Positions 1 to 64,000 of a stretch of 64,000 nucleotides of DNA are shown here, piece by piece. Made by a program: the position numbers and the translations under genes. A model generated the notes under the pieces. That model saw only the letters and a program-made list of their open reading frames with translations. It searched no databases and was not told the origin of the DNA. Where the stretch lies: NCBI GenBank assembly GCA_017629215.1, contig JAGBXP010000036.1:1-64000 (forward strand). The letters are read 5' to 3'. Numbering within the stretch: position 1 is the first letter of the stretch; each line of letters opens with the position of its first letter. This stretch comes from a bacterium. GTDB taxonomy: Bacteria; Cyanobacteriota; Vampirovibrionia; Gastranaerophilales; Gastranaerophilaceae.

Positions 1-17
1 ACCAATTGAATAACTTT

Positions 18-104
18 GGAGGAGTGCCAGAGCGGTTGATTGGAGCGGTCTTGAAAACCGTCGTACGTGCGAGCGTACCGTGGGTTCGAATCCCACCTCC
101 TCCT
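18..104 (+). tRNA. tRNA-Ser (anticodon UGA)
   Basis: The acceptor stem GGAGGAG (18-24) pairs with CTCCTCC (97-103). The T arm is GTGGG-TTCGAAT-CCCAC (80-96). The anticodon loop CTTGAAA (50-56) carries TGA at 52-54 on a 5-bp stem. A long variable arm (about 62-79) is the class II feature expected of serine tRNA. No CCA is encoded; T104 follows the acceptor stem, whereas G is the usual serine discriminator. Confidence 0.96.
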
Positions 105-110
105 AATTTA

Positions 111-137
111 AAAGCCACCTAACAAGGTGGCTTTTTT
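111..137 (+). terminator. Rho-independent terminator of tRNA-Ser
   Basis: The stem AAAGCCACC/GGTGGCTTT has a 6-nt loop and runs directly into a run of T. It lies 7 nt after the tRNA. Confidence 0.9.
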
Positions 138-173
138 AGTGGGTTTTGGTAATAAGAAACAGAACTTTGCAGA

Positions 174-208
174 TGTATTTTAATGAGTGGTTTGGTCGGA
201 AGTGAAAT
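174..208 (+). repeat. Direct repeat, copy 1 (partner 1990-2025)
   Basis: Twenty identical bases (TGTATTTTAATGAGTGGTTT) continue into a similar stretch that differs by two substitutions and one indel from 1990-2025. The two copies bracket about 1.8 kb holding a small ORF, an XRE gene and repeat-rich DNA next to a tRNA. They could be flanks of an old insertion or two members of a dispersed family. Confidence 0.6.
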
Positions 209-248
209 TGTATTTTTTTGTCCATTTTGCATAGAAGTATTTTTCGTC

Positions 249-275
249 ATTGCAAGGGTAAAAGCCCGAAGCAAT
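249..275. repeat. REP-like imperfect palindrome
   Basis: ATTGC (249-253) pairs with GCAAT (271-275), and GGG with CCC inside. The surrounding TCATTGC...GCAATCTAG resembles dispersed intergenic palindromes seen in many bacteria. The region 138-501 has no convincing gene; it holds this element, a second hairpin-rich stretch near 370-400 and the hairpin at 461-484. Confidence 0.5.
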
Positions 276-369
276 CTAGTCTTTGTCAATTTAAAAAGAT
301 CGGAAGTGTAAAGTTTCAAACTGGACGAAAACGGTCTTTTTAATGGACTATATATTCTCTTAACCGCCA

Positions 370-400
370 CCTCACCCTAGCCTCCCACAAGGAGTGGGGA
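370..400. repeat. CCTCACCCTA-type hairpin element
   Basis: CCTCACCCTAGCCTCCC is followed by a small inverted repeat (TCCCAC...GTGGGGA). Related wording recurs at 19921-19953 (CCCTAACCC...GAGGGTTT) and inside a coding region at 47944-47978 (CCTCACCCTAATCCTCTCC), so this looks like a short dispersed element family. Confidence 0.4.
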
Positions 401-460
401 TTTGAACCAAGTCCATAAAAAGTTCATTTGGGAAATTTTGAAGAGGTAATTTAATAAATT

Positions 461-484
461 AAGTCGACTTGGGAAAGCCGACTT
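461..484 (-). terminator. Hairpin downstream of the 82-aa gene
   Basis: AAGTCGACTT and AAGCCGACTT form a 10-bp stem with one mismatch and a 4-nt loop. It lies about 18 nt past the stop of the minus-strand gene at 502-750. The run of U after it is poor, so it may be a weak terminator or only an mRNA end structure. Confidence 0.4.
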
Positions 485-501
485 ACAAACTAAACACATT
501 A

Positions 502-750
502 TTAAAAAATTTTTTTAGAAAAGAACTCCTGATTTCTTATTTGCTTATTGATTTCTTCAAGTTCAGCTCTTTCTCTTTTTGTTAATTGGTTTAAATCAAG
601 CCTATCATTACCTGGTGCATTAGCACGTTTTGCTTTTGCTTCTAGTTCTGCTTTACGTTTTTTTAATTTTGTAGCTTTGTCATCAAATAGATTGACATTC
701 TGCGGATCACGTACAACCGGTTTTTTACCACCTAATGGATTGACTGGCAT
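502..750 (-). CDS. Small basic, helical hypothetical protein
   Basis: This 82-aa protein begins MPVNPLGGKKPVVRDPQNVN. The ATG at 750 was chosen over an upstream in-frame ATG (786) because AAGGAG lies 6 nt before it. The middle and end (residues about 25-75) are rich in K, E, A and R and should form one or two long helices, perhaps a coiled coil. No signal peptide, membrane segment or catalytic motif is visible. It has its own consensus promoter and may end at a hairpin, so it is probably a real monocistronic gene. I do not recognise its function. Confidence 0.6.
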   Translation of the reverse strand: MPVNPLGGKKPVVRDPQNVNLFDDKATKLKKRKAELEAKAKRANAPGNDRLDLNQLTKRERAELEEINKQIRNQEFFSKKIF

Positions 751-812
751 ATTAAACTCCTTTCTAAAGTTAATTGGGTAATTCATATATCTATTTTAAA
801 TTGATATACTCT

Positions 813-841
813 ATTATAACATATATTTACTCTATTTTCAA
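813..841 (-). promoter_or_regulatory. Sigma-70-type promoter of the 82-aa gene
   Basis: On the minus strand TTGAAA and TATAAT are separated by 17 nt. The -35 overlaps CTATTTTCAATAG (832-844), an inverted repeat that contains the half-site TCAATAG also found in the operator at 2672-2691. Confidence 0.75.
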
Positions 842-880
842 TAGGTTAATTCTAGGTAAAACTTATATTACCATAATGCT

Positions 881-1189
881 ATGAATATTAAACAATCCTT
901 TGGTAAAAAAATAAAAGAAAAAAGATTATCACAACATTTAACTCAAGAAGAATTAGCAGAAAAAATAGGAATTTCTCCTAAAAGTTTAAGTCAAATTGAA
1001 TTAGGCAACAACTTTATTTCTGCAAATAACTTAGAGCAAATTTGTTTGGCACTTGATATTCAAGCAAAAAACTTATTTGATTTTGAAAATGAAAATTCAA
1101 AAGAAAAAATGGAATATATTATAAATAAATTAAAACAGAATTCATCTCTGTTAAACAAAATTTATAAAATTATATCAATAATTGAATAA
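881..1189 (+). CDS. XRE-family HTH regulator
   Basis: This is a 102-aa DNA-binding protein. Residues about 6-62 form a classic Cro/CI (HTH_3) domain: a start like FGKKIKEKRLSQHLTQEELA, then the recognition helix region SPKSLSQIELG, then the leucine-rich end of the five-helix bundle. The C-terminal 35 residues are charged and may dimerise. No SD sequence precedes the ATG; CATAAT ends 3 nt and TATATT 11 nt before it. The gene lies divergent from the 82-aa gene and shares a 130-bp control region with it. Its partner genes and target are unknown. It could be the regulator or antitoxin of a lost module, since no toxin is seen. Confidence 0.85.
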   Translation: MNIKQSFGKKIKEKRLSQHLTQEELAEKIGISPKSLSQIELGNNFISANNLEQICLALDIQAKNLFDFENENSKEKMEYIINKLKQNSSLLNKIYKIISIIE

Positions 1190-1322
1190 TTATATCTGTA
1201 CGACGAGAATTTTGCACCAAAATAATATCAAACTTGTAATTCTTTCTTCTCAAACCGAGTGTTAAAATACATTTTGCGTAGGCTGAAGTAAGTGTTGCAA
1301 ACGAAATGCCGAAGTAAAGTAG

Positions 1323-1340
1323 GGTGGACTTTAGTCCACC
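1323..1340. repeat. GGTGGACT/AGTCCACC hairpin
   Basis: A perfect 8-bp inverted repeat with a TT loop follows the sequence GTAGGCTGAAGTAAGTG, all in DNA without a gene. It resembles REP or MITE-like intergenic elements. Bases 1190-2358 hold no gene I can support, only this hairpin, the CAATTACAT field, the GGCAAAA repeats and the second copy of the direct repeat. Confidence 0.55.
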
Positions 1341-1423
1341 AAAACAAAAATGATTCACAAAAAATGCAAATCAACTTTATTTGCTAAATTTTAAAGTTAA
1401 AAATCCTTTTATTTTTTTGTTTT

Positions 1424-1952
1424 CAATTACATTTTATTTCAAAATTTCATCAACTTTTTGAATTTTAATTACATGAAATGTAATTGAAATTGAGTTTTTA
1501 ATTGAAAATTTTCAAAAATCCATGTAATTGTTGTAAACTATCTTAAATCAAGCAATAGCAATGCTTTAACCCTATTTGTGTAATTGAATAATTTTCAATT
1601 ACATTGTGCTTCGATTACATAAAAAAAATGTAAGAATGTAATTGAAAAATTATGTTTTTAAAAGCCAAAAGCATTATTTTAAAAGCATTTCCGACTTGTG
1701 GAAGTAATTTTTCTTCAATTACATTTGAATTACATTTCGATTACATTTTTTTTGCATATTTTTGCAATCTTGAAAACTCAAAACTCTAGCCCAAAATCGC
1801 CAAAAACGTAACAAGGACAAGTGAAAAAACGGCAAAAACTCTGGCAAAAATTCGGCAAAAGTGGCAAAAATAAAATTTTGTTATGGTACTATCGGAAGTT
1901 AGCCTCAAATTCAAATAAATCAAAACTTTTATCAATTAAATTTCAATTACAT
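1424..1952. repeat. Field of CAATTACAT / ATGTAATTG motifs
   Basis: About ten copies of CAATTACAT, its complement or near-variants (GATTACAT, GAATTACAT) lie in both orientations, for example at 1424, 1467-1485 (a perfect AATTACAT-GAA-ATGTAATT palindrome), 1522, 1596, 1612, 1636, 1716, 1728, 1739 and 1944. The spacing is irregular, so this is not a CRISPR. It could be a cluster of protein-binding sites between the two XRE genes, or decayed repeat DNA. Confidence 0.6.
1831..1870 (+). repeat. Four GGCAAAA short direct repeats
   Basis: GGCAAAA occurs at 1831, 1843, 1854 and 1863, spaced 12, 11 and 9 nt. The arrangement is iteron-like, but there is no replication initiator gene nearby. Confidence 0.5.
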
Positions 1953-1989
1953 TTGCTATGGAATTGCCAGCTTCTCTACACTGTTTGAT

Positions 1990-2025
1990 TGTATTTTAAT
2001 GAGTGGTTTAGTCAGAAGCTGAAAT
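1990..2025 (+). repeat. Direct repeat, copy 2 (partner 174-208)
   Basis: The first 20 bases are identical to those at 174-193, and the following 15 are similar. About 120 nt further on, TTCTTTCTTCTC (around 2149) repeats another phrase first seen near 1241, so the pocket may contain a degenerate duplication. Confidence 0.6.
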
Positions 2026-2358
2026 CCATTTTTTAAGAAAATTTATAGTACAATAGATATGTTTACAAAGGACTCTAACATTAACAAAAAAAGCCCTTGG
2101 TTTGTAGGATGAAATTTATTAATCTAAATCAATAATTAAAATCACTGTTCTTTCTTCTCTAACCTAGTTTTTAAATGCATAAACTAAGCATTAAAATATG
2201 ATTACCTTTAATTTACAAAATTTAGCAAAGGTAATTCTATAAAGAAAGCCTGAATACTATTTAACTTTAAGGTTTGTTATTTCAGAAATTAGATTTATAA
2301 ATTTCGTAAACTGAACATTTTTTCACAATAAATTGTTTAAAAATCAGCTCAAACAAAA

Positions 2359-2640
2359 TTACTCGTAAAAATTGAAATCTTCTGGTAACTCTTTTTCAAT
2401 TTCTAGAGCTAAATCTGAAAATCTTACACCAAAAGCATTGGCTAATTTCCATAACGTTGATATCTGAGTATCAGTTCTACCCTTTTCAAGTCTTGATAAT
2501 AGACCATTGCCAATATCATATTCAAAAGAAAATTTATTTATTCCTTTTGAAATATCCTTTCTCTTTTGATGAATAATTTTACCTATAGCTTTAAGCAAGA
2601 TCTTTTTATTAATCTCAATATTTTTTAAATCTGTTTGCAT
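2359..2640 (-). CDS. XRE-family HTH regulator beside the capsule promoter
   Basis: This is a 93-aa Cro/CI-type DNA-binding protein. The HTH core spans residues about 15-75: KIIHQKRKDISKGINKFSFE, then the turn and recognition helix around GNGLLSRLEKGR, then LWKLANAFGVRFSDLALEIE. The acidic tail ends in NFYE. The ATG at 2640 has no SD; TAAAAT lies 6 nt upstream of it, so a leaderless mRNA is likely. The gene is divergent from the capsule operon, and the inverted repeat at 2672-2691 covers the -35 regions of both directions. I infer that it controls itself and the capsule operon. Confidence 0.85.
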   Translation of the reverse strand: MQTDLKNIEINKKILLKAIGKIIHQKRKDISKGINKFSFEYDIGNGLLSRLEKGRTDTQISTLWKLANAFGVRFSDLALEIEKELPEDFNFYE

Positions 2641-2671
2641 AAAACAATTTTAAAACGATATTGCTTATAAA

Positions 2672-2691
2672 CTATTGACCATAATCAATAG
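2672..2691. promoter_or_regulatory. Inverted-repeat operator CTATTGA-N6-TCAATAG
   Basis: Perfect 7-bp arms (2672-2678 and 2685-2691) are separated by 6 nt. It overlaps the -35 box and spacer of the capsule promoter and the likely -35 of the divergent XRE gene. The size and symmetry suit a dimeric XRE repressor. Confidence 0.6.
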
Positions 2692-2703
2692 ATTTGATAT
2701 TAT
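2675..2703 (+). promoter_or_regulatory. Capsule-operon promoter
   Basis: TTGACC (2675-2680), a 17-nt spacer and TATTAT (2698-2703). The leader to the first ATG at 2847 is about 137 nt, AT-rich, and shows no obvious riboswitch. Confidence 0.75.
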
Positions 2704-2846
2704 AGTAATGTGGCTATAAATTTTAAACTCAAAAATATTTTTATGATAAAATTGATTTAAGCTAATTAAATCTTTATTAGGTATTTAATAACAAAATTTA
2801 AACCTTAAAAATATTAAAATTATCAAAATAAATAGAGTTAGGTAGT

Positions 2847-4907
2847 ATGAAGAATATTTCAGAAGAAACTATTGATAAAGAGAAGTTAATAAAAGAAAAG
2901 AGTCTAAAAGAATCCTTTGCAACCCCAAAGGTTTCGATTATTGTTCCTGTCTTTAATACTGAAAAATATATTTTCAAATGTATTTTATCTTTAATTAGTC
3001 AAACCTTAAGAGAGATTGAAATTATTATCATTGATGATGGCTCAACAGATAACACACTAGCAATTATACAAAAATTTGCTCAAGAAGACGCTAGGATTAA
3101 AATTATAAAACAAGAAAATCAAAAGCAAGGAGCTGCAAGAAACAGAGGCATGGAAATAGCAACAGGTGAATATGTTGGTTTTGTGGATTCTGATGATTGG
3201 GTAGATGAAGAATATTTTGAACAATTATACAATGGTGCGAGAAAATATGATTCAGATATTGCACTAGGTACAAATGTTAGAATTGGTAATGGTAAAACAA
3301 AAAAACGCTTAAATATTGAAAAAGAAGAATTTGTAACATCATTACAAGATAAAATTGATATTTCACATCAAGCAAAAAATCCATGCCCGACAAATAAGAT
3401 TTACAAGCGTGAAATGCTTGAAAAGAATAATATAACTTGGCCAGAAGGTGTCTTTTGCGAAGATAAACTTTTTACAATTCAAGCTTTATATTATGCAAAC
3501 GGCATAGTAACTGTTCCTAATATATATTATTACTATTTTAGAAATCCGAATTCGACTGTTAACTCAAGAAAAAAACGTCATACAGCAAAAATAAAAATTG
3601 ATAAAAACGATGCACGCAAAGCTGTTGTTAAGTTTTTGAGAGAAAAAAATGCACAAATAAGAGATAAAGAATTTTGGGCTATCATTGATGAATATAAAAA
3701 ATTCAAATTATCTTGGTGGCAAAAAAGAATTAGTTTAAACACTTTACAAATTTTATTTCTTGGAGTTCCGATTTTAACAATTGAAAATAAAAATAATTAT
3801 AAAATTCAAAATTTTTTATTCAACTTAATTAAAACAAAAAAAACTAATACAGATATTAAAGAAGAAAAAATTTTCAATTTCTGTGGAATTAATTTTTCAA
3901 AACGTATTATTGAAAATGATGTTTGTGAATACTACTTTTTAGGAATATTAATAAAAAAGTTTCACTTAGCTGATTTTTTATATAAAAAATATTTGAAACA
4001 AATCAAATATGATTATGACGATATTTATCTTCTAAATTCTAATAGTGGAGAACTTTATTTATTCTTTGCTTTTATTTGTCGTTCGTTTTTAGAAAAAAAC
4101 AATTCTAAAAAACCACTATTTATTGCAACAAAAAAATATCATGTCGATTTACTAAAAATGTATTACCCAGATGCGAATTATATTTTTATTAATAATACTA
4201 ATTTTAAAACTCAAAGCAATAAATGGACAAAAAATGGTCATAATATCTATTTAATATTTTCAGGAAATTATTTTGAAAAAGTTGAATTTGAAATTAAAAA
4301 CAACAAATCAGGTTCTACACATTACTTAGATAATATTTTATTAAACCTAAATCTTAAAAAAGAAGATTGCAAATTTATAAAACCTCAAATAAGTGAAAAA
4401 ATTATTAATTCTGTAAATCAAAAAATACAACAACTGCAGCTAAAAGATGATAATTTCATAATTCTAGCACCTGAAGCAATAACCTGTGAAAAACTACCAT
4501 TAAACTTTTGGAATAATTTAGCTCAAAATTTAAAAGAATTAGGTTTTGATTTATATGTTAATATAACCAATTCTAAAAATATTATAGAAGGTTGTAAACA
4601 TTCAGATCTCAATTTACAAGAAATTTTTTATTTAGCACAAAAAGCAAAAGCAATTATTTCATTGAGAAGTGGTTTGTCTGAGTTCCTAGTTCCGACAGAG
4701 ACTCCGAATATTAGTATTTACACAAATTTCAAAAAGAAAGCCCTTTCTGTTGATAAAATACTATCAGGGTTTTCAATAAAAAAGCACCCAGACGCTTTTA
4801 AATATAATATAGAAGAAATCAATGCTGAAATTTATAATTCTCCAAACAAATTAGTAAATGAAATTTTAAACATATTAAATAAAATTTTAAATAAAGGAGT
4901 TGAATAA
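2847..4907 (+). CDS. Two-domain glycosyltransferase: GT2 plus GT9-like C-terminal domain
   Basis: This 686-aa cytoplasmic or membrane-associated transferase opens the capsule operon. Residues about 28-240 are a family-2 (GT-A) glycosyltransferase: VSIIVPVFNTEKYI at the nucleotide site, IIDDGSTDNT, and the metal-binding DSDD in VGFVDSDDWVDEEYF. A middle stretch holds short repeats of the type FLGVPI / FCGINF / FLGILI. The last 270 residues resemble the two proteins at 8113-9249 and 10577-11551, sharing an (A/S)PEA motif near 550 and SLRSGLSEFL near 620, which recall the GT-B fold of GT9 heptosyltransferases. It probably adds two sugars in turn. The start has only a weak SD (TTAGG). It nearly abuts the next gene (1 nt). 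Confidence 0.85.
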   Translation: MKNISEETIDKEKLIKEKSLKESFATPKVSIIVPVFNTEKYIFKCILSLISQTLREIEIIIIDDGSTDNTLAIIQKFAQEDARIKIIKQENQKQGAARNRGMEIATGEYVGFVDSDDWVDEEYFEQLYNGARKYDSDIALGTNVRIGNGKTKKRLNIEKEEFVTSLQDKIDISHQAKNPCPTNKIYKREMLEKNNITWPEGVFCEDKLFTIQALYYANGIVTVPNIYYYYFRNPNSTVNSRKKRHTAKIKIDKNDARKAVVKFLREKNAQIRDKEFWAIIDEYKKFKLSWWQKRISLNTLQILFLGVPILTIENKNNYKIQNFLFNLIKTKKTNTDIKEEKIFNFCGINFSKRIIENDVCEYYFLGILIKKFHLADFLYKKYLKQIKYDYDDIYLLNSNSGELYLFFAFICRSFLEKNNSKKPLFIATKKYHVDLLKMYYPDANYIFINNTNFKTQSNKWTKNGHNIYLIFSGNYFEKVEFEIKNNKSGSTHYLDNILLNLNLKKEDCKFIKPQISEKIINSVNQKIQQLQLKDDNFIILAPEAITCEKLPLNFWNNLAQNLKELGFDLYVNITNSKNIIEGCKHSDLNLQEIFYLAQKAKAIISLRSGLSEFLVPTETPNISIYTNFKKKALSVDKILSGFSIKKHPDAFKYNIEEINAEIYNSPNKLVNEILNILNKILNKGVE

Positions 4908-4908
4908 T

Positions 4909-6411
4909 ATGAAAATAATTATCCAAGCTGGTGGAAAAGGTACAAGGTTAGAAGGACTTACAAGAAACAAGCCAAAATGCTTGGTGCCTGTGAATAATTT
5001 ACCAATAATATTTTATGCTTTTCAAAAGTTTAAAGATGCAGAATTTACGATTATTGCTGATTATAAAACTGATGTTTTAGAAAAATATTTAAATGCGTTT
5101 GGCTCTCAATATAACTTTAAAATTATTAAAGCAACCAAGAAAGGTACTATTTCAGGAATTAAAGAAGCAATAGCAGATTATAAAGATGATGAATCATTTA
5201 TGATTATGTGGTGTGATTTAATACTTGGCGATAATTTTAAAATTCCTGAAGTAAAAGGAAACTATATTGGCATTTCAAAAGATTTTGAATGTCGTTGGTC
5301 TTATATTGATGGAGAATTTATAAAACAACCATCAAAAGAAGATGGTGTTGCTGGTTTATTTATTTTTGAAAATAAAAAACTGTTGGAGAATATTGAAACA
5401 GAAGGAGCGCTTGTTGGTTGGCTTCATAAACAAAATATTAAATTTAATCGTTTAGATTTATATGGTTCAAAAGAAATCGGAACATTATTATCTTATTCTG
5501 ATAACAATGATTCAACTCCACATTGCAGACCGTTTAATTCAATGGAATTTAATGGAGATATCATTACAAAACGCGGTATTAACGAACAAGGACAAAAAAT
5601 TGCAGTTAATGAAATTGCTTGGTATAAACACGTAAAAGAACTTGGGTTTGAAAATATTCCTGAAATATATGAATATGAGCCCTTAACGATGAAACGCGTA
5701 CAAGGCAAAAACATTTTTGAATATGACTGTTTAACAAAAACTCAAAAACGTGAGATTTTAAGAAAACTTATTACAGCATTAAAAGAATTACACGAATTAG
5801 AACCTTTGCAACCTGTTAATTTGAAAGATGTTGAAGATAATTATTTAACTAAAACTTTTGAAAGATTATCTAAAGTTGAAAAACTTGTTCCTTTTGCAAA
5901 CAAGGAATTCATAAAAATTAATGGAAGATATTACAAAAACGTTTTCTTCAATAAAGAGGAACTCGCTGAAGCAATTAAGAATTATTATCCAAAAGATTTT
6001 GCGCTAATCCATGGTGATTGCACTTTCTCTAATTTAATGTTTGATACATTTGATATGAAAGCGATATTAATAGATCCTCGTGGATATTTTGGAAAAACAA
6101 AATTCTATGGCGATGTAGATTATGATTGGGCTAAACTATATTACTCAATAAAAGGAGATTATGACCAATTTAATCGCAAGAAGTTTACTTTAGATATTAA
6201 AGAAAAAGAAGTAGAATTTGCGATAAAACCTAACAATTGGGCTGATATGGAAGAATTTTTCTTTGACTGTTTGCCTAACGTGAACAAAACTAAAATTAAA
6301 TTGCTTCACGCGATAATTTGGTTATCATTAACAACCTATGCTTGGGAAGATTATGATTCAATTTGCGGAGCATTTTATAACGGCGTTGTTAAATTAGGAG
6401 AAGTTTTATAA
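4909..6411 (+). CDS. Bifunctional sugar/aminoalcohol nucleotidyltransferase - kinase
   Basis: This is a 500-aa fusion. Residues 1-200 are a nucleotidyltransferase (GlmU/RfbA/LicC-like): the signature IIQAGGKGTRLEGLTRNKPK with its downstream Lys, and the metal Asp in MWCDLILGDN. Residues about 210-500 are an APH/choline-kinase-like domain: the Brenner motif HGDCTFSN and the Mg-binding IDPRG. It probably phosphorylates and then activates one small capsule building block as an NDP derivative. The substrate is not evident from sequence. The ATG at 4909 sits 9 nt after AAAGGAG and was preferred to the in-frame TTG at 4900. It is followed 1 nt later by a small HAD phosphatase, which probably works in the same pathway. 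Confidence 0.85.
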   Translation: MKIIIQAGGKGTRLEGLTRNKPKCLVPVNNLPIIFYAFQKFKDAEFTIIADYKTDVLEKYLNAFGSQYNFKIIKATKKGTISGIKEAIADYKDDESFMIMWCDLILGDNFKIPEVKGNYIGISKDFECRWSYIDGEFIKQPSKEDGVAGLFIFENKKLLENIETEGALVGWLHKQNIKFNRLDLYGSKEIGTLLSYSDNNDSTPHCRPFNSMEFNGDIITKRGINEQGQKIAVNEIAWYKHVKELGFENIPEIYEYEPLTMKRVQGKNIFEYDCLTKTQKREILRKLITALKELHELEPLQPVNLKDVEDNYLTKTFERLSKVEKLVPFANKEFIKINGRYYKNVFFNKEELAEAIKNYYPKDFALIHGDCTFSNLMFDTFDMKAILIDPRGYFGKTKFYGDVDYDWAKLYYSIKGDYDQFNRKKFTLDIKEKEVEFAIKPNNWADMEEFFFDCLPNVNKTKIKLLHAIIWLSLTTYAWEDYDSICGAFYNGVVKLGEVL

Positions 6412-6412
6412 A

Positions 6413-6781
6413 ATGTTTGAATTTTCTACACTTACTAAAACTTGGATTCTTGATATTGATGGTACACTAGTAAAACACAATGGCTATAAAATTAATGGTT
6501 ATGATACACTATTGGACGGCGTAAAAGAGTTTTTTGAAACATTAAACCCTGATGATAAAGTCGTATTACTAACAGCTAGAAAAGAGGAGTTTTTGCCTGC
6601 TTTGAGAGATTTTTTGGCAAAAAACAATATTCGTTATGATTATTTACTAACAGACATGCCTATGGGAGAACGTATCCTAGTAAACGATAGAAAACCTAGT
6701 GGGTTAGACATGGCTTTTGCCATAAACAAAGACAGAGATATGAATTTAGGTATTGAATATAAAATAAATAAGGAGTTATAA
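6413..6781 (+). CDS. Small HAD-superfamily phosphatase, capsule-associated
   Basis: This 122-aa protein is a minimal HAD fold without a large cap. Motif I is ILDIDGTLVKHNG (nucleophile and acid/base Asp), motif II is VVLLTARKEEF, and a late NDRKPSG segment takes the place of motif IV. It is short, as in HAD proteins often found beside capsule nucleotidyltransferases. It lies between the nucleotidyltransferase-kinase and kpsF, overlapping kpsF by one base, so it is probably translationally coupled. A sugar-phosphate substrate is likely but unproven. Confidence 0.8.
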   Translation: MFEFSTLTKTWILDIDGTLVKHNGYKINGYDTLLDGVKEFFETLNPDDKVVLLTARKEEFLPALRDFLAKNNIRYDYLLTDMPMGERILVNDRKPSGLDMAFAINKDRDMNLGIEYKINKEL

Positions 6782-7770
6782 TGACAATTATGTTAGAACA
6801 AAACATTTCTGTACAAGAAAATTTAGATAAAAATTGTGCAATACAAACTATAAATAGCGAAATTGATACGATCATAAAATTACGTGATAGCTTAGGGAAA
6901 CCTCTTACACAAGCATTAGATGCAATGCAAAACGCAAAAGGCAGAATTATTATTACAGGAATGGGCAAATCAGGTCATATCGGTAAAAAAATTGCTGCAT
7001 CATTAGCTTCAACCGGTACTCCTTCATTCTTTGTTCACCCAGCAGAAGCTAGCCATGGTGACTTAGGAATGATTACAGAAGATGATGTTGTAATCGCGAT
7101 TTCAAACAGTGGAGAATCAAGAGAACTAGTCGATATCTTAAATTATTGCAAAAGATTCGGTATAACATTGATTTCAATAACTAAAAACCCAAAAAGTTCT
7201 TTAGGAAAAGCTGGCGATATTGTTTTAGAATTACCTAATAACGGCGAAGCTTGTCCATTAGGCTTAGCACCTACAAGCTCAACTACAGCAACTCTTGTTT
7301 TAGGTGACATTTTAACAGCAGGTCTTATCCAAAGACGTGGTTTTACAAAAGCTGATTTCAACGATAGACACCCTGGCGGAAAACTTGGCTCAATTTTACA
7401 AAAAGTTTCTGATTTGATGCACTCAGATTCAGCAATGCCAATTTTAGACGAAAACGCTGATATGCAAAGAGTTCTTTTAGAAATGACTTCAAAAAGATTA
7501 GGCTGTGTAGGCTTTATTAATGCTCAAGGAGAATTGACAGGCATGCTTACAGATGGAGACTTGAGAAGATGCTTATCAGCTCAAATCTTGGCAGAAAAAG
7601 CAATAAATATCATGACAAAAAATCCTAAAACAATAAATAAAGATATGCTTGCATCAGAAGCGATGAAGATTATGCACGAGAAAAAAATTACGAATATATT
7701 TATTGTTGAAGACAACAAACCAGTTGGCGTAATCCATATTCATGATTTACTTAATAATGGAGTTATTTAA
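6781..7770 (+). CDS. kpsF: D-arabinose-5-phosphate isomerase (SIS + 2 CBS)
   Basis: This 329-aa enzyme interconverts ribulose-5-phosphate and arabinose-5-phosphate, the first committed step to Kdo. The SIS domain (residues about 45-175) shows ITGMGKSGHIGKKIAASLAS, the HPAEASHGDLG loop, ISNSGES and the ACPLGLAPTSSTT signature of the KdsD/KpsF/GutQ family. HPGGKLG leads into two CBS domains (about 215-329). AAGGAG sits 5 nt before the ATG at 6781 and 14 nt before a second ATG at 6790, so the exact start is uncertain by three residues. Its place in the capsule operon with a KpsC-type transferase supports Kdo use in the capsule linker, hence kpsF rather than kdsD. Confidence 0.92.
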   Translation: MTIMLEQNISVQENLDKNCAIQTINSEIDTIIKLRDSLGKPLTQALDAMQNAKGRIIITGMGKSGHIGKKIAASLASTGTPSFFVHPAEASHGDLGMITEDDVVIAISNSGESRELVDILNYCKRFGITLISITKNPKSSLGKAGDIVLELPNNGEACPLGLAPTSSTTATLVLGDILTAGLIQRRGFTKADFNDRHPGGKLGSILQKVSDLMHSDSAMPILDENADMQRVLLEMTSKRLGCVGFINAQGELTGMLTDGDLRRCLSAQILAEKAINIMTKNPKTINKDMLASEAMKIMHEKKITNIFIVEDNKPVGVIHIHDLLNNGVI

Positions 7771-8109
7771 TGAAATTTTTTGAATACAAAAAAGAAAATC
7801 TTGAAAGGTATGCCAAAGTCTTTGGGATTACAATAATGAAACAGAGCTCAGATTATATGACGGCTGAACGCACCCAAGAATTCTTGGGTGGGCTAGTTAA
7901 AACATCAAAACTCCGTAATATTACTTCAGACTGCTCAAAAAAAAGAAGTAAAAATCTTGGGGCTGCCTGTAATCAAACGAGATGAAGAAAATAATTTCAT
8001 GACATATTATTTATTTGGCAAAAAAATTTTTAATATGTCTAAAACTCCTATAAAAGAATGTGTTAACAAAATTTTAAATATAAATATACTTGAAGGGTAT
8101 TTAAATTAA
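7770..8109 (+). pseudogene. Frameshifted capsule gene with an A8 tract
   Basis: The ATG at 7770 overlaps the kpsF stop. Reading is open to a stop at 7983-7985, giving a 71-aa product. With one A fewer in the run of eight A at 7937-7944, the frame would continue through KEVKILGLPVIKRDEEN and YYLFGKKIFNM to TAA at 8107-8109, about 112 aa, ending 3 nt before the next gene. Both halves carry the short FGITI/FLG/LFGKK-type modules seen in neighbouring transferases. So this is one gene split by a single-base slip: a phase-variable OFF state, a decayed gene or a base-calling error. A perfect 20-bp palindrome sits at 7871-7890. Function unknown. Confidence 0.75.
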
Positions 8110-8112
8110 AAA

Positions 8113-9249
8113 ATGTTATATAAAGTTAAAGAAACAAAAAATTATCGAAAAACAAATATTTTATTTGGTCTTATTAGTATAAAAACTAAGTATACAGACT
8201 TATCTTCTATTGTTAGGGTTTTGGGGCTTGAAATTCTTACGTTCAAAATTCTTAATGGTAAATTACAAATACAATTCAATATAAAAATACCATTGCCATT
8301 TATAGATAAAGATAAAACTAATGCCAAACTTTTAGTTAAATGGGCAAAGAAGAATTATTCAAAAGATTTTGACAGTATATTTACTTTTTATGGCTCACCG
8401 AGCGGTGAAACTTATATTATATTGAATATATTAAACTCTTTGCTTGCAAAAAATGGCTCTCAAAAACCTCTTTTGGTTGTAGATAAGCCTTTTAAATATG
8501 AACTTTGTAAAATGTTTCAGCCTAATATTCCAGTAGTGTTATGCAAAGATTTACCATTTTTGTATTTCAAAAACACAACAATTCATAAACTAAAAGACTG
8601 TACAGTTTATTCATTCTTTCCAACTGCACATTATTTAAAACAAGATGTTTTGATAAATGCAGAAGGAGAACATTATTATTCTTATATAACAAAAGCTCTA
8701 GATTTGAGCAGAGAGCAAGATTTTATTACAATAGAAAGCTCTAATAGCGTGAAAGAAAAAGTTGCGAAGTTTATTAGCGATAATAAATTGGACAAATTTG
8801 TAATAATATCACCTGAAGCGAATACTTGCTCTGAAGATTGTGTTAATTGGGAGAAGATTTGTAACGGCTTGAAAGACGAAGGATTTGATGTTGTATTAAA
8901 CGTGCAGAATATGAAGAATTATATTCCTAATACAATACCTGTATTTTTACCATACGAAGAAATGCTCGAGCTAACAAAATTTGCATCAGCTTTCTTGGGG
9001 TTACGAAGCGGACTTGTGGAAATATTATCACAAAATACAAGATATACGCCGTTTTATGTTTTATATAGCGCATTCCCTGAACGAGGATTGCTAAAAGCTA
9101 TGGACTCAGAAAAAGCACTAAGTGGCTTTAGCCTAAAGAAACTACCAAATGTGAATGCAGAGAATGTGTTTGAGTGCGAAGTTGATAAAATAGAGGAAAA
9201 AGATATTTTAGATGAGATTTTTAATAAACTGTTTTCAAAAGTAAGATAA
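8113..9249 (+). CDS. Capsule protein with GT9-like C-terminal domain
   Basis: This 378-aa protein belongs to the same local family as the C-terminal part of 2847-4907 and the protein at 10577-11551. It has a short N-terminal module region (residues 1-70), then a first Rossmann-like half with FTFYGSPSGETYI near 95. The second half carries VIISPEANTCSEDCVNWEKI near 230 and LGLRSGLVEIL near 300, and ends in ALSGFSLKKLPNVN, matching LSGFSIKKHPDA in the first gene. By shape and motif placement I infer a GT-B (GT9-like) transferase; the usual acceptor and donor residues cannot be assigned. It starts 3 nt after the frameshifted gene, with no clear SD. Confidence 0.7.
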   Translation: MLYKVKETKNYRKTNILFGLISIKTKYTDLSSIVRVLGLEILTFKILNGKLQIQFNIKIPLPFIDKDKTNAKLLVKWAKKNYSKDFDSIFTFYGSPSGETYIILNILNSLLAKNGSQKPLLVVDKPFKYELCKMFQPNIPVVLCKDLPFLYFKNTTIHKLKDCTVYSFFPTAHYLKQDVLINAEGEHYYSYITKALDLSREQDFITIESSNSVKEKVAKFISDNKLDKFVIISPEANTCSEDCVNWEKICNGLKDEGFDVVLNVQNMKNYIPNTIPVFLPYEEMLELTKFASAFLGLRSGLVEILSQNTRYTPFYVLYSAFPERGLLKAMDSEKALSGFSLKKLPNVNAENVFECEVDKIEEKDILDEIFNKLFSKVR

Positions 9250-9278
9250 AATATTATAGAAGAGAAAAGAGGTGGAAT

Positions 9279-10577
9279 ATGAAAAAGTTTTTACAAAAAG
9301 TGTTTTCGATAAAGAATGACGAACGTTGCTATAAAATCATTACTTTTTGTGGTATAAAAATAAAATTTACGAATTTAAAGAAACTAGTTAAGCAAAGATT
9401 ATCAAATCAGGTGTTTGAATTACAAAGAATATGTGATTTATTTCAACGCAGAGAAAGAGTGGATAATAATTTATTTACCAATTTGTATTTAAAACTTAAT
9501 TATCTTGAAAACAAAGATAAATCATTTAACCCAACTGAATTATTTGAAAAAAAAATACGCCCATATAATAATTGTTATTTAGATTCAAACAATTCTTATA
9601 TTAATTTATTATTTCCCAATTTAGAAGGAACATTTGACAATACCGCTAAAAGAGAAAACTTTGCAAATTTTTATTATTTATGTGGTATTGCAGGCCGAAA
9701 TAATCATACTGTTACTATTTCAGAAGCAATGAAAACAGGTAACAAGGTTTATATATTCGAGGATTGTTTTTTAAGAAGTATATTTTCACATGTTTATAAG
9801 GATGTTGAAGATAAGTATGTAAAATCTATTGGTTTCACAATTGATGATTTAACACATTATGTTGATGCTTCTTTGCCTTCAAGATTGGAACAAATGTTAA
9901 ATGATAAAGATTTAATAATCACTAATGAGCAGAAAGCAAGAGCAAGAAGATGTATTGATAAAATTGTATCAACTCATCTTTCAAAATATAACAATCAACC
10001 TATTTATACTCCTAATATTGGAAGAGAGGGGGTGCCGAAAATTTTGGTTATAGACCAATCGTATGGAGATTATAGTATTATTAAAGGGCGTGGCTCTGAA
10101 GAGATCTTTAATTTGATGCTTCAAAAAGCAATTGAAGAGAATCCAGATGCAGATATTATAGTGAAAACCCATCCTGATACAATGTCAGGTGTTCGAGGTG
10201 GGTATTATACTGGTTTAAAACAAGAAGATAATATTTACCCAATGACAGAGCCAATTAATCCAATTTCATTGATTCAATATTGCGATAAGGTTTATGTTTG
10301 TACAACTCAATTTGGTTTAGAAGCTTTAATGTGCAATAAAGAAGTTCACGTTTTTGGTGTTCCATTCTATCAAGGTTGGGGATTAACAATAGATGAGCAA
10401 ATTTGCGAAAGAAGAACAAATAAAAGAACTATTGAAGAATTGTTCTATATAGCTTACATTATGTATTCACATTATGTGAATCCAGAGACAGAATCTATAT
10501 GTGAAATTGAAGAAGCAATTGACTATTTGTTGAAGTTAAGAGAAGAATTTTTTACTGAAAGATGTAATGAGGTCTAA
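9279..10577 (+). CDS. KpsC-like capsule Kdo transferase, single module
   Basis: This 432-aa protein matches the Capsule_synth family (KpsC/KpsS/LipA). Seen in order: a YKIITFCGIKIKF module at residues 17-29, AGRNNHT and KVYIFEDCFLRS in the first half, then ILVIDQSYGDYSIIKGRG, the IIVKTHPDTMSG motif, and VFGVPFYQGWGLT followed by RRT near residues 350-395. Full-length KpsC of E. coli has two such modules in tandem; here there is one. In that family the enzyme builds the beta-Kdo linker on lyso-phosphatidylglycerol at the inner membrane, which agrees with kpsF two genes upstream. AGAGGTGG precedes the ATG by 5 nt. It ends overlapping the next start by one base. Confidence 0.85.
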   Translation: MKKFLQKVFSIKNDERCYKIITFCGIKIKFTNLKKLVKQRLSNQVFELQRICDLFQRRERVDNNLFTNLYLKLNYLENKDKSFNPTELFEKKIRPYNNCYLDSNNSYINLLFPNLEGTFDNTAKRENFANFYYLCGIAGRNNHTVTISEAMKTGNKVYIFEDCFLRSIFSHVYKDVEDKYVKSIGFTIDDLTHYVDASLPSRLEQMLNDKDLIITNEQKARARRCIDKIVSTHLSKYNNQPIYTPNIGREGVPKILVIDQSYGDYSIIKGRGSEEIFNLMLQKAIEENPDADIIVKTHPDTMSGVRGGYYTGLKQEDNIYPMTEPINPISLIQYCDKVYVCTTQFGLEALMCNKEVHVFGVPFYQGWGLTIDEQICERRTNKRTIEELFYIAYIMYSHYVNPETESICEIEEAIDYLLKLREEFFTERCNEV

Positions 10578-11551
10578 TGAATATTTTTAGAAAAATTAAA
10601 AATGGAGATAAAAGAATTGTATATTGTGGACATGTTGCGATAATGGAATATTGTCCTAAAAAATATTTAAAATTGTTTCCAGAAGATGAAGAAAAAATTT
10701 TGTTAGATGAAATTTTTAGAATTATTGGTAAGAGGCACGATTCCGTAATATATTTGAGAGCTGGACTTGGCGAAGCGTATATTTTTTATTTTATGCTACA
10801 AGATTACATTAAGAAAAATAAGTTTAAGAATCCTTGCATTATTTGCCATAGAAAATTCTATAACGAATTATCGCAAATGTTTGCTTCAGATATTCCTTTC
10901 TATCATGTTGATATTCCTCAAAATAAGCTAAATCAAACTTTAAGAAAAAGGAATATTAAATACAGAGGAATAGCATTTAATGTTAATCCATCTACCTTAC
11001 CTGAGATATTAGTGGTGTGGGAAAATTATCGTGCAAAAACAGAAAATAGACATTACATAGATGTTTTAAAAGAACTTAATTCTATACCAACATTAACACC
11101 AAAATTGCCAATTATTAGTGAAGAAACTAAACAAACTGCTTTAAACAAAGTTAAAGATTTAAATATTAATAATTTTGTATTTTTAATTCCTGAAGCTAAT
11201 TTTTTTCACTTGTTAAATGATGCAATTTGGAAAAATATTAAAAATAATTTAAAACAAAAAGGATATGATGTTTTGGTAAATACACCAGAATTAACGTTGT
11301 CAGAAGCATACTATTTAGCAACTTTAAGTAAAAGCATAATTGGTATTCGTGGTGGACTTTCTGAAGTGCTTTCCACTGTAAATGTTTCTAAACATATTAT
11401 TTACACTAGAAATAAAGCTCGTGTTTTGAATTCTTTGCAAATTTTTACATTAAAAGAATATCCATTGGTTAATAAAGAAACTGTTTTTGAGTATGAATGT
11501 TTTAATGAAGACCCAACAGAGGTAATTAATAATATATTAAGTAACTTTTAG
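10577..11551 (+). CDS. Capsule protein with GT9-like fold, third family member
   Basis: This 324-aa protein is the shortest of three related capsule proteins in the operon. The N-terminal half has YLRAGLGEAYIFYFML (residues about 55-72), parallel to SNSGELYLF and SPSGETYI in the other two. The C-terminal half has FLIPEANFFHLLN near 198 and IGIRGGLSEVL near 255. It lacks the long module-rich N terminus of its relatives. A role as glycosyltransferase is inferred from fold-level resemblance and position. Translation is probably coupled to the kpsC-like gene through the one-base overlap. Confidence 0.7.
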   Translation: MNIFRKIKNGDKRIVYCGHVAIMEYCPKKYLKLFPEDEEKILLDEIFRIIGKRHDSVIYLRAGLGEAYIFYFMLQDYIKKNKFKNPCIICHRKFYNELSQMFASDIPFYHVDIPQNKLNQTLRKRNIKYRGIAFNVNPSTLPEILVVWENYRAKTENRHYIDVLKELNSIPTLTPKLPIISEETKQTALNKVKDLNINNFVFLIPEANFFHLLNDAIWKNIKNNLKQKGYDVLVNTPELTLSEAYYLATLSKSIIGIRGGLSEVLSTVNVSKHIIYTRNKARVLNSLQIFTLKEYPLVNKETVFEYECFNEDPTEVINNILSNF

Positions 11552-11563
11552 AACGGAGAAAAG

Positions 11564-12676
11564 ATGAAAGACAATAGTAAATCCATTCAATACAATTCTA
11601 TTGAAATATTAAGAATTATATTTACATTTGCGATTATAGTTTTTCATATTTTGGGAATTATTGATCCGAAAGTTGAAGTTTATCAATATTGTAGACATGC
11701 AAGAGTAATTGTAGAATTTTTCTTCATTATATCTGGCTATTTTGTCTACAAAACTTTTTTAAAAGAAATTTCTTTAAAAATTTTCATAATCAAAAGATTT
11801 ATAAGGTTATGGCCAGTACTTTTTATTGGAGTATTATTGATAACACTGCAAGAACATATTGCTTTTTATAAAGCATTGCCATCAATGATAATGTTAACGT
11901 CTCTTGGTTTTAAAAATTGTCAACAAGTATTAGGTTATTGTTGGTATATCTATGTTTTATTTTGGGTAAGTATTTTTTATGGTTGTTTGATTAAAACTAT
12001 AAAAGATAAGATAAAGTTAAGTGTAATAATTCTATTGTTAATTTATATGGGTTTGATGATATTAACAAATGATCATTCAATGTTTGTACAAACGTTTAAA
12101 AATTTTTTTACAATTTTCAATGGTGGAGTATTAAGAGGAACTATCGGATTAGGAATTGGTATCTTAATCGCTTTACACTTTGATAAAATAAAAATAAATA
12201 TTAATAAAGTTTTTTTTACATTAGTTGAAATTTTTATATTTTCTTATTTAATTGCTCAAATATTTTTTGTTTCTGCAAAAAATGTCGTTAATACAACTTT
12301 AGTTTTTATAATATTATTCAGCATATTGTTTATATGTCTTATTAACAATTGGGGTTATTTTTCTAATATTTTAAACAAATTTAATGTGTTAAAAATTAGC
12401 AAATATTGCTATTCGTGGTACGTTGTTCAATGTATTTCAAAAAATATATTGTCAGTTGAGAAATTAAATAATATTGAATATTTCTTTTTATCATTATTCT
12501 GTACAATAGTATTTGGTATTTTAACTTACCATTTCATCGAAAAACCAGGAACGAAGTTTTTATCAAATATATTCTTCCCGCAGTCTGAAACCCTTGTGGA
12601 TGTAGAGAGAGAGAGAGAGAGAGTAATCTCCCTAGCTGATTGGTGGTTACGTAGGTTTGGCGCTTGTGCTATATAA
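11564..12676 (+). CDS. Acyltransferase-3 family membrane protein with (AG)10 tract
   Basis: This 370-aa integral membrane protein has about ten hydrophobic segments. The OafA/NolL-type start shows the family's first-helix Arg and His (IEILRIIFTFAIIVFHILG), then FFFIISGYFVYK and KRFIRLWPVLF. Members move O-acetyl or similar groups onto cell-surface sugars, so it probably decorates the capsule. The C terminus is odd: after the last membrane segment and EKPGTKFL, a run of ten AG (12604-12623) encodes ERERER, then an unrelated less AT-rich tail follows. Changing the repeat by one unit in either direction gives an earlier stop. GGAG precedes the ATG. Confidence 0.85.
   Translation: MKDNSKSIQYNSIEILRIIFTFAIIVFHILGIIDPKVEVYQYCRHARVIVEFFFIISGYFVYKTFLKEISLKIFIIKRFIRLWPVLFIGVLLITLQEHIAFYKALPSMIMLTSLGFKNCQQVLGYCWYIYVLFWVSIFYGCLIKTIKDKIKLSVIILLLIYMGLMILTNDHSMFVQTFKNFFTIFNGGVLRGTIGLGIGILIALHFDKIKININKVFFTLVEIFIFSYLIAQIFFVSAKNVVNTTLVFIILFSILFICLINNWGYFSNILNKFNVLKISKYCYSWYVVQCISKNILSVEKLNNIEYFFLSLFCTIVFGILTYHFIEKPGTKFLSNIFFPQSETLVDVERERERVISLADWWLRRFGACAI
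12604..12623 (+). repeat. (AG)10 dinucleotide tract in coding sequence
   Basis: Ten uninterrupted AG units near the 3' end of the acyltransferase gene. Dinucleotide tracts like this slip during replication, and here slippage changes only the C-terminal tail. Confidence 0.9.
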
Positions 12677-12695
12677 TTTATAAAGGAAAATACTT

Positions 12696-14477
12696 GTGTA
12701 TAAGCAAATAATAGAACAAATTAAACAAAATCGTTTTTATATTAATTACAGTCGTATGTGGCCCTATGTTAGACCAATTTGGTTTAGAGCTTTAATGTCA
12801 GTTTTAATCTGCATTCCTATAGGTTCGTTAGATGCAGTTATTGCGCTTGCGCTAAAACCTTATATGGATTTGGTTATGGTAGAAAAAAGCATATCTTCGC
12901 CGTGGTATATTCCATTAGGTATTGTTGCATTTACATCAATTCAGGGTGCTTTGAAATACCTTTCTGCCTATCTCTCAACTTGGGTTGGTATGAGAATTAC
13001 AAATGGATTAAAATTCGATTTATACAAAAAGCTTTTAACACTCCCTACATCATTCTTTGATACCAAAAACTCTGGGGATGTTGTTTTCCAATTCAACAAC
13101 ATGGCAGATAACGCATGCAACGGACTTCTGTCTAATTTAAGCGTTTTTGTGCAAAGAATTTTCTCTTCATTATCACTTGTGTGCGTTTTATTCTATAACT
13201 CTTGGCAACTTGCGTTAATAGCTGTGGCAGTATTAGGATGTGCTTTTGCGCCTGTTGCAAATATCCAAAAACGAATTAAATCGGTTATGGAACAAGCTAT
13301 GGCTTCTGATGCTAAAGTTATTACTGCCTACAACGAAACCTTCAATGGTAACAAAACCATCACTTCTTATAATCTACAAGATAATGAAATTGATAAGTTT
13401 GATTGGATTTTAAAAAGCGTATTCAAGTTGAGAATTAAAATGGTTCAAAAAACTCAGTGGCTCTCTCCAATGATGCACGTCATTGTATCTATAGGTATCG
13501 CAGCTGCTATTGGTTATGGTAGTCATTTAATTATGTCTGGACAAATTACAAGTGGTAATTTCGTATCATTTATAACTGCTTTAATTCTTCTTTATACTCC
13601 TGTTAAAAACATCGGTAACAACTTAAATGCAGTTCAAATGTCTTTCTTTGCTATTGAACAAATCTTTGGAAAACTTGACATGATACCTTCAATTAGGAAC
13701 AAAGAAAATGCAAAAACTTTAGCTCGTGAACATTCAAAAATTGAATTTAAAAATGTTCATTTTGAATATGTAAAAAATAAACCTGTACTTAAAAATATTA
13801 ATCTTAATGTCAACAAAGGTGAAACAATCGCTTTTGTTGGAAATTCCGGAGGTGGAAAAACTACTGTTGTTAATTTGCTTCCTCGTTTTTATGATGTTAA
13901 ATCTGGTAACATATTTATAGATGGTATTGATATTAGAGATTACACGCTTGAATCATTAAGAGAAAATATTGCAGTAGTTTTTCAGGATAATTTCTTGTTC
14001 TCAGGAACAATCAAAGAAAATATTTTACTTGGTAATCAAAATGCAACAGATAATGAACTTCAAAACGCAATCAAAATGGCTTACTTAGATGAATTTATAG
14101 CTACTTTGAAAGATGGAATTAACACTCAGATTGGCGAACGAGGAATTCTTCTTTCTGGAGGACAAAAACAACGTGTGGCAATTGCGAGAGCTTTCTTAAA
14201 AAATGCCCCAATACTTATCTTAGATGAAGCTACTTCTGCCCTAGATAACAAAGCTGAAGCTATTGTTCAAAAAGCGATTGATAATTTAATGCAAGATAAA
14301 ACCGTTTTTGTAATAGCGCATAGGCTTTCAACTATTCAAAATGCTAATAGAATTGCTGTTATAAACCAAGGTGATCTTGTTGAATTAGGTAGCCATGCTG
14401 AATTGATGAATATTGAAAATGGACAGTATAAAACGCTATATAATATGCAGTTCAAAAAACAAGAAGTTAAAGCATAA
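12696..14477 (+). CDS. MsbA-like lipid/glycolipid ABC exporter
   Basis: This 593-aa half-transporter has an N-terminal six-helix membrane domain (residues about 30-320) and a C-terminal nucleotide-binding domain (about 345-585). Walker A is GNSGGGKTT, the Q-loop is VVFQDN, the signature is LSGGQKQR, Walker B is ILILDEATSALD, and the switch is IAHRLST. The type IV exporter layout matches MsbA and other lipid flippases. As last gene of the capsule operon it probably moves lipid A or a lipid-linked glycan across the inner membrane. The start is GTG at 12696, about 8 nt after AAAGG. A strong terminator follows. Confidence 0.9.
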   Translation: MYKQIIEQIKQNRFYINYSRMWPYVRPIWFRALMSVLICIPIGSLDAVIALALKPYMDLVMVEKSISSPWYIPLGIVAFTSIQGALKYLSAYLSTWVGMRITNGLKFDLYKKLLTLPTSFFDTKNSGDVVFQFNNMADNACNGLLSNLSVFVQRIFSSLSLVCVLFYNSWQLALIAVAVLGCAFAPVANIQKRIKSVMEQAMASDAKVITAYNETFNGNKTITSYNLQDNEIDKFDWILKSVFKLRIKMVQKTQWLSPMMHVIVSIGIAAAIGYGSHLIMSGQITSGNFVSFITALILLYTPVKNIGNNLNAVQMSFFAIEQIFGKLDMIPSIRNKENAKTLAREHSKIEFKNVHFEYVKNKPVLKNINLNVNKGETIAFVGNSGGGKTTVVNLLPRFYDVKSGNIFIDGIDIRDYTLESLRENIAVVFQDNFLFSGTIKENILLGNQNATDNELQNAIKMAYLDEFIATLKDGINTQIGERGILLSGGQKQRVAIARAFLKNAPILILDEATSALDNKAEAIVQKAIDNLMQDKTVFVIAHRLSTIQNANRIAVINQGDLVELGSHAELMNIENGQYKTLYNMQFKKQEVKA

Positions 14478-14479
14478 TA

Positions 14480-14517
14480 ATAATGAGGTTGTTCAATAAA
14501 TTGAACGACCTCATTAT
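14480..14517. terminator. Strong bidirectional terminator at the end of the capsule operon
   Basis: A 17-bp stem (14480-14496 with 14501-14517, including a G-T pair) has a TAAA loop. The AT-rich flanks work for both this operon and the convergent permease gene. Confidence 0.85.
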
Positions 14518-14541
14518 AGATATTAAAAATTTACTCAGATA

Positions 14542-15855
14542 TTAGTTTAAATATCTAAAATAAACATATATAGAGCTAATTATTAAAGAAATTGCAACTA
14601 CTGGAACGCCATATTTCATAAATTGCATAAATCCTATTGGATAACCTTCTTTAGCCGAATTTTCTGAAACAATTACATTTGCAGCTGCACCAATAATTGT
14701 CATATTTCCACCAAGACAAGCTCCTAATGATAATGCCCACCAGAGTGGATAAGTATAATCAGCACCCATAGTTTTTTGGATTTCAACAAGCATTGGAGAC
14801 ATTGTTGCTGTATAAGGAATATTATCAATAATACCTGATATTATACCTGAACCCCAAAGTATCATCATTGAAGTTGCTTCCTGACTACCATTCGTAATTT
14901 TTAATAGCCATTCTGCCATAAGCTTTATCCCTCCAGAAGCTTCAAGACCACCGATTATTATAAATAAGCCGACAAAGAAAAAGATAGTATTCCATTCAAC
15001 TTTTTCTAAAATTTCAGTAGGTTTCTCAAACAATAACAATATACTTGCACCAATCATTGCAACTACATAAGTATCAATATGAGTTAAATCGTGTAACATA
15101 AATCCCAATATAACTAACCCTAAAACTATCATAGATCTAATCATGTGTTTTTTATCAGTAATAGTCTTTGAATTATCAATTTCAGCTACTTTTTTCATAT
15201 TTTCTTCAGTCGCAACTAAATCTTTTTTAAATACGACTGCTAAAAATGCTAATACAACTAATAAAATAATAGCTACAACAGGAGCTAAATGTACAATAAA
15301 GTCCATAAAAGAAAATCCTGCTGCACTACCAATAATAATATTTGGAGGATCTCCAATAAGAGTTGATGTACCACCAACATTTGACGCAATCACTTCTGTA
15401 ATCAATATTGGAACTGGATTAATTTCTAATTGTTTTGCTATTGCAAAAGTAATTGGCATCACTAAAATAACAGTAGTTACATTATCTAAAAATGCGCTTA
15501 CAACAGCTGTAAATAAACCTAGCGCAAAAAGAATTCTAATAGGTTTACCTTTTGTTAGCTTTAATAATTCATTTGCCATCCAGGTAAATACGCCACTTTT
15601 TGTTGCGATAAGAACAAGTATCATCATTGATACAAGTAAAAATATTACATTAAAATCAACAAAATTCGCAAAATAATGCGAGTTTAAACTATCACCAACC
15701 ATCTTATTCTGACTTACCAAACCTAAAAGTAAGGTTAATCCTGCACCAATAAGCGCAACAGTTACTTTTGGAATCTTTTCCAAAGCTATAAATATATATG
15801 CAATTAACAAAATCAATCCTGATACTAAAACTGCATTTGTACTTATAAAATTCAT
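14542..15855 (-). CDS. ArsB/NhaD-type ion transporter permease
   Basis: This 437-aa integral membrane protein has about eleven hydrophobic helices. The family signature GGTSTLIGDPPNIIIG (residues about 157-172) and a second half with IIDNIPYTATMSPML and GNMTIIGAAANVI identify the ion-transporter superfamily that includes ArsB, NhaD Na+/H+ antiporters and P proteins. There is no ars gene or ArsA nearby, so arsenite export is unlikely; Na+/H+ antiport or an anion carrier is more plausible. It is preceded in the same direction by a 40-aa membrane peptide and an OadG-like protein. An AGAAAGG-type SD lies just before the ATG. Confidence 0.85.
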   Translation of the reverse strand: MNFISTNAVLVSGLILLIAYIFIALEKIPKVTVALIGAGLTLLLGLVSQNKMVGDSLNSHYFANFVDFNVIFLLVSMMILVLIATKSGVFTWMANELLKLTKGKPIRILFALGLFTAVVSAFLDNVTTVILVMPITFAIAKQLEINPVPILITEVIASNVGGTSTLIGDPPNIIIGSAAGFSFMDFIVHLAPVVAIILLVVLAFLAVVFKKDLVATEENMKKVAEIDNSKTITDKKHMIRSMIVLGLVILGFMLHDLTHIDTYVVAMIGASILLLFEKPTEILEKVEWNTIFFFVGLFIIIGGLEASGGIKLMAEWLLKITNGSQEATSMMILWGSGIISGIIDNIPYTATMSPMLVEIQKTMGADYTYPLWWALSLGACLGGNMTIIGAAANVIVSENSAKEGYPIGFMQFMKYGVPVVAISLIISSIYVYFRYLN

Positions 15856-15918
15856 TTTTCTACCTTTCTATTTATTTTAACTAGTATTAAGCTGAGAGTG
15901 AATAAAATATTTATTCTC

Positions 15919-16041
15919 CTAGCCTATAAAATATTTTAGTATGGCCATTACAGCAACCATTCCTAATGTTAAAAGAATTGCCCACAACGCACCTCTATCT
16001 TCGTGCTGTTTTGGTATTTGTTTTTCAGTATTATTTTCCAT
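15919..16041 (-). CDS. 40-aa single-span membrane peptide
   Basis: A short gene that is easily missed. AAGGAG lies 6 nt before the ATG at 16041. The product starts MENNTEKQIPKQHEDRGALW, continues into one hydrophobic helix (about residues 18-39, WAILLTLGMVAVMAILKYFI) and stops at TAG. The charged N terminus is probably cytoplasmic. It is spaced 11 nt after the OadG-like gene and 63 nt before the permease, all in one direction, so it is likely a small subunit of that membrane module. Confidence 0.75.
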   Translation of the reverse strand: MENNTEKQIPKQHEDRGALWAILLTLGMVAVMAILKYFIG

Positions 16042-16052
16042 AAAAAATCTCC

Positions 16053-16295
16053 TTATACCTTTGAAGCTTGATTAATTGCACAAGCAATAGCTAAAGCAAT
16101 TTCATCATCGTTTGATTCTACTTTTTTCTTAGCAGTTTTTACTTCAGGGACTTCTTCTGGAAAGAACTTCCCAAGAAATTTTAAAACTCTTTCATTAATA
16201 TTCATGGCGAAAATCATTATAACAAGGAAGAAAAACACTGTTCCCATCCCAATAGCCATAACAATAACGCCTTCTTTTAATAAGGTCATATCCAT
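16053..16295 (-). CDS. OadG-like small membrane protein
   Basis: This 80-aa protein has one membrane span near the N terminus (VIVMAIGMGTVFFFLVIMIF), followed by a cytoplasmic segment FLGKFFPEEVPE and a charged helix ending IALAIACAINQ. That layout and the I-A-A-I tail are typical of gamma subunits (OadG) of Na+-pumping decarboxylases. No decarboxylase alpha or beta subunit is in the window. It leads the OadG-like / 40-aa / permease set, which suggests a Na+-linked membrane complex or an assembly factor. GGAGAAATAA precedes the ATG. Confidence 0.8.
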   Translation of the reverse strand: MDMTLLKEGVIVMAIGMGTVFFFLVIMIFAMNINERVLKFLGKFFPEEVPEVKTAKKKVESNDDEIALAIACAINQASKV

Positions 16296-16353
16296 TATTA
16301 TTTCTCCTATAAAATTGTAATTAACTATAAAGCTTTATTCTTTTATCGCTAAA

Positions 16354-16692
16354 TTAAGGAGCTCGGATTTGATGTACTTTTTGTTTGTCGGTTGATAAAT
16401 TATGAATGAAACACCCATTTAACTGGGTTATATTTTTAGAAATTGAACTGCCAAAAGATTGATATGCCAATACTAAAGGAGTTGAACCTATAGTGTTCTG
16501 ATTATCCTTCTGCTGGTTTGAATGAATTTCTCCGTTAAAAATATTATTTGAAACAAAAACTACGGATTCTTTTTTTACTCTAGAGATAAAGCCTTCAAAT
16601 TCAATAGATGATGAATGCAAGTTATTCGGCTCTAGCAAAAATAACGTCGCTAAAGTAAAAAATAATAAAACTATTTTAAATAGTCCTCTCAT
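16354..16692 (-). CDS. Hypothetical protein with N-terminal signal or anchor
   Basis: This is a 112-aa protein whose first 20 residues (MRGLFKIVLLFFTLATLFLL) form a signal peptide or anchor, followed by a polar, Ser/Asn-rich region with no recognised domain. There is no SD; TATAAT ends 7 nt before the ATG, which fits a leaderless mRNA. Codon use resembles the neighbours. It lies just upstream of the OadG-like gene and is probably exported. Function unknown. Confidence 0.5.
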   Translation of the reverse strand: MRGLFKIVLLFFTLATLFLLEPNNLHSSSIEFEGFISRVKKESVVFVSNNIFNGEIHSNQQKDNQNTIGSTPLVLAYQSFGSSISKNITQLNGCFIHNLSTDKQKVHQIRAP

Positions 16693-16764
16693 ACAAGGTA
16701 TTATACAATAAAAATAATTATCAAAACTAACAAGGTAGACTATATAATTTAATATTTATATGTT

Positions 16765-17817
16765 TTATCTTCGACAAACAAAACACTTTAATTTATACAA
16801 ATTATTATCAAATTTATCTTTCAAAAACGAAATAAATTTAGCTAAAGCATAATTCACAAGAATAAAATTCAACAATATAAATATTGGATAATCTAAACCA
16901 AATACATAATAAGGACAATAAATCATTAAAAATTTATGAATTAAAAATATGATAAATGAATATTTGCCCAACTCTTCTAATAAGAAAAATAATTTATTAT
17001 TTCTATGACATAAATAAAATATAATAATTAAAGCAAATCCAACAAAAGGATCAAAACAAGTTTGAGTACCTGCTTCTACATACTCCGTTGATGTTAAAAG
17101 CCTATAACATCTCAATGCTGAAAAAACGATTATAGTTATTATAGAAATAAACTTCCAAAGATTTGGTGTTTCTGATATTTTTTCAAATATTGAATACTTC
17201 GCAATCAAAATACCTGCTATAAATGAAAAGAAATATGAATATGTTTCATACATCCAAAACTCATCAAAACGGAAAAAATACAAAGAATAACTTGCTAAAA
17301 AAAGTATTTCTAAAAAATATTTGAATTTAGAAATTTTATATAACAAAGGAAAGAATAAATATAAAGTAATTAATAATGAAATAAACCACCAAGTTGAATT
17401 AACTCCAAAAAAATTGAAATAAATTTGAGTACCAGTCAAATCTATAAGTAAGTGTTTCAAAACATTACCATCATATACTCTTTCTAGATTATATCCAAAG
17501 AAATAGACTCCCAAAGGTACAAATAAAAGCCAGATAAACCAATAATTAGAATATATATATGAAAATCTTTTTTTAAAAAAATCTAATACATTCTCATTTT
17601 TAGAAAAACTTTTATATAGCCCAAAACCTGATAAAATAACAAATATACTAACACAAATTTTTCCTAAAATAGCCAATACAAACCACATATCTAAGTTAAA
17701 AATATTTAATTTTATATATGGATAAGATGTCGAATAAAACAAATGCTGAAGAAACATAAACAATATCGCAACTCCTTTTGCTATGTTTGTATTTTGTTTT
17801 GTAAAAGCAATACTCAT
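16765..17817 (-). CDS. Acyltransferase-3 family membrane protein
   Basis: This 350-aa protein has about ten membrane segments. The start shows the family pattern NIAKGVAILFMFLQHLF (family His in helix 1), then KICVSIFVILSGFGLY and FFKKRFSYIYSNYW. It belongs to the same broad family as the capsule acyltransferase at 11564-12676 but is clearly a separate member, with no tract and a basic C terminus ending CFVCRR. It probably O-acylates a surface sugar, or may serve as a carbohydrate-modifying permease. It stands alone on the minus strand, with GAAAGGTG before the ATG. Confidence 0.85.
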   Translation of the reverse strand: MSIAFTKQNTNIAKGVAILFMFLQHLFYSTSYPYIKLNIFNLDMWFVLAILGKICVSIFVILSGFGLYKSFSKNENVLDFFKKRFSYIYSNYWFIWLLFVPLGVYFFGYNLERVYDGNVLKHLLIDLTGTQIYFNFFGVNSTWWFISLLITLYLFFPLLYKISKFKYFLEILFLASYSLYFFRFDEFWMYETYSYFFSFIAGILIAKYSIFEKISETPNLWKFISIITIIVFSALRCYRLLTSTEYVEAGTQTCFDPFVGFALIIIFYLCHRNNKLFFLLEELGKYSFIIFLIHKFLMIYCPYYVFGLDYPIFILLNFILVNYALAKFISFLKDKFDNNLYKLKCFVCRR

Positions 17818-17913
17818 TCTTACACCTTTCTTATTTATTCATAAAATAAAAACATAATACAAATAAAATAACATAAACTCGGTAATACACCAATAAACTA
17901 TTATAATATTAAA

Positions 17914-17944
17914 AATCAAAGAGTGTCATAGACACTCCTTGATT
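17914..17944 (-). terminator. Terminator of the LysM gene
   Basis: AATCAAAGAGTGTC and GACACTCCTTGATT form a 14-bp stem with one mismatch and a 3-nt loop. Read on the minus strand it is followed by TTTGATTTTT. Confidence 0.8.
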
Positions 17945-17965
17945 TACTCTAACAATATCTTATAA

Positions 17966-18835
17966 CTAAATATTAGCTCTAATTATAGAATCTAGCTTTG
18001 CAGTATTAAGCTCAATAACTTGACCTGGTTTTAATAAATATGGATCTGCCTCATTATTATTATTTAAAAGTTCTTCACATGTATATGAATTTTGTCCATC
18101 TAACTCATCTATAAATTCATCAACTTCACTATTAATATCATAATTTAATGGTACATTATCATCACATAGAGTACTCCATACTTTACCAACAAGAGTTTCT
18201 CTTAAACTTCGAGAAAGAGAATTATATTTATCTTGTAAATTGTCCTTTACAAAATTTTCTGCAATTTTCCAGTAATTTTCACCCTTTTTTACTCGGTAAA
18301 TATTGTTTTGAAGTCTATAATCACGCTCATTATTTTGGCTTAAAGAGACCTTATTCTCTGAGCCTGACACACTTGATGAACTTTTAATATCATTCAATGC
18401 AACACTGTCGTTATAATAAACAGTTTTTTCAGATTCAACACTTTTATTTGAACTGTTAACATGACAAATTCTATAATTTTCTCCGTACAATTCTTCCGCA
18501 AAAGTTTTATCCATTGATTTATAAGCAAACATAGAACCTAACGCAATAGCTCCAACACTTATAAGTTTAGCACAAGTACCACCCTTACTAAAAAAATTTT
18601 TAAGCTTTTTAAATTTATTTTTTTTAGGAGCTTTACTTTCAAAATAATTTTCGTCCACAACAACTGGTATAACATTATTTGCTTTTGAAGAAAATATATC
18701 AAAAGTTTTTGTATCTAGCTGTTCCTTTATTTTATTAGCTTTTTCAGATATGGTTTCACTTACTTTTATATTACATTTTTTATTAAGGATCTGCTTTAAA
18801 GGCGCGTATCTCGACATTTTGGCAACTTTTACCAT
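17966..18835 (-). CDS. Membrane-anchored LysM protein
   Basis: This 289-aa protein has a cytoplasmic basic N terminus (residues 1-88), one membrane segment near 89-107 (AKLISVGAIALGSMFAYKS), a Ser/Asn-rich linker and a C-terminal LysM domain (about 180-275) that opens with IYRVKKGENYWKIAENFVKD and closes with YLLKPGQVIELN. LysM binds peptidoglycan GlcNAc chains. An insertion of about 55 residues splits the LysM core, longer than usual. AAGGAG lies 7 nt before the ATG. It probably tethers membrane to cell wall; no enzyme domain is seen. Confidence 0.75.
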   Translation of the reverse strand: MVKVAKMSRYAPLKQILNKKCNIKVSETISEKANKIKEQLDTKTFDIFSSKANNVIPVVVDENYFESKAPKKNKFKKLKNFFSKGGTCAKLISVGAIALGSMFAYKSMDKTFAEELYGENYRICHVNSSNKSVESEKTVYYNDSVALNDIKSSSSVSGSENKVSLSQNNERDYRLQNNIYRVKKGENYWKIAENFVKDNLQDKYNSLSRSLRETLVGKVWSTLCDDNVPLNYDINSEVDEFIDELDGQNSYTCEELLNNNNEADPYLLKPGQVIELNTAKLDSIIRANI

Positions 18836-18864
18836 TACTAATCTCCTTTATCTTATCTACTTTA

Positions 18865-18892
18865 ATAATACTTATATTACATTTACAAACAA
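18865..18892 (-). promoter_or_regulatory. Possible promoter of the LysM gene
   Basis: On the minus strand TTGTTT and TATTAT lie 16 nt apart, about 30 nt upstream of the ATG. The match is moderate. Confidence 0.4.
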
Positions 18893-19024
18893 AATGTGCA
18901 ATTACAATACACATCAACAAATCTCATTTATAAAAAATGTGATTTTGCTATTTATAAAAACTAAAATTTCGCCTAATCGTATAAATAGTATAACTCTTCA
19001 TAATCTAAAATGCAAGAGTTCAAA

Positions 19025-19885
19025 TTACAAAGTAAAATTATTGTGTTTTACTTTTTGACAAGTAAATCCTAATATAAATATAACTAAAAATAATATATAG
19101 CCTAACGCACAAGCTTTACCAACGTCAAAATATTCAAAAGCATATTTATATATAGAATAGACAATAACATCCGTAGTATTCTTAGGACCTCCAGATGTCA
19201 TTACATATATTAAATCAAAAACTTGAAAAGAAGAAATAGCAGTTACTAAAGTAACAAAATAAATTGTAGGTTTTAATAAAGGTAAGGTAATGTGCAAAAA
19301 CCTCTCTTTTTCATCAGCACCATCAATTCTTGCTGCCTCAAATAAATTAGGAGATATTGTTGTAAAACCTGTTAGAAACAAAATTATATTATATCCAATT
19401 AACTTCCATACTGATACGAATATAAGGACTGGCATCGCAAGATGTGTATCAAAAAGCCATTCTAAATGGATTTTAAATAAAGTATTTACCACTCCAATAT
19501 TTGGATCAAAAATCCAACTCCAAGCAATCGCAATTACAACAGCTGGTGTAATAAACGGAATAAAATATATCGTCTTAAACCATTCAGCACATTTAAGTTT
19601 CGAATTTAAAATATCAGCAATAATTAACGGAATTATTACTGCAAAAAAAGTTACAGACAAGGCATAAACTATTGTATTTATTAATACTTGCAAAAAAATT
19701 TGTTCATTAAATATTGCTTTATAATTATCTATGCCTATAAACTTTATTTCATTCAGCAAATCCCATTCAGTAAAACTCAATGCAAATGAACAAAAAATTG
19801 GGATAATTATAAAAATAAAAGTTCCAATCAATGCTGGAAGTACAAAATAAATTCCTAGAAAATCGTTTTTGCAATCTTTTTTCAT
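19025..19885 (-). CDS. Sugar ABC transporter permease (MalF/UgpA type), orphan
   Basis: This 286-aa permease has six membrane helices. It shows the start of CUT1 permeases (LPALIGTFIFIIIPIFCSFALSFTEWD is typical of UgpA/MalF) and the EAA loop EAARIDGADEKERFLHITLPLLKP near residues 185-208 that docks on the ATPase. A second permease, a solute-binding protein and an ATPase normally sit beside it; none is here. Either the partners lie elsewhere or this is a remnant. No SD is obvious at the ATG. Confidence 0.85.
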   Translation of the reverse strand: MKKDCKNDFLGIYFVLPALIGTFIFIIIPIFCSFALSFTEWDLLNEIKFIGIDNYKAIFNEQIFLQVLINTIVYALSVTFFAVIIPLIIADILNSKLKCAEWFKTIYFIPFITPAVVIAIAWSWIFDPNIGVVNTLFKIHLEWLFDTHLAMPVLIFVSVWKLIGYNIILFLTGFTTISPNLFEAARIDGADEKERFLHITLPLLKPTIYFVTLVTAISSFQVFDLIYVMTSGGPKNTTDVIVYSIYKYAFEYFDVGKACALGYILFLVIFILGFTCQKVKHNNFTL

Positions 19886-19977
19886 GTTATCATTATATCA
19901 TAGAGTTAATCAAAAGAGGGAAAACCCTTCCCTAACCCTTCGCTGAGGGTTTGGATGATATAGAAAGTGAGAATAAT

Positions 19978-21456
19978 ATGTTAGATTTATCAGCATTTGG
20001 GAAAAATGATATTCGTGGAATATACGGTGATAATATTACTGAAGAGCTTTTTTATTATACAGGTAGAGGCTTTGTTAAATATTTAACTAAACAAACAGGA
20101 AAAGACAACTCAGAAATTTGGATTAGCGTATGCAGAGACGCTCGTTTACATTCTCCTGCGTTATCAAAATCTCTAATTGAAGGTATTTTATCAACAGGAG
20201 CAAATGTTGTAGATTTAGGTCTCGCACCAACTCCTATTGGATACTATTCAGAAGTAGTTGGAGTCCCTCCTCATATAACAAAATACCAACCTATCACAGG
20301 AGGAATGATTATTACTGCAAGTCATAATCCTAGCCAATATAATGGTATGAAAATGACTTACAATAAATCTTCTTTAAACGAAGAACAAATAAAAGAAGTT
20401 AAAGCTTCAACTGATGAAGCATACACAATTAACATGCCAGCTTCTCCAAATGGAATTTATACAGAATACGATATTATTCCAGATTATATTGAAGAAATGA
20501 AAAAGAATTTTGGTAGAATTGGAGAAGGACTAAAAATTGTTGTAGACAGTGCAAATGCAACAGGTGGTGTTGTCGCTCCAAAATTATACAGAGCGATGGG
20601 ATGTGAAGTAATAGAACTTTATTCTATGCCCGATGGAAGATTTCCTCATCACCATCCTAATCCCAGCGATGAAAAAACTCTTACAGACATAAAAAAAGCT
20701 GTTGTTGCAAATGGTGCTGATTTAGGTATAGCTTTTGATGGTGATAGCGATAGAATTGGAGTTATTGATTCCGAAGGAAATTCAATGACTGGTGATAAAT
20801 TATTATTAATTTATGCAGAAGATATTATAAAAGAATACAACAAAAAAGGAATTAAACCTTTCATTGTATCAGAAGTAAAATGTTCACAAGTCTTATACGA
20901 TACAATTGACAGTTTAGGTGGAATCTCTGTAATGTGTAAAACTGGACACGGCTATATTAAATCTAAAATGAAAGAAGTTGGTGCAGTTCTTGCTGGAGAG
21001 ATGAGTGGACATACATTCTTCAAAGATAAATATTATGGATTTGATGATGCAATTTATGCTGGTTGTAGAATTATTGAAATACTAGCAGAGAAAAAACGCT
21101 ATAATAAAGAATTTAAAATTTCTAATATGCTAGAACCTTTTAATAAAATGTATTGTTCAAGCGAAGTAAGACTATCTTGTCCAAATTCTTTGAAAAAAAT
21201 CACATTAGAAACTTTTGATAATTATGTGTCAAAAAACCCAGATTTCTTTGGATCTAAAATTAAAGAAATTATAACAATTGATGGTATGAGAATAGTATTT
21301 GAACAAGGTGGATTTGCTCTAATTAGACAAAGTAACACAGAACCAGTGTTCACACTTCGTTTTGAAGCAATTAATGAAGAATTTGCTCATCAATATGAAG
21401 ATAGAATGGTGAATAAGCTAGTAGAAATTATCAAAGACCAAACAATTACTGTTTAA
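19978..21456 (+). CDS. Phosphomannomutase/phosphoglucomutase
   Basis: This 492-aa alpha-D-phosphohexomutase converts sugar 6-phosphates to 1-phosphates and supplies GDP-mannose or UDP-glucose pathways. The phosphoserine loop is ITASHNPSQYNGMK near residue 110, the metal loop is FDGDSDRIGV near 255, the sugar loop is GEMSGHTFF near 345, and the phosphate-binding loop is RQSNTEPVFTLRFE near 460. ATG 19978, preceded by AAAGTGAG, was preferred to the TTG at 19951. It overlaps the histidine kinase stop by 4 bp in convergent orientation. A CCCTAACCC hairpin lies in its leader. Confidence 0.9.
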   Translation: MLDLSAFGKNDIRGIYGDNITEELFYYTGRGFVKYLTKQTGKDNSEIWISVCRDARLHSPALSKSLIEGILSTGANVVDLGLAPTPIGYYSEVVGVPPHITKYQPITGGMIITASHNPSQYNGMKMTYNKSSLNEEQIKEVKASTDEAYTINMPASPNGIYTEYDIIPDYIEEMKKNFGRIGEGLKIVVDSANATGGVVAPKLYRAMGCEVIELYSMPDGRFPHHHPNPSDEKTLTDIKKAVVANGADLGIAFDGDSDRIGVIDSEGNSMTGDKLLLIYAEDIIKEYNKKGIKPFIVSEVKCSQVLYDTIDSLGGISVMCKTGHGYIKSKMKEVGAVLAGEMSGHTFFKDKYYGFDDAIYAGCRIIEILAEKKRYNKEFKISNMLEPFNKMYCSSEVRLSCPNSLKKITLETFDNYVSKNPDFFGSKIKEIITIDGMRIVFEQGGFALIRQSNTEPVFTLRFEAINEEFAHQYEDRMVNKLVEIIKDQTITV

Positions 21457-22628
21457 AATTGTATAAATCTATCTGATAAGTTATTTTTTTGAACAACAGG
21501 AATTCTAAAACCAAAAGAGTTTCTGTTGTTTTTATAACTTTCAACAAAAATTTTCCCTTTATGTCCATCAATTATTTTTTTAGAAGCATACAAACCTAAT
21601 CCTATTCCAAGCTCATTATGAGCTGAAGCATAAGAAACATATTGAGCAAAAAGAGATTTTCGTCTTTCCTCAGGAATATAAGGACTTTCATTCATAAATT
21701 CAAAGCCTATCATATTTTTTATTCCATATATTTGTAAATTCAATTCCGTATTTGAAAAAGCATATTTTATACCATTAGAAAGAAGGTTCATTATTACACG
21801 TTTTATTTGAACTCTATCAGCTTGAATAATATTTTCTGAAGTATTATCAACAACCGTTATATTTACGCCTTTATCCTTTGCTACATAAATCATTTCTGAG
21901 ACACATTCATTGACTAAATCTGGTAACGAAAACTCGGCAAAATTAAGTTTTACAACTCCACCTTGATTTCTATATGTCGCAAGCAAAGTAGAAAGCATAC
22001 CATTCATATAACGACAAGAATCTAAAACCATCTCTATAATTTCTCCTTGTTCTTGAGAAATCTCGCCAAAACTTCCTTTGAGTAAAAGCTCTAAACTTCT
22101 TATTTGTGCTATTGTTGGGTTTTTTAAATCGTGTCCTAAAGAAGCAACAAAAGTTTCTCTTTGTGCCTGAAGCTTACGTTCTGAATCTATATATTCATAA
22201 TGCTTATTAACAAATTCTTCTTTTAAAGATTCTTCTTGTGTTATATCTTTAATTATAGATATAATTCCTAAAAAAACATCTTCAAAATAAATCGGTGAAG
22301 ATGTAACGCTTAATACAACATTTGATTTATTATTCAAGCTCATAACAAAACTCAAAGGTCGTTTTTCTTCTAATATTGTATGACTAATATCAAAAATTAA
22401 TTTTTGATTTTCAGAAGAAAGAAATTTCATATCTCTTTTTCCAATGTAATCTTGTTTATCTTTTATTCCGTAATACTTACAAAATGCTGAATTTGCCATT
22501 CTATAACAAAGTGTATTATCTTTATAGACCACTCCATCTGGACAATCTTTAAATACTGTATCAAGTATATTAATAAAATTAGAACAAATATCTGCAGAAT
22601 TAACACTTACATTATCTATGCTTTCCAA
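21453..22628 (-). CDS. PAS-domain sensor histidine kinase
   Basis: This 391-aa soluble kinase has no membrane segment. Residues about 18-135 are a PAS domain (CPDGVVYKDNTLCYRMANSA, ending IISIIKDITQEE). A helical linker leads to the HisKA box ASLGHDLKNP (phospho-acceptor His near 166). The HATPase region shows the N-box NLLSNGIKYA and the G-box GIGLGLYASKKIIDGHKGKI. No response regulator lies alongside, so it is an orphan that pairs with a regulator elsewhere. The signal it senses is probably intracellular; it is unknown. Confidence 0.88.
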   Translation of the reverse strand: MESIDNVSVNSADICSNFINILDTVFKDCPDGVVYKDNTLCYRMANSAFCKYYGIKDKQDYIGKRDMKFLSSENQKLIFDISHTILEEKRPLSFVMSLNNKSNVVLSVTSSPIYFEDVFLGIISIIKDITQEESLKEEFVNKHYEYIDSERKLQAQRETFVASLGHDLKNPTIAQIRSLELLLKGSFGEISQEQGEIIEMVLDSCRYMNGMLSTLLATYRNQGGVVKLNFAEFSLPDLVNECVSEMIYVAKDKGVNITVVDNTSENIIQADRVQIKRVIMNLLSNGIKYAFSNTELNLQIYGIKNMIGFEFMNESPYIPEERRKSLFAQYVSYASAHNELGIGLGLYASKKIIDGHKGKIFVESYKNNRNSFGFRIPVVQKNNLSDRFIQF

Positions 22629-22847
22629 AATAATAATTCTCCAATTTTAAATCGCAAAATTATTCTACTATGCTAATATATCAGGTTATATTACCCAACT
22701 GGGGAGTAAGTACTAATTTAAAAAAACAACTCAAAAAGATACGATAATTTTAACAAAACTAAAACGCCACAACACAAGCTATTACTTCATTTAAAACAGA
22801 CCAAAGATACATCTTTTTTGCATAATTTTACAATCTTTAACAATGAT

Positions 22848-22876
22848 TTGCAAAAAATATATATCTATGATATTAT
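22848..22876 (+). promoter_or_regulatory. Promoter of the GH13-like gene
   Basis: TTGCAA (22848-22853), a 17-nt spacer and TATTAT (22871-22876), 64 nt before the ATG. The rest of 22629-22940 shows nothing else I can name. Confidence 0.75.
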
Positions 22877-22940
22877 CCTTGTATAAAAAATCACATTCAA
22901 CAATCACAAAATATTTTATACATTTCACAAGGAGAAGAAA

Positions 22941-25214
22941 ATGTTAAGTTTTCTGTTTAAAAGAGAGATTAGTAGTGCTGGAATTTTAAATGAATTTTAC
23001 TCTAAGCTTAAAGAGATTTACCCATTAGAATCAATTTCAGATGAAAGAAAAGAATACTTAAAATCAGAAATGCTTAAATATGGTTATTTACCATACCCGC
23101 ATATAAAAGCATTAGAGGAATTAACTGATGCTGAGGTTCTTTTTGCATTAGAGTTTAAATGGCAAAATGAAGGCGTATTTGATAACGGAAAATTTGAATT
23201 TAAAAAAACTAGTACATTAGCTAGAAATAATATTAAAAATTCTTCTTGGCTACAAAAAGAAGGTCATAATATAAAACTAATTAACCTAGCTGGACTAGGT
23301 AACGGAAATAAGTACGAAGAAACTGGTAAATTTATGGATTGGCTAAGACAGCTATTAATATTACCAAGTGGTAACAAATCAAATAATATTTTTGCTACCA
23401 CAATGTATTTAATTCCATTCCATCCTCGAGAATTTGGTTGTGCATATTTACCAACTGCAAGTTGCGTAAGTCCAAATTTAGAAGATAAAAACATTTTAGA
23501 AAAAACTGGTTTAAATGCAACTGAACAAGTTAAAATGTTTATTCAGCTAACTCAATTAGCTGGTCATCCAGTAATTTATGATATACTTCCTCAAACTGGT
23601 AGATTTTCCAAAATTGTTTTAACAACTCCTGAATGTGCAAGATGGTTTGATATCAATGCACTAATAGAAGAACTTGCTAAAAACATTGATTTAGTTGCAG
23701 ACTCATTAAAAGAAAAATACTCTGCTGATGATTTAGCCATTGTTAGTGGAATTTACAAAAAATCTATTAAAGGTGAAAGCTATGGTGATTTAACCGAATA
23801 TTATCAAAATATATTTAATGAGTTTGACCAACTTTTAAAAGATAAAAAGATTTTCTTATCAAACTCAATGCTTGAAAAATCAATTCAAGAAAAACTACAT
23901 AAAAAAGCAAAAATAATTATAAATGCAATAGCAAAAGTTCCTTTGGGTAAAAAACTTACCGAACAGGCTATCTTTAACCAAGAAGAGATTATTCAAAGAT
24001 TAATAAATGAAGGAATGTGGCCTGCTCCAGGTGGAGCGTGGTGTTCATCAGGAATACCAGTTTTTGACAAAATGAGTGAAGGCGCATCTTATCCAACATT
24101 TAAACATTATAATTTTAAAGGTGAAGATGTTTCTCATTATGCAAATTTAGATTGTCAAACTCCTTATTATTTTGTTTGCCTAGAAAATGGCAAATATAAT
24201 AATGACGTAATCAAATTCTTTATTGATTATATGAAAAATCTTCAAGAAGAATACAATTTTGATGGTTTTAGAGTTGACCATATAGACCATATAGTTGATG
24301 AGGTTTCAGAATCTAATGGAACACCAATAAGCTATCGTGCGCCAAGAAGAGTTTTAGGAATGCTAAATTCTGCTATGAAAGAAAAACTCCCATACTTTGC
24401 GACATTAGCTGAGTATATGCTTTGGGATAATTATTATAAAGAATATCATCAAGACATGGGATTTGATGTACTTTGGGGAAATGATATTGTTTCTCAAAGT
24501 TACAAAACTCCTGAAACAATTTCTAATGATAATCTATATCTTTCAAATTATAATATTTCTTCTAAACGCTCAACTCCACTTTCGGTTCTAAAATCTTATA
24601 ATAATCAAGACGGAGAGTTTGAAGCTATAGATCGTTATCCTGCGCAATTAGGACATAACGGAGCATTGTTTAAGTGGTTTAAATATAAATTCTTGCCAGG
24701 AGGTAAGTTCGCGCAAAGACCAGTTATGTACATAGACGGAGATGAATCCTTTACAAATGGTGGCATTGAATACGTAATTGGAAATGAAGTTTCAATGAAA
24801 CGTGAAAAAGATTATGAATTTTTTGCGAAGTTTGATGCTCTTGATAGATTTGTAAAACAAAATTCTGTTATTACAGATGGTGAAGCACATATTATAAAAC
24901 AAGATGATGATGGTTTTGTAACTTGGCAAATCCAAAAAGAAGGTAATAAAAATTCACTTCTTATTGTTGCTAACTACAATTCGCCATCAGAAAAATTTAC
25001 TATTGAAGAAGATGGAAACTCTTGGACTGAAATAAGAGAAGGTAATGAAGTCTTTGATAAAACAATTGAGCTATCATGTGATTATTCAATCGTTTCAGAA
25101 TTTAGATTTGATGGCTCTGATTATATAGAAGAAAAATTTGTTGCTTCTACAAATTCTTTATCTTTCGGTAAAATTATGCCTGCTGAGTTTAAAATTTTTA
25201 CAGTAATCAAATAA
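22941..25214 (+). CDS. Divergent GH13-type glucan-active enzyme
   Basis: This 757-aa protein has no signal peptide, so it is cytoplasmic. The centre has GFRVDHIDHIVDE (residues about 450-462), which fits GH13 conserved region II with its Asp nucleophile, and FATLAEYMLWDN about 40 residues later, which could hold the acid/base Glu. VIYDILPQTGRFS near 215 takes the place of region I, but without the usual Asn-His. The C-terminal 100 residues look like a beta-sandwich. It may act on intracellular alpha-glucan (glucanotransferase, phosphorylase or amylase type). AAGGAG lies 5 nt before the ATG. It stands alone between its promoter and a terminator. Confidence 0.7.
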   Translation: MLSFLFKREISSAGILNEFYSKLKEIYPLESISDERKEYLKSEMLKYGYLPYPHIKALEELTDAEVLFALEFKWQNEGVFDNGKFEFKKTSTLARNNIKNSSWLQKEGHNIKLINLAGLGNGNKYEETGKFMDWLRQLLILPSGNKSNNIFATTMYLIPFHPREFGCAYLPTASCVSPNLEDKNILEKTGLNATEQVKMFIQLTQLAGHPVIYDILPQTGRFSKIVLTTPECARWFDINALIEELAKNIDLVADSLKEKYSADDLAIVSGIYKKSIKGESYGDLTEYYQNIFNEFDQLLKDKKIFLSNSMLEKSIQEKLHKKAKIIINAIAKVPLGKKLTEQAIFNQEEIIQRLINEGMWPAPGGAWCSSGIPVFDKMSEGASYPTFKHYNFKGEDVSHYANLDCQTPYYFVCLENGKYNNDVIKFFIDYMKNLQEEYNFDGFRVDHIDHIVDEVSESNGTPISYRAPRRVLGMLNSAMKEKLPYFATLAEYMLWDNYYKEYHQDMGFDVLWGNDIVSQSYKTPETISNDNLYLSNYNISSKRSTPLSVLKSYNNQDGEFEAIDRYPAQLGHNGALFKWFKYKFLPGGKFAQRPVMYIDGDESFTNGGIEYVIGNEVSMKREKDYEFFAKFDALDRFVKQNSVITDGEAHIIKQDDDGFVTWQIQKEGNKNSLLIVANYNSPSEKFTIEEDGNSWTEIREGNEVFDKTIELSCDYSIVSEFRFDGSDYIEEKFVASTNSLSFGKIMPAEFKIFTVIK

Positions 25215-25299
25215 AATAATATTTAATGAAGGACATTAGTCCTAGGAGTATATAATTTACGATTAAGTAAACTACGATTAAATAATAATGGGATACAAT

Positions 25300-25331
25300 G
25301 CCGAGCAAAGTCTCGGCTTTTATTTTTATTT
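25300..25331 (+). terminator. Rho-independent terminator
   Basis: GCCGAG-CAAAGT-CTCGGC is followed by TTTTATTTTTATTT. The same GCCGAG/CTCGGC stem recurs at 40556-40574. Confidence 0.92.
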
Positions 25332-25378
25332 AAGAAAATAAGATTTGTGCTAAAATAATATGAAAACAAGGAGTTTAT

Positions 25379-26365
25379 ATGTTAAAAAAAATAGTTTTTG
25401 TAATGGAATGTTCAAGGATTTTTTCATTACCAATGACACTCTTGTCTTGGTTAGTTATTTTCATATACTCCTTAAGCGATTCTAATAAAATTATATATGG
25501 CATAATAGCCTTGCTTGGATTAATCTTTGCCCACTTAGGAACAAATTTAATTGATGATTATTTTGATTACAAATCCTTAATTAAACAAGTTGGCTTTGAT
25601 AAATTAGAATATTTAAAAGTATCACAAAAAACGAAATGTCGTTATCTTGTTACAGGTTCTATGAAAGAATCTCGTTTAATACTATTCGTATTTATATATT
25701 TCCTATTTGCATTTATCTGTGGACTATTCTTATACCTTAACTGCGGTGTAGGAGTTCTTTACTATGCTTGTTTAGGTGCATTAGTTATGTTACTATATCC
25801 TTTTATATCCAGAATTTGCTTGTCAGAATTAGCTGTTGCACTTGCTTATGGTCCACTACTATTTGGTGGTGTCTATTACGTTATGACATCAACCTACTCT
25901 TGGGATGTTTACATAATATGCTTACCAACAATGATAATGACAGTTATTTTACTTTATATACATACAGTTATGGACTATGAATTTGATATTGCCGAAAACA
26001 AACATACTGTCGCTAATCTTTTCAAATCACAACTTGATTCACTAATTATCTTAAAAGCTTTATTAATCTTGGCGTATATTACTCCATTATTTTTATGTAT
26101 ATTTGATATTATTGATTGGCAAGTATTTCTAGTTTATCTAACCTTACCTTTAGCCTCTGACTTGTATAAATCTTTGATATCATATTCATTAAACCCAGAT
26201 GAAACTCCTCAAAGAAAATGGTATCATTTTCCAATGGAAAAACTTGAATATTTTAAAGAACGTGGTGAATCTTCATTTATGATGAGAATGTTTCAAGCTA
26301 GAAACCTAATGATTTATTATTCTATCTTTTTATCAATCGCTATTGTTATCTCTAAATTAATCTAA
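25379..26365 (+). CDS. UbiA-family prenyltransferase
   Basis: This 328-aa membrane protein has eight or nine helices. The first Asp-rich motif is NLIDDYFDY (residues about 61-69) and the second is DYEFDIAENKH (about 199-209), both in cytoplasmic loops as needed to bind prenyl diphosphate through Mg2+. The family attaches polyprenyl chains to aromatic or other acceptors (MenA, UbiA and relatives). No menaquinone gene is next to it, so the acceptor is uncertain. AAGGAG lies 8 nt before the ATG at 25379. It may share a transcript with the exported protein 51 nt downstream. Confidence 0.85.
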   Translation: MLKKIVFVMECSRIFSLPMTLLSWLVIFIYSLSDSNKIIYGIIALLGLIFAHLGTNLIDDYFDYKSLIKQVGFDKLEYLKVSQKTKCRYLVTGSMKESRLILFVFIYFLFAFICGLFLYLNCGVGVLYYACLGALVMLLYPFISRICLSELAVALAYGPLLFGGVYYVMTSTYSWDVYIICLPTMIMTVILLYIHTVMDYEFDIAENKHTVANLFKSQLDSLIILKALLILAYITPLFLCIFDIIDWQVFLVYLTLPLASDLYKSLISYSLNPDETPQRKWYHFPMEKLEYFKERGESSFMMRMFQARNLMIYYSIFLSIAIVISKLI

Positions 26366-26416
26366 TCCATTGCAAAAAATAATAAAAAAAAGTACAATAT
26401 TATAGAGGTTATACGA

Positions 26417-27043
26417 ATGAAAAAGATATTGATTACATTATCTATGCTTTTAATATTACCAGTTTTTGCAGATACAATGCCTTTTTATGTAGAGTCAATT
26501 CCAAAATCTTCTTTAGGCTTGTACCAAACCGACAAAGAAATATCTATTTTTTCACATCCTGATTCAAATTCTAATCAAATAAAAAAAATTGTACTTGATT
26601 ATAACCCTGAAACAATGCCTGACGGGGTATTTGCCATACTTATAAATGAAAAAAAACTAAGCTTTTTGTATGTAACTGATATTTATGATGATGGTTGGAT
26701 AGAAATTATTTATGATAAAAAAACCAATGCAAAAGGTTGGGTTCAAACTGTAGATAGTATGCAATTTTTGCCTTGGAGAAATTTTTATAATCTATATGGC
26801 AGAAAATATGGCCTGAGGTTTTTAAAAAATGCTCCAAAAGATTTAGAAGTATTGCGTGCAAAACCAGAAGATAATTCACAAATAGTAGCAAAACTAAATT
26901 TTATACAAAAAATAAAACTAACTGTAATTCGTGGAAACTGGGCTTTGGTTTCAGTGATGGACTTGGATAAAGCACCAAAAACAGGTTTTATGAAATGGCG
27001 AGATTTAGACGGAAATATCTATGCCTTTCCTAATCTACAATAG
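26417..27043 (+). CDS. Exported protein with two SH3-like domains
   Basis: This 208-aa protein has a cleavable signal peptide (MKKILITLSMLLILPVFA). Two repeats follow: residues about 33-118 (LYQTDKEISIFSHPDSNS ... DGWIEIIYD ... KGWVQT) and about 140-203 (LEVLRAKPEDNSQIV ... GNWALVSVM ... TGFMKWRD). Each has the look of a bacterial SH3 (SH3b) domain. It probably sits in the periplasm and binds cell wall or a partner protein; no enzyme domain is seen. TATTAT lies 15 nt before the ATG and GAGGTT serves as a modest SD. Confidence 0.65.
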   Translation: MKKILITLSMLLILPVFADTMPFYVESIPKSSLGLYQTDKEISIFSHPDSNSNQIKKIVLDYNPETMPDGVFAILINEKKLSFLYVTDIYDDGWIEIIYDKKTNAKGWVQTVDSMQFLPWRNFYNLYGRKYGLRFLKNAPKDLEVLRAKPEDNSQIVAKLNFIQKIKLTVIRGNWALVSVMDLDKAPKTGFMKWRDLDGNIYAFPNLQ

Positions 27044-27112
27044 CAAAGTAATTAAATTACTCCTAATCTACCGATTTAACAAAGAAATTTAATATTAATT
27101 TTTATAAAAATA

Positions 27113-27142
27113 TTGTACATAACTTAAAAATTATGTTAATAT
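27113..27142 (+). promoter_or_regulatory. Promoter of the PilZ gene (leaderless type)
   Basis: TTGTAC, an 18-nt spacer and TAATAT (27137-27142) with TG one base upstream (extended -10). The ATG follows after only 7 nt and there is no SD. Confidence 0.65.
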
Positions 27143-27149
27143 ATTTGGT

Positions 27150-27785
27150 ATGAAATTTAGTTTTAAATTAGAAGATATTAAATACGTTAAAATAACTTAT
27201 AAAAACAATAATGGTAGCACTGAAACAGTTAAGGCTGCTATGAAAGAGATTAACGAGAAAGAAATTCTTATTTGTACAAAATATAAAGAGAATTTCTATA
27301 TAGACATCCCTCAAGAAATTGATTTTAGCGTTATTTGCAACGATGGAATCTACAAAACCAAAACAATATTAAAATCTTTAGATAACCAAGAACCTTATGT
27401 TTTTATAATCTTAGAAACACCAGTTGGCATAGAATATCAACAAAATCGTGAGTACTTTAGAGTCCCTGTTACTTATAATTGTACATATAGAATTTACGAA
27501 AATAATGAAAATATTGATTATAGTGCTACAGTTTATGATATTTCTGCAAATGGTGTTAGTCTTATGCTTCCAGAACATATAATTTCTGAGAATTTATCAG
27601 ACTTAATCATTAATTTTGATGGAATAGAAATTAGCTTACGAGCAAAATATGTAAGAAGTGAAAAATTGGAAAAAGGATATAAAATTTCTTTTTCTTACGT
27701 AAATATATCTGAATTAGATAGAGATTTTATCTCACAAATTTGTATTAAAAAACAATTAGAACAACAAAAAAATCGTATTAGATAA
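27150..27785 (+). CDS. PilZ-domain cyclic-di-GMP receptor protein
   Basis: This 211-aa soluble protein has residues about 1-95 forming a YcgR-like N-terminal barrel. Residues about 100-205 form PilZ: the RxxxR switch in QNREYFRVPV and the DISANGVSL motif, both needed to bind c-di-GMP. Such proteins act as motility brakes or regulate exopolysaccharide, which fits a genome with a flagellin and capsule. It is monocistronic, converges on prmA, and appears leaderless. Confidence 0.85.
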   Translation: MKFSFKLEDIKYVKITYKNNNGSTETVKAAMKEINEKEILICTKYKENFYIDIPQEIDFSVICNDGIYKTKTILKSLDNQEPYVFIILETPVGIEYQQNREYFRVPVTYNCTYRIYENNENIDYSATVYDISANGVSLMLPEHIISENLSDLIINFDGIEISLRAKYVRSEKLEKGYKISFSYVNISELDRDFISQICIKKQLEQQKNRIR

Positions 27786-27794
27786 TTTAATAAC

Positions 27795-28688
27795 TTAATT
27801 ATTTTCTACAATTATTGCAACCCACTGATCTTGATGGGCTGTTTCTATAATTTTTAGATTTTCACGTTCAATTGCTTCAAGCACAACAGCTTTTTTTTCA
27901 TCCAAAATTCCACTCAAAACCATTTTTGCATTTTGCTTCATTATGTTCTTTAAATCACCCATTATTTCAGCAAGTATGTTATGTAAAATATTTGCACAAA
28001 CAAAATCATATTTTTCAGTCAATTTATCGGCAGTATTAAGCTCAAATACACATTCAACATTATTAATTCGAGAATTTTCTATACAAACATCAATTACTGT
28101 TTCATCATTATCACATCCATAAGCAGAAATTGCACCGAATTTTTTTGCACAAATTGCTAAAATTCCAGAACCAGTACCAATATCAGCCATCGAATCTCCT
28201 TTTTTAAGATACTTTTCAATAGCTTTCATACATAATTGGGTTGTTTGATGAGTTCCAGTACCGAAAGCACAACCAGGATCAAGCGTAATTGTAATTTCAT
28301 TTTCTTTTGGCTCATAATTAAGCCAACTTGGAACGACTGCTATATTATTAGTAACATGAGTTACATCCCATTTTTCTTTCCACTTTTTTGACCAATCTTG
28401 ATTTTCTTTTTCATCTAAAGATATTTCCCAACTGCCGAGTTCTTCATCAGAAAAGCCTCTTGATTTAAGGATTTCTCGTTCTGTTTGCAAAACCTCAACT
28501 GGATTACAATTAAGCTCTGTAAGAAATACTTTCAGAATTCCTCTTGTTGTTGAAGTCATTTCTAAATCTTTCCAATTTTCTTCTGCAAGAACAATTCCTT
28601 CACAGTCAAAATTAGAAAAACATATATCTGATACAATATCTTCAATTTCTGGGTTTATTGATATCTTTAGTTCAAAATAATTTTTCAT
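27795..28688 (-). CDS. prmA: Ribosomal protein L11 methyltransferase
   Basis: This 297-aa enzyme methylates L11 using S-adenosylmethionine. Residues about 1-110 are the L11-binding region. The methyltransferase core starts with TLDPGCAFGTGTHQTT, followed by the SAM loop DIGTGSGILAICAKKFG near residue 162 and VCANILHNIL near 226. The length is typical. It lies 1 nt after the lepA stop in the same operon, a pairing of translation genes that supports the call. Confidence 0.93.
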   Translation of the reverse strand: MKNYFELKISINPEIEDIVSDICFSNFDCEGIVLAEENWKDLEMTSTTRGILKVFLTELNCNPVEVLQTEREILKSRGFSDEELGSWEISLDEKENQDWSKKWKEKWDVTHVTNNIAVVPSWLNYEPKENEITITLDPGCAFGTGTHQTTQLCMKAIEKYLKKGDSMADIGTGSGILAICAKKFGAISAYGCDNDETVIDVCIENSRINNVECVFELNTADKLTEKYDFVCANILHNILAEIMGDLKNIMKQNAKMVLSGILDEKKAVVLEAIERENLKIIETAHQDQWVAIIVENN

Positions 28689-28689
28689 A

Positions 28690-30489
28690 CTATTCTTCTT
28701 CCAAACTTAATACTGCCATAAATGCTTCTTGTGGTACTTCTACACGTCCTACAGCTTTCATACGTTTTTTACCTTTTTTCTGTTTTTCAAGCAACTTACG
28801 TTTACGAGAAATATCTCCACCATAGCATTTATCTAATACACTCTTTCTTAGAGCTTTGATATTAGTTCTTGCAATTACTCTACCTCCAATTGCAGCTTGT
28901 ATTGGCACTTCAAACATTTGCCTTGGAATAATAGTTTTCAATTTTTCTGTTAATTTTTGTCCGATATAATAAGCATTATCTTCATGACAAATTACAGAAA
29001 GAGCATCGACAACTTCGCCAGCAAGCATAATATCAAGTTTAATCAATTTTGAGCGTTTATAATCCTCAAATTCATAATCTAAGCTTGCATAACCTTTTGT
29101 ACGAGATTTTAATTGGTCGTAAAAATCAGTAATTACTTCACTTAATGGAATATGATAAATTAAATCAACACGCACCTTGTCAAGATAATTCATATTGATA
29201 AAAATACCACGTTTAGTCTGACATAAATCCATTAATGTTCCAACATATTCATTAGGAGTAATAAGCGATACTCTTACATAAGGCTCTTCAATATATTCTC
29301 TATATTGCGCTCCAGGAAGATTTGCAGGATTATCAATTTCTACAACTTCACCGTTTGTTTTGTGTACTTTATAAACAACTGATGGAGCTGTTGTAACAAT
29401 CGATAAATCATATTCACGCTCTAACCTTTCTTGAGCAATCTCCATGTGCAACATACCTAAGAAACCACAACGGAAGCCGAAACCAAGCGCAGAAGATGTT
29501 TCTGGCTCAAATGTAATTGAGCTATCAGAAAGCTTTAATTTCTCTAACGCTTCTTTTAGTTCATGATAGTCCTCGTTGTCTACAGGATAAAGCCCAGAAA
29601 ACACCATTGGCAAAGCTTCTTTGTAGCCTGGTAATGGTTCATTAGATGGTCTTTCAACATGAGTTACTGTATCACCTACAAAACGTGTAATCTCTTTAAT
29701 CGAACCTGCAAAATAACCAACATCGCCACAAACAAGTTCTTCAACTTGAACTCTATTTGGTGTTAAATATCCTAGTTCTACAATTTCATATTCTTTACCT
29801 GTTGCCATGAAACGGACTTTATCACCAAGCTTCATTTTACCATCCATAATTTTGAAGAAACAAAGTGTTCCTAAATAAGGATCATAAGCACTGTCAAAAA
29901 CTAAAGCTCTTAGAGGTTTTTCTGTTGTATCAACTGGAGGTGGGACAAAATCAACGATTGCTTCTAATACATTCTCAATACCTAAACCTGTTTTTGCAGA
30001 AACAGGAATTGCCATTGACGTATCAATACCTAAAATTTCTTCAATTTCTGCTTTTACTCTTTCAACATCAGCAGAAGGAAGGTCAATTTTATTAATAACA
30101 GGAATAATTTCCAAGTTTTGTTCAATAGCCATATAAACATTCGCTAAGGTTTGAGCTTCTACGCCTTGAGTTGCGTCAACTATTAATAACGCCCCTTCAC
30201 ATGCCGCTAATGATCGTGATACTTCATAAGAAAAGTCAACGTGTCCTGGAGTATCAATTAGATTAAAAATATAATCTTCTCCATTCTTAGCTTTATAATT
30301 CATTCTTGCAGCGTTTAATTTAATTGTAATACCACGTTCACGCTCAATATCCATAGTATCCAATAATTGCGCTTGCATATCTCTCTCTGCAATCGTTCCT
30401 GTTGCTTCTAGTAATCTATCTGCAAGCGTCGATTTACCGTGATCAATATGTGCAATTATACAAAAGTTTCTAACATTATTCCTGTGCAT
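28690..30489 (-). CDS. lepA: Elongation factor 4 (back-translocating GTPase)
   Basis: This 599-aa GTPase is of standard LepA length. G1 is [18 protein letters not shown]2 lies in RERGITIK, G3 is DTPGHVDF and G4 is NKIDLPSA. The characteristic C-terminal domain ends [14 protein letters not shown]. LepA acts on the ribosome and aids initiation and stalled elongation. Its start overlaps the end of the AsmA-like gene by 14 nt and prmA follows after 1 nt, so the three are probably co-transcribed. Confidence 0.96.
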
Positions 30490-33400
30490 TATCTTCTATT
30501 TCCATTTCTGTATTTGTATTTATAATTTCAGCTTCTTGTCTTAATTTTGGAGCTTGAACTTCTATTTTATCATTTAGTTCTTCTTTTTCAAACATTTTTT
30601 TAATTTTATATTTTAATGACTTCTTATAAGCTTCATCTTCAGCTAAAAGTTCTTCAATTGTAGTTGCTGTACTGTCTTCTAATTGTTCAGGAAGAGAGTT
30701 TACATAATCAATAGCATTTTGATATTCAGTTTGTCCAGCTAACCATTTAAACGATTTTACTAAAGTTAAAGGTTTTGCGACATCTCCCCTTACTACGATT
30801 TGGAATTTTGTAGCAGCGTTATCTACATAAGAATTTGCAAAACTTGGTAATGTCTCAAGTTCTTCTTCTGGAACCATCTCACAGAATATAGAGAAAGCCT
30901 TTGCTGTTACAATATTTAAGCTTGCAGCATTGCTTAATAAATTAGCAGGGTTAATTGCACCAAGAGGTCCAAGAAGATTAGATATAAGTGATGCCATTCT
31001 TGCACGAACTTTCATATCTGCATAATTTCTTAGCAAATCAAACTCACCAAAAATATGTAAGCTTAAAATATCACCTAATGATGTAATTGGGTCAAGATAG
31101 CAAATGCCATCATTAAAGCTTAATTTACCATTTAGTTCTGCAAAGTGAGTTGTATCAATAGTTAAAAGCCCACTGATAATACCACCTAATGCAGTTTGGA
31201 AGAATTGAGATTCTCGTATATTTTCAGCTAAGATAAGATTTTCAATTTTTGCAAATGGTCCAAACTGACCATCTTTTACAGTGAAATTAACATCTCCTTT
31301 AAGACTTTTCATCTGCTCTTCTAAAGTTACACCACTAAGAGTTATATCAGCATTAAACTCTGCTGTTCCACTTAATGTATCTTTCATACCACAAGCATCA
31401 CGCATAGCCTTATCTACATTAACATTTTTACCATTGACATCAATATCAAGAAACATGCTAAGAAGATTTACTGCAATATTTCCGTTAATATTTCCATCAA
31501 AAACATTTGTTTTTAAATTATGTAAAAGGAAAATATTATTGCGTAATGAAATTCTGCTTGTTGTATTTTTTAAGTCAATATTGCCAGTAATAATTCTTGC
31601 AAAATTGATATGACCATTTTGAATAGCTACAGGAATATCTGCAGGCTGAGCTGGTTGAGCAGAAGTAGGAGTGGCTGGTACATACTTCATAGCTCTTTCT
31701 GACACTGTCATTACTCTATCGAGATTAAAATATCTTGAGTTAACTTGAGTGTTTAAAATATTTAATACTGCAGACGGTAATAAACTAAAGGTTGTCTTAT
31801 TTTGAATATCTGAACCGTTCAAAATTAAATCATCAACAATAATATCAGCCTCATGACCTCTAAATTTCAATCCAAGACTTCTTAAATCAATCAAAAGCTC
31901 AGGAATAGAAAGATTTTTAATTTCAAACCCACCACGCATTCTTGGAGAAGTAGTTTCACCAAAAATGTAAGCTTTACCATCTACTAAGAAAGTAGAGTTA
32001 GGGAATGCAAAAATTTTACCATTTAAAACTTTTGGTAACATTATTTTTATTAGGTTAATTCTATTTCCTTCAATTGTTCCGTCAATATCAGAAACAGGCT
32101 CATAGGTTACTATTTCTTTTCCTTTTTCATCAACAGTAATATTTCGAATGCTTAATCCAGTATTCTTAATTTTTATTCTATTACCTTTAAAATCAACTAC
32201 GGCTTGCATTGTAGTATCTTTATCCTTCAATTCCTTATAATCGATTGGAGTAATAAAATTATATCTATCAGCAAGTGCTTGAGCAAAAAGAGTTTGTTTT
32301 TTGCCATCACCATCAAAAGCTAATTTCACAGGAATTGTTCCCATTGAATGAATAAAAGGCTTAAACTCTTTACCAATCAATTTTACTAAATCATCAGTAT
32401 TTACATTACCTTTAGCGTTAAAACTTATTGATTTTAATTTTTCAAAATCAAGAATTTCACCAGAATATATAATCGTTGATTTATCGTTAAAATTAATCTT
32501 GTTTTCTTTAATTACGATGTTTTTATTTCCGATTTCAAGCTCAAAAAATGGTGCAAAAATTGAAGATTTTGTCTTTGGTAGATTTATATTAAAACCTTCA
32601 TTATTTAATTTTCCATTAATTTCTTTTGAATTTATAAAAAATTCTCCAAGCAAAGCGTTGTCTTGTATGATAAAATTGCCAGCCTTATCACCTATATTCA
32701 AGTTATCTAAACCCATAATAGCTGTAGCAATAGCATTTTTAAGTTTTCCATTAACTCCAAGATTAAGCGTTACATTTCCTGATTTGAAATTATAAGCATT
32801 TCTTACCTGTTTAGGTGCAAAAGCATTAAATAAAACAGGAAGTGGTACTTTATCTGCCTTAATATCAATGTTTGCAACAGATTTTTCATCTATTTTTCCA
32901 TTAATATCAATTTTTGAATTATTAATATAAAGTTTTGAATCTTTTATATCTAAAATATTATTATCTAATAATAGATTTATATTAGCATTCGCTAAGACTT
33001 TGCCAATTCCTATTACATTTAGCCCACCGTCTTTAATAACTATAGCACCATTAGAACGAAGCTTTTTAAAATTTGTTTTAATATTACAATCAGCTTTTAA
33101 TGTCCCAAAAGCAGCTATTCTTTCTAATTCGTTATAAATAGATAATGAATCCAAAAAGGCTTTGCCAAGAATTAACATATCATTAAATTTAATCTCTGCA
33201 GTCTTAATTGCCATATCTATTTTAGGATTAGAACTGTAATTTAATTTACCTAAGAGTGTGATATTTTGTTCTTTTGCTGGGTATATATTTGTATCTATAT
33301 CAATAGTTTTTCCAAAAGTTTTCACTCTAAAATAAGACTCTGGAAGAACTAAATGAGAAACTTTCATTGTAATATTTTCAATATTGAAATAACCATAAGA

Positions 33401-34231
33401 ATTCAAATCACTATTTATTTTTAATTTTGTATCTAAATTAGCTTTTAAATCATATTTACGATACATTTCCACTGGATTTATAAATGGAATATCTATTCTT
33501 TCAGCTGGATCGTCCTCCTTATCAAGGGATGGTGCAGGAGGAGGAAGGAATGTATTAATATTAACATTTGCAGTTATATTTTTACTTTCATCACTAAACA
33601 ATTCTGCATAAGTTTTTAGTTTAACTCTTTTTCCATTAAAATAACCTGCAAGAAGCTCTTCTCCAGCGAGCTTTAGGTAATGATTTGTTTCCAAATCATT
33701 TACCAAAATTTTATAATTATTTATTTTAATGTTTGGGACTTTTATCCTTATCCAAGCTGGGTTAAACCAAGATTTTTCTTCTATAACTTGTCCTTGTTGC
33801 TCAAGCTTTTGTTCCTTATCCTTGTTTAAAATATCTTCAACAAGTTGCATAACTTTAAATTGTTCGTCAGCAATTTCAAGATTAATAAAAGGATTATTTA
33901 TTTCTAAGCAAGAAATTTTTGCAGTCAAAACAAAGAAACTAGGTAATGCAATTCTTGTTTTAAAATTATCTGCAGAGAACAAAACTGAATTATCTGGGAG
34001 TTTTACTAAAATATTTTCAGCTTTAATTCCTGCTCCTAAGAGAGGCGTTGTGATAATTTTAGCGTTTTCAAAATCTATAGAAATATTTGTATGATCTTTA
34101 ACTATTTTTTGAATTTCAGGTTTGAATTTATTAATATCTATGATATTTGGAATAACAAATAAAAAACATAGATATATTAAAGTTAATAAGCCTGATAAAC
34201 AAATGAAAAATATTTTTAGATTTTTTTTCAT
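30476..34231 (-). CDS. AsmA-like envelope protein (bridge-type)
   Basis: This 1251-aa protein has one N-terminal membrane span ([20 protein letters not shown]) and a very long periplasmic part of repeating beta strands, ending in an AsmA C-terminal-like region (residues about 950-1190, with [11 protein letters not shown] and [14 protein letters not shown]). AsmA/TamB/YhdP-type proteins span the periplasm as lipid-conducting grooves and influence outer-membrane composition, which supports a diderm envelope. Three in-frame ATGs compete. I chose 34231 because GGGAG lies about 9 nt before it and the product starts [10 protein letters not shown] 14-nt overlap couples it to lepA. Confidence 0.85.
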
Positions 34232-34455
34232 ACACATTTCTCCCATTTTAATAAGTTTATTTTATCATAAAAAAGTTTAAGAGGAGTTTATTTAGTTTAA
34301 AAATTGAGAAAAAATACGTTTTCAATTAACTTAATAACCCTATACCCATTGAGTAGAAGAAAGAGTTCAAAACAAAAATAACATAACAAACATATCGACT
34401 ACTCAACCAAATAAATTTCTCAATTAAAAATAACTCTCAAATCTATTGTCTTTAA

Positions 34456-34484
34456 TTGATAATGCTAAATGCTTATGATATTAT
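34456..34484 (+). promoter_or_regulatory. Promoter of the sigma factor / prepilin peptidase pair
   Basis: TTGATA (34456-34461), a 17-nt spacer and TATTAT (34479-34484). The leader is about 18 nt and carries GTGGAG as SD. Confidence 0.78.
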
Positions 34485-34508
34485 ACGATTAATAAGTGGA
34501 GTTTAAGT

Positions 34509-35318
34509 TTGGCTAAAAATATTCCAACAAATGAAATATACGAAAAGATTTCAGAAAAGCTTGATAGATATCAATCTTCTGATGATATTTCTGAAAAAAA
34601 CCAAATAAAGAGATATATTGTTACACAGATGTATCCAGTTGTTGAACGTATCGCAAGAACTATTGCAAGACGTACAACTGACCCTATCGAGGACTTAATT
34701 CAAGCAGGCTTTATTGGGCTTCTAAAAGCTATTGAGAAATACAATCCAGAAAAGAACGATAATTTCAGAGTTTACGCAGGTTACCTTATAATTGGTGAGA
34801 TGAAGCATTTTTTACGTGATAAACTAAATATGATTAGAGTTCCACGTCATATACAAGAATTATCAATTCGTATAAATAATTTTACGCAAAATTTAACCCC
34901 AGAAGAAGTAAACTCTCTCACAAGTGATGAAATGGCTTCTGCTCTTCAGGTATCACCAAAAGCCGTTGATATTGCTATGCAGATTGAAAGAAGAAGAACA
35001 ACATTATCATTAGAGGACGCTTTTCAAGTAGGAAATGATAATCTAAATTATGAAGAAGTACTTGCTGATGGAAATTATACTGAAAAATCATTATATGAAG
35101 ATGCTCGAATAATGTTTGAAGATGTGATAAACAAGCTTCCTGTAAATGAAAGAATGCTTATTAAAATGTATTATAAGCAAGATATGAGCCAAAAAGATAT
35201 TGCAAGTTATTTAAACCTTAATAAAATGTGTGTTTCTAGAAGATTGAAGCAGGCTTGTGATTTGTTATCAGATATGATAATTGAGAAAAAGCTTAGTAAT
35301 AACGAGGAAATATTTTAA
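34509..35318 (+). CDS. Group-3 sigma factor (SigB/SigF type)
   Basis: This 269-aa sigma-70-family protein has region 2 at residues about 35-110 (DPIEDLIQAGFIGLLKAIEK; then YNPEKNDNFRVYAGYLIIGE, the -10-recognising and melting part). Region 3 includes IRVPRHIQELSIRI. Region 4 at about 205-255 holds PVNERMLIKMYYKQDMSQKD, then IASYLNLNKMCVSRRLKQA as the -35 helix-turn-helix. It lacks region 1, as in alternative sigma factors for stress or development. The start is TTG, 7 nt after TGGAG. No anti-sigma gene is adjacent. It overlaps the prepilin peptidase gene by one base. Confidence 0.9.
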   Translation: MAKNIPTNEIYEKISEKLDRYQSSDDISEKNQIKRYIVTQMYPVVERIARTIARRTTDPIEDLIQAGFIGLLKAIEKYNPEKNDNFRVYAGYLIIGEMKHFLRDKLNMIRVPRHIQELSIRINNFTQNLTPEEVNSLTSDEMASALQVSPKAVDIAMQIERRRTTLSLEDAFQVGNDNLNYEEVLADGNYTEKSLYEDARIMFEDVINKLPVNERMLIKMYYKQDMSQKDIASYLNLNKMCVSRRLKQACDLLSDMIIEKKLSNNEEIF

Positions 35319-36214
35319 TGGAGCTAGTAAATTCTAATTATATTTTATTTTGGTTTTGTATTATAGGTTTATGCCTTGGAAGCTTTTTTAATGTAGTTAT
35401 ATTACGTTCACTTTCTGATGAGAGTATTGTTTTTCCACCTTCAAAATGTCCAAAATGTGGAGAAAGGCTAAAGCCTTGGCATAATATTCCAGTTATTTCT
35501 TATTTGTTTTTGAGAGGAAAATGTGCATTCTGTAAAGAAAAAATAAGTTTGCAATATCCAATAATAGAAATCATTACAATGGGATTATTTGCTCTATGTT
35601 TTATAAAATTTGGACTAACTTGGAAATGTTTATTTGCTATTATTTTGTCATCATCTCTTTTAATAATGACAATGACGGATTTGAAAGAAAAACTTATTGA
35701 TTGCAATATTGCAATCGGCTTTGGTATTGTTGGTATTATATATAACTGGTTTGTAAATGGAGTATTATTAGAGTCTATATATGGTCTATTACTAGGAATT
35801 ATACTTATGGAGCTTATTGCACGCTCTGGCTATTTATTCACTAATGATAGAGCTTTTGGAGAAGGTGATACTTATATAGCAGGAGCTTTAGGAGCTTGTT
35901 TTGGACTATCAGGACTGATACAAATTTTGTTTAATACTTTAATTGTTTCAATGATTTTTATTATACCAATGTTTTTATATAAACAATATAAAAATAAAAA
36001 TAAAGCTATTTGTATATTATTTATTATCTTTATTATATCAGCACTGGCTTTCAAAACTATTTCACAAGATTGGTATTTTATTTTAGCAATAATTATATCA
36101 GGCCTATGGCTACTAATATCAATCCTAAAAAATCTTAAACAAGACTCATGTCCAATGTATTTACCACTTGTACCAGCTTTTAGTATCGGAGCTTTGTATT
36201 TTTTATTTATTTAA
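35318..36214 (+). CDS. pilD: Prepilin peptidase / type IV leader peptidase
   Basis: This 298-aa membrane aspartyl protease cleaves and methylates type IV prepilin-like leaders. An N-terminal helix (GSFFNVVILR) is followed by the cytoplasmic zinc loop with CPKC and CAFC. The catalytic Asp pair appears in MTDLKEKLID (residues about 128-137) and FGEGDTYIAGALGA (about 187-200). The extra C-terminal helices make it a little longer than usual. The ATG overlaps the sigma factor stop, so the two are translated together. No pilin genes are in the window. Confidence 0.93.
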   Translation: MELVNSNYILFWFCIIGLCLGSFFNVVILRSLSDESIVFPPSKCPKCGERLKPWHNIPVISYLFLRGKCAFCKEKISLQYPIIEIITMGLFALCFIKFGLTWKCLFAIILSSSLLIMTMTDLKEKLIDCNIAIGFGIVGIIYNWFVNGVLLESIYGLLLGIILMELIARSGYLFTNDRAFGEGDTYIAGALGACFGLSGLIQILFNTLIVSMIFIIPMFLYKQYKNKNKAICILFIIFIISALAFKTISQDWYFILAIIISGLWLLISILKNLKQDSCPMYLPLVPAFSIGALYFLFI

Positions 36215-36222
36215 GTTAAAAT
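36194..36222 (+). promoter_or_regulatory. Promoter of the 132-aa gene (leaderless type)
   Basis: TTGTAT (36194-36199), a 17-nt spacer and TAAAAT (36217-36222), with the ATG 6 nt later and no SD. The -35 lies inside the end of the prepilin peptidase gene. Confidence 0.65.
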
Positions 36223-36228
36223 TTCAAT

Positions 36229-36627
36229 ATGACAAGCTGTGTATCATATCCAAATCAAACAAGAAATTATTGTATCTTTGATGAAAAAAGGATTTCTCAA
36301 AGAAAAGATTTGAATTTGCTCAAAAATTCCCTTGAAAATCCAAAGAATGAAGAAGAAGTAGTTGAAGATTTATATATTTTAAACTGCATGATTGATGAAG
36401 GTGAAGAAAAAGTCGCAGAGCTTTATCCAACTTTATCTAAATACAACAATACAAAAAATCCTAATATTCAAACTTTTCTAGCAGGAATTTATAGAAAAAC
36501 AAAAACCCCTGATGCCTTTGGTCCACTTATCGTAATGCTAATCCAAAACGCAATTAACCCGCCTAAAGATTGCCATTTTGACCCTAATGAAGAAATCGGC
36601 GGAGCTATTTTAGATTATTTAGCGTAA
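36229..36627 (+). CDS. Hypothetical helical protein
   Basis: This is a 132-aa protein, mostly helical, with residues about 25-110 looking like two or three HEAT/ARM-type helical pairs (LLKNSLENPKNEEEVVEDLY ... LAGIYRKTKTPDAFGPLIVM). There is no signal peptide or convincing membrane span despite the MTSCVSYP start, which is only weakly lipobox-like. It has its own promoter and appears leaderless. It converges with korC. Function unknown. Confidence 0.55.
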   Translation: MTSCVSYPNQTRNYCIFDEKRISQRKDLNLLKNSLENPKNEEEVVEDLYILNCMIDEGEEKVAELYPTLSKYNNTKNPNIQTFLAGIYRKTKTPDAFGPLIVMLIQNAINPPKDCHFDPNEEIGGAILDYLA

Positions 36628-36646
36628 CACTTACTAATAGAAAAAT

Positions 36647-37186
36647 CTAAATCTTAACAGCGTCAAATCCTATCTCTAAAGCTTTTTTATTTAATGGTAT
36701 CAAATCTTTTTTCTTATCACCCATTACTTTTTCGAAACCTAGAGCTAGGAAATTTTTATCTACCACATCTACAACAGAAGAAAGTACTCCTAATGCAACC
36801 ATATTTGTTACTTTACTTGTACCCAATTCATTAGCCAAATCACCCATTGGTGCAAATACATAATTAATATCAGCTCTTGGTTTTGTTTCTGCAACTAATG
36901 TTGAATTTGCAACAATTGTACCTCCAGTCTTAACTCTTTGTACAAATTTATCAAATGACTGTTGATTTAAAACCAAAGCGTAATCAGTATCTTGTTTATG
37001 AACAGAGCTTACTTCTGTATCAGAAACAACTATTTCACAGTTTACTGTCCCACCACGCATTTCTGCACCATAACAAGGATACCAAGTAACATTTTTATCA
37101 GCTAACATAAACGAATTTGCTAAGATAGTTCCTGCTAAAAGAACACCCTGTCCACCAAAGCCTGCAATAATAAAATTTTTTTCCAT
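36647..37186 (-). CDS. korC: 2-oxoacid:ferredoxin oxidoreductase, gamma subunit
   Basis: This 179-aa subunit has a Rossmann-like start (IIAGFGGQGVLLAGTILANS) and the conserved YGAEMRGGTVNCEIVVSD segment typical of the gamma chain of 2-oxoglutarate-type ferredoxin oxidoreductases. It completes the enzyme that oxidatively decarboxylates a 2-oxoacid to acyl-CoA, reducing ferredoxin. It shares one base with korB. The substrate is most likely 2-oxoglutarate, but branched-chain oxoacids (Vor) cannot be excluded. Confidence 0.9.
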   Translation of the reverse strand: MEKNFIIAGFGGQGVLLAGTILANSFMLADKNVTWYPCYGAEMRGGTVNCEIVVSDTEVSSVHKQDTDYALVLNQQSFDKFVQRVKTGGTIVANSTLVAETKPRADINYVFAPMGDLANELGTSKVTNMVALGVLSSVVDVVDKNFLALGFEKVMGDKKKDLIPLNKKALEIGFDAVKI

Positions 37187-37944
37187 TATTTATTACCTCC
37201 ACTAGCAGTTATATCCTTGAATACTCCAAGAGGGAACACTGGTATCATTTCTTCTCTTACTCTTTTGTGCGCTTCCTCTGGAGTCATTTTCCAGTTCGTA
37301 GGACAAGAAGAGAGAATTTCAACAAATCCAAATCCTAATCCTTTCTGTTGTACTTCAAAAGCTTTTTTAATCGCTTGTTTTGCTTTTACCATATTAGGGA
37401 TTGTATCAAGTGATACTCTTGCAGAAAAAGCAGTACCATCACATAGTGCAATCTGTTCTGCAATTTTTATTGGGTAACCATAATAATCAGCGTTTCTACC
37501 ATTAGGTGAAGTTGTAGTCTTTTGTCCCATTAAAGAAGTTGGTCCCATTTGTCCACCTGTCATTCCATAAGTTGTATTATTTATACAAATAGCTGAAAAA
37601 TTTTCCCCTCTAAGTGCTGAGTGCATTGATTCTGCCAAGCCAATTGAAGCAAAATCGCCGTCTCCTTGATATGTAAATACGAATTTGTCAGGTTGAGCTC
37701 TTTTTACACCCGTTGCAGATGCACAAGCTCTTCCATGAGGTGCTTCAACACAATCAATATCAAGAAAATTATATAAGAAAACCGAACAGCCTACACATGT
37801 TGAACAAATAGCTTTTTCCTGTAATTCCATTTCGTCAATCAATTCTGCAACAAGCCTTACTGCAACGCCATGATCACAACCAGGGCAAAATGTGTATCTG
37901 AAATCTTTTTTCATACATTTTGGAATACTAAATACTTGTTGCAT
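37186..37944 (-). CDS. korB: 2-oxoacid:ferredoxin oxidoreductase, beta (TPP) subunit
   Basis: This 252-aa thiamine-diphosphate subunit has CPGCDHGVAVR near the start, the GRACASATGVKRAQPD loop and YQGDGDFASIG, the latter being the Mg-TPP GDG motif with Asn-Asn-Thr (INNTTYGMTGGQ) downstream. ATG 37944 was chosen because AAGGAG lies 7 nt before it; an upstream ATG at 37974 has no such site. It overlaps the end of korA by 17 nt. Confidence 0.92.
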   Translation of the reverse strand: MQQVFSIPKCMKKDFRYTFCPGCDHGVAVRLVAELIDEMELQEKAICSTCVGCSVFLYNFLDIDCVEAPHGRACASATGVKRAQPDKFVFTYQGDGDFASIGLAESMHSALRGENFSAICINNTTYGMTGGQMGPTSLMGQKTTTSPNGRNADYYGYPIKIAEQIALCDGTAFSARVSLDTIPNMVKAKQAIKKAFEVQQKGLGFGFVEILSSCPTNWKMTPEEAHKRVREEMIPVFPLGVFKDITASGGNK

Positions 37945-39013
37945 AACAAGCTCCTTTCTTATAAATATTCTCAACTGCAGAAACTATTTCTTCCACGCTT
38001 AACCATTCTCCGCAAGGTCTGTTTATCAAACTTACTTCAGATTTACCGTTTACTGCATATCTAACATCTTTAAACATTTGTCCCATATTCATTTCAACAA
38101 CAACAAATTTTTTACCAAGCTTTGCTAAGTTAGAAATTCTTTCGTAAGGAAATGGAGATAATGTAACTGGTCTAAAACATCCAACTTTCAAACCTTTATC
38201 TCTTAAAACTGTCATTGCAGCTTTAATATTTCTTGTCATTGAACCAAATGCTGTTAAGATGATATCTGCATCTTCAATATTAAATTCTTCATAGCTGGTT
38301 TCATTTTTCTTAATAAGTTCAAATTTTTCAAATAAATTATAAATATGTTGAATTTGTTTCTTTTCATCAGGTCCAACTGAATATATTGCACGTCCTTCCC
38401 TACTTTTTGCTCCAGTTAATGCCCAAGACGAAACATCAACTTCAGGATAAGGATTTTCTCCAAAACTCGCTGGTTCCATCATTTGACCCAAAAGCCCATC
38501 TGCTAATAAAATAACAGGATTTCTATATTTTTGAGCTAAATAAAACGCTCTATAAGTATAATCAATACATTCTTGAACTGTAGATGGCGCAAGTACAATG
38601 ATTTTATAATCACCATTACCACCACCATAAACAGATTGATTGTAATCTCCTTGCGCTGGATAAATATAACCCAAACCAGGACCTGCTCGCATAACATTTA
38701 CTAAAACTACAGGTAATTCATCGCCACAAGCATAAGATAAAGCTTCTTGCATTAATGCTACTGCACAAGAAGACGATGTTGTCATTGCCCTAACACCTGT
38801 AGAAACTGCTCCAAGAACCATATTTATTGCAGCTAATTCACTTTCTGCACAAACATAAGCTTTACCAAGTTCTGGCATAACACCACTTAAATATTCGCCA
38901 ATTTCTGTTTGTGGAGTTATTGGATATCCAAAATAACATTGTAGACCAGCATTTACAGCTGCTTGAGCGATAGCATAATTACCTTTTATTAAAACTTTTT
39001 CATTACTTTCCAT
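37928..39013 (-). CDS. korA: 2-oxoacid:ferredoxin oxidoreductase, alpha subunit
   Basis: This 361-aa subunit has GNYAIAQAAVNAGLQCYFGYPITPQTE at the N terminus and the ESELAAINMVLGA and TTSSSCAVALMQEALSYA segments of the alpha chain. The C-terminal domain (residues about 240-355) carries the transketolase-like fold. It supplies substrate and CoA sites to the heterotetramer. Order and spacing with the ferredoxin-like gene upstream (39 nt) match korDABC operons of anaerobes. Confidence 0.92.
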   Translation of the reverse strand: MESNEKVLIKGNYAIAQAAVNAGLQCYFGYPITPQTEIGEYLSGVMPELGKAYVCAESELAAINMVLGAVSTGVRAMTTSSSCAVALMQEALSYACGDELPVVLVNVMRAGPGLGYIYPAQGDYNQSVYGGGNGDYKIIVLAPSTVQECIDYTYRAFYLAQKYRNPVILLADGLLGQMMEPASFGENPYPEVDVSSWALTGAKSREGRAIYSVGPDEKKQIQHIYNLFEKFELIKKNETSYEEFNIEDADIILTAFGSMTRNIKAAMTVLRDKGLKVGCFRPVTLSPFPYERISNLAKLGKKFVVVEMNMGQMFKDVRYAVNGKSEVSLINRPCGEWLSVEEIVSAVENIYKKGACYATSI

Positions 39014-39052
39014 AATATCTCCTATGACTATTAAATTTAATCCTCTGATTAA

Positions 39053-39274
39053 TTATTTATTAGTCATTTCTTTATAAACCTCTATTGCAAGATCTGGACA
39101 TCTTTTTGCGCACATAGCACAACCAATACATTCGTTATTCTTATCATCAAACTCTACAAGATAATCACCAAGGCGATTTGTCTTGTCAGATTTTTTTATC
39201 AAACCCTTTGGACATGTACTTACGCATAAATAACATGACTTACAACGAGAATTGTTAATTTTTATTAAGCTCAT
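39053..39274 (-). CDS. korD: 2[4Fe-4S] ferredoxin-like subunit
   Basis: This 73-aa protein has two CxxCxxCxxxC clusters: CKSCYLCVSTCPKG near residues 11-24 and CIGCAMCAKRCPD near 50-62. It passes electrons from the TPP site to free ferredoxin. It is the first gene of the kor operon, with AGGAG before the ATG. Confidence 0.93.
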   Translation of the reverse strand: MSLIKINNSRCKSCYLCVSTCPKGLIKKSDKTNRLGDYLVEFDDKNNECIGCAMCAKRCPDLAIEVYKEMTNK

Positions 39275-39297
39275 TTACTACTCCTGTTACATTCAAA

Positions 39298-39306
39298 AGT
39301 ATAGCA
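39298..39306 (-). promoter_or_regulatory. Extended -10 promoter element of the kor operon
   Basis: Read on the minus strand, TGCTATACT is an extended -10 about 24 nt before the korD ATG. No good -35 is seen. Confidence 0.45.
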
Positions 39307-39408
39307 TCAACAAGCTTTTTAGCCACCTATTGTAAAGTTTTGTAAATTTATTTACTTAAACGTGTTACTAATTTTTGAGATGTGGAATTAGGAATATATA
39401 GGACAAAG

Positions 39409-39447
39409 CAAGGAAGCGTCTGTAAGGATGCAAAAGCCAGAAAGGAG
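39409..39447 (+). promoter_or_regulatory. Flagellin leader with three AGGA motifs and a hairpin
   Basis: CAAGGA (39409-39414), TGTAAGGATGC (39421-39431) and AAAGGAG (39441-39447, the SD itself) lie in one 40-nt stretch. GCGTC and GATGC around the middle motif can form a short hairpin. This matches the arrangement of CsrA sites in flagellin leaders of other bacteria. A sigma-28 promoter was sought upstream and not found. Confidence 0.5.
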
Positions 39448-39453
39448 TAAAAA

Positions 39454-40344
39454 ATGGCACTTACAATTAACACAAACATTTCATCTTTGGTAGCACAAAG
39501 AAACTTAGCTAATGCGACAAGTTCGTTAAACACAGCTATTGAAAGAATGACAACTGGTTACAAGATTAACCATGCAAGCGACAACGCTGCAGGTTATTCA
39601 ATCGCACGTAACTGGGAAACACAATTAGGCTCATTAGACGTTGCTGCTGACAACGCTGCGACAGGGGCTGACATGTTAACAACATTAGAAGACACTTATA
39701 CTTTGTTAACTGATCACTGTCAACGTGTTAGAGACTTAACAGAACAAGCTGCAAACGGTACTTATGGTACACAATCATTAAGAGCTATTGAATCAGAAAT
39801 TACAGCAAGACTTGAAGAAATTAACCGTATTGCTGCAAACTGCGAATTTAATGGTCTTAAAATGATGTCTGGTACTATGAGTGATATAAGCATACAAGTA
39901 GGCTTGTATGGTGATGAATACAGCAGAATTGAACTTAAAAATGAATTATTTGATGAAGCAAGTGTTGAAGAATTATTTGATACTTATGGTGGTATGACTG
40001 GTGCTGACGTTGAAAGCGTTGCTCAAAAATGTGCAGGCTTCAATGATGATGGTACTATCAGTAGTGATAATGCAACAGGAATGCTTACTGTAATTGATAA
40101 AGTAATCAATCAAATTTCAGAACGTGTAACAACATTAGGTGCTGCTCAAAACAGAATTGACTCTGCTATTGAATCAATTGCTGTACAATCTGAAAATATC
40201 ACATCATCTTTATCAACATTAAGAGATGCAGATATTGCAGAAGAATCTTCAAATTACATTCAATCACAAATTCTACAACAAGCTGCTGCTACATTGTTAG
40301 CAACTGCAAACCAAACTCCAAGTATTGCATTAAACCTTCTATAA
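39454..40344 (+). CDS. Flagellin
   Basis: This 296-aa protein polymerises into the flagellar filament. The N-terminal D0/D1 region is classic: MALTINTNISSLVAQRNLAN, ERMTTGYKINHASDNAAGYSIA. The C-terminal D1/D0 is also classic: LRDADIAEESSNYIQSQILQQ, ATANQTPSIALNLL. The central variable domain is short (residues about 140-210), giving a compact filament. It has higher coding bias (strong SD, fewer rare codons) than neighbours, as for a highly expressed gene. No export or chaperone gene is adjacent. A glycan cassette that could modify it begins at 59847. Confidence 0.95.
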   Translation: MALTINTNISSLVAQRNLANATSSLNTAIERMTTGYKINHASDNAAGYSIARNWETQLGSLDVAADNAATGADMLTTLEDTYTLLTDHCQRVRDLTEQAANGTYGTQSLRAIESEITARLEEINRIAANCEFNGLKMMSGTMSDISIQVGLYGDEYSRIELKNELFDEASVEELFDTYGGMTGADVESVAQKCAGFNDDGTISSDNATGMLTVIDKVINQISERVTTLGAAQNRIDSAIESIAVQSENITSSLSTLRDADIAEESSNYIQSQILQQAAATLLATANQTPSIALNLL

Positions 40345-40352
40345 TAAAGGTC

Positions 40353-40402
40353 GGAGTGCTTAGTTGGTGGTTACAATTCAAGCAAATACTAACAAGCACT
40401 CC
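40353..40402 (+). terminator. Hairpin after the flagellin gene
   Basis: GGAGTGCT (40353-40360) pairs with AGCACTCC (40395-40402), extended by GTT/AAC inside. There is no T run, so it may protect the mRNA end. The true terminator is probably at 40556. Confidence 0.6.
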
Positions 40403-40555
40403 TCAATGCAAAACTCTAAGACCGATACATTGGTTGGTCAATAATATAACTCAAAAATATACATTCACCCCAAAGAATGTTATTTGGTAAAAGTAAGTGC
40501 CAAGCTCATAGTTTTTCTATAAGTATGCAATTTACCCCTTTACCACAGTATATAT

Positions 40556-40585
40556 GCCGAGGCTTAATCTCGGCTTTTATTTTGC
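40556..40585 (+). terminator. Rho-independent terminator of the flagellin transcript
   Basis: GCCGAG-GCTTAAT-CTCGGC is followed by TTTTATTTTGCTTTT, nearly the same stem as at 25300. The 210 nt between the flagellin stop and this point hold the hairpin at 40353 and no ORF. Confidence 0.9.
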
Positions 40586-40664
40586 TTTTATAATTATTTC
40601 ATTTAATTGATGAAACAGAAATATCGTGTTATTCTTGTAAATAATATTAAATGTAAGGATTGTC

Positions 40665-41459
40665 ATGATTAAGTTAATAGCGACTGATATTGATGGAACA
40701 ATTTTAATTCCAGAGGGTGAATTTACAGAGAGTGTAAAACAGTGTATTTTAAAACTAAAAGAAACTGGAATAAAGGTTGTTTTAGTAACAGGTAGAATGA
40801 ATGCAGCTGCAATCAAAATTGCAAAAGAGCTAAGTCTTACAACACCTGTTGTTTCATATCAAGGTGGATTAATTGTTGAAGGTAATAAAAAGCTTTATGA
40901 AAGATATTTAACAACCGAGCAGGCTGAAAGAGTTATTGATTGGGCAAAACAAGAAAAAATTCATATTAATTTGTATAATGACGATATTCTCTACACAGAA
41001 GCTGATTGCTATGAAATTAAAAGATATTGTAATAATTTACATACAGAACATAGAGTTAAAAACTTTAATGAAATACAAAAAACTAAAATAAATAAATTAC
41101 TTGCTATTGATTATAATAATCCTGATAGAATTTCTCGTTACGAAAAAGAATTACCAAACATATTCCCAGATTTATATATAGTTAAATCTACTCCGTATTT
41201 TTTAGAGTTTTCAAGTCCAGAAGCCTCAAAAAAATGTGCTGTAGAATTTTTACAAAAATATTGGAAATTAGAAAAAGAAGAAATTTTAACCATCGGAGAT
41301 CAAAACAATGACATAGCATTATTGAGAGCTGGTGGGCTAAAAATAGCAATGGGAAATGCAACCGAAGAATTAAAAAAAGAAGCTGATTATATAACAGAGT
41401 CTGTTTATTCAGATGGTTTTGTAAAAGCGATAGAAAAATTCTGTTTCGCTAAGATTTAA
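40665..41459 (+). CDS. Cof-type HAD phosphatase
   Basis: This 264-aa protein of the HAD IIB (Cof) family has motif I TDIDGTIL, motif II VLVTGRMNAAA and motif IV TIGDQNNDIALLRAGG, with a C2-type cap between about residues 85 and 185. These enzymes dephosphorylate sugar phosphates, flavin mononucleotide or similar small molecules; the substrate is not evident. AAGGATTGTC precedes the ATG. It lies upstream of the SRP RNA promoter and appears monocistronic. Confidence 0.88.
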   Translation: MIKLIATDIDGTILIPEGEFTESVKQCILKLKETGIKVVLVTGRMNAAAIKIAKELSLTTPVVSYQGGLIVEGNKKLYERYLTTEQAERVIDWAKQEKIHINLYNDDILYTEADCYEIKRYCNNLHTEHRVKNFNEIQKTKINKLLAIDYNNPDRISRYEKELPNIFPDLYIVKSTPYFLEFSSPEASKKCAVEFLQKYWKLEKEEILTIGDQNNDIALLRAGGLKIAMGNATEELKKEADYITESVYSDGFVKAIEKFCFAKI

Positions 41460-41512
41460 TCAATTGATTACTTAAAAATTTTCTATTTTTCTTATAAATT
41501 CAAATTCTAAAC

Positions 41513-41541
41513 TTGCGAAAATAGAAATTTCGTGCTATCAT
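41513..41541 (+). promoter_or_regulatory. Promoter of the SRP RNA
   Basis: TTGCGA (41513-41518), a 17-nt spacer and TATCAT (41536-41541). The A at 41548, 7 nt later, is exactly where the closing stem of the RNA begins. Confidence 0.8.
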
Positions 41542-41547
41542 TCGATT

Positions 41548-41807
41548 ACCGTACTCCCCGGGGACTTAGCGGATCTCTTGACTCGAACGCTTTTGCGAGG
41601 GGCAGAGCCTACTGTGAGGAGTATAGGAAATTTGTTGATGTATTTTCAGTTGTTGATAGTTTAGAATATGATGGCGTAAGCTATCGAACCGTGTCAGGAT
41701 GGAAACATAGCAGCACTAAGGTAATCCTTGCGGGTGTCATACTTCTAAAAAGGAGATTGCAAGATTCAAATTCAAGTTTTCTTTATTTCGATAGGTAGTG
41801 GTACGGT
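41548..41807 (+). ncRNA. ffs: Signal recognition particle RNA, large type with Alu domain
   Basis: The 5' end ACCGTAC (41548-41554) pairs with the 3' end GTACGGT (41801-41807), closing a 260-nt molecule. The conserved domain IV is GTCAGG-ATG-GAAA-CAT-AGCAGC: the asymmetric loop and tetraloop bound by Ffh. The 5' part (GGGGACTTAGCGG ... GCGAGGGGC) aligns by eye with the Alu domain of Bacillus scRNA (GGGGAGGTAGCGG ... GCAGGGC). A T run follows the closing stem. An 88-codon open frame across it is a false ORF. Confidence 0.85.
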
Positions 41808-41843
41808 TTTTATCAATGTAGTGTATCTTTTTATATTATAGAC

Positions 41844-42398
41844 ATGATAGTATTTGGCGCAAAACTTATTTCAAACACAAATATTCAAAAATTAGGACTT
41901 GATAAAAAATATCACGATTTTAATGTTTCGTTTGTAAAATTTACACATGAACATAAAAATGACCAAAATGTTTTAATGACATCAGAACTCTGGGGACTTG
42001 ATTCATATTCAAAATACATCAGTAATAATTTTAGAAATCTTAATTGCTCTAATAATATTTATGGAGATGAGTTCTTTGCAATAACAACCCAGAAAGATAA
42101 CTTTGAAAATATGAATCCGGACAATATATTAGGTTTGATGCAAACTTCAAAAAGACGTCCGGATAACTATGTCGAGTTCATACAAACAAAACCGGAATTT
42201 AAATTTGGAGAGACCCCCCGTACATTTAAAAATATTGGCAAAGCTCTTTTAAATGCGTTTTTTACAACATTAGGAACAAATAAAACTATTCATCTTGATA
42301 CTAACCATGAATCAGCAAAATTTTATAAAAAACTAGGCTTTATATGCATTGGCAATGACCCTGATATTGAGGAGCAATCATTATATATAAAAATCTAA
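41844..42398 (+). CDS. GNAT-like acetyltransferase
   Basis: This is a 184-aa protein. The second half reads like a GNAT fold: YVEFIQTKPEF as the central strands, GETPRTFKNIGKALLNAFF as the loop and helix that hold acetyl-CoA, and HLDTNHESAKFYKKLGFICIG as the C-terminal Asn...FYxKLGF signature. The classic Q/RxxGxG/A loop is altered to FKNIGKA. The substrate is unknown. TATTAT ends 4 nt before the ATG at 41844 and there is no SD, so the mRNA may be leaderless. Confidence 0.65.
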   Translation: MIVFGAKLISNTNIQKLGLDKKYHDFNVSFVKFTHEHKNDQNVLMTSELWGLDSYSKYISNNFRNLNCSNNIYGDEFFAITTQKDNFENMNPDNILGLMQTSKRRPDNYVEFIQTKPEFKFGETPRTFKNIGKALLNAFFTTLGTNKTIHLDTNHESAKFYKKLGFICIGNDPDIEEQSLYIKI

Positions 42399-42408
42399 GC
42401 ATTTATTT

Positions 42409-43317
42409 TTAAGAATTGTTCACCTTGTTGGCACTGGATCTTTTAATTATTAATTCATCTTTACGTTCTAATTTCTCATACAATTGAGAATTAATTTCTC
42501 CTCCTATGAGAATTAATAGTGAGGTATAGTACATCCACATCATCATAATTGCAAAGCCTGCAATTGTTCCGTATACAAAATTATATGTATGCAAATTATT
42601 GATATAAAGAGAAAAACCCCAAGAGCCTAATAACCAAGAAATGCAGAAGAAAATTGATCCAGGTAAAGCACTATGACGTCTTAAACGCTCATGCCCAGAT
42701 ATATCTGGAAGTATATAATAACTCAGATATGCAAGAATAAATAACGTAAAAAATGCTATTGGCCAACGGATAAATAACATAATATTTCCAAGGTGTTCTG
42801 TCATTCCTATATACGTAACCAAGAACTTAATAATTACTTTTCCAAAGATAATTGATGTTATGCTTAGAAATAAAATCAATGTGTGTACTAAAACCATAAC
42901 TAACGCTAATAGGCGAGAATAGAAAAAGTTTCGAGTTTCTTTTATTTTATAAGCACGATTTAGACCTTTTGCAATAATGGCCATTGTATTTGTTGATAGA
43001 AATAAAGTAATACAAAAACCAATAATAGCTACTATTCCAGTTTTTGAATAGAAAAATATTTCATTCAAAACTGTATGAATAACATTCATAGCATCACTCG
43101 GAACAATGTTATGCATAAATACCAATATTGGGTGCATAAATGAATGCTTACCAATCCAGCCAAAAAGAGCCGTTAAAAACAGCATAAATGGACAAATCCC
43201 TATGCAAAGCATAAAGCCCATCTCTGATGCCATTCCGAAAAAATCATGTTCAACAACAGATTGAATAATATTTCTTAAAGTTTTTATATTATTTTTAAAA
43301 GTAATTTTTATATTCAC
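42409..43317 (-). CDS. YihY/BrkB family membrane protein
   Basis: This 302-aa inner-membrane protein has six or more hydrophobic segments. The YihY signature MASEMGFMLCIGICPFMLFL comes near residue 29, with the FLSTNTMAIIAKGLNRAYKI and YGTIAGFAIMMMWMYYTSLLILIGGEIN segments. The family is widespread and was once wrongly called RNase BN; its true role is unclear. The start overlaps the end of the DHH phosphoesterase gene by 4 nt. Confidence 0.9.
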   Translation of the reverse strand: MNIKITFKNNIKTLRNIIQSVVEHDFFGMASEMGFMLCIGICPFMLFLTALFGWIGKHSFMHPILVFMHNIVPSDAMNVIHTVLNEIFFYSKTGIVAIIGFCITLFLSTNTMAIIAKGLNRAYKIKETRNFFYSRLLALVMVLVHTLILFLSITSIIFGKVIIKFLVTYIGMTEHLGNIMLFIRWPIAFFTLFILAYLSYYILPDISGHERLRRHSALPGSIFFCISWLLGSWGFSLYINNLHTYNFVYGTIAGFAIMMMWMYYTSLLILIGGEINSQLYEKLERKDELIIKRSSANKVNNS

Positions 43318-44261
43318 AATTTAATCTCTTTTAATAACTTATTTATTGAATCAGAAATAGATGCTTTTATCGTACAGCCTGCAGCGTATGTATGCCCACC
43401 ACCACCAAACAATTCACAAATCTTTGCGACATCTATTTTTTTACTTCTCATTGAGACTTTTGTTGTTTTTGAATCAACCTCTTTTACAACAAAAGAAATT
43501 TCAGTCGAGTCTATTGCTCGTAAAGTTTCTGCTATACCGTCTGTGTAATCATCTCCTGCAGAAAATTTTTCTAAATCTTTCTTATAAACTGTTGTATATG
43601 CAATTTTATTATCTTTTAAAAATTCAGCTTTATTTATACAGTAATTTTGAAACATAACAAGATTTTTTGTTTTTGATTCGTAACAGAGCTTATAAATCTT
43701 ATTTGGACTTGCACCTTTTTCAACCAATTCAGCAACAGCTCTAAATGCACTTGCAGATGTATTTTCAAATCTAAAATTGCCAGTATCTGTCATTATTGCT
43801 GTATATAAACAAACAGCAGCATCCTCAGTAATTTCCCAATTATTTTTCTTAAAGTAATCAAAAAGAACTTCTCCACAAGAACTAGCTTCTGGAACAATTA
43901 AATTATAATCTCCAAAAGCAGGATTTGTTTTATGATGGTCTATATTAACTCTACACTTTGCTTTGTCAAAAAAGATTTTTGCATCACGTACTCGTTCAAT
44001 TGAAGCCACATCTAGCGTTATTACTAAATCATATACCAATGATGTATCAAAATACCTTTGAGCTAAATTAATATTCGGTAAAAAATGATAATTATATGGA
44101 ACATTTGAAACAACACTCATATCAACTTTTTTCTTATAGCGTTTTTCTATCATTGAATATAAAGCACACATTGAACCAAGCGTATCACCATCAGGATTAA
44201 CATGGCTTAACAATAGTATCTTTTTCGCACCTCTTATGATATCATCAATGTTGTATTCCAT
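43314..44261 (-). CDS. DHH phosphoesterase, NrnA-like
   Basis: This is a 315-aa exonuclease-type enzyme. HVNPDGDTLGSM (motif I), VITLDVAS (motif II), NIDHHKTNP (the DHH motif) and TDTGNFRFENT are in the DHH domain; GGGGHTYAAGCT marks the DHHA1 domain near the C terminus. NrnA proteins remove short RNA oligonucleotides and 3'-phosphoadenosine 5'-phosphate. I chose the ATG at 44261 (MEYNIDD) rather than 44279; no SD supports either, and TATGCT lies 6 nt before the chosen start. It is followed by the YihY gene with a 4-nt overlap. Confidence 0.88.
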   Translation of the reverse strand: MEYNIDDIIRGAKKILLLSHVNPDGDTLGSMCALYSMIEKRYKKKVDMSVVSNVPYNYHFLPNINLAQRYFDTSLVYDLVITLDVASIERVRDAKIFFDKAKCRVNIDHHKTNPAFGDYNLIVPEASSCGEVLFDYFKKNNWEITEDAAVCLYTAIMTDTGNFRFENTSASAFRAVAELVEKGASPNKIYKLCYESKTKNLVMFQNYCINKAEFLKDNKIAYTTVYKKDLEKFSAGDDYTDGIAETLRAIDSTEISFVVKEVDSKTTKVSMRSKKIDVAKICELFGGGGHTYAAGCTIKASISDSINKLLKEIKL

Positions 44262-44288
44262 TTTATAAGCATAGCACAAAGGGATTAA

Positions 44289-44621
44289 ATGAGCAAAGTT
44301 CTTTATACAGATTTTGAAGGAGTAGATGACGTCATTGGTTCAATGATGGACAATCCAAACCTGAAAAAAGCAATAGCTAGAACAAATATGTATAAATTTT
44401 GGGATAGTATTCTTCCAGAAAAATTCAAAGGCAAATCCAAACCTTTTAGTATGCTACCAGGAGGAGTTATGACAATAGCGTGTCAAAACCCTGTTGTTGC
44501 TCAAGAACTAAACTTAAACAAAATTATGCTTATTAAAAAATTTGAGCCTTATGCCAAAAGCCTTAAAATGCGTGTTGTTGATATGAAATTTGATTTTAGA
44601 AAGTGGGAAGCTGTTAAATAA
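44289..44621 (+). CDS. DUF721/DciA-like protein
   Basis: This 110-aa protein has residues about 33-108 matching the DUF721 pattern: YKFWDSILPEKFKGKSKPFS, then MTIACQNPVVAQELNLNKIM, and MRVVDMKFDFRKW. DciA proteins load the replicative helicase DnaB in most bacteria without DnaC, though some DUF721 proteins have other nucleic-acid roles. AAAGGG precedes the ATG. It is divergent from the DHH gene and converges on tsaD. Confidence 0.75.
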   Translation: MSKVLYTDFEGVDDVIGSMMDNPNLKKAIARTNMYKFWDSILPEKFKGKSKPFSMLPGGVMTIACQNPVVAQELNLNKIMLIKKFEPYAKSLKMRVVDMKFDFRKWEAVK

Positions 44622-44634
44622 TTAGCAAAAGAAT

Positions 44635-45663
44635 TTATGCTCTTGAAAACACTTCAACATTTATATCATCAAAAGTTTTTTCAAAGAAAAATGCAGCACT
44701 TGCAACCATTGAAGCATTATCTGTACAATATTTCATAATCGGTGCATAAACCTCATATCCTTCATTTTTTAAATTAAAAATCTTTTTACGAATTTCTGAA
44801 TTTGCAGCAACACCACCTGCCAAAACAACTTGTTTATAACCTCGTTCATCCGTTGCTCGTTTAACCTTTTTCAAAAGTGTAGAAGAAACACATTCTTGAA
44901 AACTTGCACATATATCAGCTGTTGGCATTTCTTTTCCGTCAAAAGATTTAACAAGCCTTAAAACTGCTGTTTTTAACCCACTAAAGCTAAAATTATAACC
45001 TTCAACTTTAGCTTCAGGAAGCTTAAAGGCAAAAGGATTACCCTCTTGTGCTAATTTATCAAGCTTTGGACCTCCTGGATATGGAAGCCCTATCAAGCGT
45101 GCAACTTTATCATAAGCCTCACCTACAGCATCATCAATTGTTTCACCAATAATTTCTAATTCTGAATAAGATTTAACATCAATAATCTGAGTATGACCAC
45201 CACTCACTAAAAGAGCAATAAACGGTGGTTTTAAATCAGTATCAATAAAATTTGCGCTTATATGAGCATTTAAATGATTTATCCCGATAAAAGGCTTGTC
45301 ATAAGCTAATGCTAATGATTTTGTAGCATTAAGCCCCACCAACAAACATCCTACAAGTCCTGGTCCAACAGTCCCAGCAAAAGCTGTTATATCTTCTGGT
45401 TTAACTCCAGCTTGCTTAAAAGCCTCATCAACAGCAATATTTACGGCTTCTAAATGTTCACGAGCAGCTATTTCAGGAATAACACCACCGTATTCTTCAT
45501 GAATTTTTATTTGAGAAGCTACTACATTTGCTAAAACTTCTCTGCCACCTTTAACAATAGCACAAGCTGTTTCATCACAACTTGATTCAATAGCCATTAT
45601 TAATGATTTTTCGTCAATTGTAACAGGTTTGTTACTAAATAATGTATTCTTAATCTTGTTCAT
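44635..45663 (-). CDS. tsaD: tRNA N6-threonylcarbamoyladenosine transferase
   Basis: This 342-aa member of the ASKHA fold transfers the threonylcarbamoyl group to A37 of ANN-decoding tRNAs. It has ESSCDETACAIVKGG near residue 27, GGVIPEIAAREHLEA, the metal-binding NHLNAHISANF, and VSGGHTQI with VLAGGVAANSEIRKK as phosphate loops. The ATG at 45663 is preceded by TATAAT with 6 nt between and no SD, pointing to a leaderless mRNA. Confidence 0.96.
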   Translation of the reverse strand: MNKIKNTLFSNKPVTIDEKSLIMAIESSCDETACAIVKGGREVLANVVASQIKIHEEYGGVIPEIAAREHLEAVNIAVDEAFKQAGVKPEDITAFAGTVGPGLVGCLLVGLNATKSLALAYDKPFIGINHLNAHISANFIDTDLKPPFIALLVSGGHTQIIDVKSYSELEIIGETIDDAVGEAYDKVARLIGLPYPGGPKLDKLAQEGNPFAFKLPEAKVEGYNFSFSGLKTAVLRLVKSFDGKEMPTADICASFQECVSSTLLKKVKRATDERGYKQVVLAGGVAANSEIRKKIFNLKNEGYEVYAPIMKYCTDNASMVASAAFFFEKTFDDINVEVFSRA

Positions 45664-45669
45664 AGTAGT

Positions 45670-45675
45670 ATTATA
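45670..45675 (-). promoter_or_regulatory. -10 box of tsaD
   Basis: TATAAT on the minus strand, 6 nt before the tsaD ATG. Only a partial -35 is visible. The 138 nt between tsaD and obgE otherwise hold the small hairpin TGTTCC-AGA-GGAACA (45726-45740). Confidence 0.5.
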
Positions 45676-45801
45676 CTATAAAATAATTTATAAAAGTCCA
45701 ACCAGCAAGAACCAACTGGTAATCTGTTCCAGAGGAACACTTGGAATAGCAATTGGATTTAAAGGTAGTATTAAATGTGTTCCGTCCAAAGGTTGAAAAA
45801 T

Positions 45802-47100
45802 ATGAAATTTTTAGATAAAGCAAAAATTAGAGTAGTATCAGGCCATGGTGGAAATGGTATGGTTGCATGGCGTCGTGAAAAATACGTTGACAAAGGTGGT
45901 CCAGCAGGTGGTGATGGTGGACGTGGTGGTGATATTTATTTTATTGCAGATGAAAACATGTCAACCTTATTAGATTTTAAAATCAAATCAGTGTATAAAG
46001 CACAATCTGGTGAAAATGGTGGTATCAAAGGTATGCACGGAGCTTGTGCTAAAGACACTTATATAAGAGTACCTTTAGGAACAGTCGTAAGAGATACAAA
46101 AACAGGTAAAATTATTGCTGATATAACAGAGCCTGAACAACAAGTTTTGATTGCAAAAGGTGGACGTGGTGGACGTGGAAACGCTAGATTTGCGACAGCT
46201 CAAAAACGTGCACCTCAGTTCTGCGAACCAGGCGAGCCAGGTATTGAAAGAATTTTAGAATTAGAATTAAAACTTATTGCTGATGTTGGGTTATTGGGTA
46301 TGCCAAATGCAGGTAAATCAACTTTTATAAGCTCTGTAAGCTCAGCTAAACCAAAAATTGCTGATTATCCATTCACAACACTTGTTCCAAACTTAGGTGT
46401 TGTTAAAAAAGATGACGGTGGTTCTTACGTTGTTGCTGATATCCCTGGACTTATTGAAGGAGCTTCAGATGGTATAGGCTTAGGTCATGAGTTTTTACGA
46501 CACGTTGAAAGATGCCGTTTCTTAATTCACATTGTAGACTTAACAGCAGAAAATCCTATTAAGAATTTTCAAGTTATTAACGAAGAATTACGCAAACACT
46601 CAGAAGAGCTTGCAAATCTTTACCAAATAGTTGTATTAAATAAAATAGACTCTGTATTAGAGGATGAGAGGGTAATATACAAAAATGAATTTAAAAATCT
46701 TGCAAAAGATGTATTTCTAATTTCTGCAGTAACAAAAGAAGGACTAAATGAGTTATTACACTTTGTTTCAGCCAAAGTGGATGAAATTCCAAAACCAGAA
46801 TTTGATTTAATTGTAGAAGAAGACTTAGACGCATATAACAATGACGATAGTGAGTTTGAAGTTACTAAAATAGCTAAAGATGCTTATGTAATTTCTGGTG
46901 GGAAAGTAAATCGTCTTGCCAAAGTTACGGATTTAAGAAATACAGAACAAGTTGTTCGTTTTCAGAATATCCTTAAATCAATGGGTGTATTTGAAGTTCT
47001 ACATAGTTATGGACTTAAAAATGGCGATACAGTAATTTGTGGTCATTTAGAGCTTGGCTATTATGACGATGAAATCTGGGGCGAAGGCTCAAAAGTTTAG
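45802..47100 (+). CDS. obgE: Obg GTPase
   Basis: This 432-aa ribosome-associated GTPase has an N-terminal glycine-rich Obg fold (VVSGHGGNGMVAWRREKYV, GGDGGRGGDIYF). The G domain from residue about 160 shows GMPNAGKST, DIPGLIEGASDGIGLGHEFL and VVLNKIDS. A C-terminal OCT domain (about 355-425) is present. The ATG at 45802 follows AAAGG by 9 nt and gives the family's usual start MKFLDKAKI; an in-frame ATG at 45775 is not needed. It is probably co-transcribed with tadA. Confidence 0.96.
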   Translation: MKFLDKAKIRVVSGHGGNGMVAWRREKYVDKGGPAGGDGGRGGDIYFIADENMSTLLDFKIKSVYKAQSGENGGIKGMHGACAKDTYIRVPLGTVVRDTKTGKIIADITEPEQQVLIAKGGRGGRGNARFATAQKRAPQFCEPGEPGIERILELELKLIADVGLLGMPNAGKSTFISSVSSAKPKIADYPFTTLVPNLGVVKKDDGGSYVVADIPGLIEGASDGIGLGHEFLRHVERCRFLIHIVDLTAENPIKNFQVINEELRKHSEELANLYQIVVLNKIDSVLEDERVIYKNEFKNLAKDVFLISAVTKEGLNELLHFVSAKVDEIPKPEFDLIVEEDLDAYNNDDSEFEVTKIAKDAYVISGGKVNRLAKVTDLRNTEQVVRFQNILKSMGVFEVLHSYGLKNGDTVICGHLELGYYDDEIWGEGSKV

Positions 47101-47112
47101 GTATTATTGCTT

Positions 47113-47526
47113 ATGCAAAACGCAATTACAGAAGCTAAAAAATGTATTAAAGACGTTCCTATTGGTTGCGTTATAAAAAAAAATGGACAAATTATAGCTT
47201 CTACTCATAATCGCAGAGAAATTGATGATGATATTACAGCTCACGCTGAAATCTTAGCGATAAAAGAAGCTCAAAAAGCCTTAGGAACTTCCAGGCTCAA
47301 GGGGTGTGAATTATATGTAACATTAGAACCTTGTCCAATGTGCGCTTGGGCAATTTCAATGAGTGGAATTTCTACTGTATATTTTGGAAGCTATAATCAA
47401 CAATATGGCGCACTTGGAAGCCAAATACAATTACCATTAAATCCAAATCTCAAAATCTATGGTGGAATAATGGAAGAAGAATGTAATAAAATATTAGAAG
47501 AATTTTTTGAAAGAATACGAAAATAA
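47113..47526 (+). CDS. tadA: tRNA adenosine-34 deaminase
   Basis: This 137-aa zinc enzyme makes inosine at the wobble base of tRNA-Arg(ACG). HAEILAIKEAQ gives the zinc His and catalytic Glu, TLEPCPMCAWAI gives the two zinc Cys, and the C-terminal helix is EECNKILEEFFERIR. ATG 47113 gives the family's normal N terminus and is preferred to the TTG at 47107; the SD is weak (AGGTA). It follows obgE by 12 nt. Confidence 0.93.
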   Translation: MQNAITEAKKCIKDVPIGCVIKKNGQIIASTHNRREIDDDITAHAEILAIKEAQKALGTSRLKGCELYVTLEPCPMCAWAISMSGISTVYFGSYNQQYGALGSQIQLPLNPNLKIYGGIMEEECNKILEEFFERIRK

Positions 47527-47571
47527 AAATTTCCTTCCTTTATAGTGGAAGAGTCATGATGGGAGCTAATT

Positions 47572-48342
47572 TTGATTACAAAAACAGAACTAGATAAACT
47601 TGTTGAAAAATACGAAACAGTCGACTTTATCAAAAATGATCCGATACAATTCCCTCATCGCTATCTAAACAAAAATAAAGAAGAAATAGAATTAGCAGGG
47701 TTTATAGCTTCGCTTTTTGCTTATGGAAATAGAAAACTTTTTATCAAAAAGCTAGACAATATTTTTAAAAAAACTAACAATGACTTACTTGGATTTATCA
47801 AAAATGGAGATTTTTCTAATCTAAAAGGTATTGAATATAGATTTTCAAAAGATAATGATATTATTCCAATCTTTGAAATATTATCTAAGCTATATAATGA
47901 AACAAGAGGTCTAGAAGAACTCTTTGAGTATAGTTGGTCAATACCTCACCCTAATCCTCTCCTTTATGAAAGAAAACAAGTTTTTCTCCAAACTGTTGTT
48001 AATTATTTTTATTCAAATGCACCTAAAACTGTTACTCAAGGTTTTTACCACATGTTGCCAAACCCTCAAAATGAAGGTGCAATGAAAAGAATGAATATGT
48101 TTTTAAGATGGATGGTAAGAAAAGGTCCTGTAGATTTAGGTATTTGGGATTTTATGCAACCAAAAGATTTATTAATACCTCTTGATGTTCATGTCGCACG
48201 AATTTCAAGAGAAATGGGATTATTAACAAGAAAGAGTAATGATTTTAAATCGGTATCAGAACTTACTAATAATTTAAAAAATTTTTCTTTTGATGATCCT
48301 ATAAAGTATGATTTTGCATTGTTTGGTTTTGGTGTACAATAA
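47572..48342 (+). CDS. TIGR02757/DUF2400 family protein
   Basis: This 256-aa protein belongs to a bacterial family of unknown function: the opening EKYETVDFIKNDPIQFPHRY, AGFIASLFAYGNRK, and the late block NEGAMKRMNMFLRWMVRKGP and LIPLDVHVARISREMGLL, which looks like a DNA-glycosylase-type HhH-GPD end. Around residues 123-140 the peptide SIPHPNPLLYERKQ looks like a repeat element read through in frame. The start is TTG 6 nt after GGGAG. Confidence 0.82.
   Translation: MITKTELDKLVEKYETVDFIKNDPIQFPHRYLNKNKEEIELAGFIASLFAYGNRKLFIKKLDNIFKKTNNDLLGFIKNGDFSNLKGIEYRFSKDNDIIPIFEILSKLYNETRGLEELFEYSWSIPHPNPLLYERKQVFLQTVVNYFYSNAPKTVTQGFYHMLPNPQNEGAMKRMNMFLRWMVRKGPVDLGIWDFMQPKDLLIPLDVHVARISREMGLLTRKSNDFKSVSELTNNLKNFSFDDPIKYDFALFGFGVQ
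47944..47978 (+). repeat. REP-like CCTCACCCTAATCCTCTCC element inside a coding sequence
   Basis: The stretch encodes PHPNPLLYERK within the TIGR02757 protein. Related wording occurs at 370-387 and 19921-19953. In-frame palindromic elements with a PHPNPL translation are a known oddity in other bacteria. Confidence 0.45.
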
Positions 48343-48374
48343 AAATGTTAATTAAAATAGGATATTGACCATTA

Positions 48375-49217
48375 ATGATTCAAAAATTACTATATTTAGG
48401 TCCATCAGGCTCATATTCGGAATTGGCGAAAGAAAAATTTGCTAAATATGTATCTTCAGATTGTGAATATATTAAAAAGAATTCCTTATTTGCAATCATG
48501 GAAACATTACTTTGTATTAATGATTTTAATACTGGAGCTGTTGTTCCTATTGAAAATTCAATAGAAGGTGGGGTAAATGAGACTCAAGATGATTTATTAA
48601 TATTAGCACGACAAGGCTATCGAATTTTTGCAGAAGCTAATTTAGATATAAAACATTCATTAATTTCCTATGGACAAAAATCTCAAATTAAAATAATTAC
48701 ATCTCATCCACAAGCTTTAGCTCAATGTAGAAAATATATTTGCGAAAATTTGAATAATGATGTAGAGCTAAAACCTGTTTTATCTACATCATTAGCAATA
48801 AAATCTTTAAATTCTGATGATTTAACAAAAGCGGCTATTGGAAGTGAATATTGTGCAGAGTTATATAAAGTTCCAATTATAGAAAAAGAGATTTCTGAAG
48901 ATATTAATAATAAAACTAGATTTATTTTGATTAGTAAAGGAAGTCCAGAAATGTCTTATAGAAATAAAGTGAGTATAATTTTTTCTACTGAAAATAAATC
49001 TGGAGCTTTAAATCAAGTTTTGAACATTCTTAGTAAATATGAATTAAATATGTCGCATATTAATTCTCGGCCATCAAAAAAAGAGCTTGGAGAATATCTT
49101 TTTTATATTGATTTTGCAGGACATATTTCAGAATCAAATGTTGCTTGTGCGTTAGATGAAATTAGAAAAAATGTAGATCTATTTGAGATATTATCAGAAG
49201 GAGCTATTTGCATATAA
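48375..49217 (+). CDS. pheA: Prephenate dehydratase
   Basis: This 280-aa enzyme converts prephenate to phenylpyruvate for phenylalanine. The dehydratase domain (residues 1-190) has YLGPSGSYSELAKEKF, VPIENSIEGGVNETQD and the catalytic NKTRFILIS with Thr-Arg-Phe. The C-terminal ACT domain (about 200-278) has SGALNQVLNIL and NSRPSKKELGEYLFYIDF, the phenylalanine feedback site. There is no chorismate mutase domain, so it is the monofunctional form. No clear SD; it lies 32 nt after the preceding gene. Confidence 0.93.
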   Translation: MIQKLLYLGPSGSYSELAKEKFAKYVSSDCEYIKKNSLFAIMETLLCINDFNTGAVVPIENSIEGGVNETQDDLLILARQGYRIFAEANLDIKHSLISYGQKSQIKIITSHPQALAQCRKYICENLNNDVELKPVLSTSLAIKSLNSDDLTKAAIGSEYCAELYKVPIIEKEISEDINNKTRFILISKGSPEMSYRNKVSIIFSTENKSGALNQVLNILSKYELNMSHINSRPSKKELGEYLFYIDFAGHISESNVACALDEIRKNVDLFEILSEGAICI

Positions 49218-49242
49218 AAATTAATAAACAGGGACAGATTTT

Positions 49243-50253
49243 ATGAAAATATATAATTGTATAAAAAAAAATAAAAACAAATTTTCATTATTTACTACTC
49301 CAAGCCATGATGGGAAATTTTATATTTTACACAAATTTTATCAATGGTATAAATTAGATGTATCAGAAATTGATGCTATAGAACCAGAAAAAGCTTTAAT
49401 ACAAGCCGAGTTAGATGCTGCCAAAATATATGGCACAAAGTATACAAAATTTTTAACTAATGGTTCATCGAGTGGCGTTATTTCAGCTATATTAGCATCT
49501 AATCCAAAAAAAATCCTTATATGGGACAAGGCGCATTCTTGTCATAAAAACGGAGCTAAATTGACCAACGCAACAATAATAGAATATTCTTTACCTTATG
49601 ATAATGATTTAGGAGTCTATCGTTCTATAACTTTAGATATGGTTAATTCATTATTAGAAGAGCATCAGCCTGACACATTAATTATAACATCTCCTACTTA
49701 CGAAGGCTTTGTTGCAGATATTATTGGGATTAAAAATTTATGTGCTAAGCATAATACCATATTAATTGTAGATGAAGCTCACGGAGCGTTGTATCCATTT
49801 AGTGATAGACTACCTCTGTCTGCAGTGAAATATGCCGATTTTACTATTCAATCATTACATAAAACAGCTGGAGGAATTAACCCAACTGCTCTTCTACATT
49901 CAAATAATATAGATCCAACAGAAGCTTTAAAAATGATTAGCACAACATCTCCTTCTTACCCAATGTTAGCAAGCATTGAAGCAAATATTAGATTTTTAAA
50001 TTCGGCTAGAGGTCGAAAGTATATTAATAATTTAATCAATAATATTGAGGAGCTAAACCTTCCAAAATTAAACGATGATATTACAAAAATACTTGTAAAA
50101 GGTGGAAATAAACTTTCTGAATTAATATTTGACAAATATAACATTGAAGATGAACGTGCAAATGAACAAACATTAATGTTTCTTTGTGGAATTGGAACAG
50201 ATAAAAAGAAATTAGATAAATTAAAACATGCATTAAAGAATATCGGTTTTTAG
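49243..50253 (+). CDS. Orn/Lys/Arg decarboxylase-like PLP enzyme, short form
   Basis: This 336-aa fold-type I PLP enzyme is of the lysine/arginine decarboxylase group. [17 protein letters not shown] resembles the P-G-H-x-G opening, FLTNGSSSG binds the cofactor phosphate, [11 protein letters not shown] holds the ring-binding Asp, and [13 protein letters not shown] carries the Schiff-base Lys. The large C-terminal domain of full-length enzymes is almost absent (usual length 450-500), so it is a minimal form. Amino-acid decarboxylation for polyamines is likely; the substrate is open. GGGACAG serves as SD. Confidence 0.8.
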
Positions 50254-50712
50254 TGAATTCTTTTTTGAGGCAGATACAGCTAAAGAATCACATCTTTCAT
50301 TGTATTCATGTCCTGCGTGTCCTTTAACCCAAATAAATTCAACATCATGATTATCCTTTGCTTTTAATAGTCTCTTCCATAGCTCAACATTTTTAACAGG
50401 AGATTTATTTGCTGTTTTCCAGCCTTTTGCAATCCAACCATCAATCCATCTGTTATTAAAAGCATCTACTACATATTTGCTGTCCGAATAAACAGTTACG
50501 TCGCAAGGTTTTTTTAAAGCTTCTAGACCAACTATAACAGCGAGTAATTCCATTTGATTATTTGTTGTTGTTTGATAACCTTCTGAAAATTCTTTTTCGT
50601 GTTTAATATTGTTAGAATCTACATGAACAAGAATAGCTCCATAACCTCCAGGTCCTGGATTACCACTACAAGCTCCATCCGTATATAAAGTTACTTTTGT
50701 TTTTTCATTCAT
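50233..50712 (-). CDS. rnhA: Ribonuclease HI
   Basis: This 159-aa enzyme degrades RNA in RNA-DNA hybrids. Catalytic residues: Asp in [17 protein letters not shown], Glu in [10 protein letters not shown], Asp in VYSDSKYVV, and the late Asp in YNERCDSLA with the preceding GHAGH. The ATG at 50712 gives the family start; an extended -10 (TGTTATTAT) ends 6 nt before it with no SD, so it may be leaderless. Its 3' end overlaps the decarboxylase-like gene by 21 bp in convergent orientation. Confidence 0.95.
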
Positions 50713-50733
50713 AAAAATATAATAACATAAAAA

Positions 50734-50757
50734 CAAAGGATGCCATTGAGACATCCC
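50734..50757 (-). terminator. Hairpin after the PPi-phosphofructokinase gene
   Basis: AAGGATG and CATCCCTT form a stem around CCATTGAGA. It lies 28 nt past the stop of the minus-strand gene at 50785. The T run is short. Confidence 0.55.
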
Positions 50758-50784
50758 TTGCTTAATTCAAACATAGAATTTTAT

Positions 50785-52464
50785 TTATACTGTAGCTAAT
50801 TTAGCTTCTGATTCAAGAGCTAAAGTAACTGTTGTAATATCACAAACTGATGATGGACCAAAGTACTGAATAGCACCTGGGAATAGGTATCTATCATTCA
50901 TAGCCCAATCTTCTCTATTAGCTTCTAACTTTTTGAATACAGGACCATCAAGTTCAACCAAAGCCTTCTTGATTACTGGCTTCATTTCACCATGGCGTCT
51001 TTCCATATTCATCATCATTGTAAGAGGAACACCACCAGCAATCCATTGAGAAGCAGGAGCTGTTAAGTTTCTTACTGATGATAAGTAACCAGTTAGACCA
51101 AAGTTAATCAATGCAAATGCATTGAAGCCTAATGAGTAACAGTAATCAGCATCGAAGTTAGAAGGGAATGCGCAACGTCCTTCGTAACCGAAGAAGTGTG
51201 ATTGAGTAGAGAATTTACCACTGAATTTTCCTTCTTTCTTCATAGAAGCTAATTTTTCTTCAATCATAGAGATTAAAAGTTTTTCAGTTTCGATTTTAGA
51301 AACTTGAACGTTACCGTGCGGATCTCTATCCATTAATAATTGAGATTTAATTAATGCTGGTAAAGATTTGAATACTGAAGAGTTTTCGCTAGATAATGTA
51401 TTTTCAATAATAGCGATTTTTTCAGCATCAGAACCATTAGAATAAGAAGAGTCTTTTTCTAATGATGGCATGATATCATTCAAGTTAGCAATCATTGATT
51501 TTAATTCTGGAACAAATTCAATTAAACCTTCAGGAATAACTGCAATACCAAAGTTTCTACCAGCTTCAGAACGTCTTACAATGATATCTGTCATATAGTC
51601 AATGATTGAAGCTAAAGACATTTTCTTTTGTTCAACTTCTTCAGAAATTAAAGTAATATTTGGTTGAGTTTGAAGAGCTGCTTCAAGAGCTACGTGAGAA
51701 GCACTTCTACCCATGATTTTTACAAAGTGCCAATATTTCTTAGCTGAATTTGCATCTCTTAAAATATTACCAATTAATTCACCATAAGTTTTTGTAGCTG
51801 TATCAAAACCAAATGAGATTTCGATTTGTTCGTTTTTCAAGTCTCCGTCAATTGTTTTTGGACATCCAATAACTTGAATTCCTGCGTTATTAGCAACAAA
51901 CCATTCAGCTAAAAGAGCTGCGTTAGTGTTAGAGTCATCACCACCAATGATTACAACTGCTGATAAATTAAGTTTTTTACATACTTCTAAAGAAGATTTG
52001 AATTGTTCTTCTGTTTCAAGTTTTGTTCTGCCAGAACCAATTATATCGAAACCACCCGTATTTCTATATTCATCAATAAATGAATCAGTAAATTCAACAT
52101 ATTTACCTTCAATAATACCGCTTGGACCACCTAAGAAACCATAAAGCTTATTAGCTGAATTAGCTTGTTTTAAAGCATCATATAAACCAGCAATAACATT
52201 GTGTCCACCAGGAGCTTGACCACCTGAAAGAATAACACCTACGTTTCTGATTTCTGAAACAGATGATTCAGATGATGTTTCAAATGTTACAGTTGGTTTT
52301 CCATAAGTATTTTTAAATAAAGCTTTGATTTCTTCTTGGTTAGCAACAGATTCAGTTGCTGAGCCTTCTTTTGAAACCAAATGATTAATACCATTTGCCA
52401 ATGAAGAAGGCAATTTAGGTTGGTATTTTAATCTTTCGATTTGTAATGGTGATAAATTTTTCAT
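50785..52464 (-). CDS. pfp: Diphosphate-fructose-6-phosphate 1-phosphotransferase
   Basis: This 559-aa protein of the long PPi-PFK clade interconverts fructose-6-phosphate and fructose-1,6-bisphosphate using PPi. It has [17 protein letters not shown] near residue 78, [11 protein letters not shown] (the Asp-Asp after GG marks PPi rather than ATP use) and [12 protein letters not shown] with the catalytic Asp. The middle insertion and C-terminal part agree with the plant-like long form. GAAAGGAAG lies before the ATG. It is monocistronic and well coded, as for a central glycolytic enzyme. Confidence 0.92.
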
Positions 52465-52604
52465 ATCTACACTTCCTTTCTTCTTGATGGTTAAATTATA
52501 ACCTAAAAAAAGAATTAAGGAAAAAGTTTTAAATATTTATAGAATAATAATTAAAAAAGAACAAATATCATCAAAACAACTTAACATTTGTAATGATTGT
52601 TTGG

Positions 52605-53468
52605 TTAATAAATATTTTTGCTATTATTCATTTTTTCAGTAGCAATTAGTATAATTTGTCGAATTCTTTCAGGAGTTAAACTAAATATTTCTGCTATTTC
52701 ATCTAAATTTTTATTTAACTTTGTAAATGTATTAATAATAAGTTGATCTCTTTCTATTAAATTTGAGTTTTTAATTCGAAAATCTAAGAAATTACTATCT
52801 TCAAATTCTTTAATTAAAACATCCGTTTCAGAAGTTTTATATAAATCTTCTGGTAACTTTTTGAGCACCATATATTTTTTATCAAAATCCATTTCTCTAA
52901 TTTTTTCAAATAAATTCCTACGATTATTATTAATATTATTTTCCCTTTTATCTGCTAATTCAGCAAAATTTAATCTAATATCTTGTAAAAAATCTTGATA
53001 CGGTATAGCATAGCTTTTTTTATAATTTTCTTTTGCAATCTGTTCTAAGTATTTATCAACAGCAACAAAAGCTTCGTTTTTATCGTTTAAAGTTGTAGCA
53101 GAAAAATAATTTCTTAATGTTTTTAATTCTTCTAATTCTGGATTTTTTATACCATATCTCTCTAGACGATGCCTTGCCTGTCCATAATTAATACCTAATT
53201 CTTCCGCTATCTGCGCAACAGATAGCTTGCGATTTGCAAGCTCTTGTAATTCTTTTTTTTCAAGTTCTATTTCTTTAGCATTTTTACTGATTACTTTAGG
53301 AGTATATAATCCTGTTTTTTTTAACATATTAGTTAGTTGTCCACTAGAAATTTTTAAATCTCTTGCTATTTGATTTCTTGATTTTCCAGTATTTAAAAGA
53401 GCTTTGAGTTCATCAACTGAAATGTGTTTTTGAACAGTATATACTATCTGAAGATTAATTTTTGTCAT
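52605..53468 (-). CDS. Multi-HTH regulator with sigma-region-4-like C terminus
   Basis: This 287-aa protein shows three DNA-binding elements: residues about 17-50 (VDELKALLNTGKSRNQIARD, a helix-turn-helix), about 72-107 (LANRKLSVAQIAEELGINYG, a second one) and about 235-280 (ERDQLIINTFTKLNKNLDEI then AEIFSLTPERIRQIILIATE, like sigma-70 region 4.2). Regions 2 and 3 of sigma factors are not recognisable; the middle is charged and helical. It may be a transcription factor that touches RNA polymerase, or a much-altered sigma factor. AAGGA precedes the ATG. It is divergent from the PHP gene. Confidence 0.6.
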   Translation of the reverse strand: MTKINLQIVYTVQKHISVDELKALLNTGKSRNQIARDLKISSGQLTNMLKKTGLYTPKVISKNAKEIELEKKELQELANRKLSVAQIAEELGINYGQARHRLERYGIKNPELEELKTLRNYFSATTLNDKNEAFVAVDKYLEQIAKENYKKSYAIPYQDFLQDIRLNFAELADKRENNINNNRRNLFEKIREMDFDKKYMVLKKLPEDLYKTSETDVLIKEFEDSNFLDFRIKNSNLIERDQLIINTFTKLNKNLDEIAEIFSLTPERIRQIILIATEKMNNSKNIY

Positions 53469-53597
53469 AAAAAGTCCTTAATTTTAATTTCTATTATTTA
53501 TTAGAAATCTTAACAAGATAAAATTTGCTAGTATAATCATTTTTTTTACAAATATTAACAAATTCAATTTATTTTATTTACATAATGAAATAAAAAG

Positions 53598-53626
53598 TTG
53601 ACTTTTTTATTATAAAAATTCATAAT
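53598..53626 (+). promoter_or_regulatory. Promoter of the PHP-domain gene
   Basis: TTGACT (53598-53603), a 17-nt spacer and CATAAT (53621-53626). The leader is about 92 nt. The 256-nt region shared with the divergent regulator gene shows nothing else distinct. Confidence 0.65.
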
Positions 53627-53724
53627 TATCTTGATGTGTGTACTTAAAAATTTTAAATATTAATGTGGCAAATAAAAATTGTTTATTTTTATAGTAATAA
53701 GTTAATCTAGAGAGTTAAAGCAAA

Positions 53725-55107
53725 ATGAAAATTTCTACAATTAATTATAGCAATAGTGTAATGCATAAACAACAAAAAAGAAGCCAAGAAATAAATAAAA
53801 ACTCTACTGAAGCTTACGCTATTACATTGGGAACAATCGCTATTACTGGTATTGCTATTGGAAGCTTTATTTATTCACAAAATAAAAATGAATTTAGAAA
53901 AAAACTTGCAAATGATTTATCTAAAGAATTAAACGAAAAAATTTCTCCTAAACAGCTCAAGTCTGTGATATCCAATAAAGAATTATTAAAAATATTATCT
54001 AATTTAAAAGAAAAAAACTATATTGCCTCAACTGAAAACATAAAAAATGGAACTTTTTTAGCAGATTTACATTCGCATTCACATTATTCTGATGGAACTA
54101 TAAAAATAATAGATTTATTAGAACAAGCTGCAAAATATGGCAATAAATTAAATAAAATTAATGGTAAAAAATTTACAATTGCACTTTCTGACCATGATGG
54201 TATAGAAGGGGTAAAAGAAGCACTGAAAATTATAGCCAAAAATCCTAAAAGATATAAAAACATAAATTTTGTACCTGCTTCCGAATTGAGCTTTATTATG
54301 CCTACTGCTAAAAATAGCGAAAGAGCTAAAAGATTTAACTCTAGCGTTGAAATGCCTGAATTATTAATTTATGGTATAAATCCTTTCTCAAAAGAAACAA
54401 TTAATTTTTATGACAACCTTTATTCAAAAAGAAAAGAACAAATTTTTAAATCAATTGAAGATGCTAAAAAAATATTACCAGAAGTAAACTTTGATATTGC
54501 TGAATATATTAAATTTTTTAATCCTGAAGAAAAATATTGCTTCTTAAATCAGCATTGGAAAATTTGGAATTATTTACATACAAAAACCCTAATTACTAAT
54601 GTAGCAAAAGAACATAATATGAATATTGAAGTTTTGTATAATGAAATTTGCTCTACTCTTAAAAAAAATATTAACCCATATACAGTGAATGAATATTTTA
54701 AAAATCATAATATTTCAACTAATATTGAAAAATTAAACCCAGATTTATCAACATATTTACAAAACAATATTTTCCCTAAAAAAATAAATGAAACAGAAGC
54801 TAAATCTTTATATGAGCCTTCTTTTGCAGACCTTGTCGATTTTGCAAAAAAAGAAAATGCTATTTTAGGCTTTGCCCATCCAGGATTTACAATGCAAAAT
54901 TTTGAAAGATTTAAAATGCATACTCAAATGGAAGCTTTTATCAAAGCCTCTGATGGTAGACTTAAATTAATCGAGAAATATCACCAAGCATACCCTATTG
55001 GCAGCGCAATTGATAGTTATGAATTAGAACAGTATAATACTATTATTGATAAATTAAATCTAATTCAAATGGGTGGTAGAGATAATCACAAGCCTAATTT
55101 ATTCTAA
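53725..55107 (+). CDS. Membrane-anchored PHP-domain phosphoesterase
   Basis: This 460-aa protein has one N-terminal membrane span (residues about 29-50, AITLGTIAITGIAIGSFIYS). The PHP metal motifs are DLHSHSHYSDGT near 114, SDHDGIEG near 153, VPASELS near 183, GFAHPG near 388 and GGRDNHKP near the C terminus, giving a trinuclear metal site as in nucleotide or oligonucleotide phosphoesterases. A large helical insertion (about 215-365) separates the motif groups and is longer than usual. The substrate is unknown. Confidence 0.8.
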   Translation: MKISTINYSNSVMHKQQKRSQEINKNSTEAYAITLGTIAITGIAIGSFIYSQNKNEFRKKLANDLSKELNEKISPKQLKSVISNKELLKILSNLKEKNYIASTENIKNGTFLADLHSHSHYSDGTIKIIDLLEQAAKYGNKLNKINGKKFTIALSDHDGIEGVKEALKIIAKNPKRYKNINFVPASELSFIMPTAKNSERAKRFNSSVEMPELLIYGINPFSKETINFYDNLYSKRKEQIFKSIEDAKKILPEVNFDIAEYIKFFNPEEKYCFLNQHWKIWNYLHTKTLITNVAKEHNMNIEVLYNEICSTLKKNINPYTVNEYFKNHNISTNIEKLNPDLSTYLQNNIFPKKINETEAKSLYEPSFADLVDFAKKENAILGFAHPGFTMQNFERFKMHTQMEAFIKASDGRLKLIEKYHQAYPIGSAIDSYELEQYNTIIDKLNLIQMGGRDNHKPNLF

Positions 55108-55108
55108 A

Positions 55109-55906
55109 TTAATGTGCGTGTAAAAGAAGTAAACTTGCCCAAATAAGAATAATTCCAGCCATTATACCTGATATCGCATAATGCCAATCTCCATATTCAT
55201 GTGATAACGGTAAAAGCGTATCAAATGCAATATAAATCATAATACCAACTACAGCGGCTAAAAAAATTCCTATAAACATTTGTGGCAAGAATAAGCTTAA
55301 TAACCCAATGCCAATTAGTGCACCAATAGGCTCTGTCATCCCAGTCCAAAATGAATACCAAATTGCTTTTCTTTTTTTTCCAGTTGCATGATAAATAGGA
55401 AGGGCAACTGCAATACCTTCTGGAATATTATGCAAAGCAATTGCAACTGCAACTGTAATACCAATAGTTAAATCTTGTGAAGATACAAGAAATGTCCCAA
55501 GTCCTTCTGGAAAATTATGAATAGCCATAGCGATTGCAGTCAAAATACCAGCTCGTTTAATACGATGCGTTTGCTTACATTGCGCATCACAACCTTCTCC
55601 AAGATCCTCTTCTACGTGGTCAGGTAAAAATGTGTCAATGAGCTTTGATACTAAAACTCCAAGAATAAAACCAACAAATACTACCCAATGATAATTGTTA
55701 GGGAAATAATTTATTAATAAGTCCTCTGCAGAATGTAAGATTTCTGTAAGAGAAACAAAAATCATTACTCCTGCAGAAAAACCTAAGCCAAGCGAAAGAA
55801 CTTTCATATTGTTTTTGTTAACAAAAAAAGTTATAAAACCACCTATTGTAGTCGCTAGTCCAGCTAATAGTGTTATTAATAGTGGTAATTGCCATTCTTT
55901 AATCAT
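55109..55906 (-). CDS. ZIP-family metal transporter
   Basis: This 265-aa protein with eight membrane helices is ZupT-like. The metal-binding helix signatures are AIAMAIHNFPEGLGTF (helix IV, H-N-x-P-E-G) and VAIALHNIPEGIAVALP (helix V). A short Cys/His-rich loop (EEDLGEGCDAQCKQTH) could bind zinc. It imports Zn2+ or Fe2+/Mn2+. It ends 1 nt from the PHP gene stop on the other strand. AGAGGT precedes the ATG. Confidence 0.93.
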   Translation of the reverse strand: MIKEWQLPLLITLLAGLATTIGGFITFFVNKNNMKVLSLGLGFSAGVMIFVSLTEILHSAEDLLINYFPNNYHWVVFVGFILGVLVSKLIDTFLPDHVEEDLGEGCDAQCKQTHRIKRAGILTAIAMAIHNFPEGLGTFLVSSQDLTIGITVAVAIALHNIPEGIAVALPIYHATGKKRKAIWYSFWTGMTEPIGALIGIGLLSLFLPQMFIGIFLAAVVGIMIYIAFDTLLPLSHEYGDWHYAISGIMAGIILIWASLLLLHAH

Positions 55907-56027
55907 ATTTATACCTCTATTGAACGATTATAGCATGAAAATTTTTTATATATTGTTGCACATTTTTTTTTATATGATATTCTTATAATTGTTTGCGCTA
56001 GAGAATATAAAAAACGGAGGTGTGTGT

Positions 56028-57365
56028 ATGGTACGTGGCATAAATTCTATTTCAACAGGACTAGGTATTACAACTCATTATGCAAAAGGGTTTAATTATG
56101 GAAAGCTCATTGATCCTGCAATAAAGGCTGTTGATGAGTTAAATCTTAGGCATACGAAAAAGGGACAATTTTTGAAATGGGTAGAATTACCAAAAGAACA
56201 GCTAAAAAGAGTTGATTATATATATGAAGCTGTTAAGAATTTCAAAAATCAATCACCTGCTAAATTTTTGACAGTTATTGGTATTGGTGGCTCAAAACAC
56301 CCCGTTGAACACATGCTAAATATTAACGGTCTAAATTTAGATAATCAAGTTAAATTTATTTCTGATATTGATTCTGTAAGCTATAAAAGATACATGGCAA
56401 CTATTGGTAATGATGTCCGTAATTCAAATTATTTAATTGTATCAAAATCTGGTTCTACTTATGAGCCTTCTGATGCTTTTATTAGAACTCAAGATATGAT
56501 GAAAGAAGCTTATTTTAGTGAAATTTATAATGATTATGATGCTGAACAACTTGCAAATAAACATTTTGTTGCTGTAACAGATCAAAATCCTCAAAAAAGC
56601 CAATTAAGAAGAACTGCTGATGAACAAAGTTGGTTTGGAAAATTTTATATCCATGACGATGTTGGTGGAAGATTCTCATCTTTTGATGACCACACATTAT
56701 TTACATTAGCTTATGCAGGCATGAAAAAACCTGATATGATTAAAATGTTGCAAGGTGCAGACGGAATGTCTAGTATCGCAATGTCAAAAGATTTAACATT
56801 AAATGACCCACTTGCTCAAGCAGCTTTCTGGGTTCAAGCAAAATTAAAAGGTATTCAAACTACTGTTCATGAATACTTAGGTTCTTTATTTGAAAATGGA
56901 ACTATTAATTGGCATGCTCAAATGCAAAACGAATCTATCAAAGACACATTAAAACAAATAGCTAAAATTCCTGATGCAATGCACCACAGCTCTGAAGCTC
57001 ATTTTAATTCATCAAATAAATTTGCATTTGCATTAACTTCAATTGCTGATTATGGAATTTTAAAAGAAAACGCAAAAGGTTATACTGATGCAATGTGCAA
57101 AACTTATTCATCTTTTGGACCTTTCTTTAATCAAGTAGTAGAAACTGAAGGATTAGGTCTTAAACCAGAAGCTGCTGGCGCAATGACACAATCATTAGGT
57201 TTTGCAACAGTATATCAAGGATTAATTGATATGTTCCAAGCTAAAAAAGAAATTCCTGAAGTATTACCAACTGTTATTCAAGATAATGTTGAAGAATACA
57301 AAAAGAATTTAAAACCAAATGCAAAAGGCGAAAGCGTAGTTGTTGCTGGTAGGGTATTTGGATAA
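56028..57365 (+). CDS. pgi: Glucose-6-phosphate isomerase
   Basis: This 445-aa enzyme interconverts glucose-6- and fructose-6-phosphate. VIGIGGSKHPVEHML binds substrate near residue 80; IVSKSGSTYEPSDAFI holds the phosphate; GGRFSSFDDHTLFTLA resembles the family's GGRFS signature. The ATG at 56028 is 6 nt after CGGAGG; an in-frame ATG at 55989 lacks a site. TATAAT at 55984-55989 is the probable -10. It belongs to the short bacterial PGI type and ends at a strong terminator. Confidence 0.93.
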   Translation: MVRGINSISTGLGITTHYAKGFNYGKLIDPAIKAVDELNLRHTKKGQFLKWVELPKEQLKRVDYIYEAVKNFKNQSPAKFLTVIGIGGSKHPVEHMLNINGLNLDNQVKFISDIDSVSYKRYMATIGNDVRNSNYLIVSKSGSTYEPSDAFIRTQDMMKEAYFSEIYNDYDAEQLANKHFVAVTDQNPQKSQLRRTADEQSWFGKFYIHDDVGGRFSSFDDHTLFTLAYAGMKKPDMIKMLQGADGMSSIAMSKDLTLNDPLAQAAFWVQAKLKGIQTTVHEYLGSLFENGTINWHAQMQNESIKDTLKQIAKIPDAMHHSSEAHFNSSNKFAFALTSIADYGILKENAKGYTDAMCKTYSSFGPFFNQVVETEGLGLKPEAAGAMTQSLGFATVYQGLIDMFQAKKEIPEVLPTVIQDNVEEYKKNLKPNAKGESVVVAGRVFG

Positions 57366-57395
57366 TTACTAAAAATAAAAAAAGAGTGTTAAATT

Positions 57396-57467
57396 AAAAG
57401 AACTGAAATCATTATATCTGACTTTATTAAGTTTTAGATTTTTTAGGTTTCAGTTCTTTTTTTAACA
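57396..57467 (+). terminator. Terminator of pgi
   Basis: AAAAGAACTGAAA (57396-57408) pairs with TTTCAGTTCTTTT (57448-57460) across a 39-nt loop and runs into more T. It may serve both strands. Confidence 0.75.
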
Positions 57468-57510
57468 ATCTCTTAGTTAATAACCCTTTTCCTTTATCCC
57501 AATAATTTTA

Positions 57511-58062
57511 TTATTTTTCACTATCTAAATATCTATAATCTAGCAAACTCGAGTCGCTAATATCCTCAACGTCATAAAACATTGACATGTTTGAAACAAT
57601 GCGATTTCTATCTGCTAATTTTTGTTTTTCTAAATCAGATTCAACGCCAAACGCTTGAATTTCTTGATTAGTAACTTTGCCGTCTTTGTTTTTATCTATT
57701 TCATTGAAATGATTAAGTACAGTCTCTTGTAATGAAGAACTGAAACCAGAAGCACCTGCTAATGAAATAATTTGTTCTCTTGTAAGCCCTTGAGTAGCCA
57801 TTTGAGACATTAAATTTTGAATTTCATTAGGCGAAATTTTCCCATCTTTATCAGAATCTATGGTACTAAAATTATTAGTAATATATGAAGCAAAAGTTCC
57901 ATTAATATTTGAATTTGTTAAATAATTAGAATTTGTTAAAGCTTTATTCAAATTCTCTAAAGTTACACCATCACTATATTGTCCATTAAGCTGAGCAAAA
58001 GCATTTGTTAGCCCTGCATTTATTCCTGAAAACATTGAAGTTCCATCTAATCGTTTGCTCAT
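57511..58062 (-). CDS. EF-hand calcium-binding protein
   Basis: This 183-aa protein has two EF-hand loops: DSDKDGKISPNE (residues about 69-80) and DKNKDGKVTNQE (about 122-133), each with the Asp/Asn, Gly and terminal Glu needed to bind Ca2+. The N-terminal 60 residues are Asn- and Ser-rich with no signal peptide. The ATG at 58062 follows GAGGAG by 7 nt; an upstream ATG at 58077 overlaps that site and is not used. Calmodulin-like proteins of this kind are unusual in most bacteria. The role is unknown, possibly surface or signalling. Confidence 0.85.
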   Translation of the reverse strand: MSKRLDGTSMFSGINAGLTNAFAQLNGQYSDGVTLENLNKALTNSNYLTNSNINGTFASYITNNFSTIDSDKDGKISPNEIQNLMSQMATQGLTREQIISLAGASGFSSSLQETVLNHFNEIDKNKDGKVTNQEIQAFGVESDLEKQKLADRNRIVSNMSMFYDVEDISDSSLLDYRYLDSEK

Positions 58063-58192
58063 GTTAAATCTCCTCATGATTGATTATATATACCTATTAT
58101 TAGTTTAATAGTTTTGTCTAAAAAGTCAAATAATCAATTGAATAATTTAAGGACTAGAAAGAGCTAAAACATGTGTTATAATTATATATAAG

Positions 58193-58789
58193 ATGTTTAA
58201 ACGTATTTGTAAAATAACTTTTATAGCTCATGGTGCAACTGTCTATTCAATGGACGGTATAATTAATAGTAATCCAAAGTATCCAAAGTTAAATGATTTT
58301 GGAGAAGAAGAAATCGAAAGGGTTTGTGAGTATTTAAAAAAACGCGAAGTATCTTATGATAAAATTTATACTTGTCCTAGCTCATATTGTATACAGACTG
58401 CAAATATAATAGCTAAATTATTTAAACAAAAAGCTATTACGGTTAATCTTGCTCAAAGAAATTTTGGAAGTTGGAACGGTAGTTTTTATATGGATTTATT
58501 TAAAGAATTCGGTTCAAATGCCTTAGCTCAAACTCCTGAAAATGGAGAATCATTAGTAGAATTTAACAAACGTATTTCAAAAGAGATTGATAAACTTATC
58601 AAAGAAAATAAGGGTACTAGAATTATTATTGTTGCAACTCCTGAAATTATCCAATCTGCAATCGCCAAAGCTTTAAGTATCAAACCAGAAAATCAACATA
58701 AGACACTTATTAAGACAGGCTCTTTAACTCAAATTAGTTATTTTGAAAATTGGTCGAGCCTAATTTATAGTGGATACTTACCTCTGTAA
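58193..58789 (+). CDS. Degenerate histidine-phosphatase family protein
   Basis: This 198-aa protein has the fold signals of phosphoglycerate-mutase-like phosphatases: ITFIAHGATVYSMDG at the RHGxT position, YTCPSSYCIQTANIIA at the SPxxRAxQTA position and ENGESLVEFNKRI. The first Arg is Ala, the second Arg is Cys, and the second catalytic His is lost (IIVATPEII in place of VSHGG). It is thus probably not an active phosphatase and may bind a ligand or partner. TGTTATAAT ends 10 nt before the ATG; there is no SD. Confidence 0.75.
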   Translation: MFKRICKITFIAHGATVYSMDGIINSNPKYPKLNDFGEEEIERVCEYLKKREVSYDKIYTCPSSYCIQTANIIAKLFKQKAITVNLAQRNFGSWNGSFYMDLFKEFGSNALAQTPENGESLVEFNKRISKEIDKLIKENKGTRIIIVATPEIIQSAIAKALSIKPENQHKTLIKTGSLTQISYFENWSSLIYSGYLPL

Positions 58790-58790
58790 A

Positions 58791-59603
58791 TTAGTTTTGA
58801 TAATATTTTACAAGCTCTGTTCTATAACGCTTATATTGTTGATTTAAGTCTGTTCGTTCAATTGCCTTGTTTATAGCCCAAATAGCACCTTCATAATCCC
58901 GTATTCGCTCATAGGCATAAGCTAAATAATAATATGCAAAAGCTGTATCTTCTATTTCAGCTTGATGTTTGAGCGCATGAACTCTTTTTAAATCAGATCT
59001 AGCCTTGAGCATTTCATATTTTTCAAAATCCTCTTTTGCACTAAGATAATCCCCCATAGCTTCTTTAATTTTAGCACGACGCTGGTATAAAAAATAACTT
59101 TCGGTATCATATCCAACTTCATCAATAGCTTGATTTAAGTAATTTAATGCTAATTTTTTATCAGAGTACATATAGCGTTTAGCTTGATTATATAATTCTT
59201 TGATTTTTTCAGTTTTGATAAAAGATGTATCAAAAGAATAATTTATTGTAATAGTTTGTCTTGAGCTATTTTCTGGGAAGTCTCCAAAAGGCTCAGATTT
59301 ATGTATTGCATCAACTGCTGATTCATCATAAAGCTGATTTCCTGAGCTTTCGATAATATCTCCTGCAATCACATTACCTTGTCTATCTATTTTAAATATA
59401 ACTCGTACATGTCCATTTTCTAAAAAATCTGGGGTTATCCAATTTTTTTGCAATTTACTATGAACATTTGACATATATTCTGAAAAATCTGCCTGTAATT
59501 GTTGATTTTTTGATGGTCGATTATAATACGATGGATAATCAGATGCAAAAACTCCTGAAATAAAACACATACATAATAAAATAAGTAACAATAACCTTCC
59601 CAT
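58791..59603 (-). CDS. Exported TonB-C plus TPR protein
   Basis: This 270-aa protein has a signal peptide (residues 1-20). A TonB C-terminal-type domain (about 40-125) shows NWITPDFLENGHVRVIFKID, RQGNVIAGDIIESSGN and YDESAVDAIHKSEPFG. Three TPR-like helical pairs follow (about 135-265, including LNYLNQAIDEVGYDTESYFL and YEGAIWAINKAIERTDLNQQ). It has no membrane anchor like true TonB, so it is probably a periplasmic scaffold. TTGTAT-N17-TAGAAT ends 6 nt before the ATG with no SD, a clear leaderless layout. Confidence 0.8.
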   Translation of the reverse strand: MGRLLLLILLCMCFISGVFASDYPSYYNRPSKNQQLQADFSEYMSNVHSKLQKNWITPDFLENGHVRVIFKIDRQGNVIAGDIIESSGNQLYDESAVDAIHKSEPFGDFPENSSRQTITINYSFDTSFIKTEKIKELYNQAKRYMYSDKKLALNYLNQAIDEVGYDTESYFLYQRRAKIKEAMGDYLSAKEDFEKYEMLKARSDLKRVHALKHQAEIEDTAFAYYYLAYAYERIRDYEGAIWAINKAIERTDLNQQYKRYRTELVKYYQN

Positions 59604-59609
59604 AACAAT

Positions 59610-59638
59610 ATTCTATGTTAAATAAAATAATAATACAA
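59610..59638 (-). promoter_or_regulatory. Promoter of the TonB-TPR gene (leaderless type)
   Basis: On the minus strand TTGTAT, 17 nt, TAGAAT, then 6 nt to the ATG. Confidence 0.7.
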
Positions 59639-59696
59639 CGAAAATTAAGATTGTATTTCAGTAATTAAAATAATTTGAGTCATAATGCTTGTGATT

Positions 59697-59726
59697 TGTA
59701 TTATTAATTATATTTATGCTAAAATT
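59697..59726 (+). promoter_or_regulatory. Promoter of the second glycan operon
   Basis: TTGTAT (59697-59702), an 18-nt spacer and TAAAAT (59721-59726) with TG one base upstream (extended -10). The leader is about 114 nt and contains the small hairpin CTTG-TATT-CAAG and a spare AAGGAG near 59765 that leads only to a stop. Confidence 0.6.
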
Positions 59727-59846
59727 GAATAAAAAATGCTTGTATTCAAGTTTTTATAAAGAGTAAGGAGTATTGTAAACTGAGAGTGAAAAAGCAATAA
59801 TTGTAACTTATAGTTAATTATTAGTAGAGCAAGGAGCTTGGTTTAG

Positions 59847-60974
59847 GTGAGTTTAAGCAATAAAAATAAAAAAATTTATATTACGCAACCTTTATTACCT
59901 TCAATAACATCATTAAATTCTCATTTTGATGACATTTGGACTTCTAAAATAGTTACAAATATGGGAAAAAAACATAATGAACTCGAAAGCAAATTAAAAA
60001 ATGTTTTAAAAGTTCAAAATGTATCATTATTTAATAATGGTACAATTGCGTTATTAGTTGCTATAAAAGCTCTTGATTTACCAGTTGGCAGCGAAATTAT
60101 AACTACTCCTTTTACATTTGCAGCTACTCCTCATTGTATTTCTTGGAATGGTTTAAAACCTGTATTTTGTGATATTGAACCAAATACAATGACGATTGAC
60201 GCTGACAAAATTGAAAAATTAATAACTCCAAATACATCAGCAATATTAGGTGTTCATGTTTACGGCTTTCCATGTGATGTAGAGAAGATTGATAAAATTG
60301 CTAAAAAGTATAACTTAAAAGTTATTTATGACGCAGCGCACGCTTTTTCAGCTGAAATTAACAATAATGGCATAGGAAATTATGGTGATATAACAATGTT
60401 TTCCTTCCATGCAACAAAATTGTTTAATACTATTGAGGGAGGTTGTTTAACTTATAACGATGAGCGTTTGATTAGAAAGATTTATGATTTAAGAAATTTT
60501 GGCATACAGTCAGAAGAACTTGTAGAAGATATTGGCATTAATGGAAAGTTAAATGAAATTCAAGCAGCTATTGGACTGGAGAATTTAAAGTTATATAAAG
60601 CCGAACAAGAAAAAAGAGCCAAGATTAAAGCTTTTTATGATGAAAAACTATCTTCCATTAAAAGTATAACAATACCTAAAATGCCAGAAAACACAACAAA
60701 TTCTTATCAATATTATCCAATCATAATAGAAGATGATTATCCTTTAACTAGAAATGAATTGTATGAAAAATTCAAAAAAGAAAATATTTATACAAGAAAA
60801 TATTTTTATCCAGTTTGTACCGATTATGAATGTTATAAAAATAATGCTTCTGTAGAAGCTTCAGATTTAAAAGTTGTAAACAACTTGAAACACAAAATTT
60901 TATGCTTACCATATTATGGAGCGTTGACAATTGATGAGCTTAATACTATTTATGAGGTGATAAAAAATGGATAA
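59847..60974 (+). CDS. DegT/DnrJ/EryC1-type sugar aminotransferase
   Basis: This 375-aa PLP enzyme adds an amino group to an NDP-keto-sugar. FNNGTIALLVAIKAL binds cofactor phosphate, VIYDAAHAFSAEINN holds the ring Asp, and SFHATKLFNTIEGGCL contains the Schiff-base Lys; NFGIQSEELVEDIGINGKLNEIQAAIG is the family's C-terminal substrate region. The start is GTG 10 nt after AAGGAG. As first gene of the operon it probably makes the amino sugar that later genes transfer and acylate. It overlaps the next gene by 8 nt. Confidence 0.92.
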   Translation: MSLSNKNKKIYITQPLLPSITSLNSHFDDIWTSKIVTNMGKKHNELESKLKNVLKVQNVSLFNNGTIALLVAIKALDLPVGSEIITTPFTFAATPHCISWNGLKPVFCDIEPNTMTIDADKIEKLITPNTSAILGVHVYGFPCDVEKIDKIAKKYNLKVIYDAAHAFSAEINNNGIGNYGDITMFSFHATKLFNTIEGGCLTYNDERLIRKIYDLRNFGIQSEELVEDIGINGKLNEIQAAIGLENLKLYKAEQEKRAKIKAFYDEKLSSIKSITIPKMPENTTNSYQYYPIIIEDDYPLTRNELYEKFKKENIYTRKYFYPVCTDYECYKNNASVEASDLKVVNNLKHKILCLPYYGALTIDELNTIYEVIKNG

Positions 60975-62157
60975 AAATTTTAAATTATTATCAAAAGAAG
61001 TTACCGAAAAAAATATTACCTATAGTTTTTTGTGGTTTAAATTAGTTTTAAAAAATCCGAATTTTGTTGATGAATTAGAGATTGAAACTAAAAAAGCTAT
61101 TAAAATTCAAAACAGCTATGATTTAAAACCTTTACGTCAAACAAAAAAACTTATATTGTTTTTAACACCAGCCAATATAAAAATTTGTGGTGGGGTTATG
61201 TCAATATATTCACTATGCGAGACCAGTAGAAAAATAAGTTCAAACTCATTATGTATACTCTCAACCTATCCAAACGAAAAATATACATATTCTAGTAATG
61301 AAAAATTCCCAAATAAAGAGTTGATTTATCGTTTTTCTCAAATAGTAAATAATTGCAAAAAACTTGAAGAATTAATTGTACATATTCCAGATTATTATGC
61401 GAAAGATTTTTATAAAAGTCTTACCTCAAGAGATATAAAATTTCTTAAATCTATAAAAAAATTACATTTAAACATAATGAATCAAAATATAGAATTAATG
61501 CCAGAACCAGAAGAATTAAAAGATTTGTATAAACTTACAAATAATATAACTCAAACTGTTGCGCATAATAGATATGCTACTCAAGAGGTTTGTGATAAAT
61601 GGCAAATTCCTACACATTTGTTTTCAGTAAACATTGATTCATCTAAATATAAAAGCTATCCATTTGAAGAAAAAGAAAAAAATATTGTTGTATCACCAGA
61701 CAGACACAAAGATAAAGGCAAAATAATAGGAAAAATGAGAGAAAAATTCCCTGATTTTAATTATATAACAGTGCAAAATATGACATTTCCAGAGTATATG
61801 GATTTAATCGCTCGTTCATATTTTACAGTTTCTTTCGGAGAAGGAATGGACGGATATTTTATTCAGCCCTCAAGTGTTGGGAGTGTTGGCATAACAGTTT
61901 ACAATAATAAATTTTTCCCTGATGCTAGTTGGAAAGATTTATTTAATGTATATGAAAGCTATGAGATGATGGCAGATAAAATATTAAATGACTTAGAAGC
62001 TATGCTTAATGATAAAAAATTGTACGAGCAAACAAGTAATGCAGTAAATATTAAACTATCTCAGGTATATAGTGCAAAATCATATAATAATAATTTGAAA
62101 AGATTTTATGAGAATAAGTATGATTTTTATCCTTTAATAAAAAAAAGAGAAAATTAA
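60967..62157 (+). CDS. GT-B-type glycosyltransferase-like protein
   Basis: This is a 396-aa protein. The first 40 residues (YSFLWFKLVLKN) recall the short modules of the capsule proteins. LILFLTPANIKICGGVMSIY (residues about 58-77) matches the N-terminal nucleotide side of GT4/WsaF-like enzymes, and FTVSFGEGMDGYFIQPSSVG (about 280-299) the donor-binding side, where an E-x7-E would be expected but is changed. It is probably a transferase of the sugar made by the DegT enzyme. Translation is coupled by the 8-nt overlap. Confidence 0.7.
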   Translation: MDKNFKLLSKEVTEKNITYSFLWFKLVLKNPNFVDELEIETKKAIKIQNSYDLKPLRQTKKLILFLTPANIKICGGVMSIYSLCETSRKISSNSLCILSTYPNEKYTYSSNEKFPNKELIYRFSQIVNNCKKLEELIVHIPDYYAKDFYKSLTSRDIKFLKSIKKLHLNIMNQNIELMPEPEELKDLYKLTNNITQTVAHNRYATQEVCDKWQIPTHLFSVNIDSSKYKSYPFEEKEKNIVVSPDRHKDKGKIIGKMREKFPDFNYITVQNMTFPEYMDLIARSYFTVSFGEGMDGYFIQPSSVGSVGITVYNNKFFPDASWKDLFNVYESYEMMADKILNDLEAMLNDKKLYEQTSNAVNIKLSQVYSAKSYNNNLKRFYENKYDFYPLIKKREN

Positions 62158-62183
62158 TTGTTAATTAGATAAGTGAGGTTTTA

Positions 62184-63350
62184 ATGAGTTTAAATAAATT
62201 TAATAAAGTTAAAATTAGTGGAATCTCTGTTGTAGTTCCAGAAAATGAAATAAATATTTACGACGAAGCTGAGTATTATGACAATTCGATAAAAAAAATT
62301 GATAGAATGCGTAAAATGGTTGGTTTTTGGAAACGCAGAGTTGCTAATAAAGAACAAACAGCTTTAGATTTTGCTTATAATGCAGCTATAAATCTTATTG
62401 AAGAAATGAAAATAGATGTAAATACAATTGACGCCTTATTATATGTTGTTCAAAAACCTGATTGGCTTGGACCAGTTAATTCTTATTTTTTACACCACAA
62501 ATTAGGATTATCAAAAGAATGTATTGCAACTGACATTGTGCAAGGTTGTGCTGGCTGGGTATTTGGCTTATATATAGCAAGTCAAATGATAGAATCGGGA
62601 GCCCATAAGAAAATTTTATTATTAAATGGCGATACTCCATCAATTGGTATTGATCCTTCTGATAGAAACCAAGCTCCTATTTTTGGAGATGCTGGTAGTG
62701 CTACGTTATTAGAATATACAGATCAAACACAACCTTCACATTTTAATATTGATACAATTGGAGAAGGATACGATGCAATAATTTCTCCTTTTAGTGCAAA
62801 TCGCTTTGGTTTAAATTTTCTAAAAGATGAAGATTTTGAAAAACTGTCAATTCTAAGAAAAGAAAAAGCAACATTACCAACAGGTAATACACAACCATTA
62901 CTTGGCTCTTATATTGATGGTTTAAAAGTTTTTGATTTTACAATTAAACAAGTGCCTAAAACAATAAAAACACTTTTAGAATATGCTAATACATCTCAAA
63001 GTGATATAAATTTATTAGCATTACATCAAGCTAACAAGCAGATTGTTCAAGGAGTTGGCACAGAGGCAGGATTTGATTTAGCAAAAGTTCCATATGAAGC
63101 GTTTGAAATGTACGGCAATAATACAATGTGCTCGATACCTACTGTATTGTCAATGTTAGATAAAGATATAAAAAAAGAAAATGTATGTTGTTGTGGGTTT
63201 GGTAACGGTTTAATTTCAGCAGCAGCAATTCTAAATTTATCAGACACATATTTGGGTGAAATAAAAACATTTAAAAAACCTGAATATGTTTGGGCTAATA
63301 CAGATGAATACATTGATTATTGGCGTAAAAAAATGCAAGGACAAGTATAG
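62184..63350 (+). CDS. 3-oxoacyl-ACP synthase III-like enzyme (FabH family)
   Basis: This 388-aa thiolase-fold condensing enzyme has the full Cys-His-Asn triad: TDIVQGCAGWVFGLYIAS (Cys near residue 123), LLALHQANKQIVQ (His near 280) and EMYGNNTMCSIPTVLS (Asn near 312). It is longer than housekeeping FabH (about 320), with an extra C-terminal 45 residues rich in aromatic residues. Beside a private acyl carrier protein and a reductase, it probably builds a short acyl chain for sugar modification rather than membrane fatty acids. AAGTGAGG precedes the ATG. Confidence 0.92.
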   Translation: MSLNKFNKVKISGISVVVPENEINIYDEAEYYDNSIKKIDRMRKMVGFWKRRVANKEQTALDFAYNAAINLIEEMKIDVNTIDALLYVVQKPDWLGPVNSYFLHHKLGLSKECIATDIVQGCAGWVFGLYIASQMIESGAHKKILLLNGDTPSIGIDPSDRNQAPIFGDAGSATLLEYTDQTQPSHFNIDTIGEGYDAIISPFSANRFGLNFLKDEDFEKLSILRKEKATLPTGNTQPLLGSYIDGLKVFDFTIKQVPKTIKTLLEYANTSQSDINLLALHQANKQIVQGVGTEAGFDLAKVPYEAFEMYGNNTMCSIPTVLSMLDKDIKKENVCCCGFGNGLISAAAILNLSDTYLGEIKTFKKPEYVWANTDEYIDYWRKKMQGQV

Positions 63351-63379
63351 TATTTATAAATAAGATAAGGAGAATAAAA

Positions 63380-63610
63380 ATGAAAAAAGAAGAATTTTTA
63401 GTTGAATTAGAAGATGTATTACAAAGAGAAGAACCTTGTAATGAAACAGATATTTTAGAAGAATATGACGAGTGGGATTCTTTATCTAAAATGGCTATAA
63501 TGGCTTTTTACAGTAAAAACTTTGGAATTAATGTAACTTTAAATGATCTTAAAGAATTAAAAACCGTAGAAGATTTAATCAAACTTGCAGGAGATAAAAT
63601 TGATGCCTAG
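63380..63610 (+). CDS. Acyl carrier protein-like
   Basis: This 76-aa four-helix protein has the phosphopantetheine Ser in EYDEWDSLSKMAIMAFYSKN, where DSLS takes the place of the usual DSL of AcpP. It is acidic, as usual. It lies 29 nt after the ketoacyl synthase and overlaps the SDR start by 8 nt, so it is a pathway-dedicated ACP. AAGGAG precedes the ATG. Confidence 0.9.
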   Translation: MKKEEFLVELEDVLQREEPCNETDILEEYDEWDSLSKMAIMAFYSKNFGINVTLNDLKELKTVEDLIKLAGDKIDA

Positions 63611-64000
63611 TTTCAGCAGAGAACAAGTTTATATTGTTACAGGAGCTTCATCTGGCTTAGGTGAAGCTACAGCATTAATGTTAAATGAGAGAGGTGCAAC
63701 AGTAATTGCAATAGCAAGAAACGAAAAACGTCTTTTAGATGTAAAATCTAAATGTAAAAATCCAGAAAATATGCATATTGAAATCAAAGATTTAGTAGAA
63801 GATATTGAAGGATTACCACAATATGTTAAAGAGTTAAAAGAAAAATATGGCAAATTTTCTGGTATGGCTTATTGTGCTGGAATAAGCAATATTATACCTT
63901 TGCGAGCACTTGATTTTGCACAACTTGAAAATACACATAAAATTAATTTCTATGCTCCAATTATGTTAACAAAAGGTATCGTAGATAAAAGAAACAACAT
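63603..64000 (+). CDS. Short-chain dehydrogenase/reductase, truncated by window end
   Basis: The first 132 residues of a FabG-like NAD(P)H reductase. The start is MPSFSREQVYIVTGASSGLG with the TGxxxGxG cofactor loop; AYCAGISNIIP takes the place of the NNAG motif; the Ser-Tyr-Lys catalytic region lies beyond the window. The ATG at 63603 overlaps the ACP stop. It probably reduces the 3-oxoacyl-ACP made by the upstream synthase, giving a 3-hydroxyacyl group, or reduces the sugar itself. Confidence 0.88.
   Translation, partial: MPSFSREQVYIVTGASSGLGEATALMLNERGATVIAIARNEKRLLDVKSKCKNPENMHIEIKDLVEDIEGLPQYVKELKEKYGKFSGMAYCAGISNIIPLRALDFAQLENTHKINFYAPIMLTKGIVDKRNN

Follow-up and report, generated by a model that had tools for sequence, protein, structure and literature searches.

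The viosamine island of Pseudomonas syringae pv. tabaci 6605 carries vioA, vioT, vioS, acp, vioR and vioB, and its product, Qui4N(3-hydroxybutyryl)2Me, forms the end of the flagellin glycan (PMC3927599). Deletion of vioR, vioA, vioB or vioT abolishes this sugar on flagellin (PMC3927599). In Campylobacter jejuni, di-O-methylglycerate is found on pseudaminic acid, and the flagellin glycosylation locus includes an fkbH gene, cj1302 (PMC7099621, PMC3068675). cj1302 is an FkbH-domain gene, and cj1301 is annotated as an epimerase (PMC7099621). In tetronate pathways, FkbH draws on 1,3-bisphosphoglycerate to charge a stand-alone acyl carrier protein (ACP) with a glyceryl unit, which a FabH-like KAS III uses (mad7/mad8/mad16; PMC7489565).

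The window analysed here is a stretch of 64,000 bases, positions 1-64000 of a 103,034-bp contig (C32), from a 1.8-Mb Gastranaerophilales genome that is 97.6% complete. Toward its end starts an operon of eleven genes, all on the + strand, which spans 59847-68629 when the window numbering is continued along the contig. The gene order is DegT-GT-KAS1-ACP1-SDR-NeuD-ACP2-FkbH-VOC-KAS2-AcpS. Its head has the same set of DegT, glycosyltransferase, KAS III, ACP, SDR and NeuD-family genes as the viosamine island and the P. aeruginosa PAK glycosylation island (PMC3927599), with KAS III, a stand-alone ACP, a ketoreductase and a hexapeptide acyltransferase gathered in one operon. It differs from the viosamine island in lacking the methyltransferase VioM among its 11 genes, in having a GT-B glycosyltransferase of 396 residues whereas VioT has 1,173, and in the additional ACP2-FkbH-VOC-KAS2-AcpS module. 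By analogy, the viosamine island offers the model with most support for the operon head, and from its gene content the best reading would be a 4-amino-6-deoxy sugar that carries, on its amino group, a 3-hydroxyacyl chain built on ACP.

The C. jejuni flagellin locus resembles the operon by gene content, with an FkbH gene and a glycerate-derived acyl group on a flagellin sugar, although that sugar is pseudaminic or legionaminic acid and the link between FkbH and the acyl group is not proven in the two papers (PMC7099621, PMC3068675). With the tetronate glycerate-utilisation operon, the shared part is the tetronate-forming trio of FkbH, ACP and FabH-like KAS III (PMC7489565). This trio might indicate that the operon makes a free metabolite or lipid of mini-polyketide or tetronate-like type, which the sugar genes only decorate, and an FkbH-ACP-KAS III-SDR cluster on a Pseudalkalibacillus plasmid, accompanied by β-ketoacyl synthase and dehydratase genes, does resemble such a pathway. 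However, the Agg4-like acyltransferase, Agg5-like dehydratase and polyketide synthase of tetronate systems (PMC7489565) are all absent from the 11-gene operon, which has sugar genes instead, and the neighbours of its relatives are glycosyltransferases, polysaccharide pyruvyl transferases, capsule genes and FdtA genes. A free product is thus very unlikely.

Operon layout and sugar-side genes

The original prediction described a tightly packed operon of a DegT aminotransferase, a glycosyltransferase, KAS III, ACP and an SDR. All five are present, with the families of DegT, KAS III and SDR confirmed by Pfam, the ACP just short of its Pfam cut-off and the glycosyltransferase recognised by its predicted structure, and they lie on the same strand at spacings of -10 to +30 bases. 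The predicted start at 59697 falls in an intergenic region, and the operon instead begins with the GTG at 59847. As anticipated, the operon leaves the window: the SDR gene crosses position 64000, and the contig carries the remainder to 68629, beyond which a convergent histidine kinase gene marks the 3' border. Promoter and terminator scans gave results no better than those with shuffled sequences. An empty site was sought with the TonB-like gene upstream, but in none of 19 congener loci did the downstream genes adjoin it within 1.5 kb, and the test thus gave no clean insertion site.

The first gene (59847-60974) encodes a DegT/DnrJ/EryC1/StrS aminotransferase similar to VioA and DesI. It matches PF01041 with 328 bits in Pfam, its top PDB match is DesI (2po3, E 1.7e-55), and the motif of the PLP lysine, FSFHATKLFNTIEGG, is present. 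DesI is also the best NCBIfam model, at 275 bits against a cut-off of 650, that is, under the equivalog threshold. Counterparts with 71-73% identity occupy the same place in two other loci (L064 and L087). The sequence suggests that DegT is probably the amino-sugar maker, with 4-amino regiochemistry as a family-level guess. The likely sugar precursor is supplied by RmlB, which is encoded in the genome (495 bits, cut-off 365). The second gene (60967-62157) encodes the GT of 396 residues. No Pfam family matched it, but an AlphaFold2 model (mean pLDDT 87, pTM 0.83) has the GT-B fold, with similarity to a glucosyltransferase (8xsh/8xsg; Foldseek 1.4e-8, VIA Z 20.1). Orthologues of 38-54% identity are found immediately 5' of KAS III in several loci. 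On the strength of the model, GT probably transfers the acylated sugar.

It is likely that the operon makes an amino sugar, builds a hydroxylated acyl group on its own carriers, joins the two and transfers the product. Gene content and conserved order support the earlier proposal of an amino sugar that is made, N-acylated with an ACP-built, possibly 3-hydroxyacyl, group and transferred. From the sequences, we infer the following course from DegT to GT. DegT would form a 4-amino sugar of the Qui4N type by transamination of a nucleotide 4-keto-6-deoxyhexose, which is probably the RmlB product dTDP-4-keto-6-deoxyglucose. AcpS would arm ACP1 and ACP2, and KAS III and the SDR would make a 3-hydroxyacyl chain on ACP1. 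The NeuD/VioB-type enzyme would then move this chain onto the sugar amino group, and the GT-B enzyme would move the finished sugar onto a surface glycan or glycoprotein.

First acyl module and its recurrence

KAS1 (62184-63350), a VioS-like KAS III, matches PF08545/PF08541 at 68 and 51 bits and has an intact Cys122-His281-Asn312 triad. ACP1 (63380-63610) scores 20.0 bits for PF00550, just below the cut-off of 20.8, while keeping the serine of the DSL motif, and its orthologues, mostly 53-78% identical, occupy the same slot in KAS1-type loci. The Cys-His-Asn residues are retained in both KAS III proteins of the operon, as is the DS serine in both ACPs. The SDR ketoreductase, VioR/FabG-like, starts at TTG 63600 or ATG 63603 and ends at 64343; it matches PF13561 (140 bits) and has the TGASSG and YxxxK motifs.

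An N-acyltransferase had been expected just outside the window, and a NeuD/VioB-type gene is indeed next after the SDR (64344-64985). It has the hexapeptide family PF00132 (42.5 bits, cut-off 27), and its closest similarity is to NeuD/PglD/VioB acyltransferases: TIGR03570 (NeuD/PglD/VioB) is the top NCBIfam match, with 99 bits below a cut-off of 160.8, and VioB (7txp) is the best PDB match and nearest solved relative. Since DegT, NeuD, KAS III and VOC all score under the curated NCBIfam cut-offs, the substrates assigned to them are guesses at family level. For the NeuD-type enzyme, a CoA ester could be the acyl donor instead of an ACP.

The order KAS III-ACP-SDR-NeuD was found in at least 28 loci of Gastranaerophilales, Alphaproteobacteria, Helicobacteraceae and Desulfovibrionaceae in scans of 286 genomes of the order and a collection of named genomes; because the loci were retrieved through KAS III similarity, this count reflects constancy of the neighbourhood rather than frequency in nature. 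Named close relatives are mostly metagenome-assembled genomes of Candidatus Gastranaerophilales. DegT and GT or another gene often lie 5' of the cassette (L063, L064, L072, L087, L089, L095, L106 and others), and the complete six-gene head is kept in L064, L087 and L089. What lies behind KAS1-ACP1-SDR-NeuD varies. In L067 it is KAS III and SDR, two transketolase halves, ACP and an AMP-ligase, with the same layout in L074 and L082. In L068 it is KAS III, ACP, a FabA-like dehydratase and a TPP enzyme, and a similar module occurs with NeuB in Helicobacter (L108). The cassette thus resembles a socket into which different acyl-starter modules would plug.

The solved relatives PglD and PerB are named acetyltransferases, so that NeuD might only N-acetylate the sugar from acetyl-CoA, with the KAS and ACP genes unrelated in role. 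The requirement for the reductase VioR in formation of the acylated sugar in P. syringae (PMC3927599) and the position of NeuD straight after KAS III-ACP-SDR in at least 28 loci count against plain acetylation, which is therefore highly improbable.

An even smaller chance, close to none, is left for the operon genes being housekeeping fatty-acid genes, although their families do overlap with FabH, AcpP and FabG. A separate fabH-fabD-fabG cluster, named from sequences and position, lies on another contig (C49) and holds a third KAS III, and the canonical acpP adjoins fabF on yet another (C43). The operon genes are thus not the only copies, a point on which the original prediction had been staked, and an ordinary fatty-acid synthesis cluster is ruled out. 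Maximum-likelihood phylogeny places the KAS III proteins of the cassette in clades separate from that of housekeeping FabH. The cassette is accessory, as its KAS III is missing from nearly all congeners: a relative of KAS1 with more than 50% identity was found only in G006 among the congeners sampled, and a close FkbH only in G013 (40%) among the 33 searched.

Second acyl module and its relatives

The second half of the operon comprises ACP2 (64998-65219), with a weak PF00550 match and a DSM serine; FkbH (65221-66801), with 278 bits for TIGR01686 against a curated cut-off of 147 and the HAD motif DLDNT; a VOC protein (66786-67202; PF13669), a relative of methylmalonyl-CoA epimerase and glyoxalase; KAS2 (67195-68268; PF08541/PF08545), the second KAS III; and AcpS (68276-68629; PF01648, 71 bits). 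KAS2 forms a clade of four with proteins of G141, G065 and G239 in the maximum-likelihood tree (support 100/99), and all four members share a gene run with ACP2, FkbH and VOC. The run ACP2-FkbH-VOC-KAS2 recurs in three other Gastranaerophilales genomes (L076, L077 and L190), where ACP and SDR come next and a GNAT acyltransferase takes the place of NeuD, in L076 with two unrelated genes between. One extra KAS III is present in each of the module loci of G141 and G065 and none in that of G239. In L190, KAS2 is the sole KAS III and both ACPs are present, in keeping with one carrier for the starter and another for the extender. A fifth genome (L092) has the composite order KAS1-ACP1-SDR-NeuD-ACP2-FkbH-VOC with 64-81% identity, and its contig ends at VOC.

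In G013 and G065, FkbH-ACP is followed by a GNAT-VOC fusion protein beside the sugar ketoisomerase FdtA. As in the operon, FkbH, ACP and a VOC domain are here joined to a sugar N-acyltransferase, although KAS III is absent, the acyltransferase is GNAT rather than NeuD, and the sugar, to judge from FdtA, is a 3-amino sugar. For the GNAT half, the match is FdhC, a 3-hydroxybutyryl sugar N-acyltransferase. Across these loci the acyltransferase and KAS III vary while FkbH-ACP-VOC is constant, and a sugar N-acyltransferase is always at hand.

Recurrence of the ACP2-FkbH-VOC-KAS2 run points to incorporation of a C3 unit, derived from 1,3-bisphosphoglycerate, into the acyl chain. From co-occurrence of the genes, we infer a relay in which FkbH would load this unit onto ACP2, VOC would modify or epimerise it there, and KAS2 would join it to a malonyl extender on ACP1. 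If so, the acyl group would be polyhydroxylated and not plain 3-hydroxybutyrate. A longer hydroxylated chain and two carriers would follow from comparison of the FkbH loci together with glyceryl loading by FkbH in tetronate pathways. As a whole, the two-carrier relay on a surface sugar, with FkbH-ACP2, VOC, KAS2 with malonyl-ACP1, SDR and interchangeable NeuD or GNAT, is put forward tentatively, at somewhat under an even chance.

The FkbH module could also serve a different acceptor. Two separate acyl lines might exist, in which KAS1-ACP1-SDR-NeuD gives an ordinary 3-hydroxybutyryl-sugar, just as the viosamine island does, and ACP2-FkbH-VOC-KAS2 gives another acyl group for another position or sugar. 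In favour of this, KAS1-ACP1-SDR-NeuD occurs without FkbH in most loci and thus works alone, KAS1 is missing beside the FkbH module in L190, L076 and L077, and C. jejuni has both di-O-methylglycerate on pseudaminic acid and the fkbH gene cj1302 in its flagellin locus. On the other hand, the operon has a single acyltransferase gene, NeuD. Stand-alone copies of the FkbH module come with an ACP1-like protein and an SDR of their own, but the second module of the operon is without them and therefore probably shares ACP1, SDR and NeuD. Two lines are accordingly rather unlikely, though less so than a free product, and the shared relay is preferred.

AcpS is the sole PF01648 match over the cut-off in this genome, and within the genus only 5 of 38 genomes, counting this one, have such a match. 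PF01648 was found in 15 of 22 genomes with a cassette KAS and in 98 of 264 others (p 0.006, uncorrected for phylogeny). A role of AcpS as a strictly private enzyme is nevertheless not clear, as six cassette genomes of genus g36 are without PF01648. A literature search for FkbH with O-antigen and ACP gave no match among open papers. The core of the operon is a known kind of cassette and the grafted second carrier module looks new; no earlier description of the head combined with the FkbH module was found in the open literature.

Possible glycan targets and surface-sugar diversity

The flagellin gene noted earlier in the window is present at 39454-40344, with Flagellin_N and Flagellin_C domains, 19.5 kb from the operon. 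Campylobacter flagellin loci, which had been named as a parallel, remain one in that C. jejuni has an FkbH gene, but among characterised systems the Pseudomonas viosamine/flagellin island comes closest. FabH- and ACP-like genes are presumably neighbours in the C. jejuni flagellin locus too. Among the relatives, ACP-ligase-SDR-KAS III lies directly 5' of flagellin in Azospirillum brasilense Sp7 (L215), and the loci of G013 and L033 are near fliF-fliG-fliH, as named from ORF reading. The surroundings are of capsule type in L076, include pyruvyl transferase in L063 and L067, and include NeuB and nonulosonate genes in L108. A flagellin-specific role is not supported, because relatives occur in capsule, pyruvylated-glycan, nonulosonate and flagellar contexts alike; flagellin is a plausible acceptor on this sequence evidence, among other glycan contexts.

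The N-acyl groups that surface sugars carry act as antigens and are exposed to phages and hosts. ACP2-FkbH-VOC-KAS2 gives a testable prediction, a glycerate-derived N-acyl amino sugar, and VOC proteins beside FkbH in sugar loci may have a role in it. As the operon and its relatives show, the Gastranaerophilales, little-studied relatives of cyanobacteria from gut and rumen, carry a modular toolkit of acyl-chain cassettes. If the two-carrier relay is true, polyketide-style starter chemistry would diversify surface sugars in uncultured gut bacteria, with FkbH-VOC, transketolase halves, and a TPP enzyme with FabA as swappable starters.

Acyl modules behind the core cassette

The core cassette of a ketoacyl synthase, an acyl carrier protein, a reductase and a NeuD-like protein (KAS1-ACP1-SDR-NeuD) is followed by alternative acyl modules at other loci (L067, L074 and L082; L068 and L108). 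The module at the first three loci has a split transketolase and an AMP-ligase, and that at the last two has a FabA-like dehydratase and a TPP enzyme, accompanied by NeuB in Helicobacter sp. 16-1353. At L075 (2336-3496; G155), a stop breaks the KAS1 gene but ACP-SDR-NeuD are intact; this may be a sign that the cassette is decaying or being lost there, unless the stop is an assembly error. Near the operon in the window, a small protein with EF-hand calcium-binding motifs is encoded at 57511-58077.

FkbH cassettes and linkage to flagellin

FkbH cassettes without KAS, in the order FdtA, FkbH, ACP and a GNAT/VOC fusion protein, are found at L033 (9149-12404; G013) and L077 (7686-10865; G065), and they probably place a C3 acyl group onto a 3-amino sugar. 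The fliF-fliG-fliH genes lie close to the G013 copy. On plasmid p3 of Azospirillum brasilense Sp7 (L215), pseI, glycosyltransferases, ACP, a ligase, SDR and KAS III lead directly to a flagellin gene; this is a named organism with a KAS III-ACP-SDR type of cassette physically linked to flagellin.

Distribution of phosphopantetheinyl transferase

AcpS at L166 (1480-1851; G009) lies directly behind rmlD- and rmlA-like genes, and this locus is a further instance of a phosphopantetheinyl transferase in a sugar-nucleotide context. A phosphopantetheinyl transferase of family PF01648 was detectable in only 113 of the 286 genomes of the order and, within the genus, in 5 of 38. Yet the window's genome possesses canonical acpP and fab genes, and its sole clear PF01648 match is the last gene of the operon. 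The lineage may use an unrecognised phosphopantetheinyl transferase.
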